A stretch of 64,000 nucleotides of DNA from Arthrobacter crystallopoietes. Lineage in GTDB: Bacteria > Actinomycetota > Actinomycetes > Actinomycetales > Micrococcaceae. This document shows, in pieces, positions 1 through 64,000 of this stretch. A program made the translations under genes and the position numbers. The stretch is taken from positions 1,984,001 through 2,048,000 of the forward strand of contig NZ_CP018863.1 of NCBI RefSeq assembly GCF_002849715.1, read 5' to 3'. The first letter of the stretch is position 1, and each line of letters starts with the position of its first letter. The notes beneath the pieces are model-generated. The model was not told the DNA's origin. It saw only the letters and a program-made list of their open reading frames with translations, and ran no database searches.

Positions 1-558
1 ATCCATGACGAGTTCGTGGCGCGCGTGGCCGCAAAAATCGAGGCTCTCCGCCCGGGCGATCCGCTCGATGAGACCGTCGACACCGGAGCCATTGCAAGCC
101 GTCCCCAGTTCGAGAAAGTGCTCAGCTACATCGAACTCGGTAAGAAAGAGGGCCGGCTCGTAGCCGGTGGTGGACGGGCGAATGTGGCAACCCTTGAGCA
201 GGGCCTGTTTGTGCGGCCCACGATGTTCGACGGGATCGAACCCGGTGCACGCATCGCCCAGGAAGAAATTTTCGGTCCGGTCCTGGTGGCCATCAAGTTC
301 AAGGACTACAACGATGCCGTCCGCATCGCCAACGGCATCGAATACGGTCTGACAGCCAGCGTGTTCACCAACGACTACGGAACAGCCCAGCGCTTCGCCC
401 GCGACGTCGAGGCGGGCTACGTCTGGGTCAACACCGTTTCCCGCCTGTTGCCGGGCACGCCCTATGGGGGCATCAAGAACAGTGGCATTGGCCGCGAAGG
501 CCATCTCGACGAGCTCTACTCCTTCACCACCACCAAAAACATCACCTTCAAGTTCTAG
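1..558 (+). CDS. Aldehyde dehydrogenase, C-terminal part (5' end outside window)
   Basis: The frame is open from base 1, so the gene starts upstream of the window; 185 codons remain. The fragment carries the E-E-I-F-G-P-V motif (about 262-282), typical of the C-terminal half of NAD(P)-dependent aldehyde dehydrogenases, and ends with the P-Y-G-G-I-K-N-S-G segment before the C-terminal oligomerisation strand. The catalytic Cys and Glu are upstream and cannot be checked. Family members oxidise aldehydes to acids in the cytosol. It lies 31 bases ahead of an aldo/keto reductase on the same strand, so the two are probably co-transcribed in a carbonyl-compound pathway. Substrate unknown. Confidence 0.9.
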   Translation: MHDEFVARVAAKIEALRPGDPLDETVDTGAIASRPQFEKVLSYIELGKKEGRLVAGGGRANVATLEQGLFVRPTMFDGIEPGARIAQEEIFGPVLVAIKFKDYNDAVRIANGIEYGLTASVFTNDYGTAQRFARDVEAGYVWVNTVSRLLPGTPYGGIKNSGIGREGHLDELYSFTTTKNITFKF

Positions 559-589
559 CTTCTGAGACACGTAGAAAGGGCAACACGAT

Positions 590-1582
590 ATGGAATACCG
601 CGAATTCGGACGAACCGGCTGGAAAGTCTCGTCACTGATGATGGGCACGATGCAGTTCGGCGGTGACTGGGGAGACCAGGACGACAAGGACTCCGTCCGC
701 ACGCTCCACGCAGCGCTCGACAACGGCATCAACTTCTTTGACACGGCTGACATGTACGGCTTCGGCCACGCCGAGGAAATGGTCGGTGAGGCAGTCAGGG
801 GTAGGCGCGACAAAGTCTACATTGCCACCAAATTCGGCTATCAATGGCAGGAATACCGCGAAGAATGCGGCCGCCAGCCGCGTATCTACTCCGGCCAGTT
901 TGTCCGTGACGCCATTGAAGGTAGCCTGCGCCGGCTCGGCACCGATTACATCGACCTCTACCAGGCCCACAATTGTCCGCCGGAGATTCTGGCATCCGAG
1001 GAGTGGTGGGCCGAGATGGGCCAGCTGGTCCAGGAAGGCAAGATCCGTTCAGTCGGCGTCACTGTAGGGCCCGGCGATTTTGGAACTCCCGACGCAATCG
1101 AGGCGGCAAAGCATCCCGAATGCGGTTCAGTGATGATCGCTTACCACCTGCTCTCGCAGAACCCGTCTCGCGTAGCCTTCCCTTTCATGAAGGACCAGGG
1201 CGTAGGAGTGATTTCGCGGGGCCCGCTGGCCATGGGCCTGCTGACCGGAGCGTACGACGAGGACACCGTCTTCGCCGAAAACGACACCCGCAAGGTCTGG
1301 CACCGTGACGACTATCTGCGCCGGCTCAACCAGGCGCGGGAGTTCGATTTCCTCGTCGAAGGTCCCGTAACCTCGAAAGCCGATGCCGCACTGCGGTTTG
1401 CACTGTCCAACCGCGACCTCTCGACGGTCCTCGTGGGAATGCAGACCCCGGAACAGGTTGAGCAGAACGTCCGCGTCGCGGAGATGGGCAGCTACGGAGT
1501 CGATCAGCTGCAGCAGATCGCCGAGCTGTACGACTCCTGGGACGAGCACGAGTCGAAGCTGCCTGACATGATCAAGAAGTAA
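590..1582 (+). CDS. Aldo/keto reductase
   Basis: The protein has 330 residues, normal for the aldo/keto reductase (TIM-barrel, NADPH-dependent) family. The catalytic tetrad is visible: D51 and Y56 in F-F-D-T-A-D-M-Y, K81 in A-T-K-F-G and H127 in Y-Q-A-H-N. The ATG is preceded by GAAAGGG about ten bases upstream. The protein probably reduces an aldehyde or ketone, or oxidises a sugar-like alcohol, in the cytosol. It follows an aldehyde dehydrogenase gene and is closed by a strong hairpin at 1595-1630, so it is likely the last gene of its operon. Family call is secure; substrate cannot be read from sequence. Confidence 0.92.
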   Translation: MEYREFGRTGWKVSSLMMGTMQFGGDWGDQDDKDSVRTLHAALDNGINFFDTADMYGFGHAEEMVGEAVRGRRDKVYIATKFGYQWQEYREECGRQPRIYSGQFVRDAIEGSLRRLGTDYIDLYQAHNCPPEILASEEWWAEMGQLVQEGKIRSVGVTVGPGDFGTPDAIEAAKHPECGSVMIAYHLLSQNPSRVAFPFMKDQGVGVISRGPLAMGLLTGAYDEDTVFAENDTRKVWHRDDYLRRLNQAREFDFLVEGPVTSKADAALRFALSNRDLSTVLVGMQTPEQVEQNVRVAEMGSYGVDQLQQIAELYDSWDEHESKLPDMIKK

Positions 1583-1594
1583 ACCAGGGATACG

Positions 1595-1630
1595 ACACCT
1601 GCTGCGGGGCCTGGGCCCCGTGGCAGGTGT
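1595..1630 (+). terminator. Rho-independent-type terminator after the aldo/keto reductase
   Basis: An outer stem A-C-A-C-C-T-G-C pairs with G-C-A-G-G-T-G-T, and an inner GGGGCC pairs with GGCCCC around a two-base loop. The 3' side runs into CTTTCT, a weak T-rich tract. It lies 13 bases after the stop codon of the reductase. Confidence 0.7.
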
Positions 1631-1713
1631 CTTTCTGAAAGAATCACTCAAATAGACCACACGATGGGTGGAACAATGAGCGATGGGGCGCTCTTTGGAA
1701 AGGACAGGACGCC

Positions 1714-2229
1714 ATGGCGAATAACATCGGGCCGACGGTCGAGGACGAGGTGATGGAAGGAATCTCACCGGTTTTCCAAGACGTCATCAATCTCACCAGA
1801 ATCGGCGGACTGCTCAGCCGGCCGTTCTTCCAGACATACGCTCAGAGCTATTCTTTGACACTGAACGAATGGCGCGTGGTGGTGATGGCGCATGCCGTAC
1901 CCGGTGTGGCCGGTCAAGATGTCAGCAAGAGGACCGGGATCCATCCGATGAACGTCAGCCGTGCAGTTTCGAGTCTGCGGGACGCTGGGCGTATCACGTC
2001 GGAACCGGACCCCACCAATCACCGGAGACAGTTGATCCGGCTGACCCCTGCTGGAGAGAAGCTCTACGAGGAGCTGTACCCTAGTGCGCGCCAGCAGGCC
2101 GAGCGGTTGTTTTCCGTTCTCGATGAGGACGAACGTGCGACGTTCGGGAATCTACTGGCCCGTCTCTACCACCAGGCCGAGGCTTTGATGGATGATGACG
2201 AAGACGAGGCGGGTGCCAGCCCAGAATAG
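1714..2229 (+). CDS. MarR-family transcriptional regulator
   Basis: The protein has 171 residues. A winged-helix DNA-binding domain spans about residues 40-115: the recognition helix is around G-I-H-P-M-N-V-S-R-A-V (75-85) and the wing carries D-P-x-N-H-R-R (99-105), the usual MarR signature. MarR proteins act as dimers, usually repressing nearby genes until an aromatic or phenolic ligand binds. GGAAAGGACAGG precedes the ATG. It is the only regulator in the first 19 kb, so it is the best candidate for binding the TAACA-N2-TGTTA palindromes at 6933-7098, though this is inference and none occurs in its own promoter. Confidence 0.9.
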   Translation: MANNIGPTVEDEVMEGISPVFQDVINLTRIGGLLSRPFFQTYAQSYSLTLNEWRVVVMAHAVPGVAGQDVSKRTGIHPMNVSRAVSSLRDAGRITSEPDPTNHRRQLIRLTPAGEKLYEELYPSARQQAERLFSVLDEDERATFGNLLARLYHQAEALMDDDEDEAGASPE

Positions 2230-2258
2230 CCAGCATGATGCTGGTACAGCGTGCAGGA

Positions 2259-2290
2259 GGGAGGCGGAGCACAATCGTGCCCCGCCTCCC
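2259..2290 (+). terminator. Terminator hairpin after marR
   Basis: GGGAGGCGG (2259-2267) pairs with CCGCCTCCC (2282-2290), with an inner GCAC/GTGC stem and a four-base loop. It starts about 30 bases after the MarR stop codon. No T-run follows, so termination strength is uncertain. Confidence 0.5.
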
Positions 2291-2468
2291 GCCTGTCATC
2301 CCGCTAAACCCGCAGCGCTTCCCAGCCACGGTGGACCGAAAACGGGAAGAGCCAGCCCGCCAGGGAATGCCCCTATCCGATTTCGCCCAAAAACCTTGCA
2401 TCGTCGATTTTCCCAGGCTTCCTCTCAGCCGGACCAGACTGTCTTCCAACCCCCATTCGACACACCAG

Positions 2469-2514
2469 CTCTGCCCTCCGGCGACACCGCTCGCGGTATC
2501 GCCGGAGGGCAGAG
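2469..2514 (-). terminator. Very long hairpin downstream of hyuB-like gene
   Basis: A 16-base arm CTCTGCCCTCCGGCGA (2469-2484) pairs perfectly with TCGCCGGAGGGCAGAG (2499-2514). Inside it, ACCGC pairs with GCGGT around a two-base loop. The stem has 21 base pairs with one mismatch. It lies about 80 bases beyond the stop of the minus-strand hydantoinase-B-like gene and probably terminates that operon; it may work in both directions. Confidence 0.55.
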
Positions 2515-2591
2515 TCTTCCGACTGGTGAACTGGGTGCCCGTCACCGTGGGGGCCAATCCGATCTCATACCGAATTTGCGTACCGCTAAAG

Positions 2592-4526
2592 TCAGCGGTG
2601 GTGCGTCTCCCGCATCTGTCCGCGCAACACGTTTGTGGCAGCTTCGTCCAGGACGAGGCCTTCGGGGTCAAGTTCCGGATCCCCTGATACGACCACGCCG
2701 TACTGCTCGGCCGCGAAGTCAATGGTGATGTAGCCATCCCGGACATCCCTGATGACGCGTTCGGGTTCCCTATCGAGTGGCTCGCCCCAGCCGCCTCCAC
2801 CGTTGGTGAGGTATCGGAAGACGGCGCCTGGTGGCGTTGGCCAGTTCTTTTGAGCCCCAAAGTAGGCGTAGTCTCCAGATCCATTCACGGCTCCGGTCTC
2901 CGGGTCGAAGACACCTGCCACCTTCGTGGCTCCGGCAAGGTCACCGCGTTGTCCGCCATCTTCCCAGAGCCACACACCGCCGTTGGTTCCGGACATCCCG
3001 CCGTTGACACCGAAGCCGGTGACCTCGCGGACACGGTCCGGAGTGATGTTGTGCTGGGCCGGGGCCAGCCACATGGTGTCCTTAAGGATCGCGGCGCCAC
3101 CGCGGTGGTATCCCGCGCCAAGGGTGTCGGGTTCGTATTCACGGGAAAGAACAGCCACTGGGGCGTCGACTTCGCTCATTTCTACTGCGAGATCCAGCCC
3201 GTTTGCTTGGAAGAACAGTTGGTAGCTGTCCGCGTCTCCGGCCTTCGTGGCACCCCACGGCCCACGTTCGCCACCGCCGACGCCGCTGGAAACCCACACC
3301 TGCCCAGTGGCCTCATCGAGGCCGAAACCCGTGTGGATGTTGGGTGAGCCATAGTCTCCGGCCATTGCTTCCTCACCCAACACCTTGCTCAGAGCCTTCA
3401 TCATGGCCGTGATAATCGCATTGGTGGCGTCCCCGTACAGGAACACGACGCCATCTGGCGGGAGGGCATTGACGATGCTTCCGTCGGGCATCACGATATC
3501 TACGGAACGGTAGAGACCCGAGGTAAACGGGTTCGACGGATCTAGCAAGTACTTGAGAGCCACGCCGACTGCCGTCTTGGTGTCCAGGTACGTGCTGTTG
3601 GCTGAGGTCCGGGTCTGGCGTGCGGAGCCGGATAGATCCACCTCGAGGCGTTCACCGCGTTTGCGCAGGGTGACCTTGACGGGGTAGCTCTCCGAAGCGT
3701 CCAAGCCGTCGGCGTCGATGAGTCCCTCACCGGTCCATTCGCCGTCAGGAAGGGCAAGCAGCGCCGTCGCTAGCCGCTCGGCGTCGGCATCGATCATGAA
3801 GCGGGTCGTTCCATGGATGGTTTCGACGCCGTAGTGCTCGATCGTCTTGAGCATCAGTTCGTTGCCGAGTTCCAAGCAGGAGATGATGGTCTTGATGTCG
3901 TCGCCGATGGTGTCGCCGAACCGCGCATTGTCCATAATTAGCGACCAGGTCTGGACATCGAGCAGTCCTTCGCGCACCAGAGTCCGGGGCGAAATCACGA
4001 GGCCATTCTCGTAGATGCTCGTCTTCGTCGCGGAGAACCCTCCGGGTACCGACCCGCCGATGTCCAACTGGTGCGCCTTGATGGTGATGAAGTTGACGAT
4101 CTGGCCGTTGTAGAAGACAGGCCGGATGAACAGGACGTCGTTGACGTGGGTGCCGGTGCGGTAGGGATCGTTGGCGATGATCACGTCGCCCGGCCGTAGG
4201 GCGTCGTGGCCGTACTCTTCCACGGTGTTCTTCACGGACTCGGTCATCGTACCGGTGAAACAGGCCAACCCCTTGCCCACAACGGGGGTGGGATAGTTCA
4301 GGTGACGGGGCCCCGTCACTGTCGCGCCGAAATCGTACAGGTCGCGCAGCATGGGCGAGAACGCGCATTGCAGTAGTTTGGCGCATACGTGGTCCAGCAG
4401 GTATTCGAGCCGGTTGGTCAGCACCGTCGCCGTGTACCGGTCGCTGGCGTAGCGCTCACGGAAAGCAGCCTCGTCAAGATCCCGGATTCTCAGTGTCTGT
4501 GTCTGCTGATCGGTAGTGGTCGTCAT
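2592..4526 (-). CDS. Hydantoinase B / acetone carboxylase alpha-subunit family protein
   Basis: The protein has 644 residues from the ATG at 4526 (M-T-T-T-T-D); an upstream in-frame Met would extend into the preceding gene. The whole length matches the hydantoinase-B/HyuB family, whose members form the large subunit of ATP-dependent N-methylhydantoinases, oxoprolinases and acetone or acetophenone carboxylases. Family-like segments include N-D-P-Y-R-T-G-T-H near residues 118-126. It lies 11 bases after the HyuA-like gene, and with it and the zinc-ribbon gene forms a three-gene operon like carboxylase gamma-beta-alpha sets. Hydantoin/lactam hydrolysis or ketone carboxylation are both possible. 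Confidence 0.88.
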   Translation of the reverse strand: MTTTTDQQTQTLRIRDLDEAAFRERYASDRYTATVLTNRLEYLLDHVCAKLLQCAFSPMLRDLYDFGATVTGPRHLNYPTPVVGKGLACFTGTMTESVKNTVEEYGHDALRPGDVIIANDPYRTGTHVNDVLFIRPVFYNGQIVNFITIKAHQLDIGGSVPGGFSATKTSIYENGLVISPRTLVREGLLDVQTWSLIMDNARFGDTIGDDIKTIISCLELGNELMLKTIEHYGVETIHGTTRFMIDADAERLATALLALPDGEWTGEGLIDADGLDASESYPVKVTLRKRGERLEVDLSGSARQTRTSANSTYLDTKTAVGVALKYLLDPSNPFTSGLYRSVDIVMPDGSIVNALPPDGVVFLYGDATNAIITAMMKALSKVLGEEAMAGDYGSPNIHTGFGLDEATGQVWVSSGVGGGERGPWGATKAGDADSYQLFFQANGLDLAVEMSEVDAPVAVLSREYEPDTLGAGYHRGGAAILKDTMWLAPAQHNITPDRVREVTGFGVNGGMSGTNGGVWLWEDGGQRGDLAGATKVAGVFDPETGAVNGSGDYAYFGAQKNWPTPPGAVFRYLTNGGGGWGEPLDREPERVIRDVRDGYITIDFAAEQYGVVVSGDPELDPEGLVLDEAATNVLRGQMRETHHR

Positions 4527-4537
4527 GATGGGCCTTC

Positions 4538-6568
4538 CTAGGCGAGGGTGATCCGGAGTTCGCCGAAGCTGCCGGCTGTGGCTTTTTGCCCCCGGAGGAC
4601 CATCGTCGTGCACAGGTCCTCCTCGATGATGGCGGGGCCGAGGATGCTTTGGCCGACCCCGAGGTCAGCCCGGTTGTAGACGGGCGAATCAACGGTGGCT
4701 TCGCGGAAGTGGGAGACCGCACGGAACGCCTTTGGCTTCGGATGCTGCGCACCACCGGTGCCGGCCGCTGCGGAGTATTCGAAGCGCTCGGAGTCGACCA
4801 CCAGTTGGACACGGTAGGTGGCGGCCTGCACCGGTATCGCAGGGAACCTCAGGGTGTTCCTGCGCTCGTACACCTGATGGAAGGCTTCCACCAGTGCGGG
4901 GACGGTCTCCTCTGTGATGGGACCGGCCGGTACTTCGACGAACGGGGTTTCCCAGGACTGTCCGAAGAGCCGCCCGTCGAAGCTGCGCTTGATGGTGACG
5001 TTCGCCGGATCCACGCCGGTGCGTTCCAGCAGTTCGCTCTCCATCTCCTGGAAGATGGTGTCGATCTCCCCGGCATTCTCGGGGAAGAGGGGCAGGTAAC
5101 GCGTTCGGCTGTCCGAGAAGACGGTGTCGGTGCTAAGCAGTCCCAGGGCTGAAAAAAGCCCGGGGTTCGGCGGCACAATAATGCTCTTCACTTGGAGGAT
5201 GTCCAGCAGTGGGGCCAACAGCATGGGCCCGGCCGATCCATAGGCCACGAGCGAGAAGTCACGGGGATCCGCACCCTTGCGGATCGCCACGTTGGTCACT
5301 TCCTCCGCGATGTTGTGGACGGCTATGCGGTACGCGTAGTTGACTCGCTGCTCGAAGGACAGCGGCGAGTCCAAGCTCTCGAAAGCCGTCCGGGCAGCGT
5401 CCAGGTCCATCTGGATCTGGCCGCCGGCAAAATCCTTCGGGTTGAGGATGCCCATTAATGCGCATGCGTCGGTGACCGTTGGCGCTGTTCCACCGCGCCC
5501 GTAGCAGGCGGGGCCCGGGTAGGCGCCGGCGCTCTCCGGGCCGACCTGCACGTCGCCAGTGGACGTGATCGAGACGATTGAACCGCCGCCTGCCCCGACG
5601 CTTGAGATATCGGTCGACAGTGCGCTGATCACCATGTCGAACTCGATCTCGAACGAGTCGTTGGTGAATGTCGAGCCATTTTGAATCAGGGCCACGTCCG
5701 TGGAGGTGCCGCCGACGTCGCAACAGATCAGGTTCTCGTCGCCGGTCGCCTTGCCAAGCTGGACACATGATGCTGCCCCCGCAGCTGGACCGGCGAAAAG
5801 GATACGGTAAGGATTCCTCAGGGCTTCCTGCCATGGCACAAGGGAAGCGGTGCAGTCGGCGAAGTTCAGACGGCCGTCGAAGCCCTGCTCAGACAGACCG
5901 TCGCTCAGTTGCTCGGCATAGTCGTCGTACATCATTTTCATCATGACGTCGATGACCGTGGTTGAGGCGCGTGTGTACTCCTTCGACAGCGGCGACGTCT
6001 CTGAGGAAATCGACAGCGGAATCGGGCCGAGGACCTCCCGGACGAGTTCCTTCAATCGCTGTTCGTGCTGCGGGTTGACGTAGGAGTTGATCAGGCAGAT
6101 GGCTACCGCCTCAACACCGCAGCGCTTAAAGACCTCGAGCTGAGTACGGGCACGATCTTCGTCGAGCGGTTGCAGGATCGAACCATTGGAGAGGATTCGC
6201 TCGGGAATGCCGCGGCGAAGGTAACGAGGCACCAGCGGCCTGCCAGCCGCATCGCCGAAGGAGCGCCGCCAGTGTGGGTTCAACTGGCCTTCAAAAGGCC
6301 GCCAGCCGCGACCAGCATCGAGCATGTCGCGATGTCCCTCGGTGGTCAAAAACCCAACCTTGGGCAGCGACCTTGTAAGGACGGCGTTCAGGCCCTTGGT
6401 GCTTGCATGGTTGAAGACCCGCGATCCCTCGACACCCAGCCGCCGGGCCCCCTCGAGCACGGCCAGCTGGGGATTCTGCGGATTGCTGGGAACCTTGGTG
6501 ACATGGACGGTTCCGTCTTTGACTGCGACCACGTCGGTGAAAGTTCCCCCAACATCAACTCCGAACAT
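4538..6568 (-). CDS. Hydantoinase A / acetone carboxylase beta-subunit family protein
   Basis: The protein has 676 residues from the ATG at 6568. I chose this start because the N-terminal ATPase motif D-V-G-G-T-F-T-D falls at residues 5-12, as usual for HyuA; a second phosphate-binding motif, D-V-G-G-T-S-T-D, lies near residue 270. The family uses ATP to activate a cyclic amide or a ketone together with a HyuB partner. The start codon overlaps the stop of the upstream zinc-ribbon gene (TAATG), so the two are translationally coupled. The product presumably acts in the cytosol as a complex with the other two proteins. Confidence 0.9.
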   Translation of the reverse strand: MFGVDVGGTFTDVVAVKDGTVHVTKVPSNPQNPQLAVLEGARRLGVEGSRVFNHASTKGLNAVLTRSLPKVGFLTTEGHRDMLDAGRGWRPFEGQLNPHWRRSFGDAAGRPLVPRYLRRGIPERILSNGSILQPLDEDRARTQLEVFKRCGVEAVAICLINSYVNPQHEQRLKELVREVLGPIPLSISSETSPLSKEYTRASTTVIDVMMKMMYDDYAEQLSDGLSEQGFDGRLNFADCTASLVPWQEALRNPYRILFAGPAAGAASCVQLGKATGDENLICCDVGGTSTDVALIQNGSTFTNDSFEIEFDMVISALSTDISSVGAGGGSIVSITSTGDVQVGPESAGAYPGPACYGRGGTAPTVTDACALMGILNPKDFAGGQIQMDLDAARTAFESLDSPLSFEQRVNYAYRIAVHNIAEEVTNVAIRKGADPRDFSLVAYGSAGPMLLAPLLDILQVKSIIVPPNPGLFSALGLLSTDTVFSDSRTRYLPLFPENAGEIDTIFQEMESELLERTGVDPANVTIKRSFDGRLFGQSWETPFVEVPAGPITEETVPALVEAFHQVYERRNTLRFPAIPVQAATYRVQLVVDSERFEYSAAAGTGGAQHPKPKAFRAVSHFREATVDSPVYNRADLGVGQSILGPAIIEEDLCTTMVLRGQKATAGSFGELRITLA

Positions 6569-6876
6569 TAGCTTGATTCCTTTCCGAACCGAATGGGGGC
6601 CGTGAGGCCGAGAGGCTTGTAGCTTCCGAAGAGACCGGCGGGTTCCCTCGAGACAGAGGCCAGACATTCCTGACATTTGGTTACGTGCCACCAGCCGCCC
6701 TCACTCAAGGTGCGGTAGCTCGCCAACTCGCTCTGTCCGCACTCCGGACAGGTGCCCTCTGCCGGCGCTCGGGTAACGCTTAGGAGCGCTTCCTGAGGCC
6801 GTGGGTGGGCCGCCTGTCCTTGGGCCAGGGGCTCGGGAAATTTGGGCTTTGCCCACGGATCGAAACTTGGACTCAC
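6568..6876 (-). CDS. Small zinc-ribbon protein, acetone-carboxylase-gamma-like
   Basis: The protein has 102 residues and a GTG start, six bases after AAAGGAG. Two C-P-E-C / C-Q-E-C pairs (C43/C46 and C68/C71) frame a zinc-ribbon core; the rest is Pro-rich and unremarkable. Its position ahead of HyuA- and HyuB-like genes matches the small zinc-binding gamma-type subunit of acetone and acetophenone carboxylases, though it is shorter than typical gamma subunits. Its stop codon overlaps the next start by one base. It is likely a structural or metal-delivery subunit of the complex. Similarity rests on context and the cysteine pattern, not on a full-length match. Confidence 0.7.
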   Translation of the reverse strand: MSPSFDPWAKPKFPEPLAQGQAAHPRPQEALLSVTRAPAEGTCPECGQSELASYRTLSEGGWWHVTKCQECLASVSREPAGLFGSYKPLGLTAPIRFGKESS

Positions 6877-6932
6877 ACTGGACTCCTTTGTGGCGTGTGT
6901 GGGAACAGAAAATCACTCGGCGAGTGTCTTCG

Positions 6933-6944
6933 TAACAAGTGTTA
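6933..6944. promoter_or_regulatory. Operator-like palindrome, copy 1 (TAACA-AG-TGTTA)
   Basis: Five-base arms TAACA and TGTTA are separated by two bases. It lies 57 bases upstream of the zinc-ribbon start codon, on the HyuAB side of the region. The same arms and spacing recur at 7062 and 7087. Confidence 0.65.
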
Positions 6945-7061
6945 GCAACAGTAGAAGAATGACGTGCGTCATGCAATGGGCAATTTTTGGGTCGTCATGA
7001 AAAGGCTGCAGTGGGAGTGTTTCAAAGAAGTGCGTGACAAGAGTGCGCTGCATCACTACGA

Positions 7062-7073
7062 TAACAACTGTTA
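7062..7073. promoter_or_regulatory. Operator-like palindrome, copy 2 (TAACA-AC-TGTTA)
   Basis: It has the same arms as copy 1. It is 25 bases, about 2.5 helical turns, from copy 3, which would put two dimers on nearly opposite helix faces. Confidence 0.65.
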
Positions 7074-7086
7074 CTCAGGATTTTGA

Positions 7087-7098
7087 TAACAGATGTTA
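7087..7098. promoter_or_regulatory. Operator-like palindrome, copy 3 (TAACA-GA-TGTTA)
   Basis: This is the third copy with identical arms and spacing. All three extend to an A or G before the left arm and a C or G after the right arm. Confidence 0.65.
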
Positions 7099-7373
7099 CT
7101 TAAAGGCCGCGGGCGGAGTTCGCGGAAGCGGCACCACCATGCGACGACGAATCGGAGGGTCTTAACGAAAGACCACCCGCCTGACGGCTTGCATAACGGG
7201 CCAATCGGCGGACACAGATATGTGGAAGAAGCCGGGTCTGCAGCGGTTACTGGACCGCGTGAGATCTTGCTCCATCATGTGGACGACGTGCTGTTCAACT
7301 TATTTTCGAAGGTCCTGCGCATCGGCGCTGGAATGTTGCCGATCACTGCTCAAGGGCGAAGAGAGAAGGACAA

Positions 7374-8735
7374 ATGACCAACAACAAGAAGCACCTGGCT
7401 TTAACGGTGTTCATGATCACCGGCGGGTACCACTACGACAGCTGGCGGCGTGAAGGGAGCCGCGCCGAAGGACTCGGCTATCTGGACCTCGTGGTCGACA
7501 TGGCCAAGAAGGCAGAGGCTGCCAAGCTCGACGGCATTTTCTTCGGCGACACGGTTTCCGCCGGCAAGGTGCCCGGTGTCGATCCCACAGTGGCCGGTCA
7601 CTACGAACCGCTGACTACGCTGTCCGCACTGGCTGCAGTCACCAGCCGCATCGGTTTGATCGGCACGGCCTCCACTACTTTCAGCGAGCCGTACAACGTG
7701 GCGCGCCAGTTCAGCGGCCTTGACTCGTTAAGCGGAGGCCGCGCCGGCTGGAACGTTGTCACATCCGCGATGGGCAACGAGAACTATGGCATGGACGAGA
7801 TGCCGGCCCCGGCCGACCGGTACGCCCGTGCGACCGAGTTCGTTGACGTCGTCACCAAGCTATGGGATTCGTGGTCGGACGACGCAGTTATCGTCGATCG
7901 TGAAGGCGGCCGCTGGGGCGATCCCGACCGCATCCGGAGGATCGATCACCAGGGCGACCATTACAAGGTTGCCGGCCCCATCAACATGCGGCGTTCGCCT
8001 CAGGGGCATCCCGTCCTCGTGCAGGCTGGCTCATCAGGTGACGGCATGCGGCTGGGTGCATCGATCGCGGATCTGATTTACACGGCACAGCCGGACATGA
8101 AGCTGTCACAGAAGTTCTACGACCAGTTCAAGGCCGCGGTCCAGCAGGCGGGCCGCCGGCCCGAGGCTGTCAAGATCCTGCCCGGCATCGTCCCGATCAT
8201 CGGCCGCACGGAAAAGGAAGGCCAGGAGCTCGCCGCGGAACTCGGGAACCTGGTCAACATGGACACCGGACGCACGATCATGGAGCAGCGGCTGGACATG
8301 AGCTTGGCCGACATCGATCTTGACGAGCAGATTCCTGCCGAGCGCTTCAACCTCGAATCATCCCGGAGCAGCCGCCAGCGTACGGAAATCTTCATGCGGT
8401 TGAGCGTGGAGCAGGGCTACACCTTGCGGGACCTGATTATTGAAAATGCGCGCGGCCACGGCCACGGCTGGGTCATCGGCTCGGCCTCCCAAGCCGCGGA
8501 CCGAATGATCGAGTGGTTCGAATCCGGTGCATGCGACGGCTTCTCGCTGAACTCCCCGTACATTCCCGGCGGGCTTGACGATATTTGCGAGCTGCTCATT
8601 CCGGAACTGCAGGAACGCGGATATTACCGCGATGAGTACGAGGGCACTACGCTCCGCGAGCACCTGGGCCTCGAACGCCCCGGGGCGTGGGATGTCCAGA
8701 AAGTTCGTGCCGAAGAGCCGGCGAACGCTGGCTGA
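7374..8735 (+). CDS. FMN-dependent monooxygenase, NtaA/SnaA/DszA (luciferase-like) family
   Basis: The protein has 453 residues, the usual length for this bacterial-luciferase-like group, which uses reduced FMN supplied by a separate reductase to oxygenate substrates (nitrilotriacetate, dibenzothiophene sulfone, EDTA and some ketones). The N-terminal region (F-F-G-D-T near residues 55-60), the S-G-G-R-A-G-W-N-V-V-T-S motif near 120-131 and a central V-L-V-Q-A-G-S-S-G (about 213-221) are characteristic. GAGAAGGA precedes the ATG. No flavin reductase lies next to it; the nearest FMN reductase is at 47421. It is followed by a P450 gene 49 bases downstream and is probably co-transcribed with it. 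Confidence 0.9.
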   Translation: MTNNKKHLALTVFMITGGYHYDSWRREGSRAEGLGYLDLVVDMAKKAEAAKLDGIFFGDTVSAGKVPGVDPTVAGHYEPLTTLSALAAVTSRIGLIGTASTTFSEPYNVARQFSGLDSLSGGRAGWNVVTSAMGNENYGMDEMPAPADRYARATEFVDVVTKLWDSWSDDAVIVDREGGRWGDPDRIRRIDHQGDHYKVAGPINMRRSPQGHPVLVQAGSSGDGMRLGASIADLIYTAQPDMKLSQKFYDQFKAAVQQAGRRPEAVKILPGIVPIIGRTEKEGQELAAELGNLVNMDTGRTIMEQRLDMSLADIDLDEQIPAERFNLESSRSSRQRTEIFMRLSVEQGYTLRDLIIENARGHGHGWVIGSASQAADRMIEWFESGACDGFSLNSPYIPGGLDDICELLIPELQERGYYRDEYEGTTLREHLGLERPGAWDVQKVRAEEPANAG

Positions 8736-8784
8736 GGCACCCCCAGATCGATCCGCTAGCGAGCCCCTCAGATTTCGGAGAACC

Positions 8785-10026
8785 ATGACCACCTCTGCAA
8801 TGACCCAAACCGGTGTCCTTCGTATTGCCACGCCCGATGACGGGACACCGAAGCCGGTGCCTGTGGCCGACTGGGTGACAATCGAGGCCCTGCGGAAAGA
8901 CAGCGACGCTGTTTACACGAGACTGCTGCGTGAGAGCCCGGTCGCGTGGGTGCCCGTCATGAAGAGGATTCTCATCTGCCCGGCGGCGGCCTGCACGGCG
9001 GCGGAGCAGCATGCCGAAGTTTTCTCCTCCCAGGCCGGTGCGGCGCATATGGTTCGCGCCTTGGGTGCCCGCCCTCTGATCCGGAAGGACGGCGCCGAGC
9101 ACTCCGTGGAACGGAAGAACATTAACCCGAGCCTCCGCCCGAAGAGCATGCTGGAACATTGGTCGGAAATCTTCGAACGCAATGCCGCCCTGTCACTCGA
9201 AGAACTGCGGGCTATCGGACCCTGCGAGGCCGACCTCAACACCCACTACGCGGCGCCGGTGGCGGCCCGAAACCTAGCGGCGCTTGTTGGTCTTCCCCAT
9301 GTTCCGTGGCAGACCATTGCGCGGTGGTCGCGCGACTTCATCGCCGGTTCCGGCAACGTCACTGAGAACGCGGATGTATGGGCAAGGTGTGAGACAGCCA
9401 AGGCGGAATCAACGGAAGTTCTGGGTGAGGCATTCGGGCGGTTGCGGCGCGAACCCGACAGGTCCATCACTTCCCTGATGCTTGAGGCCGGCATGCCCGA
9501 GGAGAACGTTCGGGCAAATGTATTGCTCGCAATTTCCGGCGGCATGAACGAACCCCAGCATGTCACCACTGGCAGCGTCTATTACTTGGACCAATACCCG
9601 GCGGTCCGTACTGCCGTAATGTCTGATCCCCAGCTGTGGACGGCGCTTTTCGAAGAGACGGTGCGGTATCTGACTCCCATCGCCATACTTACCAGGCAGA
9701 CGACCGCCGATGTAGTAGTGGCGGGATATGACATACCAGCGGGAAGCCAGGTCGGACTCGTACTGGCGGCTGCCAATAAAGATCCGGATTTCGTGGAAGA
9801 TCCACACGAATTCCGACTGGACCGCAAAGACCGTCGACATGTCGGTTTTGGCAATGGGCCACATCTTTGCGCAGGAAAATGGGCTGCGCAGGCAGGCATC
9901 GGGCGTATCGCTGTACCTATGTTGTATCGGGAGCTTCCGCACTTCCGTGTGGATCACAGCCGTCCGAGCGCTTGGGACGGATTCATCTTCCGCGGCCTAT
10001 CAAAGCTGCCCGTGACTTGGGATTAG
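8785..10026 (+). CDS. Cytochrome P450 with an atypical I-helix
   Basis: The protein has 413 residues; the ATG at 8785 follows GGAG, whereas longer in-frame starts would lie inside the monooxygenase gene. Haem binding is clear: F-G-N-G-P-H-L-C-A-G with C362 as the haem ligand, and E291-x-x-R294. The I-helix reads S-G-G-M-N-E-P-Q-H (251-259), so the usual acid-alcohol pair (D/E)-T is replaced by E-P. A similar E-P form and a similar C-terminal tail (F-R-G...V-T-W) are found in guaiacol-demethylase-type CYP255 enzymes. It probably oxidises a small molecule in the pathway of the adjacent FMN monooxygenase. No ferredoxin or reductase gene is nearby. Confidence 0.92.
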   Translation: MTTSAMTQTGVLRIATPDDGTPKPVPVADWVTIEALRKDSDAVYTRLLRESPVAWVPVMKRILICPAAACTAAEQHAEVFSSQAGAAHMVRALGARPLIRKDGAEHSVERKNINPSLRPKSMLEHWSEIFERNAALSLEELRAIGPCEADLNTHYAAPVAARNLAALVGLPHVPWQTIARWSRDFIAGSGNVTENADVWARCETAKAESTEVLGEAFGRLRREPDRSITSLMLEAGMPEENVRANVLLAISGGMNEPQHVTTGSVYYLDQYPAVRTAVMSDPQLWTALFEETVRYLTPIAILTRQTTADVVVAGYDIPAGSQVGLVLAAANKDPDFVEDPHEFRLDRKDRRHVGFGNGPHLCAGKWAAQAGIGRIAVPMLYRELPHFRVDHSRPSAWDGFIFRGLSKLPVTWD

Positions 10027-10055
10027 GTCGATCAGGAAGTGAGCCAAGAGCAAAA

Positions 10056-10098
10056 GCCGGGCACCGCCGTCGTTGTTTGACGGCAAACGGTGCCCGGC
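10056..10098. terminator. Bidirectional terminator containing CCGCCGTCGTT
   Basis: GCCGGGCACCG (10056-10066) pairs with CGGTGCCCGGC (10088-10098), and CCGTC pairs with GACGG inside the loop. It lies between the convergent P450 and VOC genes, so it can serve both. The 5' arm and loop carry the recurring CCGCCGTCGTT core. Confidence 0.75.
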
Positions 10099-10115
10099 TG
10101 CTTGGGTTCTGAGCG

Positions 10116-10895
10116 CTACTGCTGCGGCAGCTCCTGGACGATGAGGAACATGGCGCCGGTGGGGTCGGTCAGGGTGGCGACGCGGCCGAAGGGGGTGTCC
10201 TCCGCCGGCTGCACCACCTGGCCGCCGAGTGCGGTGGTCTTCTCGATCGCGGCGTCGGCGTTTTCGACGGCGAAGTAGATGCGCCAGTGGGCTGGGATGC
10301 TTTCGGGCAGGAACGAGCTGACGTCCATGATGCCGGCCTTGGCGTTCTCGCCCGCGCCGAGGGTGGTGTATTTGAACTCGTCGGTGTCGCTCATGACGTC
10401 CGTGTCCCAGCCGAAGACGTCCTGGTAGAACTTCACTGTGGAGGGGTAGTCGCGCGTGAAGATTTCGTGCCACGCTGGCGAACCAGGTTCGGCGGCAAGC
10501 TGGAAGCCGGTGTGGCCGCCGAATTCCCAAACGCCGACGGCGGCCCCTCCGGCGTCGCCGATCATCGCCATTTTGCCCTGCTCGGGAACCTCCATCGGCG
10601 GCATGAAGATCTGGCCGCCGCTGTTGGCCGCGGCCTGGGTGGTGGCGTCGATGTCGTCCACGCGCAGGTATGTGGTCCAGACATCCGGGTAGCCGGACTG
10701 GCCGTCGTTCTTCATGAGGCCGGCGACGGACTGGCCGTTCTTGAAGGCCATGATGTAGCCGCCGTACTTCTCCTCATCGCCGGTCTCGTAGGTCCAGCCG
10801 AACAGTTCGGTGTAGAAGTTCTTGGCCTTTTCCGGGTCCGAGGTCATCAGATCGATCCAGCACGGCGCTCCGGGGGTGATGTCGGGCTTGGGCAT
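10116..10895 (-). CDS. VOC-family protein with two glyoxalase-type domains
   Basis: The protein has 259 residues. The ATG at 10895 is preceded by TAGGAG, and the sequence starts M-P-K-P-D-I-T-P-G-A-P-C-W-I-D. Two beta-alpha-beta-beta-beta modules (about 8-125 and 135-255) each begin with a C/H-W-x-(D/E) strand followed by F-Y-T/F-Y-Q-x-(L/V)-F-G-W, the pattern of vicinal-oxygen-chelate proteins annotated as glyoxalase/bleomycin resistance or hydroxylase relatives. Such proteins bind a metal between modules; function is commonly unknown. It stands alone on the minus strand and ends at the hairpin shared with the P450 gene. Confidence 0.85.
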   Translation of the reverse strand: MPKPDITPGAPCWIDLMTSDPEKAKNFYTELFGWTYETGDEEKYGGYIMAFKNGQSVAGLMKNDGQSGYPDVWTTYLRVDDIDATTQAAANSGGQIFMPPMEVPEQGKMAMIGDAGGAAVGVWEFGGHTGFQLAAEPGSPAWHEIFTRDYPSTVKFYQDVFGWDTDVMSDTDEFKYTTLGAGENAKAGIMDVSSFLPESIPAHWRIYFAVENADAAIEKTTALGGQVVQPAEDTPFGRVATLTDPTGAMFLIVQELPQQ

Positions 10896-11046
10896 AGCGG
10901 TTCTCCTATCGGTGGTGTGGAGATGGCAACAGGTGGAGTCTATGCGCGACACGGGTGGGCAGCAATGGGTATCCGGCGTCCATTGGCTTGAGTAGGTGCA
11001 CGGACTAGGCTTTGAGACGTACCTCACATCGAGTCCGGAGTGCGTC

Positions 11047-12192
11047 ATGTCGCCATCAGAAAATCCCGCGCTGTCCCGACGCGCGATGCTCGGAGGATTT
11101 ACGGCCGCGGGAGCACTGCCGTTGCTGGCGCCGGGGACAGCCGCGGCCGTAGCGAAGCGGGCGCCGCTGCAAGCGAATACCCGTACTAAAGCCGTCCTCC
11201 TGGGTACCAACGGTGGGCCTGGCTGGGGACTCACGGATCCGCCGCGCATGGGGATTTCCTCGGCACTGGTGGTGGGGGACCGCTATTACTTGATCGACGC
11301 CGGTGAAGGTGTGGGCTTCCGGCTCATGGAAGCGAGGCTGGGCAATTGGGAGGCGCGGGCTGCATTGAGCGGGCTTCGAGCCATCTTCCTAACGCACTTG
11401 CACTCGGACCATATCAGCGATCTCTCGAACATCCTGAGCTTGGGCCTGTACAACGGGCTGTCTGCCGCGGACCGGCCGGTGCCGATCTGGGGTCCGGGCA
11501 ACCGCGGAGAGCTGCCTCCGGTTGCGGGCGATCGGCCCGAACCGCCCGTTGTTTCGCCGCAGAGCCCGACGCCGGGCACCAAGGAAACCGTCGAATCGAT
11601 CGTCCGCACCTTCGCCACCGACTTTAACGACCGGGCGCGCGACGGCGGGACGCCGGTGCCGCAGCAGCTGTTTGCCGGTCACGACATCCTGCTTCCCGAG
11701 CAGTACCTCGCCGACCCGAATGGCACCCCCCATCCGCGGATGAGCCCGGTGCCGTTCTATGAGGACGACCGGGTGAAAGCGTCGACGACGCTGGTTCAGC
11801 ACGCCCCGGTCTTCCCTGCCCTGGCGTTCCGCTTCGAGACCGAGGACGGTGTGGTGGTTTTCTCTGGTGACACCGGTCCCAGCAAGAACCTCGTGGAGCT
11901 GGCCCAGGGCGCGAACCTCCTGGTGCACGAAGTCATCGCCGAGGAATGGGCGGCCGAGCGGTATCCGGAACCGCGCAGTCCGGAAGCCGAAGCGGCGTAC
12001 CAGCACCTGATCCAGTCCCATACCGCGGTGGAAGAAGTCGGTGCCATCGCCGAGAAGGCGGACGTGTCCACCCTGGTCCTGAGCCACTTTGTGCCGGGCG
12101 ACTGGCCTGTGGGCAAATGGCAGCGTGCTGCCCGAAGGGGTTTCAGCGGGAAGCTGGTGATCGGGGCGGACCTGGACGAGATCGGGATCTGA
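11047..12192 (+). CDS. Tat-exported metallo-beta-lactamase-fold hydrolase
   Basis: The protein has 381 residues from the ATG at 11047. A twin-arginine signal is clear: S-R-R-A-M-L at 10-15, a hydrophobic stretch, then an A-x-A-type cleavage region near 31-36. The zinc motif H117-L-H119-S-D121-H122 identifies the MBL fold; a late S-H-F-V-P-G-D supplies a further histidine. The fold subgroup resembles RNase-Z/arylsulfatase-like (AtsA-type) hydrolases. It should act outside the membrane. An MFS transporter gene follows on the same strand, suggesting the hydrolase releases an acid or other product that the transporter imports. A cytosolic paralogue lies at 51969. Confidence 0.88.
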   Translation: MSPSENPALSRRAMLGGFTAAGALPLLAPGTAAAVAKRAPLQANTRTKAVLLGTNGGPGWGLTDPPRMGISSALVVGDRYYLIDAGEGVGFRLMEARLGNWEARAALSGLRAIFLTHLHSDHISDLSNILSLGLYNGLSAADRPVPIWGPGNRGELPPVAGDRPEPPVVSPQSPTPGTKETVESIVRTFATDFNDRARDGGTPVPQQLFAGHDILLPEQYLADPNGTPHPRMSPVPFYEDDRVKASTTLVQHAPVFPALAFRFETEDGVVVFSGDTGPSKNLVELAQGANLLVHEVIAEEWAAERYPEPRSPEAEAAYQHLIQSHTAVEEVGAIAEKADVSTLVLSHFVPGDWPVGKWQRAARRGFSGKLVIGADLDEIGI

Positions 12193-12312
12193 CCTGCTTT
12201 TACCCGAGAACTGTGAAGAGGCCATGTTGTGGGCCACCAGCCATTCAATAAGCGTATTTTCCGTGATTACCCGCGCGTACGCTCGTCGCGACGGGCAGGT
12301 TCTTCCGAAGGG

Positions 12313-13671
12313 ATGCAGGTTGCCCGGACTGCACCGCAGGCGGCTGTAGAACCTGACGACCCGGCATTCTGGGACGCCCGGCGCCGTTCCCGCCGCGGCT
12401 GGACGATCACCGTATTCCTGCTGGTTCTGATGATGATCAGCTGGGCGGACAAGTCCATCCTGGGCATCGTCGCAGTTCCGCTGATGCGTGACCTGGACAT
12501 CAGCCCCGAAACCTTCGGGTTGCTGGGCAGTGCAGTCTTCATCCTCTTCGGTGCAGCACAGTTGGCGGCAGCCCCCATAGCCAACCGCGTCAGTTCCACC
12601 TGGATCCTGCTGGCGCTGTGTCTAGTCTGGTCCATCGCACAGGTGCCAATCTTTGTCTTCGCCTCGCTCCCCGCATTGTGGTTCTCACGCATCCTTCTGG
12701 GAGCGGGAGAAGGACCGCTGGCGCCAATCACCATGCATGCCGTCTACAAGTGGTTCCCCAGCGCCAGAGGCGCTACGCCGGCAGCCGTCGCCGCTTCGGG
12801 TGTGACCCTGGGAATCGTCGTCTTCGCGCCCATACTGGCGTGGATCACGGTGGATTTTGGTTGGAAAGCTACTTTCATCTTCCTGGCACTGATTGGTGTG
12901 GTCTGGGCAACCCTCTGGTTCTTCATCGGTAAGGACGGCCCCTATACGTCCATCCGTGCCGAGCACGCGATCGAGGGCACCATACCCGACCAGGGCGAGG
13001 AAAAAGCGCTGCAGGCAGCGGACCGGAAGGTCTCCTACTGGAGCTCATTTGCTACCCTCAGCTGGCTGCTCGCCGTCCTCTCGGCATTCCTCGCCTACTG
13101 GACTTTTACGGTGGCAATGACATGGTTGCCGGCCTACTTCGAAAACGTCCTGGGTATGAGTACCCAGCAGGCGGGTTCCCTGATTGCGTTGCCAGCAGTG
13201 TGGGGCACGGCGGCAACTGTCGGCCTGAGCTGGCTTACCGGGCGGTTGGCCGCCCGGGGCTGGCGATCCCGCTACTCGCGGGGACTCGTGCTCGGTGCAA
13301 CGGCACTGTTCTCCGGTGCGATGGTCCTCGTTGGCACCAACGTGGAAGAGCCCGCTCTGGCGATCGCATGCTTCACTTTCGGCTTCGGCACGGCACCCTC
13401 CATCTTCGCGCTGACGTACCTGGTGATTGCCGAAACCACCACCATCGGCCAGCGCGGTGCGATGCTGCAATACAGCAACGCGATCCTGACCAGCGCAGGG
13501 TTGTTCGCACCGGCCGTAGTAGGCATGCTGGTCGGATCCGCCTCCAGCGCCGTCGTTGGCTTTGAACATGCATTCGTTCTGACGGGCGCGATGATGTTCG
13601 GCTCCGGGCTGCTGTCCCTGCTCTTCATCAACCAGCAGCGCGACCGCAAGCGGCTGGGACTGGACGTCTAA
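12313..13671 (+). CDS. MFS transporter, anion:cation-symporter (ACS)-like
   Basis: The protein has about 452 residues with twelve predicted hydrophobic segments. The start is uncertain: the ATG at 12313 puts a normal cytosolic N-terminus before the first membrane helix near residue 33, but its GAAGGG is too close; a GTG at 12229 would add 28 atypical residues. The loop after helix 2, the D-K-S-x-L-G in helix 1 and the central cytosolic loop (about 218-240) fit the organic-anion group of the family. It probably imports a carboxylic acid. Position after the exported MBL hydrolase suggests a common substrate. Confidence 0.85.
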   Translation: MQVARTAPQAAVEPDDPAFWDARRRSRRGWTITVFLLVLMMISWADKSILGIVAVPLMRDLDISPETFGLLGSAVFILFGAAQLAAAPIANRVSSTWILLALCLVWSIAQVPIFVFASLPALWFSRILLGAGEGPLAPITMHAVYKWFPSARGATPAAVAASGVTLGIVVFAPILAWITVDFGWKATFIFLALIGVVWATLWFFIGKDGPYTSIRAEHAIEGTIPDQGEEKALQAADRKVSYWSSFATLSWLLAVLSAFLAYWTFTVAMTWLPAYFENVLGMSTQQAGSLIALPAVWGTAATVGLSWLTGRLAARGWRSRYSRGLVLGATALFSGAMVLVGTNVEEPALAIACFTFGFGTAPSIFALTYLVIAETTTIGQRGAMLQYSNAILTSAGLFAPAVVGMLVGSASSAVVGFEHAFVLTGAMMFGSGLLSLLFINQQRDRKRLGLDV

Positions 13672-13728
13672 GAACCGCCTGTCGGTATTGCAAAGCAGCC
13701 CTTCAAAACACTGGGATACGACTCGCTG

Positions 13729-14316
13729 TCAGCCCTCACTGCTGTTCTGGTGGGCCAGGAAGCGTTCCACCCGCCGGTCCGGAATCAGCCACAGCGCGGC
13801 CACTACGGTATACGCGGCGATGCTGATCAGGGGCTGCACGAAGGCGGCACCCATACCCAGGAGATAGATGACAGGGGAGACCTTCCCCTTCCAATCCCGG
13901 CCCAACGCCCGTGCCAGTGCGCCGTCCTTGCCCTGGTTCCGGACGAGGCAGACTTCCAGGATGTCGTAGGCGATGGCGGCCAGCAGAAGGTTGGCACCGT
14001 AGACGAGGACGGGGATGTTGACGAAACCCGTTTGGTCCATCCAATGCGTGGTGAAGGGAAACAGCGAAAGCCAGAAAAGCAGGTGCAGGTTGGCCCAGAG
14101 GATTGTGCCATTGATTTTCCCGGCAAGGTGAAGCATATGGTGGTGGTTGTTCCAGTAGATGCCCACGTAGACGAAGCTGAGCAGGTAGCTGAAAAATGCG
14201 GGGGCCTGCTCGAACAAAGCGTGCCACGTGGGCTCTTCCGGCACATCGAGTTCCAGCACCATGATGATGATCGCGAGGACGCCGTCGCTGAAGGCTTCCA
14301 GCCGGTTCTTGTTCAT
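13729..14316 (-). CDS. TMEM175-family (DUF1211) potassium-channel-like membrane protein
   Basis: The protein has 195 residues from the ATG at 14316 (M-N-K-N-R-L). The signature R-x-x-x-F-S-D-G-V at residues 5-13, followed by A-I-I-I-M-V-L-E-L, marks the first helix of the TMEM175 family, whose bacterial members form tetrameric K+ channels with six helices per subunit. Six hydrophobic segments and an H-H-H-M stretch after helix 2 are visible. It is alone on the minus strand. Its role would be potassium leak or membrane-potential setting; ion selectivity has not been shown here. Confidence 0.85.
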   Translation of the reverse strand: MNKNRLEAFSDGVLAIIIMVLELDVPEEPTWHALFEQAPAFFSYLLSFVYVGIYWNNHHHMLHLAGKINGTILWANLHLLFWLSLFPFTTHWMDQTGFVNIPVLVYGANLLLAAIAYDILEVCLVRNQGKDGALARALGRDWKGKVSPVIYLLGMGAAFVQPLISIAAYTVVAALWLIPDRRVERFLAHQNSSEG

Positions 14317-14407
14317 GATCGGACTTCCATGCACGAAATCATGGTTGATTCGGGCCCGGATGGGAAGACTTAGGGTCCTCCGGCTGAGGGTCTGGCCGGC
14401 GACGGCG

Positions 14408-14442
14408 CAGGAGCCACCGTCCTGGATGGACGGTGGCTCCTG
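14408..14442 (-). terminator. Terminator hairpin after the M14 carboxypeptidase
   Basis: CAGGAGCCACCGTCC (14408-14422) pairs perfectly with GGACGGTGGCTCCTG (14428-14442) around five bases. It lies 25 bases past the stop of the minus-strand carboxypeptidase gene. Confidence 0.7.
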
Positions 14443-14466
14443 CTCTGGTTTCGCGCCGGCTTATGC

Positions 14467-15708
14467 TCAGTCCGCCGTCTGGTCCCAGCCGTAATCTGGG
14501 TAGTCGAAGAAATCGTCGCCGTCGAGCGAATCGACTTCGCCGGTGGCCATCGAATCAACCAGCGACTCCAGCCCGGTCTGGACGGTCTGGACCAGCATGC
14601 CCTTCATCTTCTGGCCGAAGTCATCGGACTGGCCCCGCACTTCGAACAGCACGGTCGCCGAGCCGTTGAGAGCAAATGCGGAGCGGCCCTGCCCCGCATA
14701 CTCCCGTTCCGCCGGGTGGAAATAACGGCCGACGGCGGCAAGCGGGGATTGCGAGCCGTAGCTGTCCTTGATCCCGTCGGCTACTGCCAGGGCATACCGG
14801 CGGGACTTGTCCTGGTCGAGCAGCGGCCAGTCCTCTTGATAGGCGGCGCCGTCGTTGACGCCCAGCGGCGGGTAGTCCAGGGCGACGGAGATGTACTTGC
14901 CGTCCTGCTCGCCTCCCGTCTGCTGGTCGCACCGTCCCATGTGGTGCAGATCGACGACGGCGTCCACCTCGCCGAATTCTTGTTGCAGGTCTACGTAGAC
15001 ATCCCTGATGGTCCGGGACTCTGGCGCGAGGAAGAATCCTGCGTCCTCCTGAAGTCCGGGTAGATCTCCGGGCTGAGGTACGTAGTCCAGGTCTGCATTG
15101 AAATCGCGGTTCAGGTCGAAGCCGGGCAGGTTGACCCCGCCGTTGCTCGGTCGGTGGTACCAGGCCGGCTGCGTCCCTTCGAGCTGGGGGAAGAGGCTTT
15201 CGACGTCGTTCCAGGACATGACATTCGTGCGGCGGTTGAGTTCGCCGCCGTCGGGATTCACCATAGGCATGGCGACTAGCGTGACGCCTTCGAGTGCGCG
15301 CTGCGTTTCGGCATCGTTGCTGGAGCCCAGTTTCTGAAGGATCCCGAGGAGAGCCTCGGTTCCGGTCCGTTCGTTGCCGTGGATGGCGCTTTGTACGAGC
15401 AGCACGCGGTCGCCCGTTCCGACCCGGGCTGTGTAGAGGTCACGGCCGAGCGCGGATTGGCCCACGACTTCGACGTCTACCCGGCCGCTGCTGTTCTTCT
15501 CAATGCGCTCGAGCTTCGGACCGAGCTCCTCATAAGTGGTCCATCCGTTGAACTGGGGATCATCGGAGGTCTTGCAGGTACCCGCGCCTGGCGTGCTGGA
15601 TTCCCCCGGAGCGGCTCCAGCCGGGACAGCCGTAACCATCGTGCACAGCATCGTTGCTGCACCAATGGCGCCGAGTAATCTGCGGGGACTTCTGGCGAAA
15701 TTGCTCAC
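14467..15708 (-). CDS. Secreted M14 zinc carboxypeptidase
   Basis: The protein has 413 residues from the GTG at 15708, chosen because GAGGAG lies seven bases upstream. An N-terminal signal peptide (R-S-P-R-R then a hydrophobic stretch to about residue 33, A-G-A-A) implies secretion. The M14 zinc site is present: H-G-N-E for the first His and Glu, D-L-H-H for the second His, and a late L-F-E-V-R with the catalytic Glu. Enzymes of the family trim C-terminal residues from peptides or peptidoglycan. The C-terminal tail is acidic. Neighbours on both sides are unrelated. Confidence 0.88.
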   Translation of the reverse strand: MSNFARSPRRLLGAIGAATMLCTMVTAVPAGAAPGESSTPGAGTCKTSDDPQFNGWTTYEELGPKLERIEKNSSGRVDVEVVGQSALGRDLYTARVGTGDRVLLVQSAIHGNERTGTEALLGILQKLGSSNDAETQRALEGVTLVAMPMVNPDGGELNRRTNVMSWNDVESLFPQLEGTQPAWYHRPSNGGVNLPGFDLNRDFNADLDYVPQPGDLPGLQEDAGFFLAPESRTIRDVYVDLQQEFGEVDAVVDLHHMGRCDQQTGGEQDGKYISVALDYPPLGVNDGAAYQEDWPLLDQDKSRRYALAVADGIKDSYGSQSPLAAVGRYFHPAEREYAGQGRSAFALNGSATVLFEVRGQSDDFGQKMKGMLVQTVQTGLESLVDSMATGEVDSLDGDDFFDYPDYGWDQTAD

Positions 15709-15775
15709 TAGTTTCTCCTCATGCGAGTGATTGGGACAAACCAAGCGTTGCCAGAGCCTGCTCCTGGGTCAATAG

Positions 15776-16768
15776 TCACTGATGGTTTTGGGCCTGCAAA
15801 CTACGAAGTAAATGTTTGTGGACGTGCTGCCCTGCCACACGCATTGCTTCTGCGTCGCTGGCGATAAGGATCCCGGAAAAGTTTTCGGCGTAGGCACCGA
15901 GATCCGCGGCAACGCTTCCGACCACGGCGAAGACCGGTTTGCGGGCAGCGCGGCCGAGAATGGCCGAGATGATTTTGCCTTGCCCTGTCTGTGAGTCGAG
16001 GCGGCCTTCACCCACGACGACGAGGTCGGCCGCTGCTACGTGCCGGTCAAAGTCCAATGCGTCGAGAATGAAGTCGGCGCCGGAAACCAGTTCAGCTCCG
16101 TAACTGGCCCACATACCGCCGCTGAAACCTCCTGCGGCACCGGTTCCGGCGAGTCCACGGGGGTCGTTCGGGTAGCTGGCCGCCTGTTGGTGTAATCGTT
16201 CGGTCAGATGTTGAACTTGCGCCGGGTCGGCACCTTTTTGCGGCCCGAATATTCCTGCGGCGTCCTCGAATGCGGTAGTGACGTCACTCAAGACCACCAC
16301 CTTGGCCCCGCGCAGACCGCCATGCTCGTCGATGGCGGTGACCGCCCCTGTGCCGCCGTCCGTTGTCGCGCTTCCTCCGGCCGCCACCACTATCCGGGTA
16401 GCCCCACGGCTGGCGGCATCCGCCATGAGCAGGCCGGTGCCGTACGTGTCCGCGGTGAGGGCGCTCCGCTCGCCGGAGCAGGGGAGCGTGATTCCGCTGG
16501 CCGCGGCCAAACCGATCACCGCCGTTCCGTCCGAAGCCAGCGCGTAGGAAGCGCGCAGCGGATCGCGCCACGGCCCCACCGTGTCTACATCAACCAGTTC
16601 AGCGTTGAGGGCGTCGCGAAGGATCTCATAGGTTCCTTCGCCGCCGTCGGCCACGGGAAGTTCGACGGCGGCGCCTCCTGCCGCGCGCACGCCGCTTGCG
16701 ATGTTGGCGGCCACTTCGTTTGCCGTGTAGGTGCCCTTGAAGCTGTCAGGCGCGATCAGGATTTTCAT
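15776..16768 (-). CDS. glxK: Glycerate kinase
   Basis: The protein has 330 residues (shorter than the usual 370-380) and begins M-K-I-L-I-A-P-D-S-F-K-G, the hallmark of the GarK/GlxK glycerate kinase family; A-D-G-G-E-G-T near 42-48 and G-L-A-A-A-S-G-I are further family motifs. It phosphorylates D-glycerate with ATP, feeding lower glycolysis. It is the last gene of a minus-strand run (LacI, MFS, SDR, BKACE, this gene) and starts eight bases after the BKACE stop. In that setting it would use glycerate released by beta-keto acid cleavage. Whether 2- or 3-phosphoglycerate is made cannot be told. Confidence 0.92.
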   Translation of the reverse strand: MKILIAPDSFKGTYTANEVAANIASGVRAAGGAAVELPVADGGEGTYEILRDALNAELVDVDTVGPWRDPLRASYALASDGTAVIGLAAASGITLPCSGERSALTADTYGTGLLMADAASRGATRIVVAAGGSATTDGGTGAVTAIDEHGGLRGAKVVVLSDVTTAFEDAAGIFGPQKGADPAQVQHLTERLHQQAASYPNDPRGLAGTGAAGGFSGGMWASYGAELVSGADFILDALDFDRHVAAADLVVVGEGRLDSQTGQGKIISAILGRAARKPVFAVVGSVAADLGAYAENFSGILIASDAEAMRVAGQHVHKHLLRSLQAQNHQ

Positions 16769-16776
16769 GGTGCTGA

Positions 16777-17709
16777 TCAGAATCCGACGTTTTCGCGGCC
16801 CTTGAGGTTCAACATCTCGCGGGCTTCGTCCGGGCTGGCGACTTCGAAGTTCAGCGCCTCGAGGATCGTGCGGATCCGCGTAACCTGTTCCGCATTGGAC
16901 CCGGCGAGTTGCCCGGGGCCGATCCACAGCGAGTCCTCCAAGCCAACGCGCACGTGCGAGCCCATGGCCGCGCCGATGGTGGCCAGCGGCATTTGGTTCT
17001 TGCCTGCACCCAGGATAGACCACTGGTAGTCTTCGCCGAGCACCCGGTCGGCGGTGCGGCGCATGTGCATCAGGTCCTCTGGATGTGCGCCGATGCCGCC
17101 GAGCAGCCCGAAGACTGACTGGACAAACAACGGACCCCTGGCCAGGCCGCGGCCGTGGAAATGGGCCAGGTTGTTCAGATGGGAGATGTCGTAGCACTCG
17201 AACTCGAAGCGCGTCCCGTTGCCGTTGCCGATGTCCAGGATGGTTTCGATGTCGGCAAAGGTGTTTTTGAAGACCAGATCGCGGGACTTCTCCAGGCCTT
17301 CGCGCTCCCATTCGTGCTGGAACTCGGGGTAGCGGTCCAGCATAGGATAAAGCCCGAAGTTCATGGATCCCATGTTCAGCGAAGCGAGTTCCGGCTTGAA
17401 CGTTGCCACCGGGAGCATCCGCTCTTCCACACTCATGTGGGGCGAGCCGCCGGTGGTGATGTTGATGACGGCATCCGTGTTGGCCTTGAGCTTGTCCAGA
17501 ATGGGCTCGAAGTGTTCCGGATCCTGCGAGGGGCGCCCGTCCTTCGGATCTCGCGCATGCATATGCACAATTGCGGCGCCGGCTTCCGCTGCGCCAATTG
17601 CTGCGTCGGCAATTTCCTCTGAAGTGACCGGCAGGTGCGGAGACATGGTCGGGGTGTGGATGGCGCCGGTGACGGCGCTGGTGATGATGACTTTACGTTT
17701 GCTGGCCAT
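16777..17709 (-). CDS. Beta-keto acid cleavage enzyme (BKACE, DUF849)
   Basis: The protein has 310 residues and is a full-length member of the BKACE/3-keto-5-aminohexanoate cleavage family. Zinc ligands H49 and H51 are in V-H-M-H-A-R-D, and V-G-L-E-D-S-L-W near 233-240 carries the third ligand Glu. Family enzymes condense a beta-keto acid with acetyl-CoA to give acetoacetate and a new acyl-CoA. The gene sits between an SDR (which could make the beta-keto acid) and glycerate kinase, the set known from oxidative 2-deoxy-D-ribonate catabolism, where the substrate is 2-deoxy-3-keto-D-ribonate. Dehydrocarnitine is the main alternative, but no carnitine genes are near. Confidence 0.92.
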   Translation of the reverse strand: MASKRKVIITSAVTGAIHTPTMSPHLPVTSEEIADAAIGAAEAGAAIVHMHARDPKDGRPSQDPEHFEPILDKLKANTDAVINITTGGSPHMSVEERMLPVATFKPELASLNMGSMNFGLYPMLDRYPEFQHEWEREGLEKSRDLVFKNTFADIETILDIGNGNGTRFEFECYDISHLNNLAHFHGRGLARGPLFVQSVFGLLGGIGAHPEDLMHMRRTADRVLGEDYQWSILGAGKNQMPLATIGAAMGSHVRVGLEDSLWIGPGQLAGSNAEQVTRIRTILEALNFEVASPDEAREMLNLKGRENVGF

Positions 17710-17738
17710 GGTGAATCTGTCCTTAGTGCCGAGGGAGG

Positions 17739-18503
17739 TTAGTAGAGCTTTTCGGTGTTGCCGTCGACGGCCATCGCCTGCCCGTTGACGCTGCGGGCAA
17801 GGTCGCTGGCAAGGAACGCCGCCATATTGGCGATATCATCCGCCTCGACCAGGCGCTCCAGCGAAGACTGCTTGTGGTACAGGTCCGAAACATCTTCGAC
17901 GGGCTGTCCCAGCATCGAAGCCTTAGCCTCGATCACGGCGTCGATGCGCGGGCCGTTCACCGCACCGGGGCAGATGGCGTTGGCTCGGATACCTTCGGGG
18001 CCCAGCTCGATCGCCAGGGTCTTGGTCAGTCCGATAACGGCCCATTTCGACGCCGAATAAGGGCTGCGGCCGGCCATGCCGAGCCGGCCGGCGGCGGAGG
18101 AGAGGTTGACGATTGAGGCATCCTGCGTCTCGCGCAGCAGCGGCAGGGCGTGCTTTATGCAGAAGAACTGGCCGTGGATGTTCACATCAAACGTGGTCTT
18201 CCACGCCTCAGCGTCCAGCGTCTCGATGGGGCCGGTGGGTCCGGCGATGCCGGCATTGTTGACCAGCACGTCCAGTCCGCCGAGCCGGTTGCGAACGTCA
18301 GCCATCAGCTCACGGACCTGTGCTTCGTCGGAGACGTCGCTGACGGCGGCGATGAATCCGTCCTGCTTGGCTGCGTCGACCGCCGCCGGGTTGATGTCTG
18401 TGACCATGACCTCTGCGCCAAGGTCACGGAAACGGTTAGCGATTGCCCGTCCAATGCCTGCAGCGCCGGCCGTGACGAGGACCTTGCGTCCGATGAAATC
18501 CAT
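17739..18503 (-). CDS. Short-chain dehydrogenase, candidate 2-deoxyribonate 3-dehydrogenase
   Basis: The protein has 254 residues and is a classical SDR: T-A-G-A-A-G-I-G (11-18) for NAD(P) binding, N-N-A-G (82-85), and catalytic S136, Y149 and K153 in P-Y-S-A-S-K. D36 at the end of strand 2 (V-T-D-I-N) favours NAD over NADP. It lies 29 bases ahead of the BKACE gene. By context it oxidises a 3-hydroxy acid to the beta-keto acid that BKACE cleaves; deoxyribonate is the best guess. The SDR family call is sure, the substrate is inference. Confidence 0.9.
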   Translation of the reverse strand: MDFIGRKVLVTAGAAGIGRAIANRFRDLGAEVMVTDINPAAVDAAKQDGFIAAVSDVSDEAQVRELMADVRNRLGGLDVLVNNAGIAGPTGPIETLDAEAWKTTFDVNIHGQFFCIKHALPLLRETQDASIVNLSSAAGRLGMAGRSPYSASKWAVIGLTKTLAIELGPEGIRANAICPGAVNGPRIDAVIEAKASMLGQPVEDVSDLYHKQSSLERLVEADDIANMAAFLASDLARSVNGQAMAVDGNTEKLY

Positions 18504-18552
18504 GAGGTTTGTGCTCCTGTGAAACTGTTTTGGGTAGGTGGTGAAGCGTTAG

Positions 18553-18590
18553 GAGGTGTACGACGGCGGAGCGTACCGCCGTCGTACGCC
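18553..18590 (-). terminator. Intergenic hairpin containing CGACGGCGG/CCGCCGTCG
   Basis: GTACGACGGCGG (18558-18569) pairs perfectly with CCGCCGTCGTAC (18576-18587), and AGGT/GCCT extend the stem with a G-T pair. It sits between the MFS stop and the SDR start on the same strand, so it may be a partial terminator or mRNA stabiliser that sets the transporter:enzyme ratio. It shares the core of the other CCGCCGTCGT hairpins. Confidence 0.6.
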
Positions 18591-18598
18591 TTTGGTGG

Positions 18599-19921
18599 TC
18601 AGTGGCCGCTGACGGTGGCCTTACTCGGGTCCTCGGTGCCGCGCTTGAGACGCAGGGTGAGCAGTGCGCCGATGACACACATGGCGACGATGAACCAGAG
18701 GCCGGCGAACTTACTGCCGGTGGCCTCTTCCATCAGGCCCATAACGTACGGACCAAGGAAGCCGCCGAACAGGCCCACGGTGTTCACGAAGGCGATGCCG
18801 CCGGCCAGCGCTGCGCCGGAGAGGCGGGTGGCCGGGTAGGTGAAGAGGATCGGCTGCAGGGCGAAGAAGTTGAACGCGGCCAGACAGAAGCCGATGAGGC
18901 CGAGTACGGGTCCGCCGAGGGCGCCGAGCGTGAAGCCGGCGACAATGCCGACCATCGTGCAGGTGGCGATCATTCGGGAGCGGGTGGCATTGGTCGCCAG
19001 GCGCGGCAGCAGCAGGGCTCCGGCGGCGGAGAAGATCCAGGGCACAGAGGTCAGCAGGCCGATCTGGATACTGCTCAGCTCTCCGTAGGTGCCGATGATC
19101 GAAGGCAGGAAGAAGCTGAGTGCGTAGACGGCGATCTGGTGGGTGAAGTAGATGCCGACCACCAACAGGATCTGCTTGTCCTTCAGAACGTGGCGCAGCT
19201 TCGAGTTGCCGGAAGCCGCGGCGCCGGCTTTCTCCTCCGCCGCGATACGGGATTCCAGATCCTCGGCCTCGGCCCGGCTGAGGAACTTCGCATCTGTCGG
19301 CTTGTTCGGAAGGTACTTCCACACGATGAACGCCAGAGCGCACGCCGGCAGACCCTCGATGATGAACATCCACTGCCAGCCGTGCAGGCCACCTACGCCG
19401 TCCATGGTCAGCAGCAGGCCGCCCAGCGGGGCGCCGACGATGTTCGCGATGGAGACACCGAGCAGGAACATGCCGTTGGCTTTGGCTCGGTCCTGGACAA
19501 CGAACCACTGTGTGAGGAAGTACATCACACCGGGGAACAGCCCGGCCTCGGCGACACCGAGCAGCATGCGCAGGATGTAGAAGGACCATTCGCCTTGAAC
19601 GAAGGCCATACAAGCGGAAATGATGCCCCACGTGATCATGATGCGCATGATCCAGAAGCGGGCGCCAACCTTATGCATGATCAGGTTGGAAGGGATCTCC
19701 GAGAGCGCGTAAGTCAGGAAGAACAGACCTGCACCAATGCCATAAGCCGTGGCAGAGATGCCGAGGTCGATCTCCATCCGGTCCTTGGCCATGCCGATGT
19801 TGGTGCGGTCCAGGAACGCCATGACGTAGGCGGCGATCAGCAGCGGCATGATGCGCCGGAAGATGAGCTTGTTGATAACGTGCGGTGGCCTCTTTGCCGT
19901 CGCATTCGTGGTGGTCGACAT
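18599..19921 (-). CDS. MFS transporter, ACS family, candidate deoxyribonate importer
   Basis: The protein has 440 residues from the ATG at 19921 (M-S-T-T-T-N). Twelve hydrophobic segments and the D-R-T-N-I-G-M-A motif near the end of helix 1 place it in the anion:cation symporter group with tartrate, phthalate and sugar-acid permeases. R-A-E-A-E-D-L-E-S in the central loop is typical. It lies between the LacI regulator and the SDR/BKACE/glycerate-kinase genes, so it likely imports the sugar acid those genes break down. The ligand is unproven. Confidence 0.9.
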   Translation of the reverse strand: MSTTTNATAKRPPHVINKLIFRRIMPLLIAAYVMAFLDRTNIGMAKDRMEIDLGISATAYGIGAGLFFLTYALSEIPSNLIMHKVGARFWIMRIMITWGIISACMAFVQGEWSFYILRMLLGVAEAGLFPGVMYFLTQWFVVQDRAKANGMFLLGVSIANIVGAPLGGLLLTMDGVGGLHGWQWMFIIEGLPACALAFIVWKYLPNKPTDAKFLSRAEAEDLESRIAAEEKAGAAASGNSKLRHVLKDKQILLVVGIYFTHQIAVYALSFFLPSIIGTYGELSSIQIGLLTSVPWIFSAAGALLLPRLATNATRSRMIATCTMVGIVAGFTLGALGGPVLGLIGFCLAAFNFFALQPILFTYPATRLSGAALAGGIAFVNTVGLFGGFLGPYVMGLMEEATGSKFAGLWFIVAMCVIGALLTLRLKRGTEDPSKATVSGH

Positions 19922-19994
19922 GATCAGGACTTCCTGTTGGAGGGCGTAGTCAGGTAGGGCCGGGTGGATGCCGGTCCTTGCGATGCTTGCTGTT

Positions 19995-21068
19995 TTAGGT
20001 GTTTCTCGTGGCGCCCGGTGGGCAGCCACAGGTCCGCCCTAAGTGCAGCCGGTGTTCACACAGGATGTGCGTGAAAGTGTTGCGCGGATGGGTGATCTGG
20101 TCCAGCAATAGGCTGAACGCGTTGTTCGCCATTTCCTGGATCGGCTGGACAATGGTTGTTAGGCCGACAAGCTCGGACCGGCTGTGGGGCAGTCCGTCAC
20201 TGCCGACGACTGCGAGGTCTTCGGGAATGCGCAGGCCCATAGACAGGGCATGTTCCATGATCCCGATGGCGATCTCGTCGGCACCGCAGACGATTGCCCG
20301 CGGCGGGGTCGTGGAGGCGAGCAGCTTTTCCGCGGCTACCCGTCCGCCGTCGCGGTTCAGCCGCGTGCTGATCTTCCGCTCACCGGTAATCGCAACGCCT
20401 GCCGCAGCGGCAGTACGCACGAAGGCCTGTTCGCGGGCGAGCGAGGCTGTGGAAAAACGAGGGCCAATGACGGTGGCGATCTCGCGGTAGCCATGGTCGA
20501 GGACATGCTGCATCAGCTGGGTTGCCGCCGCGTCGTCGTCAATCCCGACGAAGTCCCCGGGGAGGTGGTCCGAGCGGCGAGAGAGGCAGATGTAGGGAAC
20601 GCGGCGTTGACGTAAGGTGCGTAGTGCCCGTGAATCCTCGCGCAGGGCGGCGGCAATGATGATGCCGTCCACATTGCGCGCTGCCAAGGTCATGGCAACT
20701 TGCGCGAGTGTATCGGGGTTGTCCTGTGTCGTGGCGACGAAGACTTCGAAACCGTCCCGGCCTGTGGCCGTGATGATGTTCTCGGCCCAGCCGGTGTACA
20801 TCGGATTGACGATATTCGGCAGGATCAAGCCGATGACCCGGTTTAGATGCGGGTCGAGGCGAATGCCATCCTGCCCGGCGTTTCGATTAGGTCGGAAACC
20901 CAGTTCGTTGGCGACCTTGATGATGTGGCGGCGGGTTTCTGTCGAGACACCGGGCTTGCCGTTCATAACGTAGCTGACCGTTGCGGGTGAAACCCCACAA
21001 GCGCGGGCTATAGCGGCTGCGGACATCTTGGGAGGACGCATGGCCGGCTCCGTTTGAATGTCGGTCAT
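19995..21068 (-). CDS. LacI-family transcriptional regulator
   Basis: The protein has 357 residues from the ATG at 21068, with AAGGAGA upstream; a longer in-frame start is less likely. The LacI helix-turn-helix is at about 15-40 (A-A-A-I-A-R-A-C-G-V-S-P-A-T-V-S) with the hinge helix following; a periplasmic-binding-protein-like sensor fills the rest. The C-terminus ends in C-E-H-R-L-H-L-G-R-T-C-G-C-P, an unusual three-cysteine tail also seen in some relatives. It probably represses the downstream transporter/SDR/BKACE/kinase genes until the sugar acid or an intermediate binds. Confidence 0.9.
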   Translation of the reverse strand: MTDIQTEPAMRPPKMSAAAIARACGVSPATVSYVMNGKPGVSTETRRHIIKVANELGFRPNRNAGQDGIRLDPHLNRVIGLILPNIVNPMYTGWAENIITATGRDGFEVFVATTQDNPDTLAQVAMTLAARNVDGIIIAAALREDSRALRTLRQRRVPYICLSRRSDHLPGDFVGIDDDAAATQLMQHVLDHGYREIATVIGPRFSTASLAREQAFVRTAAAAGVAITGERKISTRLNRDGGRVAAEKLLASTTPPRAIVCGADEIAIGIMEHALSMGLRIPEDLAVVGSDGLPHSRSELVGLTTIVQPIQEMANNAFSLLLDQITHPRNTFTHILCEHRLHLGRTCGCPPGATRNT

Positions 21069-21181
21069 GGGATTCTCCTTCCTGCTGATGTCCTGGCTTC
21101 GCTTCACAGTGTCCCTGCATTGGCGGTCACCGTTTAGTGACGTGAATTGCGCCTTGCTGTGATGACTATTACAGACCGGGC

Positions 21182-21196
21182 TTGCTCATTAAGCAA
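21182..21196. promoter_or_regulatory. Possible LacI-type operator
   Basis: TTGCT and AGCAA arms are separated by five bases, about 115 bases upstream of the LacI start codon. Only one copy was found, and LacI operators usually have an even, CG-centred spacer, so support is weak. Confidence 0.25.
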
Positions 21197-21292
21197 TGTT
21201 AAGTAGTGTCGCTCAACGCTTCTGAATGCAGGCATCAAGACGTCACGCGCATCTGACCAATCCCGAACCGGCAGCGGCTGCGAATACATTGC

Positions 21293-21490
21293 ATGAGCAC
21301 GACACCAGTTGTCGGTTTTCAGGCGGAAGAGTCCGCAGTGGTCGCGTCCGCCCGCCGTGCCGCCGCGGGATCGCTTTTAGAACTAGAGCAGGCGTGGAGA
21401 AATCCGCAACCGGACGCCGTCGTCGTTGCGGCACGCAGGCATCTGGCTGGCGCCGAGAACTGGGCCGATGCCCGCCGGGAAGGGGCCTGA
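21293..21490 (+). CDS. Possible small protein of unknown function
   Basis: A 65-codon frame starts at ATG 21293. The translation is Ala-rich, amphipathic and hydrophilic (A-S-A-R-R-A-A-A-G-S-L-L-E-L-E-Q-A-W), plausible for a small helical protein, and lacks the Arg/Ser/Pro-rich look of shadow frames. However, no ribosome site precedes it, it has no recognised domain, and frames overlap it on the other strand. I recognise nothing in it; it may not be real. Confidence 0.3.
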   Translation: MSTTPVVGFQAEESAVVASARRAAAGSLLELEQAWRNPQPDAVVVAARRHLAGAENWADARREGA

Positions 21491-21556
21491 GCCGAATCAA
21501 GCGATGCCGCCGATCGGCAAGCGTTCTCCGATGACACCTCGCGGGCAGATTCCCCC

Positions 21557-22348
21557 CTACGGCTCCCAGCCCAGCCGGCGGCTTAGTTCCCGCGTGGCGC
21601 GGTCCAAGGCGGCCAGAATTACGTCTTGGGCGGGAACGTCACCTGACCCTGCAGTCAAGCCGGCCGGTTGCGTGCTGTAGGAATAGGTGACGGCGATGGA
21701 GGCCACAATGCGGCCAGTGCGGTCGCGGACGGGTTTGGCAATAGACGCCAGGCCTTCGGTGACTTCCCCGAATTCACGGGCGAACCCCTGCCTTCTCGTG
21801 GAAGCCAGCTGCTGCAGAAACTCGGCGTGCGTCGTCGGGCCCTTGCCGGTCCTGAGTGTAAAGGCATAGTCAGGCGGGAAGAGGGCCTTGAGCTGGTCTT
21901 GTTCAAGGCCGGCGAGAATGACCCGGCCGGACGCAGTGAGGTGCGCCGGCAGCCGGACGTTCTTTGCCGTGACCAGCGCGGGCCGCGATGGCGAAGTTTC
22001 CTCGTGGATGTAGAGCGTTTCGTGTCCGTGCAGGACGGCCAGATGCGCAGTTTCTCCGAGCCTGTGGACGAGCCGCTCCAGCACCGGGCGCCCGAATCTC
22101 GCCAGCGGAACCTGGATGCCGAAGGCCTGGCCGATCTCAAGGGCGGCGATGCCCAACGCGTACGCCTGCAGTTCCGGCAGATGCGTCACGAACCCCAGCG
22201 ACTGCATTCCCCGCAGCAGCCGGAAGGTTGAAGACCTCGGAGCATCAATCGCATCCGCTATGCGCACCGCGGAGACCGGGTTGGCCTGGGTAGCCAGAAA
22301 GCTTAGGATCCGCAGCGCCCGCAGGGAGCTGGCCGGGTCCTCTGCCAT
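21557..22348 (-). CDS. IclR-family transcriptional regulator
   Basis: The protein has 263 residues from the ATG at 22348, which follows GAGGGGA; longer starts lack such a site. The winged helix is at about 5-65 (S-A-V-R-I-A-D-A-I-D-A-P-R-S-S-T-F-R-L-L) and the effector-binding GAF-like domain fills about 80-250, with E-F-G-E-V-T-E-G-L-A-S-I-A as a family signature. It is divergent from the YjiH-type transporter at 22494 and most likely controls it. Confidence 0.9.
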   Translation of the reverse strand: MAEDPASSLRALRILSFLATQANPVSAVRIADAIDAPRSSTFRLLRGMQSLGFVTHLPELQAYALGIAALEIGQAFGIQVPLARFGRPVLERLVHRLGETAHLAVLHGHETLYIHEETSPSRPALVTAKNVRLPAHLTASGRVILAGLEQDQLKALFPPDYAFTLRTGKGPTTHAEFLQQLASTRRQGFAREFGEVTEGLASIAKPVRDRTGRIVASIAVTYSYSTQPAGLTAGSGDVPAQDVILAALDRATRELSRRLGWEP

Positions 22349-22493
22349 GGCGCTCCCCTCGAATGTAACCAGGATCTCATATATGAGACTGCTTCTGCCG
22401 GTATTCCATTGTCCCCGCAACGGGCCAAAGGGTCCCATTGGTTCTAACAGAAAACGAGCCGTTGATCCCGCGGCCCAGCGTTAGGAGTCCACC

Positions 22494-23810
22494 ATGGCCA
22501 TCACCTCGACGGCCCCGCAGACTAAACAGCGCCAGATGTGGAAGCTGTTTGCGTACAGCGGCATCGGCGCATTCATGTTCTTCGTTCCGCTCACCATCGG
22601 CGGCAAGAACACGATCATGCTCGACCATATCGTCACCTTCCTGCAAGCCACCATCGGGCCGGCGCTGCCGTACTACGCGCTGGCTGTCATCGTGGCGGGT
22701 GCGGTGTACCCCTTCGTCACGGGGACCTGGAAAAAATCCGTCGTCGAGACAGTGTTCTCGTTCTTCAAAGTCGCTGGCATGGTCGTCGGCTTCATGATGG
22801 TCTTCAAGGTTGGTCCGGCCTGGCTGTTCGAGAAGGATATGGGTCCGTTCCTGTTCGACAAACTGGTGATCCCGGTCAGCCTGCTGGTTCCCATCGGAGC
22901 CGTGTTCCTGGCGCTGTTGGTCAGTTACGGGCTGCTGGAGTTCGTCGGGGTGATGGTCCAGCGGGTCATGCGGCCGATCTGGAAGACGCCGGGCCGTTCC
23001 GCGATTGATGCCGTGGCCTCCTTCGTCGGGAGCTACTCGCTCGGCCTGCTGATTACCAACCGGGTCTACAAGGAAGGCAAGTACACGGCCCGTGAGGCCG
23101 CCATCATCGCCACCGGATTCTCTACCGTCTCCGCGACATTCATGGTCGTCGTCGCCAAGACGCTGGACCTGATGGGCCAGTGGAACACGTACTTTTGGGT
23201 TACCTTCCTCGTCACGTTCCTGGTCACGGCGATCACCGTCAGGATCTGGCCGCTGAATGCTGTGCCGGACACCTATCACCCGGACGCGAAGCCGCAGCCG
23301 GAGGAGGAAGTCAACGGCAGCCGCCTGTCCTTCGCGTGGCGCGAAGCGCAGGAAACGGTGGCAGCGGCACCCTCGCTGGGCACGAACATCTGGATCAACG
23401 TCCGCGATGGCGTGCTCATGACCATGGCCATCCTGCCCTCGATCCTCTCGATCGGGCTGCTCGGCCTGGCGCTGGCCACCTACACGCCCGTCTTTGACTG
23501 GCTCGGCTACGTGTTCTACCCCTTCACCTGGGCGCTGCAGATTCCGGAACCGATGCTCGTGGCCAAGGCCAGCGCCGTCGGTATTGCCGAAATGTTCCTG
23601 CCGGCCTTGATCGTCGCGAAGTCCGCCATTGTGGCGAAGTTCGTCATCGGCGTGGTTTCCGTTTCCGGCATCATCTTCTTCTCGGCCCTGGTGCCCTGCA
23701 TCATGGCCACGGACATTCCGATTCCCCTGTGGAAGCTGGTGGTCATCTGGTTCCAGCGGGTGGTGCTGACACTGATCCTGGTTACGCCGATCGCGTTTCT
23801 CCTGTTCTGA
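22494..23810 (+). CDS. YjiH-family membrane transporter (nucleoside-transporter gate domain)
   Basis: The protein has 438 residues and about ten to eleven hydrophobic segments. It matches the YjiH family, which carries the nucleoside-recognition 'gate' domain, in segments such as G-G-K-N-T-I-M-L-D-H, S-Y-S-L-G-L-L-I-T-N-R-V-Y and G-F-S-T-V-S-A-T-F-M. TTAGGAG precedes the ATG. Members are often linked to amidohydrolases or dipeptidases, but here the only partner is the divergent IclR gene. It is an inner-membrane transporter of unknown ligand; a nucleoside- or peptide-related solute is possible. Confidence 0.85.
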   Translation: MAITSTAPQTKQRQMWKLFAYSGIGAFMFFVPLTIGGKNTIMLDHIVTFLQATIGPALPYYALAVIVAGAVYPFVTGTWKKSVVETVFSFFKVAGMVVGFMMVFKVGPAWLFEKDMGPFLFDKLVIPVSLLVPIGAVFLALLVSYGLLEFVGVMVQRVMRPIWKTPGRSAIDAVASFVGSYSLGLLITNRVYKEGKYTAREAAIIATGFSTVSATFMVVVAKTLDLMGQWNTYFWVTFLVTFLVTAITVRIWPLNAVPDTYHPDAKPQPEEEVNGSRLSFAWREAQETVAAAPSLGTNIWINVRDGVLMTMAILPSILSIGLLGLALATYTPVFDWLGYVFYPFTWALQIPEPMLVAKASAVGIAEMFLPALIVAKSAIVAKFVIGVVSVSGIIFFSALVPCIMATDIPIPLWKLVVIWFQRVVLTLILVTPIAFLLF

Positions 23811-23845
23811 TGTGAGCCGGGGCCCGGCTGCGGCACAATGGACGC

Positions 23846-24562
23846 ATGTGCGGACGCTACGTAATGGCCAAAGCCACGGCTGACCTGGTTGCCTCGTTCC
23901 GGACCGATGAGACGGTGGGGGACGATGTGCCGCCGTCGTGGAACGTCGCGCCGACCGACGGGGTGCGGATCGTGACCGAGCGGCTGAACCACGACGGCGA
24001 GTTGTCCCGGCGGCTCGCCACGGCTAAATGGGGCCTGGTCCCGGCGTGGGCCAAGGACCCGAAATCCGGCGCCAAGCTGATCAACGCGCGGATGGAGACG
24101 GTCACCGAGAAGCCGTCGTTCCGCAAGGCCGCGGTCAAGAGGCGTGCGTTGGTTCCGGCCGCCGGCTACTACGAATGGGAGAAGAAGGACGACGGCGGAA
24201 AGATCCCCACGTACCTGTTCTCCGAGTCGGAGCCGCTGATCGCGTTCGCTGGCCTCTACGAATGGTGGCCCGATCCGGCCCTGCCCGAGGACCATCCGGA
24301 AAAGTGGCTGATGTCCTGCACCATCATCACCACAGCCGCCGCCGACGCCCTGGGGCACATCCACGACCGGACCCCGCTGATTGTGCCGCGGGACCTGCAG
24401 GAGGATTGGCTGAACCCGCAGCTGACGGACAAGGCCGACGTGCAGGGACTGCTCGAGTCGATTCCGGAACCGCACCTGGTCCCGCGCCGCGTCAGCAGCA
24501 AGGTCAACAGCGTCCGCAACAACGGCCCCGACCTCATCGAGGAAGACCCCGACGCCGGTTAA
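23846..24562 (+). CDS. yedK: SOS response-associated peptidase / abasic-site crosslinking protein (YedK/HMCES)
   Basis: The protein has 238 residues. It begins M-C-G-R-Y; C2 is the catalytic residue that forms a thiazolidine crosslink with abasic sites in single-stranded DNA after Met removal. W-N-V-A-P-T, A-R-x-E-T, Y-Y-E-W-E and H-D-R-T-P carry the conserved Asn, Glu and His residues of the SRAP family. It protects replication forks from abasic sites. It overlaps the XRE regulator tail to tail: the two stop codons share bases at 24560-24561. It appears complete. Confidence 0.93.
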   Translation: MCGRYVMAKATADLVASFRTDETVGDDVPPSWNVAPTDGVRIVTERLNHDGELSRRLATAKWGLVPAWAKDPKSGAKLINARMETVTEKPSFRKAAVKRRALVPAAGYYEWEKKDDGGKIPTYLFSESEPLIAFAGLYEWWPDPALPEDHPEKWLMSCTIITTAAADALGHIHDRTPLIVPRDLQEDWLNPQLTDKADVQGLLESIPEPHLVPRRVSSKVNSVRNNGPDLIEEDPDAG

Positions 24563-25146
24563 GTAGCGCGCTTGGGGCGGGCGCGAAGATGGGCGCGTTC
24601 GCCCTGCGGCCCGAAGAGCGCGAGGAACTCGACTGGCACTTTGTCCGCGTTGCCCATCCAGTGGGGGAGCCGGGTGTCGAACTCCGCGGCCTCGCCGGGT
24701 ACGAGCACCAGCTCCTGGTCGCCCAGCACCAGGCGCAGCCGCCCGCTCAAGATGTACAGCCACTCGTAGCCCTCGTGCGACCGCGGATCAGGCTCGGCCG
24801 GACGGGTGACGGCGGGCAGGACGTACTTGTAGGCCTGCAATCCGCCCGGCCGTTGGGTGAGGGGCAGGATCGTGGCGCCGTGGTGCTTGATGGGGCGAAG
24901 GTGGACCCGCGGATCACCGGTTGGCGGGGCCCCGACCAGCTCGTCGATCGGCACCGCGTAGGTCTGCGCCAGCGGCAGCAGCAGCTCCAGTGTGGGCCGC
25001 CGCTGCCCGGACTCGAGCCGGGAAAGCGTGCTCACGGAGATGCCGGTTGCCGCGGACAGCTCTGCCAGCGTGGTCTCCCTTTCCTGCCGCAGCGACTTCA
25101 GCCGCGGGCCAACGGCGTCGAGCATTGAACCCAAGTCTTCGTTCAT
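24559..25146 (-). CDS. XRE-family regulator with cupin sensor domain
   Basis: The protein has 195 residues from the ATG at 25146; a second ATG nine bases upstream is also possible. An XRE helix-turn-helix spans about 12-66 (T-L-A-E-L-S-A-A-T-G-I-S-V-S-T-L-S-R-L-E-S-G) and a cupin barrel follows (about 105-175, with H-E-G-Y-E-W-L-Y-I-L-S-G). Regulators of this type sense small molecules and repress neighbouring genes. It is divergent from the flavoprotein at 25266, its probable target. Confidence 0.9.
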   Translation of the reverse strand: MNEDLGSMLDAVGPRLKSLRQERETTLAELSAATGISVSTLSRLESGQRRPTLELLLPLAQTYAVPIDELVGAPPTGDPRVHLRPIKHHGATILPLTQRPGGLQAYKYVLPAVTRPAEPDPRSHEGYEWLYILSGRLRLVLGDQELVLVPGEAAEFDTRLPHWMGNADKVPVEFLALFGPQGERAHLRARPKRAT

Positions 25147-25265
25147 GCATTCCATTTTGCCATTCCAGCAAACTTACTTGCCACTTTTCGTCCCCAGGGC
25201 GAACACTTAAGAAACCGCCGTATCCCGAGGACCGGCGGGTGGGTTTGAACAAGGAGGACATGGAC

Positions 25266-26255
25266 ATGACTGAAGCAAAGGCAACTGTGCCGGCCAAGGA
25301 GCTGTACGACGTCGTTATCGTAGGTGGTGGTGCCGCCGGTCTGGGTGCCGCTCTGACGCTGGGGCGTGCCCGCCGCTCGGGGCTGATCATCGATTCGGGC
25401 GAGGCGCGGAATGCCCCGGCCGGCCACGTGCACAATTACCTTGGCCGCGAGGGCACACCGCCGGGCGAGCTGTACGCCATCGGTAGCGAAGAAGCTCTCG
25501 GCTACGGTGCGGAGATTATCTCGGGAACGGTGACCACCGCACACAAGGAGAACGACGGCGGATTCCGGGTGGGGATCGGCGGCGGACGTTCCGTACGGGG
25601 CCGGCGCCTGTTGGTGACAACCGGCCTGGTGGACGGGCTGCCCGCCATCGAAGGGTTGGCGGATCGGTGGGGACGCGACGTGCTGCACTGCCCGTACTGC
25701 CATGGCTGGGAAGTCCGCGACCAGGCCATCGGCGTCATCGCTGTGAACATCGGGTTGGCCATGCATCAAGCGCTGCTGTGGCGCCAGTGGACCGATGACG
25801 TGACACTGTTCCTGCACACCGCCGAGGCGCCGTCGCCGGAGCAGGCAGCGCAGCTGGAGGCACGAGGCATCACCGTGGTTACCGGCGAGGTTGCTGCCGT
25901 GGAGACGGAGTCGGACGTGCTGGCAGGTGTCCGCCTGGCAAGCGGGGAGGTCTTTGCCCGGCAGGCGGTTGCGGTCGCGACCCGGATGGATGCGCGCGCC
26001 GCGTTCCTTGACGATCTGGGACTGGAAACCGTGGAGCAGAACTTCGGCGACTGTGTCATGGGAGCCTTCATCCCGTCCGAGCCGACCGGTGCCACTTCCG
26101 TGCCGGGAGTCTACGTGGCCGGCAACGTCACGAACCTGTCGGCGCAGGTGATTGTGGCCGCAGCCGCGGGCGTCAACACGGGCGCGATGATCAACGCCGA
26201 CCTGATGGTCGAGGATACGCGGCTGGCTGTGGAGGCCCGCGCGGTGTCTGTCTAA
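25266..26255 (+). CDS. Thioredoxin-reductase-like FAD/NAD(P) oxidoreductase
   Basis: The protein has 329 residues. Of two ATG codons, the one at 25266 is eight bases from AAGGAGG and is preferred; the other (25260) is too close. The FAD-binding motif V-G-G-G-A-A-G-L-G lies at 19-27 and the redox pair is C142-P-Y-C145-H-G. The second nucleotide motif is weak (G-V-I-A-V-N-I-G), so electron supply may differ from normal thioredoxin reductase. This C-P-Y-C-H-G subgroup is common in actinobacteria beside XRE-cupin regulators, as here. Its substrate is unknown, perhaps a low-molecular thiol or disulfide. Confidence 0.88.
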   Translation: MTEAKATVPAKELYDVVIVGGGAAGLGAALTLGRARRSGLIIDSGEARNAPAGHVHNYLGREGTPPGELYAIGSEEALGYGAEIISGTVTTAHKENDGGFRVGIGGGRSVRGRRLLVTTGLVDGLPAIEGLADRWGRDVLHCPYCHGWEVRDQAIGVIAVNIGLAMHQALLWRQWTDDVTLFLHTAEAPSPEQAAQLEARGITVVTGEVAAVETESDVLAGVRLASGEVFARQAVAVATRMDARAAFLDDLGLETVEQNFGDCVMGAFIPSEPTGATSVPGVYVAGNVTNLSAQVIVAAAAGVNTGAMINADLMVEDTRLAVEARAVSV

Positions 26256-26334
26256 GTTCGGCGTTTCCTGAGGCTGGCAATTCGCTTATACCTAACGTTC
26301 CTGCAACGCATCCTTTAACCCGTCGTATTTTGTC

Positions 26335-26354
26335 GTTGGTGCCAACTAGGTTGG
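26335..26354. promoter_or_regulatory. Alternating GTTGG/CCAAC half-sites upstream of the HsdR-N gene
   Basis: GTTGG-tg-CCAAC-tag-GTTGG forms one perfect palindrome and one overlapping inverted repeat, 37 bases before the ATG at 26391. It could be an operator, but no regulator is known and the arms are short. Confidence 0.3.
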
Positions 26355-26390
26355 GAGGGTAATCGAGGTCACAACTTCTCTGGGGGAATC

Positions 26391-27494
26391 ATGCAGTTGT
26401 CAGAACGGCTTGCAGCGCTGGCGGCAAAGATAAAGCAGCAGCGCGGAATTATTGAGACGGAAGAAGCGACGAAAAACGCCTTCGTGATGCCTTTCATCTC
26501 GACAGTCCTCGGATACGACGTTTTCAACCCACTCGAAGTTGTTCCCGAGTTCACGGCGGATGTAGGGATAAAGAAGGGGGAGAAGATCGACTATGCCATC
26601 GTCCGAGATGGGGAAGTCCAGATACTGATCGAGTGCAAGCGATCGCTCGGCGAGCTGCGGATTGAACACGCCTCCCAGCTGTTCCGCTACTTTGCCGCAA
26701 CCAATGCTCGCATCGCCATCCTGACTAACGGCGAGGTCTACCAGTTCTACACTGACCTCGATGCTCCGAACCGGATGGATGCGAAGCCGTTCTTGATTTT
26801 GGATCTCAATGACGTCGACGAAACTCTGATTCCAGAGATCATGAAGCTCTCGAAGGATGTCTTCGATCTTGATTCAATCATCAGCGCGGCGGAAGAACTC
26901 AAGTATATCGGTCAACTGAAGCGGGCAATCGCTGCGCAGTTCCAGTCCCCGGAGGATGACTGGGTCAAGTTCCTGACGGCGAAGGTTTATGAGGGGGCCT
27001 TCACTCAGCGAGTACGCGAGCAGTTCACGGGCCTTGTCGTGAAGGCGACCAGGCAGTTCCTCAGTGATCAAGTGAATGACCGGCTCAAAGCTGCGTTGGG
27101 TGAATCCTCAATTCCGGCAGTTACTGACGCTACGCTCGCGGCAACTGTCACCAGCGAGAAGCCAGTGGAAGACGACCTGGCCCAAGACGGTGTCGACACG
27201 ACCATAGAGGAGTTGGAAGGTTTTCAAATTGTCCGCGCTATTGTCTATAGCGATGTGAAGCCGAACCGGATTGTTCATCGGGATGCGAAGTCCTATTTCG
27301 CGGTGCTGCTCGATGACAATAACCGAAAGCCGATTGCGAGGTTGCACTTCAACCGGAGCCAGAAATACCTGGGCATCTTCGGGCCTGACAAGGCCGAAAC
27401 GCGTCATCCCATCGCCTCACTTGATGAGATCTACGAATACGCCGACCAGCTACGAGAAACAGTCCGCCAGTATGAGGGGCAGGCCGCGGCATAG
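26391..27494 (+). CDS. Orphan protein with type I restriction HsdR N-terminal nuclease domain
   Basis: The protein has 367 residues. The N-terminal half (about 1-160) matches the HsdR-N/PD-(D/E)xK fold of type I restriction R subunits: K-I-D-Y-A with D67 and I-L-I-E-C-K with E81 and K83, plus Q-L-F-R-Y-F. No helicase, HsdM or HsdS gene is near, so it is a stand-alone member. The C-terminal part (about 260-360) has a second alpha/beta region (D-A-K-S-Y-F-A-V-L-L-D-D-N) of unknown role. Codon use is visibly less GC-rich than in neighbours, suggesting transfer. GGGGGAA precedes the ATG. It may be a DNA-cleaving defence protein; this is inference. Confidence 0.85.
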   Translation: MQLSERLAALAAKIKQQRGIIETEEATKNAFVMPFISTVLGYDVFNPLEVVPEFTADVGIKKGEKIDYAIVRDGEVQILIECKRSLGELRIEHASQLFRYFAATNARIAILTNGEVYQFYTDLDAPNRMDAKPFLILDLNDVDETLIPEIMKLSKDVFDLDSIISAAEELKYIGQLKRAIAAQFQSPEDDWVKFLTAKVYEGAFTQRVREQFTGLVVKATRQFLSDQVNDRLKAALGESSIPAVTDATLAATVTSEKPVEDDLAQDGVDTTIEELEGFQIVRAIVYSDVKPNRIVHRDAKSYFAVLLDDNNRKPIARLHFNRSQKYLGIFGPDKAETRHPIASLDEIYEYADQLRETVRQYEGQAAA

Positions 27495-27663
27495 CGTCTC
27501 GAGTGGGCGTCGCTGAGTTCCTCGATCTGGGGCAGGGAAATTTACCGTCGTTGATCTAACGAGGGATGTCGTATGCGGTGGACCGAGACCGGAACCGGAA
27601 CCGTTGGGCAACTGAACTTCGGCGCTGGTAGACAAGGGTCCTGCCGGGAAACACAAGACTGTG

Positions 27664-27685
27664 AACTGTGGTCCAAGGCACAGTT
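27664..27685. promoter_or_regulatory. Inverted repeat upstream of the aldehyde dehydrogenase/GMC operon
   Basis: AACTGTG (27664-27670) and CACAGTT (27679-27685) are perfect arms with an eight-base spacer, 60 bases before the ATG at 27745. This spacing suits a regulator operator, but no regulator gene is next to it. Confidence 0.35.
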
Positions 27686-27744
27686 GTGGGTGAGCGATCC
27701 ATTGCGCCGGAGTCAGACCGGCGCCGAATGAACAGGAGACTTCG

Positions 27745-29184
27745 ATGTCGGCCCAGCCCGAGACCCATAGCACCGCCTTCCAGACTTACCAGGACCTGCT
27801 GGCCGCAATCGCGCCGGCGGGGGAGTCCCGGCCGATTAAGGATCCGGCCACGGGTGAAGTGGTCGCCGAAGCCCCCGTCCACACCGCCGCAGATCTGGAT
27901 GCCGCCGTTGCCGCCGCCCGCGCTGCGCAGCCAGAGTGGGCTGCGCTGGGCCACGAGAAGCGCAGCGAGTACCTGAACCAGGCCGCGGACGCCATCGAAG
28001 CCAGTGCCGAGGCGCTCGCCGAGCTGCTCTCACGCGAGCAGGGCAAGCCGCTGAACGGACCCAACGCCCGCTTCGAGGTCGGTGCCTGCGCCGCCTGGCT
28101 GCGCGCCACGGCGTCGTTCGTCTTGGAGCCCGAAGTCGTGGTGGACGACGGCGAAAGCCATGCCGAGGTGCACTACCGTCCGCTCGGCGTCGTCGGCGCC
28201 ATCGGCCCGTGGAACTGGCCGATGATGATCAGCGTCTGGCAGCTCGCGCCCTCGCTGAGGATGGGCAACACGGTGGTGATGAAGCCGTCCGAGTACACGC
28301 CGCTGAGCGTGCTGGCACTGGCCGCGGTGATTAACCAGGCGCTGCCGGCGGATCTGCTGCACGTGGTTTCCGGCGGCCGCGAGGTCGGCGAGGCGCTGGC
28401 CTCCCACCCGGAGATCGACAAGGTGATGTTCACCGGTTCCACCGCCACGGGCAAGGCCATCATCCGTTCCTCCGCGGACACGGTGAAGCGGCTGACGCTG
28501 GAGCTCGGCGGCAATGATGCGGGCATCGTGCTCGAGGACGCGGATCCGAAGGCCATCGCGCAGGATCTGTTCTGGGGCGCGTTCATCAACACCGGCCAGA
28601 CCTGCGCCGCGCTCAAGCGTCTCTACGTCCACGACTCGCTCTACGACCAAGTCTGCGAGGAACTGGTCCAGGTCGCCCAGAACATGCCGATGGGCGTGGG
28701 GCTGGACGAGAACAACGTCCTTGGCCCGCTGCAGAACAAGGCCCAGTTCGACATCGTCGCGGACCTGGTCCAGAAGGCCAAGGACAGCGGCGCCAAGGTG
28801 CTGACCGGCGGCAACCCTGAGTCCGGCCAGCCCGGCTACTTCTACCCGACCACCCTCGTGGCGGAAATCGACAACGACAATCCGCTGGTAGCCCAGGAGC
28901 AGTTCGGCCCGGCGCTGCCGATCATCCGCTACAACACGGTCGACGAGGCTGTCGAAATGGCCAACGGGCTCGACGTCGGCCTCGGCGCCTCGGTCTGGTC
29001 CTCTGACCCGGCCAAGGCCCGCGAAGTCGCCGCCCGGATCGAGGCCGGCACGGTCTGGATCAACAAGCACGGCGCCGTTGACCCGCGCGTGCCGTTTGGC
29101 GGCGCCAAGCAGTCCGGCTACGGACTCGAATTCGGCGTCGCCGGCCTCAAGGCCCTGGGCACCCCGCAGGTGATCAGCCAGTGA
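27745..29184 (+). CDS. NAD(P)-dependent aldehyde dehydrogenase
   Basis: The protein has 479 residues, full length. Catalytic E253 (L-E-L-G-G-N) and C287 (N-T-G-Q-T-C) are present, as are P-W-N-W-P (155-159) and G-S-T-A-T-G (231-236). CAGGAG precedes the ATG. The stop overlaps the GTG start of the GMC oxidoreductase gene, so the two enzymes are translationally coupled: the GMC enzyme would oxidise an alcohol to the aldehyde, and this enzyme would make the acid. The pair resembles betaine-aldehyde/choline pairs, but no choline transporter or BetI regulator is near. Confidence 0.93.
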   Translation: MSAQPETHSTAFQTYQDLLAAIAPAGESRPIKDPATGEVVAEAPVHTAADLDAAVAAARAAQPEWAALGHEKRSEYLNQAADAIEASAEALAELLSREQGKPLNGPNARFEVGACAAWLRATASFVLEPEVVVDDGESHAEVHYRPLGVVGAIGPWNWPMMISVWQLAPSLRMGNTVVMKPSEYTPLSVLALAAVINQALPADLLHVVSGGREVGEALASHPEIDKVMFTGSTATGKAIIRSSADTVKRLTLELGGNDAGIVLEDADPKAIAQDLFWGAFINTGQTCAALKRLYVHDSLYDQVCEELVQVAQNMPMGVGLDENNVLGPLQNKAQFDIVADLVQKAKDSGAKVLTGGNPESGQPGYFYPTTLVAEIDNDNPLVAQEQFGPALPIIRYNTVDEAVEMANGLDVGLGASVWSSDPAKAREVAARIEAGTVWINKHGAVDPRVPFGGAKQSGYGLEFGVAGLKALGTPQVISQ

Positions 29185-30767
29185 CCGCGCAGGAGACTCC
29201 GCAGGACTTCGACTACATCGTTGTCGGCGCCGGCTCGGCGGGCAACGTTATCGCCCGCCGCCTGCTCGATGCGGGCAAGCGCATCGCCGTCCTCGAGGCC
29301 GGCGATGACGACACGAACCCCAACATCGCGCACCTCTACAACCTCGGCGCCCTCTGGCATAGCCCGCAGGACTGGGACTACCAGACCACCGAGCAGCAGG
29401 GGTGCTCCGGCCGCACGCTCCACCTGCCGCGCGGCAAGGTGATGGGCGGATCGCACGCACTGAATGCCACCATCTGGGTCCGCGGCGCCAAGCAGGACTA
29501 CGACACCTGGGCCTACCTGGGCTGCCCCGGCTGGTCCTGGGAAGACGTCCTGCCGGTGTTCAAAACCATTGAAAAGTACGACGGCGGGGCCTCCGAAACG
29601 CGCGGCGATTCGGGTCTGCTTGATGTCGCCCAGGACTTCCCGCGCAATCCCATCCAGGAAGCCATGCTGGAAGCGGCGGTGGAAACGGGCATCAAGCTCA
29701 ACGAGGACTACAACTCGGGCGACGTCGAGGGTGTGTCCCGGATGCAGCTGAATGTCCGCGATGGGAAGCGCTTCAATACCTGGCACGCCTACCTCAAGCC
29801 CGTTGTCGACAATGCCAACCTCACGCTGCTCACCGGTGCGCACGTGCGCCGGCTGATCGTCGAGGACGGCACCGTTGCCGGCGTCGAGTTCGAGCACGAC
29901 GGCGAAACCAAGACGCTGCGGGCACCGGAGACCATCCTGTCAGCCGGTGCCATCAACTCGGCGGAGCTGCTGCTGCGCTCGGGGATCGGACCGGCCGACG
30001 AACTGCGCGAAGCCGGCGTCCGCCCGATGCACGACCTGCCCGGCGTGGGGAAGAACCTGCAGGACCATCTGCTCTCCCCGGTAGTCTTCAGCACGAGCAA
30101 GCCGGTGCCGGCATCGGAAGTGGCCCCGGCGGAAGTGCACTTCTTCGCGAAGAGCAGCCCGGATCTGGCCGTGCCGGATACCCAGCCGATCTTCTTCTCC
30201 GTGCCCATGTACTCACAGGGCTACGGGAAGGGCGACATGACCGGGCCGGAGAACGGCTTCTCGATGCTCGGCGGGCTGGTGCGGCCGCAGAGCCGCGGCG
30301 AAATCAGGCTCACCGGGCCGAAAGCCAGCGATCCGATCAGCATCGACCTCGGTGCCCTGTCGGAACAGGCCGACGTCGACGCCCTGGTGGCATCGGTGCG
30401 GCAGTGCCGGGAGATTGGCCGGAGTTCGGCACTGGCCGATTGGGGCGCGGAGGAGCTCTACCCCGGCGCGGAGGTCTCGGACAGTAACGAAGACCTTGAA
30501 CAGTACGTGCGCGATTCCGTGGTCACCTACCACCACCAGGTCGGCACCTGCCGCATGGGGCTGGATCGGGACGCGGTGGTGGATCCGCGCACGCTCAAGG
30601 TCCATGGCCTCAACGGCGTCCGGATCGCCGATGCGTCCATCATGCCGCTGGTACCCACCGGCAACACCAACGCTCCGACGATCATGATCGGCGAACGCGC
30701 CGCGGCACTCCTGGTGAACGAGGCCGCCACCGTGACCGACGAAGCCGCAACGGTTCCTGCCGGATAG
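29181..30767 (+). CDS. GMC-family FAD-dependent alcohol oxidoreductase
   Basis: The protein has 528 residues from a GTG overlapping the upstream stop. G-A-G-S-A-G-N (16-22) binds FAD, and H-L-P-R-G-K-V-M-G-G-S is the first GMC signature. The catalytic H451/H452 (Y-H-H-Q-V-G-T-C) and N495 (G-N-T-N-A-P-T) are at the C-terminus. Choline dehydrogenase, glucose oxidase-like and polyethylene-glycol dehydrogenases belong here. It should oxidise a primary alcohol; acceptor is unknown. It is followed by a strong hairpin at 30773-30812. Confidence 0.92.
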   Translation: MTAQETPQDFDYIVVGAGSAGNVIARRLLDAGKRIAVLEAGDDDTNPNIAHLYNLGALWHSPQDWDYQTTEQQGCSGRTLHLPRGKVMGGSHALNATIWVRGAKQDYDTWAYLGCPGWSWEDVLPVFKTIEKYDGGASETRGDSGLLDVAQDFPRNPIQEAMLEAAVETGIKLNEDYNSGDVEGVSRMQLNVRDGKRFNTWHAYLKPVVDNANLTLLTGAHVRRLIVEDGTVAGVEFEHDGETKTLRAPETILSAGAINSAELLLRSGIGPADELREAGVRPMHDLPGVGKNLQDHLLSPVVFSTSKPVPASEVAPAEVHFFAKSSPDLAVPDTQPIFFSVPMYSQGYGKGDMTGPENGFSMLGGLVRPQSRGEIRLTGPKASDPISIDLGALSEQADVDALVASVRQCREIGRSSALADWGAEELYPGAEVSDSNEDLEQYVRDSVVTYHHQVGTCRMGLDRDAVVDPRTLKVHGLNGVRIADASIMPLVPTGNTNAPTIMIGERAAALLVNEAATVTDEAATVPAG

Positions 30768-30772
30768 GCGCA

Positions 30773-30812
30773 AAGCAACCCTCCGCCGTCGTTAGTCGGC
30801 GGAGGGTTGCTT
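30773..30812. terminator. Strong bidirectional terminator with CCGCCGTCGTTAG core
   Basis: AAGCAACCCTCCGCCG (30773-30788) pairs perfectly with CGGCGGAGGGTTGCTT (30797-30812) around TCGTTAGT. It separates the convergent GMC and butanediol dehydrogenase genes. A-rich and T-rich flanks fit use from both sides. Confidence 0.85.
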
Positions 30813-30843
30813 GCGTCCGGCGGCACACCGGCGAGCGTGGTGA

Positions 30844-31905
30844 TCACTCGTTCGGATTCACCAGGATCTTGACGTGTTCCTCGTTGTTGTTGATGAGCTG
30901 CTCGAAGCCGCCGGTGATGAGTTCGTCCAGCGGAATCTTGGCGGTGATGAACGGGGCCAGGTCGAGCTTGCCTTCCTGGACCAGCTTGATGGTGCTGGCA
31001 TGGTCGTTGGCGTAGCCGATGGTGCCGCGCAGATCGATCTCCTTGAGCACCAGGGACGGCATGTCCACCTCGGGCTTGTGGCCCCAGATCGAGACGTTGA
31101 CGATGACGCCGCCGGGCCGGACGGCGTTCATCAGCATGTCCAGGACCACTGGAACGGAACTGCACTCGAAACCGACGTCCGCGCCCTTACCGCCGGTCAG
31201 CTCGCGGACCTTCGCGGCGACGTCGCCCTCCCTCGGGTCGAACACCTGATCCGCCACACCGGTGTCCCGGGCCATCTTCTTGCGGGCCTCGCTGAGTTCC
31301 GAGATGTAGACGGTCAGGCCGGAGGCTTTGAGCACGGCGGCGGTCAGCAAGCCGATGGGTCCCGCACCGCCGACAATGGCCGTGTCGCCGGACTTCGCCT
31401 GGCTGCGGACAAAGGCGTGGTGCCCCACCGACAGCGGTTCGATCAGGGCCGCCTGGTCCAGGGGAATGTCCCCGATCGGGTGGACCCAGCGCCGCTCGAC
31501 CACGATCTTCTCGGACAGCCCGCCGCCCCGACCGCCCAACCCGATGAAGTTCATGTCCTTGGACAGCTGGTACTCCGCGCCCGGCCCGGTGTCGACGTCG
31601 TCGTTGATGATGTAAGGCTCGACGACGACGTTCTGGCCCACTTCGAGATCGGTCACTCCGTCCCCAAGGGCGGTGATGGTGCCGGAGAATTCGTGCCCCA
31701 TGGTCACCGGAGCCTCTTCGCCGGAGATGGGGTGGGGCGAGCCCTTGGGTGGAATGAAAATGGGCCCCTCGAGGTACTCGTGCAGGTCGGTGCCGCAGAT
31801 GCCGCACCAGGCCACGTCGATGGCGACGGTTCCGGGCTTGAGCTCCGGTTCCGGAATTTCCTCGATCCTGATGTCCCTTTGATCGTAGTAGCGGGCAGCC
31901 TTCAC
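30844..31905 (-). CDS. butA: 2,3-butanediol dehydrogenase-type zinc alcohol dehydrogenase
   Basis: The protein has 353 residues. Catalytic zinc ligands C37 (G-I-C-G-T-D), H71 and E72 (G-H-E-F-S-G) and the glycine-rich V-G-G-A-G-P-I-G-L-L motif are clear. The typical MDR structural-zinc four-cysteine lobe is absent, as in butanediol dehydrogenases, which carry sequences like F-I-G-L-G-G-R-G-G-G. It interconverts acetoin and 2,3-butanediol (or a related sorbitol-like diol) with NAD. It stands alone between a terminator and the TRIC gene. The symbol is tentative because it is also used for an unrelated SDR. Confidence 0.85.
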   Translation of the reverse strand: MKAARYYDQRDIRIEEIPEPELKPGTVAIDVAWCGICGTDLHEYLEGPIFIPPKGSPHPISGEEAPVTMGHEFSGTITALGDGVTDLEVGQNVVVEPYIINDDVDTGPGAEYQLSKDMNFIGLGGRGGGLSEKIVVERRWVHPIGDIPLDQAALIEPLSVGHHAFVRSQAKSGDTAIVGGAGPIGLLTAAVLKASGLTVYISELSEARKKMARDTGVADQVFDPREGDVAAKVRELTGGKGADVGFECSSVPVVLDMLMNAVRPGGVIVNVSIWGHKPEVDMPSLVLKEIDLRGTIGYANDHASTIKLVQEGKLDLAPFITAKIPLDELITGGFEQLINNNEEHVKILVNPNE

Positions 31906-31983
31906 AACAGACCTCTTTCCTCACGACGTCGGAAACTTCAGCCTACTGATGATCGGCGAGGTTTTGAATGGCGGAGGGACGGT

Positions 31984-32619
31984 TTAGTCCGTGGCGGAGC
32001 CCGGGTTCTTCGCTCCGCCCGCGAGCGGCACGCGCCAGCCAAACCGCAGGGACAGCACCCGCAACAAGAAAACGACGGTGGCGACCGCGGTGCCGGTGTA
32101 GGCGTTGAACCAGCCCAGCTGGGAGAACAGGGTGACCAGCGATGCGCCGAGCATGGCCGGGACAGCGTAGACACCACGCGGGTTGAAGATCTGGGGCACC
32201 TCGTTGGCCACCACATCGCGCAGCACGCCGCCGCCCACCGCCGTCGTAATTCCGAGCACTGCGGAAGTCACCGGGCCCATGCCGGAATCCAGAGCCTTCA
32301 GCGTGCCGGTGACACAGAACAGGGCCAGCCCGCCGGCGTCGAAAATGAGCAGTGTCCGCCGGAACCGCTGCACACCGAGCACGTGGAAGTACACGATGAC
32401 GGCCGCCAGGACCGGGGCAACCAGGTAAATCGGTTCGACGAAGGCGGTCGGGACGGACTGGGAGATGATCAGGTCGCGGATGACGCCGCCGCCGAGCCCC
32501 ACCAGGGACCCGAGCAGCAGGGAGCCGACGATGTCGAAGTTCCGGCGGGCGGCCAGGAGGCAGCCGGACACGGCGAAGAAGAACGTGCCGAAAAGATCCA
32601 GTATCAGCAGGATGTCCAC
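31984..32619 (-). CDS. TRIC-family (UPF0126) cation channel
   Basis: The protein has 211 residues with seven hydrophobic segments and two repeated halves, each with a glycine-rich helix followed by R-D (L-G-G-G-V-I-R-D near 42-49 and V-G-G-G-V-L-R-D near 128-135). This is the pattern of bacterial trimeric intracellular cation channels. It would be a membrane monovalent-cation channel. It ends in a polar tail. It lies 18 bases after the stop of the amidohydrolase gene on the same strand and may be co-transcribed with it. Confidence 0.88.
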   Translation of the reverse strand: MDILLILDLFGTFFFAVSGCLLAARRNFDIVGSLLLGSLVGLGGGVIRDLIISQSVPTAFVEPIYLVAPVLAAVIVYFHVLGVQRFRRTLLIFDAGGLALFCVTGTLKALDSGMGPVTSAVLGITTAVGGGVLRDVVANEVPQIFNPRGVYAVPAMLGASLVTLFSQLGWFNAYTGTAVATVVFLLRVLSLRFGWRVPLAGGAKNPGSATD

Positions 32620-32637
32620 GGCCGCGCCCCTTGCTGC

Positions 32638-33861
32638 CTAGCGCTCAAGACCGACCTTGGACAGGATTGCAGCCACGGCGGCGCGGGCACCGGTGGAGAG
32701 CGTCGGTTCCATGACCGGGGCGAAGAGCGGCGAATGGTTGACCGGGATGCGTTCTGCGGCCAGCGTTTCCGCCGGATGGCCGCCGAAGAACCAGAAAACG
32801 GAGGGAACGCAAATGGGCTCGACCAGATGGCCGAAGTCTTCCGAGGCCATCACCGGCTCGCCCTCGATGACGCTGGCCTCGCCGAGTTCCTGCCGCAAGG
32901 CTTTGACGACGTCGTCCGTTGCCTGCCGGTCATTGAGGTTCGGCGGGAAGGAGGACAGCACCTCGATGGTGGGTTCGGGCGCGTTGGACGCATCGGCCTC
33001 TGCCTTGATGATCCGGCGCAGCGCCCCGAGCACGGTGTCGCGCACGGATTCGTCGAAGGCACGCACATTGAGGGTGAATTCGGCGCTGGAGGGAATGATG
33101 TTTTCCTTCAAGCCGCCATGGAAGGTGCCGACGGTGACCACGGCCGAGCGGCGGGGATCCACCTCGCGGGACACGATGGTCTGGATGCGGGTGATGATGT
33201 GGGCGCCGAGCACAATGGGATCGATGGAGTCCTGCGGCTGCGAGCCGTGGGACTGCCGGCCGTGCAGAGTGACCTTCCACGAATCCGCCTGAGTCATAGG
33301 GTGGCCGTGCACGTACTGGACGGTGCCCGCCAGCCCCGGCATGACATGCTGGCCGAAGACCACCTCGGGCTTCGGCGCCTTTTCCCACAGGCCGTCCTCC
33401 ACCATCGCCCTGGCGCCCGCCCCGGTTTCCTCGCCGGGCTGGAAAATGAACACGATAGTTCCTGCCCAACGGTCCTTGGCGCCGGCGAGCAGTCGAGCGG
33501 CCGTAAGCAGGGCTGCGGCGTGGGCATCATGGCCGCAGCCGTGCATGACGGGAACTTCGGTTCCGTCCGCCAAGGTGCCGGTAGCGGTGCTGGCAAAGGG
33601 CAGGCCGGTGTCTTCCTTGATCGGCAGCGCGTCGATATCGGCGCGGAACGCCACCACCGGTCCTTCGCCGTTACGCAGCACGCCGACGACGCCGGTGCCG
33701 CCGCAGCTGAAAGTATCGATCCCGCATTGCTCCAGCTCGGCCTGCACCAGTGCGGCGGTCCGGTGCTCCTGCATGGAGAGCTCGGGGTGCTCATGCAGCT
33801 GACGGTAGAGGTCATGCATGCGGGTGCGCTGCTCGTCGGTCAACAGGACAGGTGCTGGCAT
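32638..33861 (-). CDS. M20-family amidohydrolase (peptidase M20D)
   Basis: The protein has 407 residues from the ATG at 33861, five bases after GAGG; a start 48 bases upstream lacks such a site. Zinc ligands are in H-G-C-G-H-D-A-H and the catalytic pair in G-E-E-T-G-A. Members hydrolyse N-acyl amino acids, hippurate or amino-acid conjugates in the cytosol. The lid domain is about residues 185-300. The GC content is high and uniform with the neighbours. Substrate is unknown. Confidence 0.9.
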   Translation of the reverse strand: MPAPVLLTDEQRTRMHDLYRQLHEHPELSMQEHRTAALVQAELEQCGIDTFSCGGTGVVGVLRNGEGPVVAFRADIDALPIKEDTGLPFASTATGTLADGTEVPVMHGCGHDAHAAALLTAARLLAGAKDRWAGTIVFIFQPGEETGAGARAMVEDGLWEKAPKPEVVFGQHVMPGLAGTVQYVHGHPMTQADSWKVTLHGRQSHGSQPQDSIDPIVLGAHIITRIQTIVSREVDPRRSAVVTVGTFHGGLKENIIPSSAEFTLNVRAFDESVRDTVLGALRRIIKAEADASNAPEPTIEVLSSFPPNLNDRQATDDVVKALRQELGEASVIEGEPVMASEDFGHLVEPICVPSVFWFFGGHPAETLAAERIPVNHSPLFAPVMEPTLSTGARAAVAAILSKVGLER

Positions 33862-33963
33862 TTTTTCCTCGGTTTCTCCAGGCGCTTCCACGGCAGTAGG
33901 CTGCGGCACAAGGCGCCTGCCCTCAAGCGGAGGCCGCGGTTCGACTCATCGTAACAACGAAAA

Positions 33964-33999
33964 CGCGACCCTCCGCCGTCGTCACGGTGGAGGGTCGCG
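33964..33999 (-). terminator. Terminator after SDR with CCGCCGTCGT core
   Basis: CGCGACCCTCCGCCG (33964-33978) pairs with CGGTGGAGGGTCGCG (33985-33999), one G-T pair, around six bases. It follows the minus-strand SDR stop at 34022. Its arm is nearly the same as at 30777-30788. Confidence 0.75.
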
Positions 34000-34021
34000 C
34001 TGTCAGTTGTGCCGGGAGTCC

Positions 34022-34804
34022 TTAGTACTTGTAGGACTGGCCGCCGTCGATCGGGATGACCGCGGCTTTGATGAAGGCCGCGTCGCCGGAGAGAAGGAAG
34101 GCGACCAGGTGGCCGACCTCTTCGGGCTTGCCGAAGCGCTTCATCGGGTTGGGCTCAACGAAGCCCTTGCCGACCTCTTCCCAGTTCTCCGGGTCGATCT
34201 GCTTGAGCGAGCCCTCGACCATCGGGGTCATGATGGCACCCGGAGCGATGGCGTTGATCTGCACGCCGTACTGTCCGTACTCGACGCCCGAGTTGCGGGT
34301 GAGGCCGACGACGCCGTGCTTGGAAGCGGCGTAGCCGGACTGGTTGCCGACGCCGCGGATGCCGCCGACGGAAGCGGTGTTCACGATCGAGCCGGAGCCC
34401 TGTTCCTTCATGACCTTCAGGACGTGCTTGAGACCGTAGAAGACACCGTTGAGGTTGATGCTGACAACCTTGGAGAACTCATCGGAGCCGTAGTCCTCGG
34501 TGGGATTCTGCTTGCCTTCGATACCGGCGTTGTTGAAGAACCCGTCGATCCGGCCGAAGCGCTTGACGGCCTCGGCGACATAGTTCTCGACCTCGGACTC
34601 GTTGGCAACGTTGGCGGTAACGTTCAGCACCTCGGCATTGGGTGCGACCTGGCGGATTTCCTCCGCGGTCTCCTTCAGGCCGGCCTCGTTCAGATCCACC
34701 AGGGTCAGCTTGCCCTCTTCCTTGGCGACCTGGAGTGCCGCCGCACGGCCGAGCCCGGATCCGGCGCCGGTGATAATGACGGATTTACCTGAGAACCTTT
34801 GCAT
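34022..34804 (-). CDS. Short-chain dehydrogenase
   Basis: The protein has 260 residues from the ATG at 34804. T-G-A-G-S-G-L-G (12-19), N-N-A-G (91-94) and catalytic S145, Y158 and K162 (G-Y-A-A-S-K) are all present; D37 after strand 2 favours NAD. It is divergent from the GH13 enzyme. Between the two starts lie a 243-base region with a short palindrome, CGCAT-ga-ATGCG (34864-34875). Substrate is unknown; it belongs to the large 3-oxoacyl/glucose dehydrogenase-like group. Confidence 0.9.
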   Translation of the reverse strand: MQRFSGKSVIITGAGSGLGRAAALQVAKEEGKLTLVDLNEAGLKETAEEIRQVAPNAEVLNVTANVANESEVENYVAEAVKRFGRIDGFFNNAGIEGKQNPTEDYGSDEFSKVVSINLNGVFYGLKHVLKVMKEQGSGSIVNTASVGGIRGVGNQSGYAASKHGVVGLTRNSGVEYGQYGVQINAIAPGAIMTPMVEGSLKQIDPENWEEVGKGFVEPNPMKRFGKPEEVGHLVAFLLSGDAAFIKAAVIPIDGGQSYKY

Positions 34805-35047
34805 GTTCTGCCTTCTTTCCCATTCGATGGACCGGCTGGTTGGCCGACCGCTATCTATGCAAACGCATGAATGCGGGCTAATCATCCAAAATCGGATGTG
34901 ACTCTGCGGACATTACGCCGCCACGCCGCGGTTTTGTCCGTTGCACACCCGATTGCGGAGGTGCACTGGTTTGGTTTCCCTGCGTCTGGCAGTGTGGAAG
35001 AAGTCAGTACTGGCCGGTGCCTGCAGGATGATCAAGGAGATATCTCG

Positions 35048-37393
35048 ATGGTCGATTCGCTTTCTTCGACGGAACACCTTGACGACGGTTCTGGTGGCGG
35101 CTCCGAAGCTGCCGACCCGGATGCCGTGCAGGAGGAGGCGCTTGAGGCGCACATCTCGGAGATCAACTTCGACGAGCAGTTCTATCCGGCTCGTCCGCGG
35201 GCTTTGCGCCCCAAGGCTCGGCGGCGCCACTTCAATCCGGGCCAGCCGCCGTTCGAGCCGGATGCCCGCAACACTGTTTATGTGGAGTGGCTGCGCAACC
35301 AGTCCATGCTCGGCGACGCCAAGGTGCTGGGCCGCCAGCTTTCGGGCCAGGCCAGCATGTGGCAGAACCCCTTCGCCTGGCCGAACCCGCGGGCCGCGGT
35401 GGAGCGGGCCTCGGTGTGGTTTACCGCCTACCCGCTGTCCTTCATGACCAAGCCCGGGCAGTCTTTCCTCGGGGCCTTGGGGGATCCTGGTCTGTGGGAG
35501 GCATTCGAGCAGATCGGCATCAACGCCATCCACACCGGACCCGTGAAACTGGCCGGCGGGCTCTCTGGCTGGGAGCAGACGCCGAGCGTGGACGGCCACT
35601 TCGACCGGATCAGCATGGCCATCGATCCGATGTTCGGCACCGAGGACGAGTTCCGCGAGATGTGCCAGGTCGCCAACGACCACGGCGGAACCATTGTGGA
35701 TGACATCGTGCCCGGACATACCGGCAAGGGTGCGGACTTCCGGCTGGCCGAGATGAACTTCCGCGACTACCCGGGCATTTACCACATGATCGACATCCCC
35801 GAGTCGGACTGGCACCTGCTGCCGGAGGTGCCCGAGGGCGAAGACGCGGTCAATATCGACGCCGAAACCGAACGCGCCCTCCAGAAGGCCGGGTACATCA
35901 TCGGCGAACTGCAGCGGGTCATTTTCTATGAGCCCGGAGTCAAGGAGACCAACTGGAGCGCCACCGGCCCGGTCCTGGACGTTACCGGCCAGATGCGGCG
36001 GTGGGTGTACCTGCACTATTTCAAGGCGGGCCAGCCGTCCATCAACTGGCTGGATCCCACCTTCTCAGGCATGCGCCTGGTGATGGGCGACGCCCTGCAC
36101 TCGCTGGTGGACCTGGGCACCGGCGCGCTGCGGCTGGATGCCAACGGCTTCCTGGGCGTGGAGAAGAGTGCCGAGGAAACGCCGGGCTGGTCCGAGGGCC
36201 ATCCCATTTCCGAGGCCGCGAACCAGATCATCGGCAGCATGGTCCGCAAGGTCGGCGGCTTCACGTTCCAGGAACTGAACCTGAGCATTGACGACATCAA
36301 GTCCACCTCCGCCAATGGCCCCGACCTGTCCTACGACTTTGTCACCCGCCCCGGCTACCACCACGCCCTGGTCACCGCGGATACCGAATTCCTCCGGCTG
36401 ACCCTGCGTCTGGCCATGGAGATCGGCGTGGACCAGGCCTCCCTGGTCCACGCGCTGCAGAACCATGACGAACTGACCTACGAACTGGTGCACTTCACCA
36501 CCAAGCACAAAGACGATATCTATGAGCTCGACGGCGAGGAACTGACCGGCGCGGAACTGGCCCTTAAAGTGCAGCAGACCTTGCGGGACGGCATTACCGG
36601 GGAGGCCGCACCTTATAACTTGGTCTTCACGGCCAACGGCATTGCGTGTACGACGGCGAGCGTGATCACCGCGGTGCTGGGCATCAAGGACCTGAGCACC
36701 ATCACGCCGGAGCAGACCATCGAGGTCCGCAAGGTGCACCTGTTGCTGGCCATGTACAACGCGCTGCAGCCGGGCGTCTTCGCGCTCTCCGGGTGGGACC
36801 TGTGCGGCATGCTGACGCTGGACCGGTCGCAGGTGGCCCCGCTGCTGTCCCGCGGCGACACCCGCTGGATCAACCGGGGCGCCCACGACCTGATGGGAGT
36901 CAACCACACCGGACAGGCTCCGACCTCCGGAATGCCCAAGGCCGTCAGCCTGTACGGGACGTTGCCGGACCAGCTCGCGGACGAGTCCTCTTTCGCGCGG
37001 CAGCTAGCCAAAATTCTGGCCGTCCGGGAGCAGTACGGCATCGCCAAGAGCGCCCTGCTCGATGTTCCGGACGTCTCACACCGCGGCATGCTGGTCATGG
37101 TGCACCAGCTGGAATCGGGCGATTGCGAAGTCACCGTCCTGAACTTCTCTGACCAGGAGATGGCCGGCACGGTGCGCTCCGAGCAGTTGGAAACCGGAGC
37201 CTTGGTGACCGATCTGTTCAGCGGTGAAGAGGTGGGCAGTGTGGATGATCTGCACAGCTTCTATATCCAGCTGGAGCCGTACCAGGGAACCGCGCTGCTG
37301 GTGACCCTGCCCGAAGAAGAGGAGCCGGACACGGAGGCGGCGGCTGAGGCGGAAGCAGGCGCGGACAGGGACGCGGGCACGGCTGCCGGCTGA
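35048..37393 (+). CDS. GH13 trehalose synthase / maltose glucosyltransferase-like enzyme
   Basis: The protein has 781 residues; AAGGAGA lies seven bases before the ATG. A GH13 catalytic barrel is evident, with the nucleophile Asp in L-R-L-D-A-N-G-F, the acid Glu in F-Q-E-L-N and the transition-state Asp in Q-N-H-D-E. It differs from common TreS by an N-terminal extension of about 90 polar residues and by T-G-P-V-K near the start of the barrel. It resembles the trehalose-synthase-like group found in Arthrobacter and rhizobia. It likely interconverts maltose and trehalose or transfers glucosyl units. The C-terminus is Glu/Ala-rich. Confidence 0.8.
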
Positions 37394-37562
37394 GCCTGCG
37401 GCGCAGGCACGTCAGCCCCTGTCACGTCCTGATCTGGGGTAATGCCCAGCGCGCTCCGAATGTGACCAGCATCTCACATGAAAACGCGGTAGGCGGGGAA
37501 CCGGTTCGGTGGAACCGGCGTTACCTTTCCGTAACTTTGCCTACCCGAAGTGTGTGTGAAAT

Positions 37563-38474
37563 ATGGCTGAAGACTCCTCCGCCGAAGATAAGCCGAAACT
37601 CCTCGGCCTCAACGGTGCCCAAACTATTGCCTCCGCCCTGGCCGCTGTGACCTCGGCCTTCGCGGGTTCCTTCCTCGGTGTCGCGGGAACGCTGATCGGC
37701 GCTGCCCTTGGTTCGGTCATCGCCACGGTTGCCGCAGCCATCTACGCCAGGACGCTGAGTTCCGCCGCCGTCGCGGCCCGGAAGACCCTGCCCGTGCCGC
37801 GGCTGCGCGGCCTGCGCAACGGCGGCTTGCCTGCGAGCGACGACGGAACCGAGCGCGCCGGTGTTCCCAGTGCCGTCGCGGATTTCAAGGCCAAGCTCAC
37901 TGCCCGCCGCTTTACGCCCCGGACCTGGGTGAAGATCGGAGTGGTCAGCGCAGCCTCCTTCCTGATCGCCATGGCAGGCATCACGATGATCGAACTGGGA
38001 ACCAGCAAGCCCATTTCGGCTTTGGTTGCATCGTCGACCAGCAGCACCCCGGCCGCCGAGCAGCAGACAACCTTGGGCCGCGTCCTGACCGGAACCGCGG
38101 CCCCGGCCGAGGACGGAAGCGAAACCACGGAGCCCGGCGAGGCTGAGCCCGGGCAGGTCGACGACGGCGCCGGCCAGACCGGGACTACAGGCGAGACCTC
38201 CGGTGATACCTCCGGAACAGACGGATCAGCAATGGTCGAGGACCCGGCCACCGACCAGACCGACGGCACGGGGCCGGTGGAGACCGTGCCCGAACCGGTT
38301 CCGGCGCCCGGCTCCGAAACGGGCGAAGTAGCGGAGCCGGAAGTCGTCACCGACTCCGGCGCTGGCCAGCAGGATGCCGGGCAGGAAGCCGTGCCGGACG
38401 ACAGTGGCGCCGTCGATCCGGCACCCGTGGACAGCGGTCTGACCGAAGGCGACCAGACCGGCACCGAGCAATAA
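37563..38474 (+). CDS. Membrane protein of unknown function with long acidic extracellular tail
   Basis: The protein has 303 residues and two hydrophobic regions: a double Ala/Gly-rich hairpin at about 17-62 and a single helix at about 118-142 (V-S-A-A-S-F-L-I-A-M-A-G). The C-terminal 155 residues are low-complexity, rich in Thr, Gly, Glu, Asp and Pro with no cysteine, as in cell-wall-spanning stalks. I recognise no domain. The topology suggests a short cytosolic N-terminus, a basic loop between the membrane parts and an outside tail. It has no obvious partner; a terminator follows. Confidence 0.75.
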   Translation: MAEDSSAEDKPKLLGLNGAQTIASALAAVTSAFAGSFLGVAGTLIGAALGSVIATVAAAIYARTLSSAAVAARKTLPVPRLRGLRNGGLPASDDGTERAGVPSAVADFKAKLTARRFTPRTWVKIGVVSAASFLIAMAGITMIELGTSKPISALVASSTSSTPAAEQQTTLGRVLTGTAAPAEDGSETTEPGEAEPGQVDDGAGQTGTTGETSGDTSGTDGSAMVEDPATDQTDGTGPVETVPEPVPAPGSETGEVAEPEVVTDSGAGQQDAGQEAVPDDSGAVDPAPVDSGLTEGDQTGTEQ

Positions 38475-38486
38475 GGCCTGCCCAGG

Positions 38487-38518
38487 CGACGCCGGCACTC
38501 AGGTGAGTGCCGGCGTCG
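38487..38518 (+). terminator. Terminator after the membrane protein gene
   Basis: CGACGCCGGCACTCA (38487-38501) pairs with TGAGTGCCGGCGTCG (38504-38518) perfectly. The tight turn probably opens to a CAGGTG-type loop. It starts 12 bases after the stop codon. Confidence 0.75.
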
Positions 38519-38568
38519 TACATCGTCTGCAGCGGATCCGCCGCTGACTAGGCAGTAAAGAAATGATG

Positions 38569-38598
38569 TTGCGTTAGCTCCTCGCGTGCCGCTAATCT
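38569..38598 (+). promoter_or_regulatory. Candidate sigma-A promoter for the glycine riboswitch transcript
   Basis: TTGCGT (38569-38574) and TAATCT (38593-38598) are separated by 18 bases and lie about 45 bases ahead of the first aptamer. Both differ by two bases from the consensus. It is the best match in the gap. Confidence 0.45.
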
Positions 38599-38641
38599 GT
38601 GTGAGGCGGGTCACGAAGCTGTGGCCCAACGCTTTTGATCT

Positions 38642-38830
38642 GCGGCGGGAGAGTCCTGCCGGTACGTTCGTCAGGCGCCGTAGGAGCAACTCCTCCCCAG
38701 GAATCTCTCAGGCCCACGTACCGCCGCGGCTAGGCAACTCTGGAAAGCAGCCGGGCAACCGGCTCACCGACGGTGCAAGCGGCCCCCACGGGGGCGGCGG
38801 AAACTCTCAGGTCCCAGACAGAGCGGGGAG
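38642..38830 (+). ncRNA. Tandem glycine riboswitch
   Basis: Two glycine aptamers are visible in series. The first (about 38642-38743) holds G-G-G-A-G-A-G-T-C, G-G-A-G-C-A-A, C-C-C-C-A-G-G-A-A-T-C-T-C-T-C-A-G-G and A-C-T-C-T-G-G-A. The second (about 38744-38830) holds C-A-C-C-G-A-C-G-G-T-G-C-A-A, G-G-A-A-A-C-T-C-T-C-A-G-G and A-G-A-C-A-G-A-G. The linker is very short, as in cooperative tandem glycine riboswitches. It lies 52 bases before glyA and should turn on glyA and probably cycA when glycine is high. The expression platform is not clear; there is no obvious terminator, so translational control is possible. Confidence 0.93.
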
Positions 38831-38882
38831 GAACCCGAATCATCGTGGCGTGTTGTGCGCTGCCTGAAATATGGAGTTCCTT

Positions 38883-40214
<1,332 letters not shown>

Positions 40215-40251
40215 CCGGGACTGGCAGGGACCGCGGGGCCCCTGCCCAGGG

Positions 40252-40281
40252 GCCGGCCGCATACATGGGGAAGCGGCCGGC
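40252..40281 (+). terminator. Intercistronic hairpin between glyA and cycA
   Basis: GCCGGCCGC (40252-40260) pairs perfectly with GCGGCCGGC (40273-40281) around a 12-base loop; a second, smaller CCCCTG/CAGGGG stem lies just upstream (about 40240-40251). No T-run follows, so it is more likely an mRNA-processing or partial-termination element that lowers cycA output than a full terminator. Confidence 0.45.
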
Positions 40282-40359
40282 GCCCTGACCAACCTGCATG
40301 CAACCCACAACCAGGGCCATGCAGCCATGCGAAATATCCTCGCTCTGAAGGAGTAGTAA

Positions 40360-41820
40360 ATGAAAGATGCAACAGTGCAGTCATCCGGGGCACCCCATCT
40401 GGAAAGACAGCTGAGCAACCGCCACATCCAGCTGATTGCGATCGGCGGTGCCATCGGCACGGGGCTTTTCATGGGCTCGGGGAAAACGATCTCCGCGGCC
40501 GGACCCTCCGTCATCTTCGTCTACATGATCATCGGCTTCATGCTGTTCTTCGTGATGCGGGCGATGGGCGAGCTGCTGCTGTCCAATCTGCATTACAAGT
40601 CCTTCAGCGACTTCGCGGGCGACCTGCTCGGCCCCTGGGCCGGATTCTTTACCGGCTGGACCTACTGGTTCTGCTGGGTCGTGACCGGCATTGCCGACGT
40701 CATCGCCATCGCCGGCTACGCCAACGAACTGGTTCCAGGCATCCCGCTGTGGATTCCGGGCGTGTTCACGATCGCCGTCCTGCTGGTGCTGAACCTGGTC
40801 ACGGTCAAGGCCTTCGGCGAGACCGAGTTCTGGTTCGCGCTGATCAAGATCGTCGCCATTGTGGCCCTGATCCTCACGGGTCTGTACATGATCCTTTCGG
40901 GCTTCAAGTCCGAGGCCGGCCCGGCCACTGTCGAAAACCTGTGGATCCACGGCGGCTTCTTCCCCAATGAGTTCATGGGCTTCGTGGCCGGCTTCCAGAT
41001 CGCCGTGTTCGCCTTCGTGGGCATCGAACTGGTGGGTACCACCGCTGCCGAGACCAAGGATCCCGAGAAGAACCTGCCCAAGGCCATCAACTCGATTCCG
41101 GTCCGCATCCTGCTCTTCTATGTAGGTGCACTCATCATCCTCATGGCAGTCACTCCCTGGACCCAGTTCGAGGCCGGACACAGCCCCTTCATCGGCATGT
41201 TCTCGCTGGCCGGGCTGGGCATGGCAGCTACGGTGATCAACCTGGTGGTCCTGACCTCCGCCATGTCGAGCGCCAACTCCGGCATCTACTCAACTTCGCG
41301 CATGGTCTTCGGCCTGGCGCAGGACGGCGACGCTCCGTCGATCTTCAGCAAGCTGTCGGTGCAGAAGGTGCCGCGCAACGCGCTGTTCCTGACCTGTGTG
41401 CTGCTGTTCTCGTCCGTGGCCCTGCTCTACGCCGGTGACGACGTCGGCAAGGCCTTTGGCATGGTGACCACGGTTTCCGCCGTGTGCTTCATGTTCGTCT
41501 GGTCCATCATCCTGGCCAGCTACCTTGCCTTCCGCAAGCGCCGGCCCGGCCTGCATCAGGCTTCCAAGTTCAAGATGCCCGGTGGCCCGGTCATGGTGTG
41601 GGTGGTCTTCGCATTCTTCGGCTTCGTGCTGTGGGCGCTGACCACACAGCCGGATACGTTGCTGGCCCTGCTGATCACGCCCATCTGGTTCGCAGTGCTG
41701 GGCGCCGCGTGGGCGATCCTGCGCCGCAACCCGCTGCATGCAGCCCGCTACGAAACGTTCAAGGCAGGCGTCATCGCAGACCACGCCGAGGTGAAGGAAA
41801 CCGCCTCCGTTTCCAGCTAA
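40360..41820 (+). CDS. cycA: D-serine/D-alanine/glycine permease, CycA-type
   Basis: The protein has 486 residues. It follows the E. coli CycA sequence closely along its length, e.g. I-A-I-G-G-A-I-G-T-G-L-F-M-G-S-G-K at 29-45 and F-A-F-V-G-I-E-L-V-G-T-T-A-A-E-T-K-D near 221-238, and is clearly an APC-superfamily permease with twelve membrane segments. It takes up glycine, D-alanine and D-serine with protons. GAAGGAG precedes the ATG. It is downstream of the glycine riboswitch and glyA, so import and use of glycine look co-induced by glycine. The stop codon lies in the first of two 17-base tandem repeats. Confidence 0.93.
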   Translation: MKDATVQSSGAPHLERQLSNRHIQLIAIGGAIGTGLFMGSGKTISAAGPSVIFVYMIIGFMLFFVMRAMGELLLSNLHYKSFSDFAGDLLGPWAGFFTGWTYWFCWVVTGIADVIAIAGYANELVPGIPLWIPGVFTIAVLLVLNLVTVKAFGETEFWFALIKIVAIVALILTGLYMILSGFKSEAGPATVENLWIHGGFFPNEFMGFVAGFQIAVFAFVGIELVGTTAAETKDPEKNLPKAINSIPVRILLFYVGALIILMAVTPWTQFEAGHSPFIGMFSLAGLGMAATVINLVVLTSAMSSANSGIYSTSRMVFGLAQDGDAPSIFSKLSVQKVPRNALFLTCVLLFSSVALLYAGDDVGKAFGMVTTVSAVCFMFVWSIILASYLAFRKRRPGLHQASKFKMPGGPVMVWVVFAFFGFVLWALTTQPDTLLALLITPIWFAVLGAAWAILRRNPLHAARYETFKAGVIADHAEVKETASVSS

Positions 41821-41850
41821 CGACGGCGGAAAACTAACGACGGCGGAAAA
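41817..41850 (+). repeat. Two tandem copies of CTAACGACGGCGGAAAA
   Basis: The 17-base unit occurs at 41817-41833 and again, with no gap, at 41834-41850, identical. The cycA stop codon TAA is within copy 1. The reverse complement of the unit, TTTTCCGCCGTCGTTAG, carries the same core as the hairpins at 10064, 30783 and 33973. Confidence 0.9.
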
Positions 41851-41861
41851 GCGGCTACCTG

Positions 41862-41902
41862 ACGGCGGCCGGGCATGGTGAATCCACCTGCCCGGCCGCC
41901 GT
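41862..41902. terminator. Bidirectional terminator downstream of cycA
   Basis: ACGGCGGCCGGGCA (41862-41875) pairs perfectly with TGCCCGGCCGCCGT (41889-41902). It lies between convergent cycA and the small minus-strand gene at 41912 and can serve both. Confidence 0.8.
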
Positions 41903-41911
41903 TCCGGCTTT

Positions 41912-42196
41912 CTAGAGCCGCCAAGCGGACTGGTAGCCGGTGTGGGTTTGGTAGGGGAGCGCCATGTGCTGCAGGAAGGTCAGCATGTAGTCGTAGTCGC
42001 TGGCGGGTTCGTGGTCCCAGTCAACGTCCCTCACATGGGCGATCATCCGCCGCTTGGCATCGCACTCGGCCAGATTCTGTATCAGGTGGTGCCGCAGGAC
42101 CGTTTGTCCCACCATGCCGACATCGGTCATCAGCGCCCGTATCCGAGCCTCGTCCTGCTGGATCTTGGCGAGCAGGAAATCGATAAGATCACCCAT
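41912..42196 (-). CDS. Small DUF6221-like protein
   Basis: The protein has 94 residues from the ATG at 42196 (M-G-D-L-I-D-F-L); an in-frame ATG 18 bases upstream is also possible and neither has a clear ribosome site. The pattern M-x-D-L-x-x-F-L-x-A-x-x-x-x-D-E, then H-L-x-x-N-L-A-E-C-D-A-K-R-R-M-I, fits the DUF6221 family of small actinobacterial proteins, often found in phage-like or accessory regions and of unknown function. W/Y/H-rich C-terminus. It is divergent from the deaminase gene, 54 bases away. Confidence 0.7.
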   Translation of the reverse strand: MGDLIDFLLAKIQQDEARIRALMTDVGMVGQTVLRHHLIQNLAECDAKRRMIAHVRDVDWDHEPASDYDYMLTFLQHMALPYQTHTGYQSAWRL

Positions 42197-42250
42197 GTGG
42201 CCATCTTGGACCATTCGGTGGGTTCAAGGCCATGGGCCATAATCGAGACC

Positions 42251-42742
42251 ATGGGTATCACCGAGACAGATCTTGAGCACCTGCGCCGCTGCGTCGAGCT
42301 GGCACGCGAAGCACTCGAGGATGGCGACGAGCCGTTCGGCTCAGTCCTTGTCGACGCAGGGGGCCACGTACTTTTCGAGGACAGAAACCGGGTCAAGGAT
42401 GGCGACCAGACGCGGCATCCGGAGTTCGAGATCGCGCGCTGGGCTGCTAGCAACATGGACCCGGCGGATCGTGCCGCGGCCACGGTCTACACCTCCGGCG
42501 AGCACTGCCCGATGTGCTCGGCCGCGCACGCCTGGGTCCGCTTGGGGCGGATTGTCTACGCGGCATCCTCCGAGCAGCTTGGCAACTGGCTGAAGGAGTG
42601 GGAAGTGGCACCGGGGCCGGTCAACCCATTGCCCGTCCAGACCATCGCCCCCGGAGTGGAGGTGGACGGACCGGCAATGGAGCTGGCTGAAGACGTCCAG
42701 GCGCTGCACCGGAAGTTCCACTTCCCCCAAGACCCTGCCTAG
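42251..42742 (+). CDS. Cytidine/nucleoside deaminase-family protein
   Basis: The protein has 163 residues from the ATG at 42251. The zinc site is H-P-E (with the catalytic Glu, about 58-60) and H-C-P-M-C (about 85-89), as in the cytidine/guanine deaminase superfamily; the usual P-C-x-x-C is H-C-P-M-C here. The family hydrolytically deaminates nucleosides or bases in the cytosol. It is not TadA by length and lacks tRNA-binding features, so guanine- or cytosine-type activity is more likely. A quinone-reductase-like gene follows 28 bases downstream. Confidence 0.85.
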   Translation: MGITETDLEHLRRCVELAREALEDGDEPFGSVLVDAGGHVLFEDRNRVKDGDQTRHPEFEIARWAASNMDPADRAAATVYTSGEHCPMCSAAHAWVRLGRIVYAASSEQLGNWLKEWEVAPGPVNPLPVQTIAPGVEVDGPAMELAEDVQALHRKFHFPQDPA

Positions 42743-42770
42743 TTCCCGGCAGGGACCCCTGAATACACAT

Positions 42771-44018
42771 GTGGCGAATCGCCCAGCTCCCATTGACCGC
42801 CACGCTCCGGTACTGTGCACTGTTGAGGTGGATACCCATCACAATGTGCTGATCATCGGCGGCGGCAACGCAGGCATATCGCTTGCCGCCCGGCTTCGGC
42901 GCTACAAGGTCGAGGATGTTGCGCTGGTCGAGCCGAGCCCGTGGCACTACTTCCAGCCGTTGTTTTCCCACATCGGTGCCGGGGCCGCCCAGATGAAGGA
43001 AGCGGTCCGTGAACAACGGAAGGTAATGCCGCGCGGGGTCGACTGGATCCGTGTCGCGGCGGCGGATATCCAACCTGATTACAACGCGGTGGTACTCGCT
43101 GACGGCCAGCGGGTGCACTACAACCAGCTGGTGGTTTGTCCGGGACTGCAACTGGACTGGCAAGCCGTCCCCGGGATGGCCGATGCCATCGAGTCCCCGT
43201 ACGGAACGTCGAACTATGAGTCGCGGATGCCCACCAAAACCTGGGAGCTGGTCCGCCGCCTGCGCTCGGGAACTGCGGTTTTCACCCAGCCTCCGGGCCC
43301 GGCCAAGTGCGCCGGAGCAGCGCAGAAGATTGCCTACATGGCGTGCGACTTCTGGCGTGAGCAGGGCGTGCTGGGAGACATCAGGGTGGTGCTGGTGGTG
43401 CCAACGCCCACTGTTTATGGCGTCGACGGCGTTGATGGGGTGCTGGAGCGCAAAATCGCGGAGTACGGGATTGAGCTGCGGACCTCAACTACTGTGGACT
43501 CCGTAGACGCAGCGGAGCGGACCATCCGGCTGCAAGGCCCGGCCGGCGGCGAAGACCTCGGCTATGACTTGCTCCATGTAGTACCCCCGCAATCTGCGCC
43601 GGACTGGCTGAAGGCCACCACGTTGCCGGCCCCGGAGGACCAAAGCGGTTGTGTGGAAGTGGATCCGGAACTGCTACGGCACCCCCGCTACCCGAACGTC
43701 TGGTCCCTGGGCGATGCCGCCGCAACCCTGAACTCAAAGTGCGGCGGCGCCCTGCGCAAACAGGTCAAGATGCTGGCGCTGAATCTGAAGGCCGTGCTGG
43801 ACGGGCGCGAGCCGGAAAACCGGTACAACCACTACGGCGTCTGCCCGTTCACGCTCACGCGCCACACCGTTCTTTTCGCCGAGTTCGACCATCAGTACCG
43901 CCCCATGCCCAGCATCCCGTGGCTGAATCCAGCCAAGGAGCGGCGCTGGGCATGGGTGCTGGACAGGCGGATCTTCCCTCAGGTCTACTGGCATCTGATT
44001 CTGAAAGGCAGGGCTTAA
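42771..44018 (+). CDS. Sulfide:quinone oxidoreductase-like flavoprotein
   Basis: The protein has 415 residues from a GTG at 42771; an in-frame GTG at 42828 would remove 19 atypical residues and is a fair alternative. G-G-G-N-A-G-I-S (about 30-37) binds FAD; W-H-Y-F-Q-P-L, G-P-A-K-C-A-G-A-A-Q-K and a late S-K-C-G-G-A fit type II sulfide:quinone oxidoreductase. The central redox Cys in K-C-A-G is present, but the C-terminal Cys normally in D-C lies instead in S-K-C-G-G. It may oxidise sulfide or another thiol and reduce quinone at the membrane surface. No sulfur gene is near. Confidence 0.8.
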   Translation: MANRPAPIDRHAPVLCTVEVDTHHNVLIIGGGNAGISLAARLRRYKVEDVALVEPSPWHYFQPLFSHIGAGAAQMKEAVREQRKVMPRGVDWIRVAAADIQPDYNAVVLADGQRVHYNQLVVCPGLQLDWQAVPGMADAIESPYGTSNYESRMPTKTWELVRRLRSGTAVFTQPPGPAKCAGAAQKIAYMACDFWREQGVLGDIRVVLVVPTPTVYGVDGVDGVLERKIAEYGIELRTSTTVDSVDAAERTIRLQGPAGGEDLGYDLLHVVPPQSAPDWLKATTLPAPEDQSGCVEVDPELLRHPRYPNVWSLGDAAATLNSKCGGALRKQVKMLALNLKAVLDGREPENRYNHYGVCPFTLTRHTVLFAEFDHQYRPMPSIPWLNPAKERRWAWVLDRRIFPQVYWHLILKGRA

Positions 44019-44025
44019 GGAGAAC

Positions 44026-45054
44026 ATGACAACGACGACGGCAAACCACACCACCCGAATCGTGCTGGCCGAACGGCCTCATGGCGCACCGACGGATCAG
44101 ACCTTCCGGACGGAAACTGCTGAGCTTCCCGCGCTCGCCGACGGGCAGTTGCTGGTGCGCAACCGGTACATTTCGCTGGATCCCTACATGCGCGGACGGA
44201 TGAGCGCGGCGAAGTCCTACGCCACGCCGACGCCGGTGGGCGACGTCCTTCCGGCCGAGACAGTTGCCGAGGTCGTCGAGAGCCGCGACCCCGACTTTAA
44301 GCCGGGCCAACTGGTGGCGACGCACGGCGGTTGGCAGAGCGCCGCCGTCGTTCCCGGTAAATACTCGCGTCCGGTCAGCGACAACGGACAGCCGGAATCG
44401 ACCGCGCTGGGTGTGCTCGGCATGCCGGGCTTCACCGCCTATTCCGGCATGGCGGAGATCGGACGCATCCAGGCGGGTGAGACGCTGGTGGTCGCGGCTG
44501 CCGCCGGACCGGTTGGCTCCGCCGTCGGGCAGTTGGCCCGTGCGGCGGGAGCGCGTGCGGTCGGCATCGCCGGCGGGCCGGAGAAGTGCGCCTATCTGGT
44601 TGATGAGCTGGGGTTCGACGCCGCCGTGGACCACCGTTCCGAGTCGTTCGCCGAAGAGTTGAAGGCCGCCTGCCCCGAGGGGATCGACGTCTACTGGGAG
44701 AACGTGGGCGGCAAGGTGCTCCAGGCGGTGCTGCCGCTGCTGAACCTGTATGGGCGGATGCCGGTGTGCGGGATGGTCGCCCAGTACAACGCGACCGGCG
44801 CTCCGGAGGGGCCGGACCGGCTCCCCGATTTTATGCGCACCGTCCTGAACCAGAGCCTGACCGTGCGCGGTTTCATCCAGACGGAATTCCGGGCCAAGCA
44901 CTGGGACAACTTCCAGCGGGACATGGCTGGACTGGTCGCCGACGGCAGGATGAAGTACCGCGAGGACATTGTCGACGGGCTGGAGAATGCGCCGTCGGCC
45001 TTCGCCGGACTGCTGGAGGGGCGCAACTTCGGCAAGCTCCTTATCCGGGTCTGA
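44026..45054 (+). CDS. NADP-dependent MDR oxidoreductase (CurA/leukotriene-dehydrogenase-like)
   Basis: The protein has 342 residues; AAGGAGAAC precedes the ATG, seven bases after the upstream stop, so it may be co-transcribed with the flavoprotein gene. The zinc-free MDR family is recognisable from D-P-Y-M-R-G-R-M, A-A-A-G-P-V-G-S-A-V-G-Q and Y-W-E-N-V-G-G. It reduces C=C bonds of enones with NADPH, as in CurA/YncB and prostaglandin reductase. The likely role is detoxification of reactive alkenals. Confidence 0.9.
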   Translation: MTTTTANHTTRIVLAERPHGAPTDQTFRTETAELPALADGQLLVRNRYISLDPYMRGRMSAAKSYATPTPVGDVLPAETVAEVVESRDPDFKPGQLVATHGGWQSAAVVPGKYSRPVSDNGQPESTALGVLGMPGFTAYSGMAEIGRIQAGETLVVAAAAGPVGSAVGQLARAAGARAVGIAGGPEKCAYLVDELGFDAAVDHRSESFAEELKAACPEGIDVYWENVGGKVLQAVLPLLNLYGRMPVCGMVAQYNATGAPEGPDRLPDFMRTVLNQSLTVRGFIQTEFRAKHWDNFQRDMAGLVADGRMKYREDIVDGLENAPSAFAGLLEGRNFGKLLIRV

Positions 45055-45088
45055 GGTTGCCCTGGCGGTCTTGGCGGTTTCCGCCCGA

Positions 45089-45817
45089 TCAGCATGGCAA
45101 CCGCAGCGGTAGGAGAGCCGGGCTGGTGGTGATGCGCCCGGTTGCGCCGCCGTAGGCCCTGCAAACTTGGAGTCCCCTGTCTTCCAATCCCTCCTTCATC
45201 CGGTCCAGCGCCCTTGGATGGAAGCCCCGCCATTGCATGTGCATGAGGATTGTGCCGCCCTTTCGGCCGAGGGCGATGACGGAATCGACCACCTCACTCC
45301 TGGACAGGCCGGTCCAGTCCCTAGTGCTGCCGGTCCAAAGCCAGGGCAGCATGCCGACTTTGCGGTAGCCACAGAGGACGGCCTCGTTGAGCCCGCCATG
45401 CGGCGGCCGGCCAAAATTGGTGACGACGCCTGGGGCCCGCAGCTCGGCAGCCGCTCCGGCGCAGTCGAACTGCCGGAGATCCCTGTGGTTGATGCTGTGA
45501 TTGATAACGTATTGGCCGTTGCGCCTAGCCAACGTCACAATATCGACCCCATACTCGCGCCTAAAACTGGTTATGCAATTGCCAGACGGTGCCAGCACCA
45601 GCCCCATGTTCTCCCGTCGAGCGTAGTTCAGCACTGACCTGTAGGCCGACAACGTCCGCGGGCAATCATCGAACGTCAGCACCACCCGTTCGGTGTAGTT
45701 GGGCCCATTGCGCATGTTGTACTGCGGAGCGGCATTCGCTGCGGTAGGGAGGATCTGTCCGGCTAGGCTCAAGGCCATGATGGACAGCACTGCGGCGATT
45801 CGATGGCGGCGTTGCAT
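45089..45817 (-). CDS. Secreted polysaccharide deacetylase-like (NodB) protein
   Basis: The protein has 242 residues from the ATG at 45817. A signal peptide (Q-R-R-H-R then hydrophobic to about residue 29, A-N-A-A) implies export. The NodB motif 1 is L-T-F-D-D-C and the zinc His pair is H-S-I-N-H, so the catalytic core is kept, though motif 1 ends in C rather than the usual G. It should remove acetyl groups from a cell-wall or other polysaccharide. Nothing near it indicates the substrate. The ribosome site is weak, so the start is fair rather than sure. Confidence 0.85.
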   Translation of the reverse strand: MQRRHRIAAVLSIMALSLAGQILPTAANAAPQYNMRNGPNYTERVVLTFDDCPRTLSAYRSVLNYARRENMGLVLAPSGNCITSFRREYGVDIVTLARRNGQYVINHSINHRDLRQFDCAGAAAELRAPGVVTNFGRPPHGGLNEAVLCGYRKVGMLPWLWTGSTRDWTGLSRSEVVDSVIALGRKGGTILMHMQWRGFHPRALDRMKEGLEDRGLQVCRAYGGATGRITTSPALLPLRLPC

Positions 45818-45997
45818 CGCGCACCCGCTTTCCACCGGCGGCACATAACGCCGGGCCAGCGTTCCCCAATGACCAGCCGGATCACGCAAGTATCCGCCCG
45901 GCTGCGGTCCGGGTCAATACTTTGAACCTGGCAAAATTCGGCAGCGGTCAATGCAGTATGATCGGCATCACTTGCCGGAGGAAACGAAGGAGTTTTC

Positions 45998-47377
<1,380 letters not shown>

Positions 47378-47420
47378 TGACCCGATTCGAAGGCGCGGCG
47401 GGACGACGGGCCAGACGGGA

Positions 47421-48023
47421 CTACTTGCGCGAATCGGCGTCCTCGTCGCCGATGTGTCCGGCCGCGTTCGCGTCAAGAACACGCTGGACGAAGGCGCAGT
47501 ACTCGTCCATGTAGTGCCGCAGGAATTTCTGCGTGGACTCGTCCTTGACCTCGCCGTCGTCGCCGTAGGCTTCCGGCTTGAAACTGATGTAAGCCTCGGG
47601 GGTGTTGAGCTGCGGGGCGTCGAGGAAGCTCAGCACACTCCGCATGTTCGACTGCATGACGGCCGTGCCGATGCCGCCCGGGGAAGCGCCAATGATGCCG
47701 GTGGGCTTGCGGGCGAAGGAATTGGTTCCCCACGGACGCGAGCCCCAGTCGATCGCGTTCTTCAGAGCACCGGGGATGGATCGGTTGTATTCGGGCGAGA
47801 TGAACAGGATTCCGTCTGCGGCTTCAACCGCTTCCTTCAGCGCCCGGCCTTCGGCGGGGAAATCGGCGTCGTAATCCGAGCTGTAGAGGGGCAGGTCCTT
47901 GATGGGAATCTCGTTGAATTCCAGGTCCTTTGGAGCGAGTTTGATCAGAGCCTTCGAGAGAGTGCGGTTGATGGAGCCGCTGGCGAGGCTCCCGACGAAA
48001 TAACCGATCTGGTAAGCGGGCAT
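47421..48023 (-). CDS. NADPH-dependent FMN reductase
   Basis: The protein has 200 residues from the ATG at 48023, with GGAAGGA nine bases upstream. The flavodoxin-like fold shows G-S-L-A-S-G-S-I-N near 12-20, S-P-E-Y-N-R-S-I-P-G (about 77-86) and K-N-A-I-D-W-G-S-R (about 89-97), as in chromate/quinone reductases. It reduces FMN or quinones with NADPH, and could be the source of FMNH2 for the monooxygenases in this window, though it is far from them. It stands alone on the minus strand. Confidence 0.9.
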   Translation of the reverse strand: MPAYQIGYFVGSLASGSINRTLSKALIKLAPKDLEFNEIPIKDLPLYSSDYDADFPAEGRALKEAVEAADGILFISPEYNRSIPGALKNAIDWGSRPWGTNSFARKPTGIIGASPGGIGTAVMQSNMRSVLSFLDAPQLNTPEAYISFKPEAYGDDGEVKDESTQKFLRHYMDEYCAFVQRVLDANAAGHIGDEDADSRK

Positions 48024-48189
48024 AAGTGCATTCCTTCCACGGCGGCCGGGCGGAGCCGGCCTGTTGCGGCTGATGGACAATCCCGACGCGGCGGCAAAGC
48101 GGAGCGCCAGCCCCAGTCCAACACAGCCCGTGGGTATCGTCCATAGCTTTAGGTGCAACGGGGCCCACACCGGTCAAGCAACCGCATCC

Positions 48190-48480
48190 TTGGGAGTCCT
48201 CGACTTCTTGAGGCAGCGGATGAGGCTGGTCAAGAAGCTCGCAAACATTAACCGAATCGAATCTGTCGCGGTATTCGCGTCAGTCGCTCGCGGAGAGGAG
48301 CGGGCTGACAGCGATGTAGACCTCCTCGTTAGGCCCAATCCTGAGGCGAGCCTGTTTGATCTGGCACAGTTCGCCGAGGACATGGAGGAGCTGTTGGGCC
48401 ATCCGGTTGATGTCGTCTCGCGGCGAGGGCTGGATTCGGTCCGCGACCGAAACATCCTTTCTGAAGCCTTGGAACTGTAA
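48190..48480 (+). CDS. mntA: MNT-type nucleotidyltransferase antitoxin
   Basis: The reading frame encodes a minimal nucleotidyltransferase: V-A-V-F-A-S-V-A-R-G-E...S-D-V-D-L-L-V, the usual G-S-x(10)-D-x-D motif with A for G. I placed the start at TTG 48190 so that the first helix (L-D-F-L-R-Q-R) is kept; ATG 48220 and GTG 48130 are alternatives and none has a good ribosome site. The stop overlaps the next ATG (TAATG), so toxin and antitoxin are coupled. In known systems MntA inactivates HepT by adding AMP to it. Confidence 0.75.
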   Translation: MGVLDFLRQRMRLVKKLANINRIESVAVFASVARGEERADSDVDLLVRPNPEASLFDLAQFAEDMEELLGHPVDVVSRRGLDSVRDRNILSEALEL

Positions 48481-48809
48481 TGCCCTCGAACCAGGACCGG
48501 ACGGAGCGGTGGCTGTTTGATCTGGCCGTGAACCTTGATCACGCGGCTGAACTGGTAGGGCGAGGGCACGCGGCCTACGATACAGATCTTGCGCTGCGTC
48601 TTGCCTTTGAAGCATTATGCAACCGTGTTGGGGATTTAGCGAAAAGACTCATCGCAGCTGATGAGTCAAGATTCGCCCATCCCATTTGGCGTCAGGCGGC
48701 GCGAAACCGGGACTTCGGGGTGCACTATTACGATCGTGTGGACGAGCAGGCACTGTGGGTCACCGTTGCGGTGAGTTTTCCCGAGTTGCGGCTCCACCTG
48801 GAGGAATAG
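48480..48809 (+). CDS. hepT: HEPN-type RNase toxin (HepT)
   Basis: The protein has 109 residues and is nearly all helical. The HEPN active site R-x4-6-H is present as R75-N-R77...H82-Y-Y (R-N-R-D-F-G-V-H-Y-Y-D-R-V), next to the tyrosine targeted by MntA. It is predicted to cleave RNA (tRNA in related systems) when not neutralised. The gene is coupled to the mntA frame by a one-base overlap. The pair sits alone between an FMN reductase and the ECF41 operon. Confidence 0.85.
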   Translation: MPSNQDRTERWLFDLAVNLDHAAELVGRGHAAYDTDLALRLAFEALCNRVGDLAKRLIAADESRFAHPIWRQAARNRDFGVHYYDRVDEQALWVTVAVSFPELRLHLEE

Positions 48810-48832
48810 ACATGGGAAGAACCATCCATGCG

Positions 48833-49711
48833 TCACTGCCGGCCGATGTCTGTGCCGCGGGCCAGCAGCACCAGCTTGTCCGGGTTGCGGACAATGTAGA
48901 CGCCGGTGACCTGGCCGTCGCGGACCTCCACCATGGCGGCCAGATCCAGCCGGCCGCCGCTGAACACCAGCAGGCCGGGCAGATTGTTGAGCGTGGAGAA
49001 CTGCACCCGCATGTCAGGCAGCGGGCGGGACTGGACACCGACCAGGAAACGGGCGATCTTCTCCGGGCCGTGCACGGGCCTGCGTGCAGCGGAGACCTTG
49101 CCACCGCCGTCGGCGAGCAGGACGGCGCCCGGGGCCAGGGCATCCATCAGGGACTGCAGGTCGCCGCCGAGGGTCGCGGCCATGAACCGGTCCGCCACCT
49201 CGCGCTGCTGCCGCGTGCCAACTTCGAAACGCGGCTGACGGGCGCTGACATGCTCTTTTGCCCTGTGCGCCAGCTGACGGACGGCCGCCTGGGACTTACC
49301 GGTGACCTCGGCGATCTCGGTGTAGGGAAAGTCAAAGATCTCGCGGAGCACAAAGACGGCGCGCTCGTCCGGCGTCAGGGATTCGAGCACCACCAGCATG
49401 GCCACAGAAAGCGCCTCGCCCAGCACCGCATCCTCGGCGACATCCGGCCCGGTGAGGATCGGCTCGGGCAGCCAGGGACCCACATATTCTTCCCGCCGGC
49501 GCTGCGAAGACCTCAGCGCGTTCAACGCCGTGCGCGTGGCGATCTTGGCGAGGTAGGCGCGGGGGTTGCCCACGCCGTCGTCGTTCACCTCGGCCCATTT
49601 CAGGTAGCTGTCCTGCACCACGTCCTCCGCATCCATGGCGGCGCCGGTGATCTCATAGGCAATGGTGAAGAGCAGGGAGCGGTGCTGCTCGAAGACCTGT
49701 GGCGATCCCAT
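48833..49711 (-). CDS. ECF41-group RNA polymerase sigma factor
   Basis: The protein has 292 residues. Sigma domains 2 (about 5-75) and 4 (about 100-155) are followed by a SnoaL-like C-terminal domain. The three ECF41 signature motifs are all present: W-L-P-E-P (80-84), D-G-G-G-K (201-205) and N-P-D-K-L (276-280). In this group the fused C-terminal domain controls the sigma activity, so there is no separate anti-sigma factor. It lies three bases after an oxidoreductase gene in the same operon, the usual ECF41 partner, and should recognise the TGTCACA-N16-TGTC promoter ahead of that gene. Confidence 0.94.
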   Translation of the reverse strand: MGSPQVFEQHRSLLFTIAYEITGAAMDAEDVVQDSYLKWAEVNDDGVGNPRAYLAKIATRTALNALRSSQRRREEYVGPWLPEPILTGPDVAEDAVLGEALSVAMLVVLESLTPDERAVFVLREIFDFPYTEIAEVTGKSQAAVRQLAHRAKEHVSARQPRFEVGTRQQREVADRFMAATLGGDLQSLMDALAPGAVLLADGGGKVSAARRPVHGPEKIARFLVGVQSRPLPDMRVQFSTLNNLPGLLVFSGGRLDLAAMVEVRDGQVTGVYIVRNPDKLVLLARGTDIGRQ

Positions 49712-49714
49712 GCG

Positions 49715-50893
49715 CTACAGTGCCTCCGCCAGCGCCGGCTGCTCCGCCCGCGGGCCCTTCGGCCAACTGTAGGACCCGCTGTGGCGAAGCTCGTCCCGCA
49801 TCCACCTCAGAGCCAGGCGGCACACCTGTTCTTTCAGGAAAGCGCCCGGGCGCCCGCCGATGGCCAGCGGGCGAGGCCGGTCGTCGGCATGCACAAACTG
49901 GATGAGGCCGGCCGTCCGTCCAAGGCTGATGCATCTCGCCATAAACCCGTTGGAGAACGCTTGGGGAGCATGCTGCTCCAGCCGGGCGATGATGTTATTC
50001 GCCGCGTGCGCGCCCATCGGCATGGCGACGGCGCAGGCCATCCGCAAGTGCGCAGCCACCGAATCCGGCGCGCGGACGGCGTCGCCGGCTCCGAAGATTT
50101 CCGGAAACTCCGGGACGGACAGGGTTTCATCCACCAGCAAGCGGCCGTCCGGATCGACGGGCAGTCCGCTGGCGCGGGCGAGGTCCGGCGTGCTGAATCC
50201 CGCGGTCCAAACCGTGCAGTCCGATTCGAGCCTTGCTCCGGACGACGTCGTTAGTTGGCCTTCGCCCGAATTTTCCACTTCGGTGTTTTCCACGAGTTCG
50301 ACGCCGAGCGCACGCAATTTCCGCTGCAGTTCCCGCTGCCCGGATGTGGACAGATCCGCGCCGATGCCACCCTTGGATACCAACCGCACGCGCAGCCGCG
50401 GATGCCGTTCCGCTATTTCGGAGGCAGTCTCGATCCCGGTCAAACCGCCGCCCACTACCGTGACCACGGCGCGGGCATCAAGTTGCTCCAGCCGGATCCG
50501 CAACCGTGCGGCTTCTTGTGCAGACTGCACTCCGTAGCCCTCCGATCCGGCCCCGGCGGTTGCGCTGCCCACCGCGTACACCAGCAGGTCGTATGCCAGT
50601 GGCTCGCGGCCATCCGCGAATTGCACCAGCCGGGCGTGGGGGTCGATCCGCGTTGCAGTTCCAACAACGACGGCGGCGGCCGGGTTGAGCAGCGATGCCA
50701 TGGGCACCGCTGCCGACTTCCTGCTTCCCGCGGCCACTTCGTGCAGCCGGATCCGGTCAATAAACTCCGCGTGCGGATTGACCACGGTCACCTGGACTTG
50801 GCCGACGAGGCTTTTGCTGCCGGCCAGGCGATTGGCCGCCATGACTCCCGCATAACCGGCTCCGAGAATGACTACTCGCTGATATGCAGACAC
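49715..50893 (-). CDS. NADH-dehydrogenase-II-like FAD oxidoreductase, ECF41 target
   Basis: The protein has 392 residues from the GTG at 50893, which follows AAGGAG; the longer frame to 50932 would begin before the promoter's transcription start. G-A-G-Y-A-G-V (about 11-17) binds FAD, V-G-G-G-L-T-G-I-E is the NAD site, and G-A-G-D-A-V-R near the end is typical of NDH-2/carotenoid-type flavoproteins. It probably passes electrons from NADH to quinone or another acceptor. It is the first gene of the ECF41 operon and likely the sigma factor's main target. Confidence 0.9.
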   Translation of the reverse strand: MSAYQRVVILGAGYAGVMAANRLAGSKSLVGQVQVTVVNPHAEFIDRIRLHEVAAGSRKSAAVPMASLLNPAAAVVVGTATRIDPHARLVQFADGREPLAYDLLVYAVGSATAGAGSEGYGVQSAQEAARLRIRLEQLDARAVVTVVGGGLTGIETASEIAERHPRLRVRLVSKGGIGADLSTSGQRELQRKLRALGVELVENTEVENSGEGQLTTSSGARLESDCTVWTAGFSTPDLARASGLPVDPDGRLLVDETLSVPEFPEIFGAGDAVRAPDSVAAHLRMACAVAMPMGAHAANNIIARLEQHAPQAFSNGFMARCISLGRTAGLIQFVHADDRPRPLAIGGRPGAFLKEQVCRLALRWMRDELRHSGSYSWPKGPRAEQPALAEAL

Positions 50894-50927
50894 CGTTCTC
50901 TCCTTGCTGTTGGCGATGTACACATAG

Positions 50928-50954
50928 GACACCGGCAGATTCCGATTTGTGACA
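50928..50954 (-). promoter_or_regulatory. ECF41 promoter TGTCACA-N16-TGTC
   Basis: Read on the minus strand, TGTCACA (50954-50948) is followed after exactly 16 bases by TGTC (50931-50928). The published ECF41 consensus is TGTCACA-N16-17-CGTC, so only one -10 base differs. It lies 34 bases before the oxidoreductase GTG start, giving a short leader. Confidence 0.85.
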
Positions 50955-50968
50955 ACCGAGGGGCTGGA

Positions 50969-51862
50969 TCACTTTTCCCAGTGCGCGTGCAACGCCGCCA
51001 GCGCCTCATTGACTAGCGCGCTCCGCACAACTCCCGCGGGCAAGGCTGCTAACACCGCGTTGCTCGGAACGTCTCCGGCCAGCTGCCGGAAGACCAGCGG
51101 GCGGCCTTCAGGGCTCAGCGGCGACGGTTGCATCAGCAGCGAATAGGCCAGGTTGCGCCCCACAACGTTATGGATGGCCTGGACGCTGGCCGAGCGCCAC
51201 CGCACTAATGGTTCCACCCCAGCCCTGGCGAACTCCGCCATAGTCCGCTGGAGGGCAGGCTCTTCGTCGATCATTATCGCGGGATACTGAGCCAACTCTG
51301 CCAAGCTCACCTTGTCCTTGGCAGCCAGCGGATGATCGGGGCTGAACACCACCTGCCGCTTCGCCTCCATGAGCAACTCGGGCGAGCAGTCAGGCATCAA
51401 CTGGGCTTCGTACAGCACACACAGCTGGGCTCGACCCGCCAGCATTGCCTCCTGTATGTCCGGCCCGGCGCCCTCGATAAAGTCCAGTTCCACCTGCGGA
51501 TGCCGTGCCGTGAACCAGTCCACCAGAGGAGGGATGGCGTGCATGGCCAATGTCCGGAACACGCCGATCACCAGCCTGCCGGACAGTTCGCCATGCACCC
51601 GGTCCACGGCGGCGGCCAGATCGGCGATCTGTTCAGCTACCTGACGTGCACGGGTGGCCACAGCCTGCCCTTCAACGGTGAGCGCCATGCCCTTGCCCCG
51701 GCGGCGAATGGCGAGCGTGGCGCCGACGGCCTCCTCCAGCTGGGCCAACGCCAGGCTCACGGCAGCCTGCGAAACGTTGCAGCGCTTGGCCGCCTCGGTC
51801 ACAGACTGCGTCTCCGCGACGGCTGCGAAGTACTCCAGCTGCCGGAGGGTGATCTCCTTCAT
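50969..51862 (-). CDS. LysR-family transcriptional regulator
   Basis: The protein has 297 residues, standard for LysR. The helix-turn-helix is at 15-40 (S-V-T-E-A-A-K-R-C-N-V-S-Q-A-A-V-S-L-A-L-A-Q-L-E) and the substrate-binding domain follows. It is divergent from the MBL hydrolase at 51969 and probably controls the hydrolase/transporter pair. A short TTGT-N6-ACAA inverted repeat (51891-51904) lies between them. GGAG precedes the ATG. Confidence 0.92.
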   Translation of the reverse strand: MKEITLRQLEYFAAVAETQSVTEAAKRCNVSQAAVSLALAQLEEAVGATLAIRRRGKGMALTVEGQAVATRARQVAEQIADLAAAVDRVHGELSGRLVIGVFRTLAMHAIPPLVDWFTARHPQVELDFIEGAGPDIQEAMLAGRAQLCVLYEAQLMPDCSPELLMEAKRQVVFSPDHPLAAKDKVSLAELAQYPAIMIDEEPALQRTMAEFARAGVEPLVRWRSASVQAIHNVVGRNLAYSLLMQPSPLSPEGRPLVFRQLAGDVPSNAVLAALPAGVVRSALVNEALAALHAHWEK

Positions 51863-51890
51863 AAGCTCTCCTTGTGGGTCTGCTCAGTTA

Positions 51891-51904
51891 TTGTAGTTCG
51901 ACAA
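51891..51904. promoter_or_regulatory. Possible LysR-box
   Basis: TTGT-agttcg-ACAA has four-base perfect arms and lies between the LysR gene and its divergent neighbour. It fits the T-N11-A idea loosely. Only one copy was seen. Confidence 0.3.
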
Positions 51905-51968
51905 ATGTGATCCGGCGCACCATCCTCGAAGAAGGAACATTTTCGCCCCTTTGGAAAGGACCGGCCCC

Positions 51969-53030
51969 GTGCAGCATCAGGCCCCCTACGTGATCACCCT
52001 CGGTACCGCCGGCGGACCCCGCTGGTGGAAGGACCACCAGGGCACGCCGCGCTTCGGCATAGCCACCGCCGTCGTCGTCAATAACATCTGGTACCTGGTG
52101 GACTGCGGCCAAGGGGCCGGCCGCCAGGCGAATGCGGCTGGCCTGGATATGGCGAATCTGGGCGGCATTTTCATTACCCATATGCACTCGGACCACACAG
52201 TGGACCTGCCCTCGCTGCTGCTCTTCGGGGCCTTCGAACTGAAGAACTCTCCGCGGGGGGCCATCCCGATTGTCGGGCCGGGGGACCGGGGGAAGCTCCC
52301 GCCGCTTTCGCCCCGTGCCACCTCCGTCCCGGTGCCTGTCGCGCCGTTGCGGCCGACGCCGGGCGTCGCCGGGCTGGTGGAGGGGTTGCTTGGCGCGTAT
52401 GCCACGGACTGCAACGACCGGATTTTCGATTCGCTCGCCAAGAGCCCGATCGAGCAGTTCGAGCCGCGGGAGATCGCCTTGCCCGCGGGCACCGGCTTCG
52501 ATCCGGACACCAACGTCGCCCCGGAGATGGAGCCCTTCGAGGTGTTCCGGGACGCGAACGTTACCGTGAGTGCCATCCTGGTTTCGCACCACCCGACGGC
52601 GCCTGCCTTTGCCTTCCGGTTCGATACCGAGGCCGGCTCCGTGACCATCTCGGGCGACACCGCCCCCTGCACCAATATGGTGCGCCTGGCCAGCGGCACG
52701 GACCTGCTGCTGCACGAGGCAATCAATCTGGAAATTCTCGCCCGCCAGTACTCGGACGCGGAGATGCTCCAGGCCACCATGGACCATCACCGCCGGGCGC
52801 ACACAACGGCCGCGGAGGCCGGCCAAATTGCGTACGACGCCGGTGCGCGCCACCTTGCGCTGCACCATCTGGTTCCGAGTTATTCACCACCGGAGGCCTG
52901 GGCCGAGGCCCGCACCACCTACAACGGGACCTTGAGCATCCCCGATGATCTAGAGGTCATCCCTTTCGGCCGCCACGACAGCGAAGTGCTTGCCACACCC
53001 GTCACGGCCGGCAGCGCTGCCGCACGGTAA
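51969..53030 (+). CDS. Cytosolic metallo-beta-lactamase-fold hydrolase (paralogue of the Tat one)
   Basis: The protein has 353 residues from the GTG at 51969, eight bases after AAAGGA. H71-M-H73-S-D75-H76 is the zinc motif, with G-D-T-A-P-C and H-H-L-V as later ligands. It begins I-T-L-G-T-A-G-G-P, matching the L-L-G-T-N-G-G-P at the start of the mature form of the protein at 11047, so they are paralogues; this one lacks a signal and acts in the cytosol. An MHS transporter follows 17 bases downstream, repeating the hydrolase-plus-transporter pairing. Confidence 0.88.
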   Translation: MQHQAPYVITLGTAGGPRWWKDHQGTPRFGIATAVVVNNIWYLVDCGQGAGRQANAAGLDMANLGGIFITHMHSDHTVDLPSLLLFGAFELKNSPRGAIPIVGPGDRGKLPPLSPRATSVPVPVAPLRPTPGVAGLVEGLLGAYATDCNDRIFDSLAKSPIEQFEPREIALPAGTGFDPDTNVAPEMEPFEVFRDANVTVSAILVSHHPTAPAFAFRFDTEAGSVTISGDTAPCTNMVRLASGTDLLLHEAINLEILARQYSDAEMLQATMDHHRRAHTTAAEAGQIAYDAGARHLALHHLVPSYSPPEAWAEARTTYNGTLSIPDDLEVIPFGRHDSEVLATPVTAGSAAAR

Positions 53031-53047
53031 AGATTTAAGGACACATC

Positions 53048-54460
53048 ATGACCACTCAGCCGCAGAACCCGGTTGTCCCCGGCGGAAGCTATACCGCGGG
53101 CCCGCGCGAAATGCGCCGGATCCTCTTCTCCAGCTTCCTGGGCACCGCCGTCGAATATTACGACTTCATCCTCTACGCAACCGCCGCCGGCATTGTGTTC
53201 AACCAGGTGTTCTTCGCCGGTATGGACCCGAATCTGGCAATCCTCGTTTCCTTCGGCACTCTCGCCGTGGGTTATATCGCCCGTCCCCTAGGCGGATTTA
53301 TTTTCGGCCACCTTGGTGATCTCCTGGGGCGCAAGGCAATCCTCGTCGGTACTGTCCTGATGATGGGCATCGCGTCCACGCTCATCGGCCTGCTGCCGAC
53401 GAGCGAACAGATCGGCGTCTGGGCTCCCATCCTGCTGGTTGCCCTCCGCCTGTTCCAGGGCATCGCCGTTGGTGGCGAATGGGGCGGGGCGATGCTGCTG
53501 GCCTTCGAGAACGCGAAGAAGGAGTCCCGTGGATTCGCGTCAGCCTTCGCCTACATGGGCGCACCTGCCGGCACCATCCTCGGCACACTGATGCTCTCGG
53601 CGATGACAACCCTGCCGGACGGACAGTTCCTGGAGTGGGGCTGGCGAGTGCCTTTCGTTCTCTCAGCTGTACTGATGGGACTGGCGATCTTCATCCGGAT
53701 GCGCGTCTCGGAGTCCCGGGTCTTCAAGGAGATCTCGGCAAAAAGCGAGGCGAAGAAGAAGCGCGTTCCGGCAGCCGAGCTGTTCCGCGAGCACCCCAAG
53801 TCGCTGCTGATCGCCGTCGCCTCCGGGCTCTCGGGCCAGATGGCACAGGGACTGATGGGCGCCTGGGCCATTTCCTACGCGGTACAGCAGGCCGTGCTCG
53901 CACCGGGAGAGGTGCTGAACCTCAAGGCCCTTGGCGGCGTTAGCACGATCGTGATGATCATCATTGCCTCCAAGCTCTCCGACCGGCTGGGCCGCCGCAA
54001 GGTTCTGATTTGGGGCAACATCGGCGCCATGCTGCTGGCCTTCCCCGTCATGTCCCTGCTGGAGATGGGCTCCACCGTAGCGTTCATGCTCGCGATCTTC
54101 CTCGGTCTGTCAGCCGTCCAGGGCTTCACCTCCGGGCCGTACGGCGCTTTCGTGGGCGAGCTCTTCCCGACGTCCGTACGCTATTCCGGCACCTCCATCG
54201 GCTACCAGCTGGCCTCCACTCTGGGCGCCGGTTTCACACCATTGATTGCGACGGCGCTGGTAGTCGCCGGCGGCGGCTCCCTCTGGATGGTGGCATGCCT
54301 CTGGATCGCCTTCTCCGGCATGAGCCTGGTGGCTCTGCTTGCTGCGAAGGACCGCTCAGGCCAGGATATCCAGCAGCTGGACGGGCCGGCAGCGGTAGCA
54401 GCCCCAGAAGCCAGCACCTCCTCACAGAACGACGGCGAAACAGCAGCTGTACGGGCCTAA
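53048..54460 (+). CDS. MHS-family (ProP/ShiA-like) MFS transporter
   Basis: The protein has 470 residues and twelve membrane segments. V-E-Y-Y-D-F near 26-31 and G-x-L-G-D-x-x-G-R-K between helices 2 and 3 are the metabolite:H+ symporter hallmarks (shikimate, proline/betaine, alpha-ketoglutarate, dicarboxylate carriers). It is probably co-transcribed with the MBL hydrolase and imports its substrate or product. The long V-S-E-S-R-V-F central loop is also typical. Substrate unknown. Confidence 0.92.
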   Translation: MTTQPQNPVVPGGSYTAGPREMRRILFSSFLGTAVEYYDFILYATAAGIVFNQVFFAGMDPNLAILVSFGTLAVGYIARPLGGFIFGHLGDLLGRKAILVGTVLMMGIASTLIGLLPTSEQIGVWAPILLVALRLFQGIAVGGEWGGAMLLAFENAKKESRGFASAFAYMGAPAGTILGTLMLSAMTTLPDGQFLEWGWRVPFVLSAVLMGLAIFIRMRVSESRVFKEISAKSEAKKKRVPAAELFREHPKSLLIAVASGLSGQMAQGLMGAWAISYAVQQAVLAPGEVLNLKALGGVSTIVMIIIASKLSDRLGRRKVLIWGNIGAMLLAFPVMSLLEMGSTVAFMLAIFLGLSAVQGFTSGPYGAFVGELFPTSVRYSGTSIGYQLASTLGAGFTPLIATALVVAGGGSLWMVACLWIAFSGMSLVALLAAKDRSGQDIQQLDGPAAVAAPEASTSSQNDGETAAVRA

Positions 54461-54542
54461 GAACCAGTAGCTGTACGCGGGCCGGCCGGGAAGATACAAC
54501 TCTTCCCGGCCGGCCCGCGCGCGTCGTACTCGGACCAGACGA

Positions 54543-54890
54543 TTAGGCGCCTGGGAACTCCGTGACGCGCCACTCGTCGATCAAGCCGCCCCGGACGGAA
54601 ACCTGCCACAGGGCCGGGCCAGTCAACTCCGGGACGCTGCATTCGGACCGGCCCAGCACTTCCACCCGTCCGTTCGCTACGGCCCGCACTTCGTCAAAGA
54701 AGTTGCGGTAGTCCGGAAATGCCGCGAAGAAACGGCGCCAGGCGTCGACACAGGCGTCCTTGCCTTCGATCGCTGCACCTGAGGTATCAATGAAGCGGTG
54801 GGCCGGCGTCATTAGCGCGGCTAGACCATCGAGGTTCCGGCGGTTGATAGCGTCGTTGAAGGCCAGCACAAGGGCCTTATCATCGCGCAT
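54543..54890 (-). CDS. SnoaL/NTF2-like protein
   Basis: The protein has 115 residues from the ATG at 54890. It begins A-L-V-L-A-F-N-D-A-I-N-R-R-N-L-D-G-L and continues M-T-P-A-H-R-F-I-D, the pattern of small NTF2-fold SnoaL-type proteins, which serve as isomerases, hydrolases or ligand binders. No catalytic residues can be assigned. It stands alone on the minus strand. The frame extends 30 bases further to a TTG, but the ATG is better supported. Confidence 0.8.
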   Translation of the reverse strand: MRDDKALVLAFNDAINRRNLDGLAALMTPAHRFIDTSGAAIEGKDACVDAWRRFFAAFPDYRNFFDEVRAVANGRVEVLGRSECSVPELTGPALWQVSVRGGLIDEWRVTEFPGA

Positions 54891-55015
54891 GCTCGTCTCT
54901 TTCTCGGGTCTCTGGTTCAAGAGGAAGCGCGCGATGTTCTACGTCAGATTTAAGATTCATCGCGGTATCGGCGTGGGTTCGTAGCTATCGATTTTCACAG
55001 TTGTTCTGTGCGAGG

Positions 55016-55771
55016 TCAGCGATTGTGTGCAGTTAGTTGCGAGCCTATGACTTTGGCGGTCTCAGCAACTGCCGCGCCAAACTCTTCGTACTTTTCGGGG
55101 ACGATACGGTTGCTCGGACCCGAGATGGAGACACTGCCGACAGGTGCTCCTAATGGGTCAACGATGGCCGCTCCCAATGAAGTGATCCCATCGCTAAGAC
55201 CTCCTTCGTTGATGGAGTAGCCGCGCGTTCTGATTTGTCTCAGCTCGGCCCAGAGGTTTTCTTGATCCGTGTGCGTGCGAGCCGTGCGTTGTTCTAGAGG
55301 GCCCTCAAGGTATTCCTCGACGAACGAGTCTGAGGACGCAGCAAGGAATGCGAGTCCAGTGCCGGATGCGTTCAGCGGAATCCGGGTACCGAGTGCCAGG
55401 AAAGCACGAAGCACGTGCGGCGTGTCTAGGCGCTCAATGACGATTAGCGATTCCCCGTCCGGCACGCAGAGGTGCACTGTCTCCGTCGTGTCCAATTGGA
55501 GATGGTTCATTGGGCCAAGGGCAACGTCGCGCAGATTTGTGCCGATACCGCTCCTGGCCACGACGGCGTATGCATGAAAGGTGGTCGCCCAGGTGGAAGT
55601 CGGCGGCGCGCCCTGGGCGACCCAACCAAGTTCTTCGAGCGTCGTCAGGACCCTTAAGACAGTCGCCTTTGAAAGGGAGAGGTGGCGGGCTAGTTCCGAC
55701 AAGCCGACAGGCTGCAATTCAGATATCGCCTCTATAACGCGAATGGAGGTCACGACGCTTTGTGTGCTCAT
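55016..55771 (-). CDS. IclR-family transcriptional regulator
   Basis: The protein has 251 residues from the ATG at 55771; a TTG 18 bases upstream is a less likely start. The winged helix is at about 8-60 (G-L-S-E-L-A-R-H-L-S-L-S-K-A-T-V-L-R) and the effector domain has I-N-E-G-G-L-S-D-G-I near 195-204. It is divergent from a transporter/CoA-transferase/crotonase operon and very likely binds the GGTTCA/TGAACC palindromes between them. Confidence 0.9.
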   Translation of the reverse strand: MSTQSVVTSIRVIEAISELQPVGLSELARHLSLSKATVLRVLTTLEELGWVAQGAPPTSTWATTFHAYAVVARSGIGTNLRDVALGPMNHLQLDTTETVHLCVPDGESLIVIERLDTPHVLRAFLALGTRIPLNASGTGLAFLAASSDSFVEEYLEGPLEQRTARTHTDQENLWAELRQIRTRGYSINEGGLSDGITSLGAAIVDPLGAPVGSVSISGPSNRIVPEKYEEFGAAVAETAKVIGSQLTAHNR

Positions 55772-55838
55772 GCAGTAGAAAATCTCCAATCGTTGACGAC
55801 CCTCGTAATGTGGGCTAGCTTACAGCAACACCAGTTTT

Positions 55839-55868
55839 TGAACCATCGGTTCATTAGATGAACCGATG
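55839..55868. promoter_or_regulatory. IclR operator: three TGAACC/GGTTCA half-sites
   Basis: CATCGGTTCA (55844-55853) and TGAACCGATG (55859-55868) are perfect ten-base arms separated by TTAGA. A third half-site, TGAACC (55839-55844), forms an overlapping TGAACC-atc-GGTTCA palindrome. It ends 22 bases before the permease ATG and 68 bases from the IclR ATG. Length and spacing fit IclR dimers. Confidence 0.8.
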
Positions 55869-55890
55869 TCTTTAGAAGGGAAGAAGGCCT

Positions 55891-57270
55891 ATGCTCGAGC
55901 CAATCGTCGCCTTATCGCTCTTTGTTGCTATCTTCGCGCTAGCCACTGTGCGCAAAGTCCACCTGGGCGTCATTATGTTCGCCTCCGCTGCCGGAGTTGG
56001 GATCTGGCTGGCAGGAATGGAGATGGACGACGTTATAGCCGGATTCCCCGTGTCTATCCTGGTGCTTCTCGTGGGAGTGACGTACTTTTTCGCAATTGCT
56101 CAAGCGAACGGCACCGTGGATAGGATCATCACGTTTGCCATTTCTCGTGTAGGTGACCGCGCGGCGCTTCTTCCGCTGGTGTTTTTCGGTTTGACGGCGG
56201 GGATCGCCGCCATGGGATCTCCTCTGGCTGGCCTGGTGATGACCCCAATAGGAATGCCACTGGCCAAGAAGTACGGCATAGACCGCATGCTAATGGGGTT
56301 GGCCATTGGTTGCGGCCTGAGTGCTGGGGGATTCGCCCCAACGAGCCTCTTTGGAATAGTGACTTATGGAACCGCACATTCTGTTGGAATCGATCTGAAT
56401 CCGCTTACCCTCTTTTCTATCGCGCTTGTTGCGAACCTGGTTCTCCTGCTTGCCGCCTACGTGATGTTCGGTGGATTGGGCCTACTACGCCGCCGGCACG
56501 CCGGACAGTTTGGTGATAGCCGGTTGCCGAATCTACGAGGGAAGGCGCCGCTGCCCGGCCATCCTTTTGAGCGCGAGGGCTTTGCTGAGCGGAGTCGACG
56601 CGCAGCGCAACAGGTTCAAGTCATCGACGACACTGTTGGCGAAACTACTCCTGAGCGGTTCACATGGGCGCAACGTACTACCGTACTTTGCATGGCAGGT
56701 CTTGTAGTGAGCGTCATTTTGCTGGCGATCATCGGCCTTGATCCGGACATCGGCATTCTCTGCTTCGCCTTCGCGACCGTTATGACGCTTGTTGATCCGA
56801 AAACGGGCAAGACTGCCGTCTCGAAGATTGATTGGTCAACGGTACTCATGGTGGGCGGCATCATCACCTTTGTAGGTGTCCTTCAGGAGATCGGGGCCGT
56901 GGACTTGCTTGGCGAAGCCGCCAGCCAGGCCGGCGCCCCCTTGGTCGCTGCACTCTGCATATGCATTATTGGCGGGCTAGTCTCGGCCTTTGCATCTACT
57001 ACAGGCATGCTTGCAGCACTCGTTCCGCTGGCCATTCCGTTGGTTGCTGATGGCAACATTGCTGGTTGGGCTGTCATCGCAGCGCTGGGCGTCTGCTCGT
57101 CGATTGTGGACGTATCGCCCTTCTCCACGGTCGGTGCGACGCTAGTCGCGACGGTGGACGAAGAGGAAAGGCCTCGGATTACCAAAGTATTGACGCGTTG
57201 GGGACTATCACTGGTTGTCGTCGGACCGGTCGCCCTTGTCGGCACACTCGTGCTGCCCACAATGCTTTAG
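55891..57270 (+). CDS. MatC/SLC13-like dicarboxylate permease
   Basis: The protein has 459 residues with about eleven hydrophobic segments. Its N-terminal part resembles the MatC (malonate/dicarboxylate carrier) family, with G-F-P-V-S-I-L-V-L-L-V-G-V-T-Y-F near 50-65, and the later V-S-A-F-A-S-T-T-G-M-L-A-A motif is typical of SLC13/ion-transporter proteins. AGAAGGGAAGAAGG precedes the ATG. It likely brings in a dicarboxylate that the following CoA-transferase activates. Malonate, succinate-like or other acids cannot be separated. Confidence 0.85.
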   Translation: MLEPIVALSLFVAIFALATVRKVHLGVIMFASAAGVGIWLAGMEMDDVIAGFPVSILVLLVGVTYFFAIAQANGTVDRIITFAISRVGDRAALLPLVFFGLTAGIAAMGSPLAGLVMTPIGMPLAKKYGIDRMLMGLAIGCGLSAGGFAPTSLFGIVTYGTAHSVGIDLNPLTLFSIALVANLVLLLAAYVMFGGLGLLRRRHAGQFGDSRLPNLRGKAPLPGHPFEREGFAERSRRAAQQVQVIDDTVGETTPERFTWAQRTTVLCMAGLVVSVILLAIIGLDPDIGILCFAFATVMTLVDPKTGKTAVSKIDWSTVLMVGGIITFVGVLQEIGAVDLLGEAASQAGAPLVAALCICIIGGLVSAFASTTGMLAALVPLAIPLVADGNIAGWAVIAALGVCSSIVDVSPFSTVGATLVATVDEEERPRITKVLTRWGLSLVVVGPVALVGTLVLPTML

Positions 57271-57291
57271 AACGCTGAACAAGGAGTCAGA

Positions 57292-58512
57292 ATGCCGTTG
57301 CAGGGAATTACTGTTATCGACTTGAGCCGCGCGCTCGCCGGACCATACTGCACCACGATGTTGGCCGATATGGGTGCCGAGATCATCAAAGTGGAAAGCC
57401 CCCGAGGAGGAGATCCGTCCCGTGCATGGCCGCCATTTGAAGGTGAGCATAGCTTGTACTTCGACTCGGCTAATAGGAATAAGAAGTCCGTAGCCATTGA
57501 TCTGTACACGATTGACGGGAAGGCTTTGCTGACCCGAATGCTTGAGAATGCTGACGTGCTGGTGGAGAACTACAAACTCGGAACGCTCGATGCGATGGGA
57601 TTCGGTCCTGAGGTGCTGCGCCAAATCAATCCAGACCTGATCCACATGTCTATCAACGCCTATGGGAATAAGGGACCGCTCATGACCAGGCCGGGGCTCG
57701 ACCAGGTTGTCCAAGGAATCTCCGGCTTGACCTCAGTCACAGGAGATGAGGATGGGTCTACTTACAGGGTCGGCCTGCCGATCGTCGACATTACCTCGGG
57801 TATGACCGCTGCCTTCGCCGTAGTCTCTATGCTCCTTGGCAGGGAACGAGGCAATCAATCCCGTGAGGCTTCTACTTCTCTTTTCGAGACTGCTCTGGCC
57901 CTGTCAGCATTTCAGGGCCAGTCAGCGCTCTCCCTCGGCGTCGCACCGACGCCCCAAGGTAACAATCATCCGAGCATCGCACCTTACGGTGCCTTCCCGA
58001 CAGCGACGGAACCTGTGATCATTGCAGTTTCGACCGAGCGCCACTGGTCGTCCTTTTGCAGTGTCATCGGTAGGACAGAACTGGCGGATGACCCGCGCTT
58101 CTCCACTGGTCGTACCAGATCGCTCCATCGGCAGGAGCTGACGGAACTGATCGAGGAGGTCCTGCGGCAGGAAGGGGCAGACGTGTGGATCGACGGTCTG
58201 AGCGCAGCGGGAATTCCGTGCGGTCCTATCTATGACTACGCCCAGGTGATGGACTGCGAGCAAACCCGGGCACTAGACATGGTGCAATCGGTTCAGCGAA
58301 GCGACGGTTCCGAGCTGCGTCTACTCCGCGGCCCGCTCAGCGTGGATGGTGTTCCTGTCTCAGTTCGAACGGCACCGCCGTCTCTCGGAGAGCACACGAG
58401 GGACGTCCTCGAGACCATGGGCATCTGCCCTGAACAGATTGAATACCTAGAGAACAGCGGGACCGTGCAAGCAGGGACGCGAGTGGCAGCAACGGCGGGA
58501 GCGAATCAATGA
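57292..58512 (+). CDS. Class III CoA-transferase (CaiB/BaiF family)
   Basis: The protein has 406 residues. D-L-S-R-A-L-A-G-P-Y and K-V-E-S-P-R-G-G-D near the N-terminus, V-A-I-D-L and the catalytic-Asp region G-L-D-Q-V-V-Q-G (about 141-148) are class III CoA-transferase features. It moves CoA from a donor thioester to a carboxylic acid. It starts 21 bases after the permease stop and overlaps the crotonase start by four bases. It presumably activates the imported acid to its CoA ester. Confidence 0.93.
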   Translation: MPLQGITVIDLSRALAGPYCTTMLADMGAEIIKVESPRGGDPSRAWPPFEGEHSLYFDSANRNKKSVAIDLYTIDGKALLTRMLENADVLVENYKLGTLDAMGFGPEVLRQINPDLIHMSINAYGNKGPLMTRPGLDQVVQGISGLTSVTGDEDGSTYRVGLPIVDITSGMTAAFAVVSMLLGRERGNQSREASTSLFETALALSAFQGQSALSLGVAPTPQGNNHPSIAPYGAFPTATEPVIIAVSTERHWSSFCSVIGRTELADDPRFSTGRTRSLHRQELTELIEEVLRQEGADVWIDGLSAAGIPCGPIYDYAQVMDCEQTRALDMVQSVQRSDGSELRLLRGPLSVDGVPVSVRTAPPSLGEHTRDVLETMGICPEQIEYLENSGTVQAGTRVAATAGANQ

Positions 58513-59336
58513 CAGCGCAAGCGTTACCCTTAGCCGCAAACGACGGGGCGACCGTAGACGTCACCGTCGAAGGAGACATTGCAACCGTAGTTTTGAACCA
58601 TCCGAAACGGCGTAATGCCCTCACAAAGGGGATGTGTCTTGGTCTAACGGAAGCCGTGGGCAGACTAGATGACGATCCGCAAGTCAAAGTTATCGCCCTC
58701 CGTGGTGCAAACGGCGACTTCTCCGCTGGGGCGGCATTGGATCAGCTCGATCACGTATTGTTTGACAAGGCTGATGAGGCACTAGGAACCGACCGTTTGA
58801 GCGAAGCAGACGCAGCAATCTGCTCCGTCCGAAAACCAACTGTGGCCTTGGTCGAGGGTATCTGTATGGGCGGAGGCTGGCAGATTGCGTCAGCTTGCGA
58901 CGTCCTGCTGGCGGCCGACGACGTCAGACTCGCTATCACGCCATCAAAGCTTGGGATCCTCTATCCCCGAGCCGGATTGGAACGGCTCGTCCGACGGGTG
59001 GGGGCAGACCGAGCCAAGTACTTGCTGTTCAGTGCGGAGGAGATTGGCCCGGATAAGGCCGCTGCATGGGGACTTATCACCGATCTGGTGGCTACGCATG
59101 AATTTGAAGAAGTTTCGATGTCATTCTTGCGAACCATCTCGCGACGGTCGCAATACTCCAATGTGACAATGAAGCACTTGATCCAAGCCGATGAGAGTCA
59201 AGAAAACGTAGAAAAGCGTTGGGATGCGGAGTGGTCACATTTCCCAGACAACGAGGATTTGGCTGCTGGACGAGCAGCCTTCATGGCGAAGGAGAGACCC
59301 GCGTTCACCTGGAGTCCCACTTCTACCCGGATCTAA
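58509..59336 (+). CDS. Enoyl-CoA hydratase/isomerase-family protein
   Basis: The protein has 275 residues, the usual crotonase length. G-A-N-G-D-F-S-A-G-A-A-L-D-Q-L near 63-77 and E-G-I-C-M-G-G-G near 117-124 form the oxyanion holes. The position of one expected catalytic Glu (Y-P-R-A-G-L-E near 156-162) favours a hydratase/lyase rather than a simple dehydratase, but assignment is uncertain. ATGA overlap with the CoA-transferase indicates coupled translation. It acts on the CoA ester made by that enzyme. Confidence 0.9.
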   Translation: MTAQALPLAANDGATVDVTVEGDIATVVLNHPKRRNALTKGMCLGLTEAVGRLDDDPQVKVIALRGANGDFSAGAALDQLDHVLFDKADEALGTDRLSEADAAICSVRKPTVALVEGICMGGGWQIASACDVLLAADDVRLAITPSKLGILYPRAGLERLVRRVGADRAKYLLFSAEEIGPDKAAAWGLITDLVATHEFEEVSMSFLRTISRRSQYSNVTMKHLIQADESQENVEKRWDAEWSHFPDNEDLAAGRAAFMAKERPAFTWSPTSTRI

Positions 59337-59413
59337 ATTGAGCAGCTTGGTGTACCTCGCGTGAACAGTGCCACATGTTCGCTGAAATATGATCCCTACG
59401 AAAAACTAAATGG

Positions 59414-59456
59414 GAGCCGGGCAGTAAGAAGGCGCTCTTCCTGCCCGGCTCTTTTT
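59414..59456 (+). terminator. Rho-independent terminator after the CoA-transferase operon
   Basis: GAGCCGGGCAG (59414-59424) pairs with CTGCCCGGCTC (59441-59451) and is followed by TTTTTGG. This is the clearest classical terminator in the window and lies about 78 bases after the crotonase stop. Confidence 0.85.
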
Positions 59457-59546
59457 GGTTCAATGGCTGCTTAGGCAACGGGTGCTGCAGGCTCAACGCG
59501 GACATCGATGCTCCCACGGCTGCGGAAACCCGCAGCTGAACGCCCA

Positions 59547-59852
59547 CTACCCCAGGTGTTCAAGATGGGCGCGGACCCTGGTTCGGTCTTCGTTGAGCCA
59601 GCCTTGCTTCCCGGCATACGAGATCATCCCGTCGAAGCCCTCTCTCCACTGGGTCAATTCGGCAGGCCCGCTGCGGCGAAGCCCCTCCACATCCAGCCAG
59701 GCGTGGTCGCCTTCCACCGTTCCCAGGCCGCTGGCCTGCAGCGCGGCAGAAATCCCATTCACATCCACGCCGTGAGCACGAACAGCCAGCTCGCGGAGGT
59801 TTTCAACGTCCTGCACGGAAGCTTCCCCGGCTGAACGGACCTCCACATACAT
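59547..59852 (-). CDS. Small conserved-context protein of unknown function
   Basis: The protein has 101 residues with no known domain: M-Y-V-E-V-R then helical, acidic, with a central G-D-H-A-W-L-D-V and H-L-E-H-L-G at the end. Its start overlaps the tautomerase stop by one base (TAATG-type), so it belongs to the operon. The sequence looks like a folded small enzyme or subunit, not a shadow frame. I recognise nothing; a partner protein for the tautomerase or dehydrogenase is possible. Confidence 0.7.
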   Translation of the reverse strand: MYVEVRSAGEASVQDVENLRELAVRAHGVDVNGISAALQASGLGTVEGDHAWLDVEGLRRSGPAELTQWREGFDGMISYAGKQGWLNEDRTRVRAHLEHLG

Positions 59853-60067
59853 TAGGCCCGCTCCTGTTCCAGCGCCGCCTGCTGCCGTTCCGCGATGGTC
59901 TGGTTCCCCTTGGACCAGTGCGTGGTGGGAACCTCACGGATAATCACCGTGGTGTTCTCGGGAAGCGCGCCGACGGATTCTTCCGCGGCCCGGTGCAGGG
60001 CAGCGGTCAGTTCCCGAAGCTGCTCCGGCGTACGGCCCTCGGCAATGGACACATCAATCAGTGGCAT
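59852..60067 (-). CDS. 4-oxalocrotonate tautomerase-family protein
   Basis: The protein has 71 residues and begins M-P-L-I-D-V; the Pro after Met is the catalytic base of the tautomerase family. The E-R-T/G-R-T-P-E-Q-L-R-E-L-T pattern and a later V-I-I-R-E-V-P (with the conserved Arg) fit the 4-OT group. It isomerises enol/keto forms of dienoic acids in ring-cleavage pathways. It lies nine bases downstream of the aldehyde dehydrogenase gene and overlaps the small unknown gene. Confidence 0.92.
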   Translation of the reverse strand: MPLIDVSIAEGRTPEQLRELTAALHRAAEESVGALPENTTVIIREVPTTHWSKGNQTIAERQQAALEQERA

Positions 60068-60076
60068 TCGTTTCTC

Positions 60077-61558
60077 CTATGCACGCATGACGAACGGGTC
60101 CGCTACTGGGCCCTCATCGGTGTTGATCCAGACGCTCTTCAACCGCGTGTACTCGTGCATGGACTCCAGCCCGTGCTCGATGCCCACGCCGCTGTTCTTG
60201 AACCCCTGCCGGGGCGACATCGGCGACATGGCGCGGTAGGTGTTGACCCAGACGGTGCCGGCTTCCAGACGGCGGCTCATCCGGTGCGCCCTGGCCAGGT
60301 TCTGCGTCCACACGCCGGCGGCGAGGCCGTACTGGGTGTCATTGGCCAGGCGCAGGACCTCTTCCTCAGAGTCGAAGGGCATGATGGCCGCGACCGGTCC
60401 GAAGATCTCCTCGCGGACCACGCGCATGGAATTATCGACGTCGGTCAAGACAGTCGGCGCGTAGAAGTAGCCGGGGAGGTCGATCTCCGGCCGGCCGCCG
60501 CCGGTCAGTACCTTGGCGCCTTCCGAGACGCCCAACTCAACGTAAGAGCCGACCTTTTCCTGCTGGGCAGCGAACGCCAGCGGACCGAGCTCGGTGCTGT
60601 CTTCGCGCGGATCGCCGATCACGATGCTCTTTGCCCGAGCGGAGACTTTCTCCAGCAGTTCGTCGTAGACGGACCGGTGGGCGAAGACGCGGCTGCCGGC
60701 AATGCAGGTCTGACCGGCAGCGGCGAAGATGCCGGCCACCACTCCCATGGCGGCATTCGAAATATTGGCGTCTTCGAACACAATGTTCGGGCTCTTGCCG
60801 CCGAGCTCCAGAGTGCATCCGATGAAGCGGGCTGCCGCGGATGCCGCGATGGCGGAACCGGTGGCGGTGGAACCGGTAAAGGAAATCTTGGCAATCTCCG
60901 GATGGTCCACCAGCGCGGCGCCGGCCTCGGCGCCGAGGCCGGTCACTACATTGACCACGCCGTCGGGGAACCCGGCCTCGACGGTCAGCTCGGCCAGCCG
61001 CAGCACGGTACGGGACGTGTATTCGGACGGCTTGATGACCACGGTGTTGCCGGCCGCCAGCGCGGGGGCAAGCTTCGACGTCGTCAAGGTCAACGGGGAG
61101 TTCCAGGGGGTGATGGCGCCGACCACGCCGAGCGGCTCGCGCTGGGTGTAATTGAGGACGGCGGGATTCATCGTCGGAATCTGGCTGCCCTGCACCTTGT
61201 CCGCCAGCCCGGCGTAGTAGTACAGGTACTCGGGCAGCGTTGCCAGCTGCCCGCGCATTTCACGCAGCAGTTTGCCGTTGTCCGCGGTTTCCATCTGCGC
61301 CAGTTCCTCGGCATGCTCGCCGACGAGGTCGCCCAGCTTGCGCAGGAGATGGCCGCGCTTGGTCTGGCTCAGGTCGCGCCAGAGCGGATTCTCGAAGGCG
61401 GCGCGGGCAGCGCGGACGGCCGTGTCGACATCGGCCTTGCTGCCGCGGGCGGCGGCGTAGAGGACCTCGAGGGTGGCCGGGTTGGTGCTCTCGAAATAGG
61501 CGCCTTCGGCCGGGGTGGCCCATTTGCCGTTGATGAAGTGCTCGTATTGCCTAGTCAT
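60077..61558 (-). CDS. Aldehyde dehydrogenase
   Basis: The protein has 493 residues from the ATG at 61558. Catalytic Glu (L-E-L-G-G-K-S-P) and Cys (A-A-G-Q-T-C) are present, with P-W-N-S-P for the coenzyme site. Its start overlaps the end of the alpha/beta hydrolase gene by eight bases. It resembles semialdehyde dehydrogenases of aromatic meta-cleavage and related pathways, and with the tautomerase and hydrolase suggests that a ring-opened aldehyde is oxidised. No ring-cleaving dioxygenase is visible in the window. Confidence 0.93.
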   Translation of the reverse strand: MTRQYEHFINGKWATPAEGAYFESTNPATLEVLYAAARGSKADVDTAVRAARAAFENPLWRDLSQTKRGHLLRKLGDLVGEHAEELAQMETADNGKLLREMRGQLATLPEYLYYYAGLADKVQGSQIPTMNPAVLNYTQREPLGVVGAITPWNSPLTLTTSKLAPALAAGNTVVIKPSEYTSRTVLRLAELTVEAGFPDGVVNVVTGLGAEAGAALVDHPEIAKISFTGSTATGSAIAASAAARFIGCTLELGGKSPNIVFEDANISNAAMGVVAGIFAAAGQTCIAGSRVFAHRSVYDELLEKVSARAKSIVIGDPREDSTELGPLAFAAQQEKVGSYVELGVSEGAKVLTGGGRPEIDLPGYFYAPTVLTDVDNSMRVVREEIFGPVAAIMPFDSEEEVLRLANDTQYGLAAGVWTQNLARAHRMSRRLEAGTVWVNTYRAMSPMSPRQGFKNSGVGIEHGLESMHEYTRLKSVWINTDEGPVADPFVMRA

Positions 61559-62303
61559 GGATATCTCGACTCGATTCTTCGATGAACTCGATGATGATGC
61601 GTGCCAGTTCCGCCGGGCGCTGCACGGGAAGCATGTGCCGGGTATTAGGTACGACGGCGGTGCGTGCTCCCGGAATTGCCTCACCTAAACGCCTGGTCAT
61701 CTCCGGCGTGGAGCCCGGGTCCTGGTCTCCGGTCACGGCCAGGGACGGTACCGCGATGGCCCCAAGCTCGGCCCCGATTTCGGCGTCTGCTGTGGCAAAC
61801 ACACGGTACGCGTGCAGGTAGGAGCTCGGATCGTTGGCCAGCAGCGTCCGGCGGACACCGGCCACCGTGGCCGGATCCGTGCCGGCATCGGCCGGGAACC
61901 AACGCTCGATGGACGCCTCCACGCTCCCGGAGAAGTCCGCGGCGGCATTCTGCAGCCGGGCATCCACGGACTCAGCCTCCTGGAGTGTCCGAAGGCAGAC
62001 CGAACTGACGCTGGTGAGGGTGGCCACCCGCTCCGGCTGGAACCGGGCCAGATGCTGTGCGATCAGCGCCCCCAGCGAAAACCCCACCAGGTGGGCTCGC
62101 GCTGGGAGCCGGTTTCCGACGTCGTTAGCCAGGTCGCCAAGCGAAACTTCCCGTTCCAGCGGCGGCCGGCTGCCGTGGCCGGGCAGATCCAGGGCAAGGA
62201 CCTCACGATCGCTGGCCCGGCGTACTTCGTCCCGGAACTGGTCCCACATGGTGCTGTCCAGCCCCACACCGTGGAGCAGGACGATGGGCAGTTTCGCGTC
62301 CAT
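61551..62303 (-). CDS. Alpha/beta hydrolase
   Basis: The protein has 250 residues. The catalytic triad is visible: S76 in G-F-S-L-G, Asp in G-D-Q-D and His in N-T-R-H-M; H-G-V-G near 11-14 forms the oxyanion loop. It resembles 3-oxoadipate-enol-lactonase and C-C bond hydrolases. It overlaps the aldehyde dehydrogenase start by eight bases and lies two bases after the DUF1185 stop, so the operon is tightly packed. Possible substrate: a ring-opened ester, lactone or diketone. Confidence 0.92.
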   Translation of the reverse strand: MDAKLPIVLLHGVGLDSTMWDQFRDEVRRASDREVLALDLPGHGSRPPLEREVSLGDLANDVGNRLPARAHLVGFSLGALIAQHLARFQPERVATLTSVSSVCLRTLQEAESVDARLQNAAADFSGSVEASIERWFPADAGTDPATVAGVRRTLLANDPSSYLHAYRVFATADAEIGAELGAIAVPSLAVTGDQDPGSTPEMTRRLGEAIPGARTAVVPNTRHMLPVQRPAELARIIIEFIEESSRDIHD

Positions 62304-62305
62304 GG

Positions 62306-62857
62306 CTACTGTTCCGTTGACAGGGCTGCCAACCGCTGCTGCGGACGGCCCTGGGACGCGGCGGCGAGGGCAATGACGATCTCGCCCGGGTGCGGTGCGT
62401 CGGCCAGACGGACCTCAATGCTCTGGTGGTGCGAGCGGATGGTCGCGTCGGTGATGTGCTTGAGGGGGATGTCGAACGTGACTCCGGCCGGTCCGCGCTT
62501 TTCCACGGCCGGCAGCAGGGTGGTGGCGTTGGCCGCGTTGCGGAAGTGGTCGCCGAACTTCAGCGTGTGGATCAGGGCCGAACCATGCTCGATCTCGCCG
62601 TCCAGGCCGACAATCGCGGCCTTGCCGTAGGCTTCGACGTTCCCGCCCAGTGTTTTGACCACGCGCGGTGCGAGCAGTTCGCCGATGTCGGAGGCTACCG
62701 CGTCGATGCCTTCGGTCAGGTCTTCGACGAAGCCCTGTCCGTGCCAGGGGTTGTCGATGATGGCGGCGACGACGACGACGCGGGCGTTAGGTTCGACGGG
62801 CCGGCCGCCCTCGGTGAGAGTCTCTTCAACCAGGGTGACGATCTTGCGGACGTTCAT
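62306..62857 (-). CDS. DUF1185 'amino acid synthesis' family protein, copy A
   Basis: The protein has 183 residues: M-N-V-R-K-I-V-T-L-V-E-E, I-I-D-N-P-W-H-G, E-A-Y-G-K-A-A-I-V-G and G-E-I-E-H-G-S-A-L-I-H-T. This is the DUF1185 family, whose structure has a chorismate-mutase-like fold with unproven activity. The conserved Glu/His (G-E-I-E-H) and Lys (Y-G-K-A-A) suggest an active site. It is adjacent to a second, diverged copy with the same motifs, overlapping by four bases. Confidence 0.9.
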   Translation of the reverse strand: MNVRKIVTLVEETLTEGGRPVEPNARVVVVAAIIDNPWHGQGFVEDLTEGIDAVASDIGELLAPRVVKTLGGNVEAYGKAAIVGLDGEIEHGSALIHTLKFGDHFRNAANATTLLPAVEKRGPAGVTFDIPLKHITDATIRSHHQSIEVRLADAPHPGEIVIALAAASQGRPQQRLAALSTEQ

Positions 62858-63483
62858 GCGGAGGCTCCTTCAAGGGTGCGGGAAGTTACTGCAGGGTCTG
62901 TTTTACGGTCGCCGATTCGGGCGTGCGGACGCGGTCCGGTTGAGGCTGCGGCAACGACGACGATCTCGTCCGCCCGGGGCCCGTCCGGAATCCGGGCGGT
63001 TATGGTCTGGTAGTGGCTGCGGGTTGCCGCGTGGGTCTTGTGCCACATCGGCACGACCAGCGGTTGCCCGGCTTCGGCCCGGTCGTCGGCAAAGCAGATG
63101 ATGGACGAGCCGTCGAGGTACTCCCGGACGAGGTTGCCAAAGAACGGAGTGTGGATGAGTGCACCGGCGTGCTCGATCTCGCCTCCGGTGCCGACGATGG
63201 CGGCCTTGCCGAAGGCCTCGATCTCCTCGACACCGCCGAGCCCGTCAATCAGACGGTCGGTAAGAGCCTTGGCGAGGTGCGGAGCGATCCGCTGGGCCTC
63301 GGGTCCGAGATCGGTGTCCGGCGCGGTGCCTTTCCAAGGGTTGGCAATAACGGCGGCTGCGGTGGCCCGCAGGGCCGGCACCGGCGGCATGGAACCGTTC
63401 TCTACCAGGATCTCCTCCTGGTAGTACACGATCTTGCGGATGCCGGCGGCGGCGTCGGGGCTGGGCTGCTCAATGCTAGTCAA
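62854..63483 (-). CDS. DUF1185 'amino acid synthesis' family protein, copy B
   Basis: The protein has 209 residues and begins with a longer N-terminus (M-T-S-I-E-Q-P). Its motifs parallel copy A: I-A-N-P-W-K-G, E-A-F-G-K-A-A-I-V-G, G-G-E-I-E-H-A-G-A-L-I-H-T, and a final V-V-V-A-A-A. The two proteins probably form a mixed oligomer or act on related compounds. The stop of this gene overlaps the copy A start (ATGA). It lies next to the luciferase-like monooxygenase gene, overlapping it by eight bases. Confidence 0.9.
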   Translation of the reverse strand: MTSIEQPSPDAAAGIRKIVYYQEEILVENGSMPPVPALRATAAAVIANPWKGTAPDTDLGPEAQRIAPHLAKALTDRLIDGLGGVEEIEAFGKAAIVGTGGEIEHAGALIHTPFFGNLVREYLDGSSIICFADDRAEAGQPLVVPMWHKTHAATRSHYQTITARIPDGPRADEIVVVAAASTGPRPHARIGDRKTDPAVTSRTLEGASA

Positions 63484-64000
63484 AGTGGGGCTTCACTTTC
63501 TCGGAGAACAGCTCGAGGCTGCGCATTGCCTTCTCGTGCTTCAGGCCGGGATGCGTGGTCCAGAGCATCATGTGCTCAAGGCCGACCTCGCGCTTCAGCT
63601 CGTGGATCTTTTCGGTGACGAATTCGGGCGTGCCGACCAGCATGTTGCGGTCCATCAGGAGATCGAAGTCCAGCTTGTGCGCGTCGGTGAGCTCTTCGCC
63701 CTCTTCCATCAGGTTCGACAGGCCGCGCCAGTGGGTGATCCATTTGTAGGTGTTCAGGACCGCTTCCTCGAACTCTTCGCGGGCCTGCTCCATTGTGTCC
63801 GCCACGTAGACATCGCGGACCAGGGCGATGCCCTCGCCGAGCGGAACCTCGCGGCCCTGGGCCTTGGAGGCATGTTCGCGGTACAGCTCGAAGCGGCCCT
63901 TGAGCGCGGACACCGGCGGCAGCCAGAAGATGCCCTGCACGCCGGTTTCGGCGGCGCTAATGATGGAGCGGGGCGTATCGATGACCTGCCACAGCGGGAG
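63476..64000 (-). CDS. LLM-class flavin-dependent oxidoreductase, C-terminal part (5' end outside window)
   Basis: The frame is open to the right edge, so the gene starts beyond 64000; 174 codons plus stop are present. Features of luciferase-like (LLM) flavin monooxygenases include V-R-D-V-Y-V-A-D-T-M-E-Q-A-R and L-V-G-T-P-E-F-V-T-E-K-I. It would use reduced FMN or F420 to oxygenate or reduce a substrate. As the first visible gene of the operon it may catalyse the initial attack. The N-terminal flavin-binding region is not visible, so FMN versus F420 cannot be told. Confidence 0.9.
   Translation of the reverse strand, partial: LPLWQVIDTPRSIISAAETGVQGIFWLPPVSALKGRFELYREHASKAQGREVPLGEGIALVRDVYVADTMEQAREEFEEAVLNTYKWITHWRGLSNLMEEGEELTDAHKLDFDLLMDRNMLVGTPEFVTEKIHELKREVGLEHMMLWTTHPGLKHEKAMRSLELFSEKVKPHFD

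What the first reader, a model, noticed from the sequence alone, without database searches (positions are those of the whole stretch)
59547..64000. Tightly coupled operon with paired DUF1185 proteins, LLM monooxygenase, hydrolase, aldehyde dehydrogenase, tautomerase and an unknown small protein
Seven genes overlap or nearly touch (eight-base, four-base, two-base, eight-base, nine-base and one-base junctions), so they are one translational unit. The enzymes fit ring or chain oxygenation, hydrolysis, aldehyde oxidation and tautomerisation, but no ring-cleaving dioxygenase is seen and both DUF1185 proteins lack a known reaction. The two copies keep the same G-E-I-E-H and G-K-A-A motifs. This is the strongest candidate here for an undescribed catabolic system, possibly with DUF1185 acting on an amide or N-containing ring-opened intermediate.
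Basis: partly seen in the sequence, partly recalled or inferred. Interest (0 to 1): 0.7.

Follow-up and report, generated by a model that had tools for sequence, protein, structure and literature searches.

The report
Trigonelline-type ring-opening operon, swapped oxygenase
A soil bacterium's operon looks like a known pathway that opens the ring of plant compounds such as trigonelline, but it carries an unrelated ring-opening enzyme and a pair of mystery proteins where the known pathway has one.

Summary
The seven genes are real and spaced as described. The oxygenase starts outside the window, at 64594. Upstream lie a GntR regulator, a divergent SnoaL-flavin reductase and a BCCT (betaine-type) transporter.

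The set is not an undescribed system. An Acinetobacter plasmid cluster annotated tgnA/tgnB/tgnC (trigonelline) has the same parts: DUF1185, alpha/beta hydrolase, flavin reductase, luciferase-like monooxygenase (LLM), aldehyde dehydrogenase. The window's dehydrogenase is 46% identical to that TgnC; its DUF1185 proteins are 43-47% identical to the cluster's DUF1185.

The LLM differs: 25% identical to TgnB, in another clade. Arthrobacter dokdonellae has the same module, and a permease 80-86% identical to those of two window-type clusters, but a TgnB-type LLM. Simplest reading: two non-orthologous LLMs open the same imported N-methylpyridinium carboxylate, probably trigonelline.

DUF1185 is a conserved tandem pair. 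Copy b lost a histidine that copy a keeps in 8 of 12; two Sulfitobacter pairs show a similar split, suggesting a hetero-oligomer.

Verdict: new variant of a known kind. Substrate and DUF1185 chemistry are inferred, not shown.

The parts
63476..64000 (-). Luciferase-like monooxygenase (proposed ring-opening oxygenase); gene runs on to its ATG at window position 64594
   Evidence: Frame in the host stretch L009:9476-10594; Pfam Bac_luciferase E 7.5e-49; 25% to PK01 TgnB; separate clade
62854..63483 (-). DUF1185-a (AA_synth), TTG start
   Evidence: Pfam PF06684 E 7.6e-55; a-clade 100/99
62306..62857 (-). DUF1185-b (AA_synth)
   Evidence: Pfam PF06684 E 1.7e-60; b-clade 97/97; PDB 2qtp E 3.6e-38
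61551..62303 (-). Alpha/beta hydrolase, TgnD-like (proposed enamide hydrolase)
   Evidence: Pfam Abhydrolase_6 E 1.5e-23; 26% to the PK01 hydrolase
60077..61558 (-). Aldehyde dehydrogenase, TgnC-like
   Evidence: Pfam Aldedh E 4e-175; 46% to PK01 TgnC, 35% to PK01 SSADH
59852..60067 (-). 4-OT-like tautomerase, 71 aa with start Met
   Evidence: Pfam Tautomerase 51.6 bits, cut-off 22; sequence
59547..59852 (-). Small orphan protein, 101 aa
   Evidence: 13 relatives including its own entry, no Pfam; no PDB fold match at E <= 0.001

Best explanation
An actinobacterial variant of the trigonelline (tgn) pathway. SHOWN: gene order, families, conservation and kinship to annotated tgn genes. INFERRED: an N-methylpyridinium carboxylate, most likely trigonelline, enters through the BCCT transporter. 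The SnoaL-flavin reductase supplies reduced FMN to the LLM, which opens the ring at a C-C bond next to the ring N-CH unit and gives an N-methylformamido enal/hydroxybutyrolactone. The TgnC-like dehydrogenase oxidises this to (N-methylformamido)methylene-succinate. The alpha/beta hydrolase splits the enamide, releasing methylamine, formate and a 2-formylsuccinate-level product that loses CO2 to give succinate semialdehyde, which a dehydrogenase encoded elsewhere in the genome oxidises. The DUF1185 a/b pair (probably one hetero-oligomer) and, where present, the tautomerase are proposed to act at the enol/formyl-acid stage (tautomerisation or decarboxylation). The GntR protein controls the divergent promoters through a tandem operator. 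The chemistry of the steps is taken from the tgn pathway as I recall it.
For: Acinetobacter PK01 cluster with annotators' names tgnA, tgnB, tgnC has the same set of parts. Window ALDH 46% to TgnC against 35% to SSADH, DUF1185 43-47%, reductase domain 42%. A. dokdonellae: window-type module and permease with a TgnB-type LLM. BCCT in the window, a second genome of the genus and 3 of 9 relatives; a glycine betaine ABC system beside the A. fabrum cluster. Genes that I read as methylamine assimilation beside the Aquabacterium cluster. Own genome has SSADH candidates, best 46%.
Against: The LLM is not a TgnB orthologue (25%), and its nearest outgroup in the tree, the Peribacillus and Nonomuraea LLMs, includes one in another setting (acyl-CoA dehydrogenases, CoA transferase). 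The hydrolase is only 26% identical to PK01's, and its tree is weak. No SSADH in the operon; no close N-methylglutamate synthase-like protein in the genome (31-36% partial matches). The window's BCCT scores below the NCBIfam cut-off for glycine betaine transporters (534.8 against 650). The four Streptomyces loci lack the tautomerase. The A. dokdonellae chromosome was not searched for a window-type LLM. The tgn names in PK01 are annotation, not an assay that I saw.
Confidence: 0.6

Rival explanations
1. Same chemistry class, other substrate: the LLM opens a different pyridine or pyridinium (N-methylisonicotinate, N-methylpyridinium, pyridine, homarine) whose products join the same dehydrogenase and hydrolase steps.
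For: The LLM clade differs from TgnB, and most window-type clusters looked at have no SSADH that I recognised nearby (by eye). A review passage says that 4-carboxy-1-methylpyridinium is degraded in soil to methylamine and CO2, with succinate and formate among fragments of paraquat breakdown (PMC6689968). A pyridine pathway in Arthrobacter sp. 68b ending in succinate semialdehyde is recalled, not seen.
Against: A. dokdonellae keeps the permease and downstream module with a TgnB-type LLM. BCCT favours a betaine over neutral pyridine. A passage holds that TgnA/TgnB is unlikely to act on homarine for steric reasons (PMC8269262), though this speaks about TgnB, not this LLM.
Confidence: 0.25
2. An unrelated oxygenation pathway that only borrows tgn-like dehydrogenase, hydrolase and DUF1185 proteins, for example for another N-heterocycle or a Rut-like ring.
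For: LLM enzymes have many chemistries. DUF1185 also occurs beside non-LLM catabolic genes: 6 of the 14 DUF1185 plasmid loci that I fetched. The Rut pathway also combines an LLM, a flavin reductase and an alpha/beta hydrolase (recalled).
Against: No RutA model is among the 23 NCBIfam families matched by the LLM, and the reductase is far below the RutF cut-off (79.3 against 254.75 bits). The exchange of LLM types within one conserved module points to a shared intermediate.
Confidence: 0.13

Closest known systems
Trigonelline (tgn) cluster, Acinetobacter sp. PK01 plasmid NZ_CP094644.1; A. baylyi ADP1 pathway recalled
   Same: GntR, DUF1185, alpha/beta hydrolase, flavin reductase, LLM, aldehyde dehydrogenase together
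   Different: One DUF1185, not two; LLM of another clade; NCS1 permease instead of BCCT; SSADH in the cluster; no tautomerase; reductase lacks the SnoaL domain and has another C-terminal part
Arthrobacter dokdonellae pDCT5 cluster (NZ_CP029643.1)
   Same: GntR, two DUF1185, hydrolase, dehydrogenase, tautomerase, SnoaL-flavin reductase and the tandem GntR site, 53-79% identical proteins
   Different: TgnB-type LLM at the operon's end; NCS1 permease; riboflavin kinase, NUDIX and SSADH genes
Rut pyrimidine pathway (recalled)
   Same: LLM, flavin reductase and alpha/beta hydrolase in one pathway
   Different: Neither RutA nor RutF cut-off met
hcd 7-hydroxycoumarin genes of Pseudomonas mandelii
   Same: Contains HcdD, a DUF1185 protein called homologous to TgnF (passage in PMC7913881)
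   Different: Other enzymes and substrate; no effect of HcdD could be observed there (same passage)
Pyridine (pyr) cluster of Arthrobacter sp. 68b (recalled)
   Same: Flavin-dependent ring opening towards succinate semialdehyde, as I recall
   Different: Sequence not available here; no comparison made

Membership tests
Trigonelline (tgn) pathway | TgnB-type LLM oxygenase | tested here: not met
   25% to PK01 TgnB; separate clade; no close TgnB in the genome, best 31%
Trigonelline (tgn) pathway | Flavin reductase component (TgnA) | tested here: inconclusive
   Reductase domain 42% over 146 aa, but fused to SnoaL and without TgnA's C-terminal part
Trigonelline (tgn) pathway | TgnC-type dehydrogenase | tested here: met
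   46% to TgnC over the whole length against 35% to SSADH
Trigonelline (tgn) pathway | TgnD-type hydrolase | tested here: inconclusive
   26% to the PK01 hydrolase, E 1e-27; shared G-x-x-D-P-x-S-T and R-H-M stretches; weak tree
Trigonelline (tgn) pathway | DUF1185 (TgnF-type) protein | tested here: met
   47% and 43%, but two copies in their own clades
Trigonelline (tgn) pathway | SSADH (TgnE) in the cluster | tested here: not met
   None in the operon or its upstream genes; 46%, 43%, 43% candidates elsewhere
Trigonelline (tgn) pathway | Acts on trigonelline | not testable with these tools
   Needs an assay
DUF1185 / AA_synth (PF06684) | Pfam match above cut-off | tested here: met
   203.9 and 185.5 bits, cut-off 27
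4-OT tautomerase family | Pfam match and N-terminal proline (catalytic role recalled) | tested here: met
   51.6 bits, cut-off 22; Pro after the start in the window and all seven relatives printed
Malonate semialdehyde decarboxylase | Sequence kinship | tested here: not met
   Best such chain (2aag) at E 0.6
Rut pyrimidine pathway | RutA/RutF models over cut-off | tested here: not met
   No RutA match listed; RutF 79.3 of 254.75 bits
Pyridine (pyr) pathway | PyrA-type oxygenase | not tested
   No reference sequence found; the pathway is recalled

The most novel reading that the evidence does not exclude
A second, independently recruited family of flavin oxygenases directly opens N-methylpyridinium rings and is interchangeable with TgnB inside one conserved module. 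In this module DUF1185 works as an obligate a/b hetero-hexamer that converts the reactive formyl-succinate/enol product (a decarboxylase or tautomerase), which would give a defined reaction to a family whose structures have been known since 2010 without one.
Probability: 0.25. Interest if true: 0.65.

Novelty: new variant of a known kind. Interest (0 to 1): 0.45.

Why it matters
If true, it extends a plant-betaine catabolic route to Micrococcaceae and Streptomyces, shows that ring-opening LLM enzymes can replace one another within a pathway, and offers a simple setting (two paired DUF1185 genes inside a defined pathway) in which the unknown function of DUF1185 can be tested.

Tried and rejected
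Entirely new system: rejected after the annotated tgn cluster was found. LLM as TgnB orthologue: rejected. Rut-like pyrimidine pathway: rejected. Tautomerase as malonate semialdehyde decarboxylase: no sequence support. The convergent block 55891-59336 (transporter and enoyl-CoA hydratase named by eye, CoA transferase by Pfam) as part of the system: no match within the 17-kb stretches of the 9 relatives, so left out; the Peribacillus LLM relative L028 does lie near a CoA transferase 37% identical to it. Small protein: best AlphaFold model pLDDT 85.1, the other four 59-70, so the model is uncertain; no PDB fold match at E <= 0.001. Hydrolase tree: too weak for orthology.

Full report
Observation. 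The LLM runs past the window end; in the host genome its start is at window position 64594. Upstream, on host contig C1, lie a GntR/FCD regulator on the same strand (2049350-2048643), then divergently a SnoaL-flavin reductase fusion (2049447-2050418) and a BCCT transporter (2050460-2052082). A pair of TTGCATRCA sites 21 bases apart lies at the start of the regulator gene. The same pair occurs in 5 of the 12 loci scanned (L009 = host, L036, L014, L015, A. dokdonellae L025); five loci have no site, and L016 and L021 have sites but no such pair. In 200 simulated (order-1 Markov) versions of the 20-kb host stretch, one strand, none had a pair 18-24 bases apart.

Conservation. Nine loci fetched by LLM similarity (Arthrobacter, Sinomonas, Specibacter, Streptomyces) all carry LLM-DUF1185a-DUF1185b-hydrolase-dehydrogenase in that order, plus flavin reductase and GntR nearby (9 of 9). 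A second genome of the same genus carries the whole set including BCCT, tautomerase and small protein. Tautomerase was found in 5 of 9 and the small protein in 1 of 9. The trait is patchy: 3 of 10 genomes of the genus (own included, E <= 1e-100) and 2 of 396 in a phylum sample (own included, E <= 1e-120). The second of those, G272, has an LLM 51-52% identical, with a single DUF1185, a hydrolase and an Ldh_2 gene. The protein database holds 1352 LLM relatives at E <= 0.001; the 120 listed are 62% identical or more, mostly actinobacterial where named, some from Bacillaceae. DUF1185 occurs nowhere else in the host (2 matches) and in 0 of 14 control genomes.

Relation to tgn. A plasmid search with DUF1185-b found 387 records, of which two listings showed 60 rows each; I fetched chosen hits. 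Acinetobacter sp. PK01 has GntR, DUF1185, hydrolase, tgnA, tgnB, tgnC, a cytosine permease and an SSADH, the tgn names being its annotators'. Window against PK01: dehydrogenase 46% to tgnC (35% to SSADH), DUF1185 a/b 47/43%, reductase domain 42%, hydrolase 26%, LLM 25%. Two rhizobial clusters have the same gene set; the Rhizobium sp. CCGE532 LLM is 72% identical to PK01 TgnB. Of 14 loci fetched by a DUF1185 hit (not a random draw), 8 have an LLM gene beside it, one of them interrupted by an insertion sequence, and 6 do not.

Oxygenase exchange. In a 30-row LLM tree the five TgnB-type rows form a group with 100/100 support, and the window-type rows fall in another group (13 rows, 100/99). Several outgroup rows have long branches, so deeper placement is unsure. 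The window-type group sits nearer to a Peribacillus and a Nonomuraea LLM than to TgnB; the Peribacillus one lies among acyl-CoA genes, which does not help the trigonelline reading. A. dokdonellae pDCT5 carries the window-type module: ALDH 79%, DUF1185 a/b 70/79%, hydrolase 53%, reductase 62%, tautomerase 71%, GntR 69%. Its LLM is of the TgnB group (50% to PK01) and stands at the end of the operon. No plasmid record holds an LLM 60% or more identical to the window's; the A. dokdonellae chromosome was not searched. Its dehydrogenase lies within the Micrococcaceae branch of window-type clusters (99/98; its exact place there 88/83). Its NCS1 permease is 80% and 86% identical to those of L014 and L015, which use the window-type LLM. 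So one transporter type and one downstream module go with two unrelated LLMs; exchange of the LLM around the same substrate is the simplest reading (inference).

Transport and substrate. Of the nine relatives, six have an NCS1 permease (Pfam on L014, L016, L017, L021; L015 and L022 by identity) and three have BCCT. The window and L036 have BCCT next to the reductase, where L014 has NCS1. The A. fabrum cluster lies next to a glycine betaine ABC system. A compound carried by betaine-type and nucleobase-type transporters fits an N-methylated heteroaromatic acid such as trigonelline (inference); the window's BCCT is above the BCCT subfamily cut-off but below the one for glycine betaine uptake. The Aquabacterium cluster has glnT and glutamate-synthase-like genes just upstream, in my reading methylamine assimilation, which fits methylamine release. 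The host has only partial 31-36% matches to that glutamate-synthase-like protein, so its methylamine may be used another way. The step chemistry is recalled from Perchat et al. 2018, which is not held. What I saw in print: a passage that TgnA/TgnB opens the ring (PMC8269262) and a passage that TgnF stimulates TgnE-dependent succinate semialdehyde oxidation, with no such effect found for HcdD (PMC7913881).

DUF1185. a and b form separate clades (100/99 and 97/97) with TgnF-type proteins as a third (99/96); the bootstrap had not fully settled. By my alignment the GEIEH motif supplies two glutamates and a histidine of the conserved interface in BB2672 (salt bridges Glu90-Arg176 and Glu92-Arg172; His93, His98, His144 and His174 near a large cavity; PMC2954203, parts 1-3 of 5 read). 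All of these are kept in a, b, TgnF-type and Sulfitobacter copies except His174: b has Gln in 12 of 12, a has His in 8 and Asn in 4 of 12 (the four Streptomyces), single copies have His in 7 of 7. In two Sulfitobacter tandem pairs, one of them beside a gene named 6-hydroxynicotinate reductase, the other in a stretch with mostly hypothetical names, the first copy keeps His and the second has Leu. Both Sulfitobacter pairs and the window pair overlap by 4 bases. The Sulfitobacter copies branch apart from a, b and TgnF (100/99), so this looks like a repeated division of labour within a hetero-oligomer (inference). A role at the formyl-acid stage would suit trigonelline and nicotinate settings (2-formylsuccinate and 2-formylglutarate; the latter pathway recalled), but DUF1185 also occurs where this does not obviously fit.

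Verdict. A well conserved variant of a known pathway, with a genuine twist (a non-orthologous oxygenase) and a useful handle on a family of unknown function. The substrate assignment rests on neighbours and relatives; no enzyme test exists here.

Noticed in passing
L032:7414-8576 and L030:6775-7940 (Sulfitobacter plasmids): Tandem DUF1185 pairs with a 4-base overlap; in L032 beside genes named 6-hydroxynicotinate reductase and UPF0280, so DUF1185 pairs also occur in what looks like nicotinate catabolism.
   Followed up: partly
host C1:2049324 and 2049345 (L009:11324, 11345), just outside the window: Tandem TTGCATRCA sites 21 bases apart at the start of the GntR gene, shared with L036, L014, L015 and L025; likely operator.
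   Followed up: yes
L009:11447-12418; L017, L019, L022: SnoaL domain fused to the flavin reductase here and in L014, L015, L036 and A. dokdonellae; called as two separate frames in L017, L019 and L022.
   Followed up: partly
L014:4032-4613, L017:15255-15842, L022:15220-15801: Isochorismatase-family hydrolase gene next to the NCS1 permease; role unknown.
   Followed up: no
L027:11331-13791 (Acidiphilium plasmid): The LLM gene of a tgn-like cluster is in two pieces around an IS110 element.
   Followed up: no
L025:6924-7873 and L029:13392-14324: A. dokdonellae has separate riboflavin kinase and NUDIX genes; the C-terminal part of PK01 TgnA looks NUDIX-like by eye.
   Followed up: no
L051:1214-5540 (Aquabacterium): glnT, glutamine amidotransferase, glxC-like and glutamate-synthase-like genes directly upstream of a tgn-like cluster; read as methylamine assimilation.
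   Followed up: partly
window 55891-59336: Convergent block of a transporter, a family III CoA transferase and an enoyl-CoA hydratase; absent from the stretches of the 9 relatives.
   Followed up: partly
window about 28180-28541 and host C1:1220056-1220417: Two aldehyde-dehydrogenase-like matches with the same score and query range, perhaps a recent duplication.
   Followed up: no
host C3:99631-102725: The genome's best TgnB-like LLM (31%) lies beside an aldehyde dehydrogenase on the 245-kb contig C3.
   Followed up: no
window 59547-59852: Orphan 101-aa protein with 12 relatives besides its own entry, restricted as far as seen to Arthrobacter-like sources; no family or fold match.
   Followed up: yes
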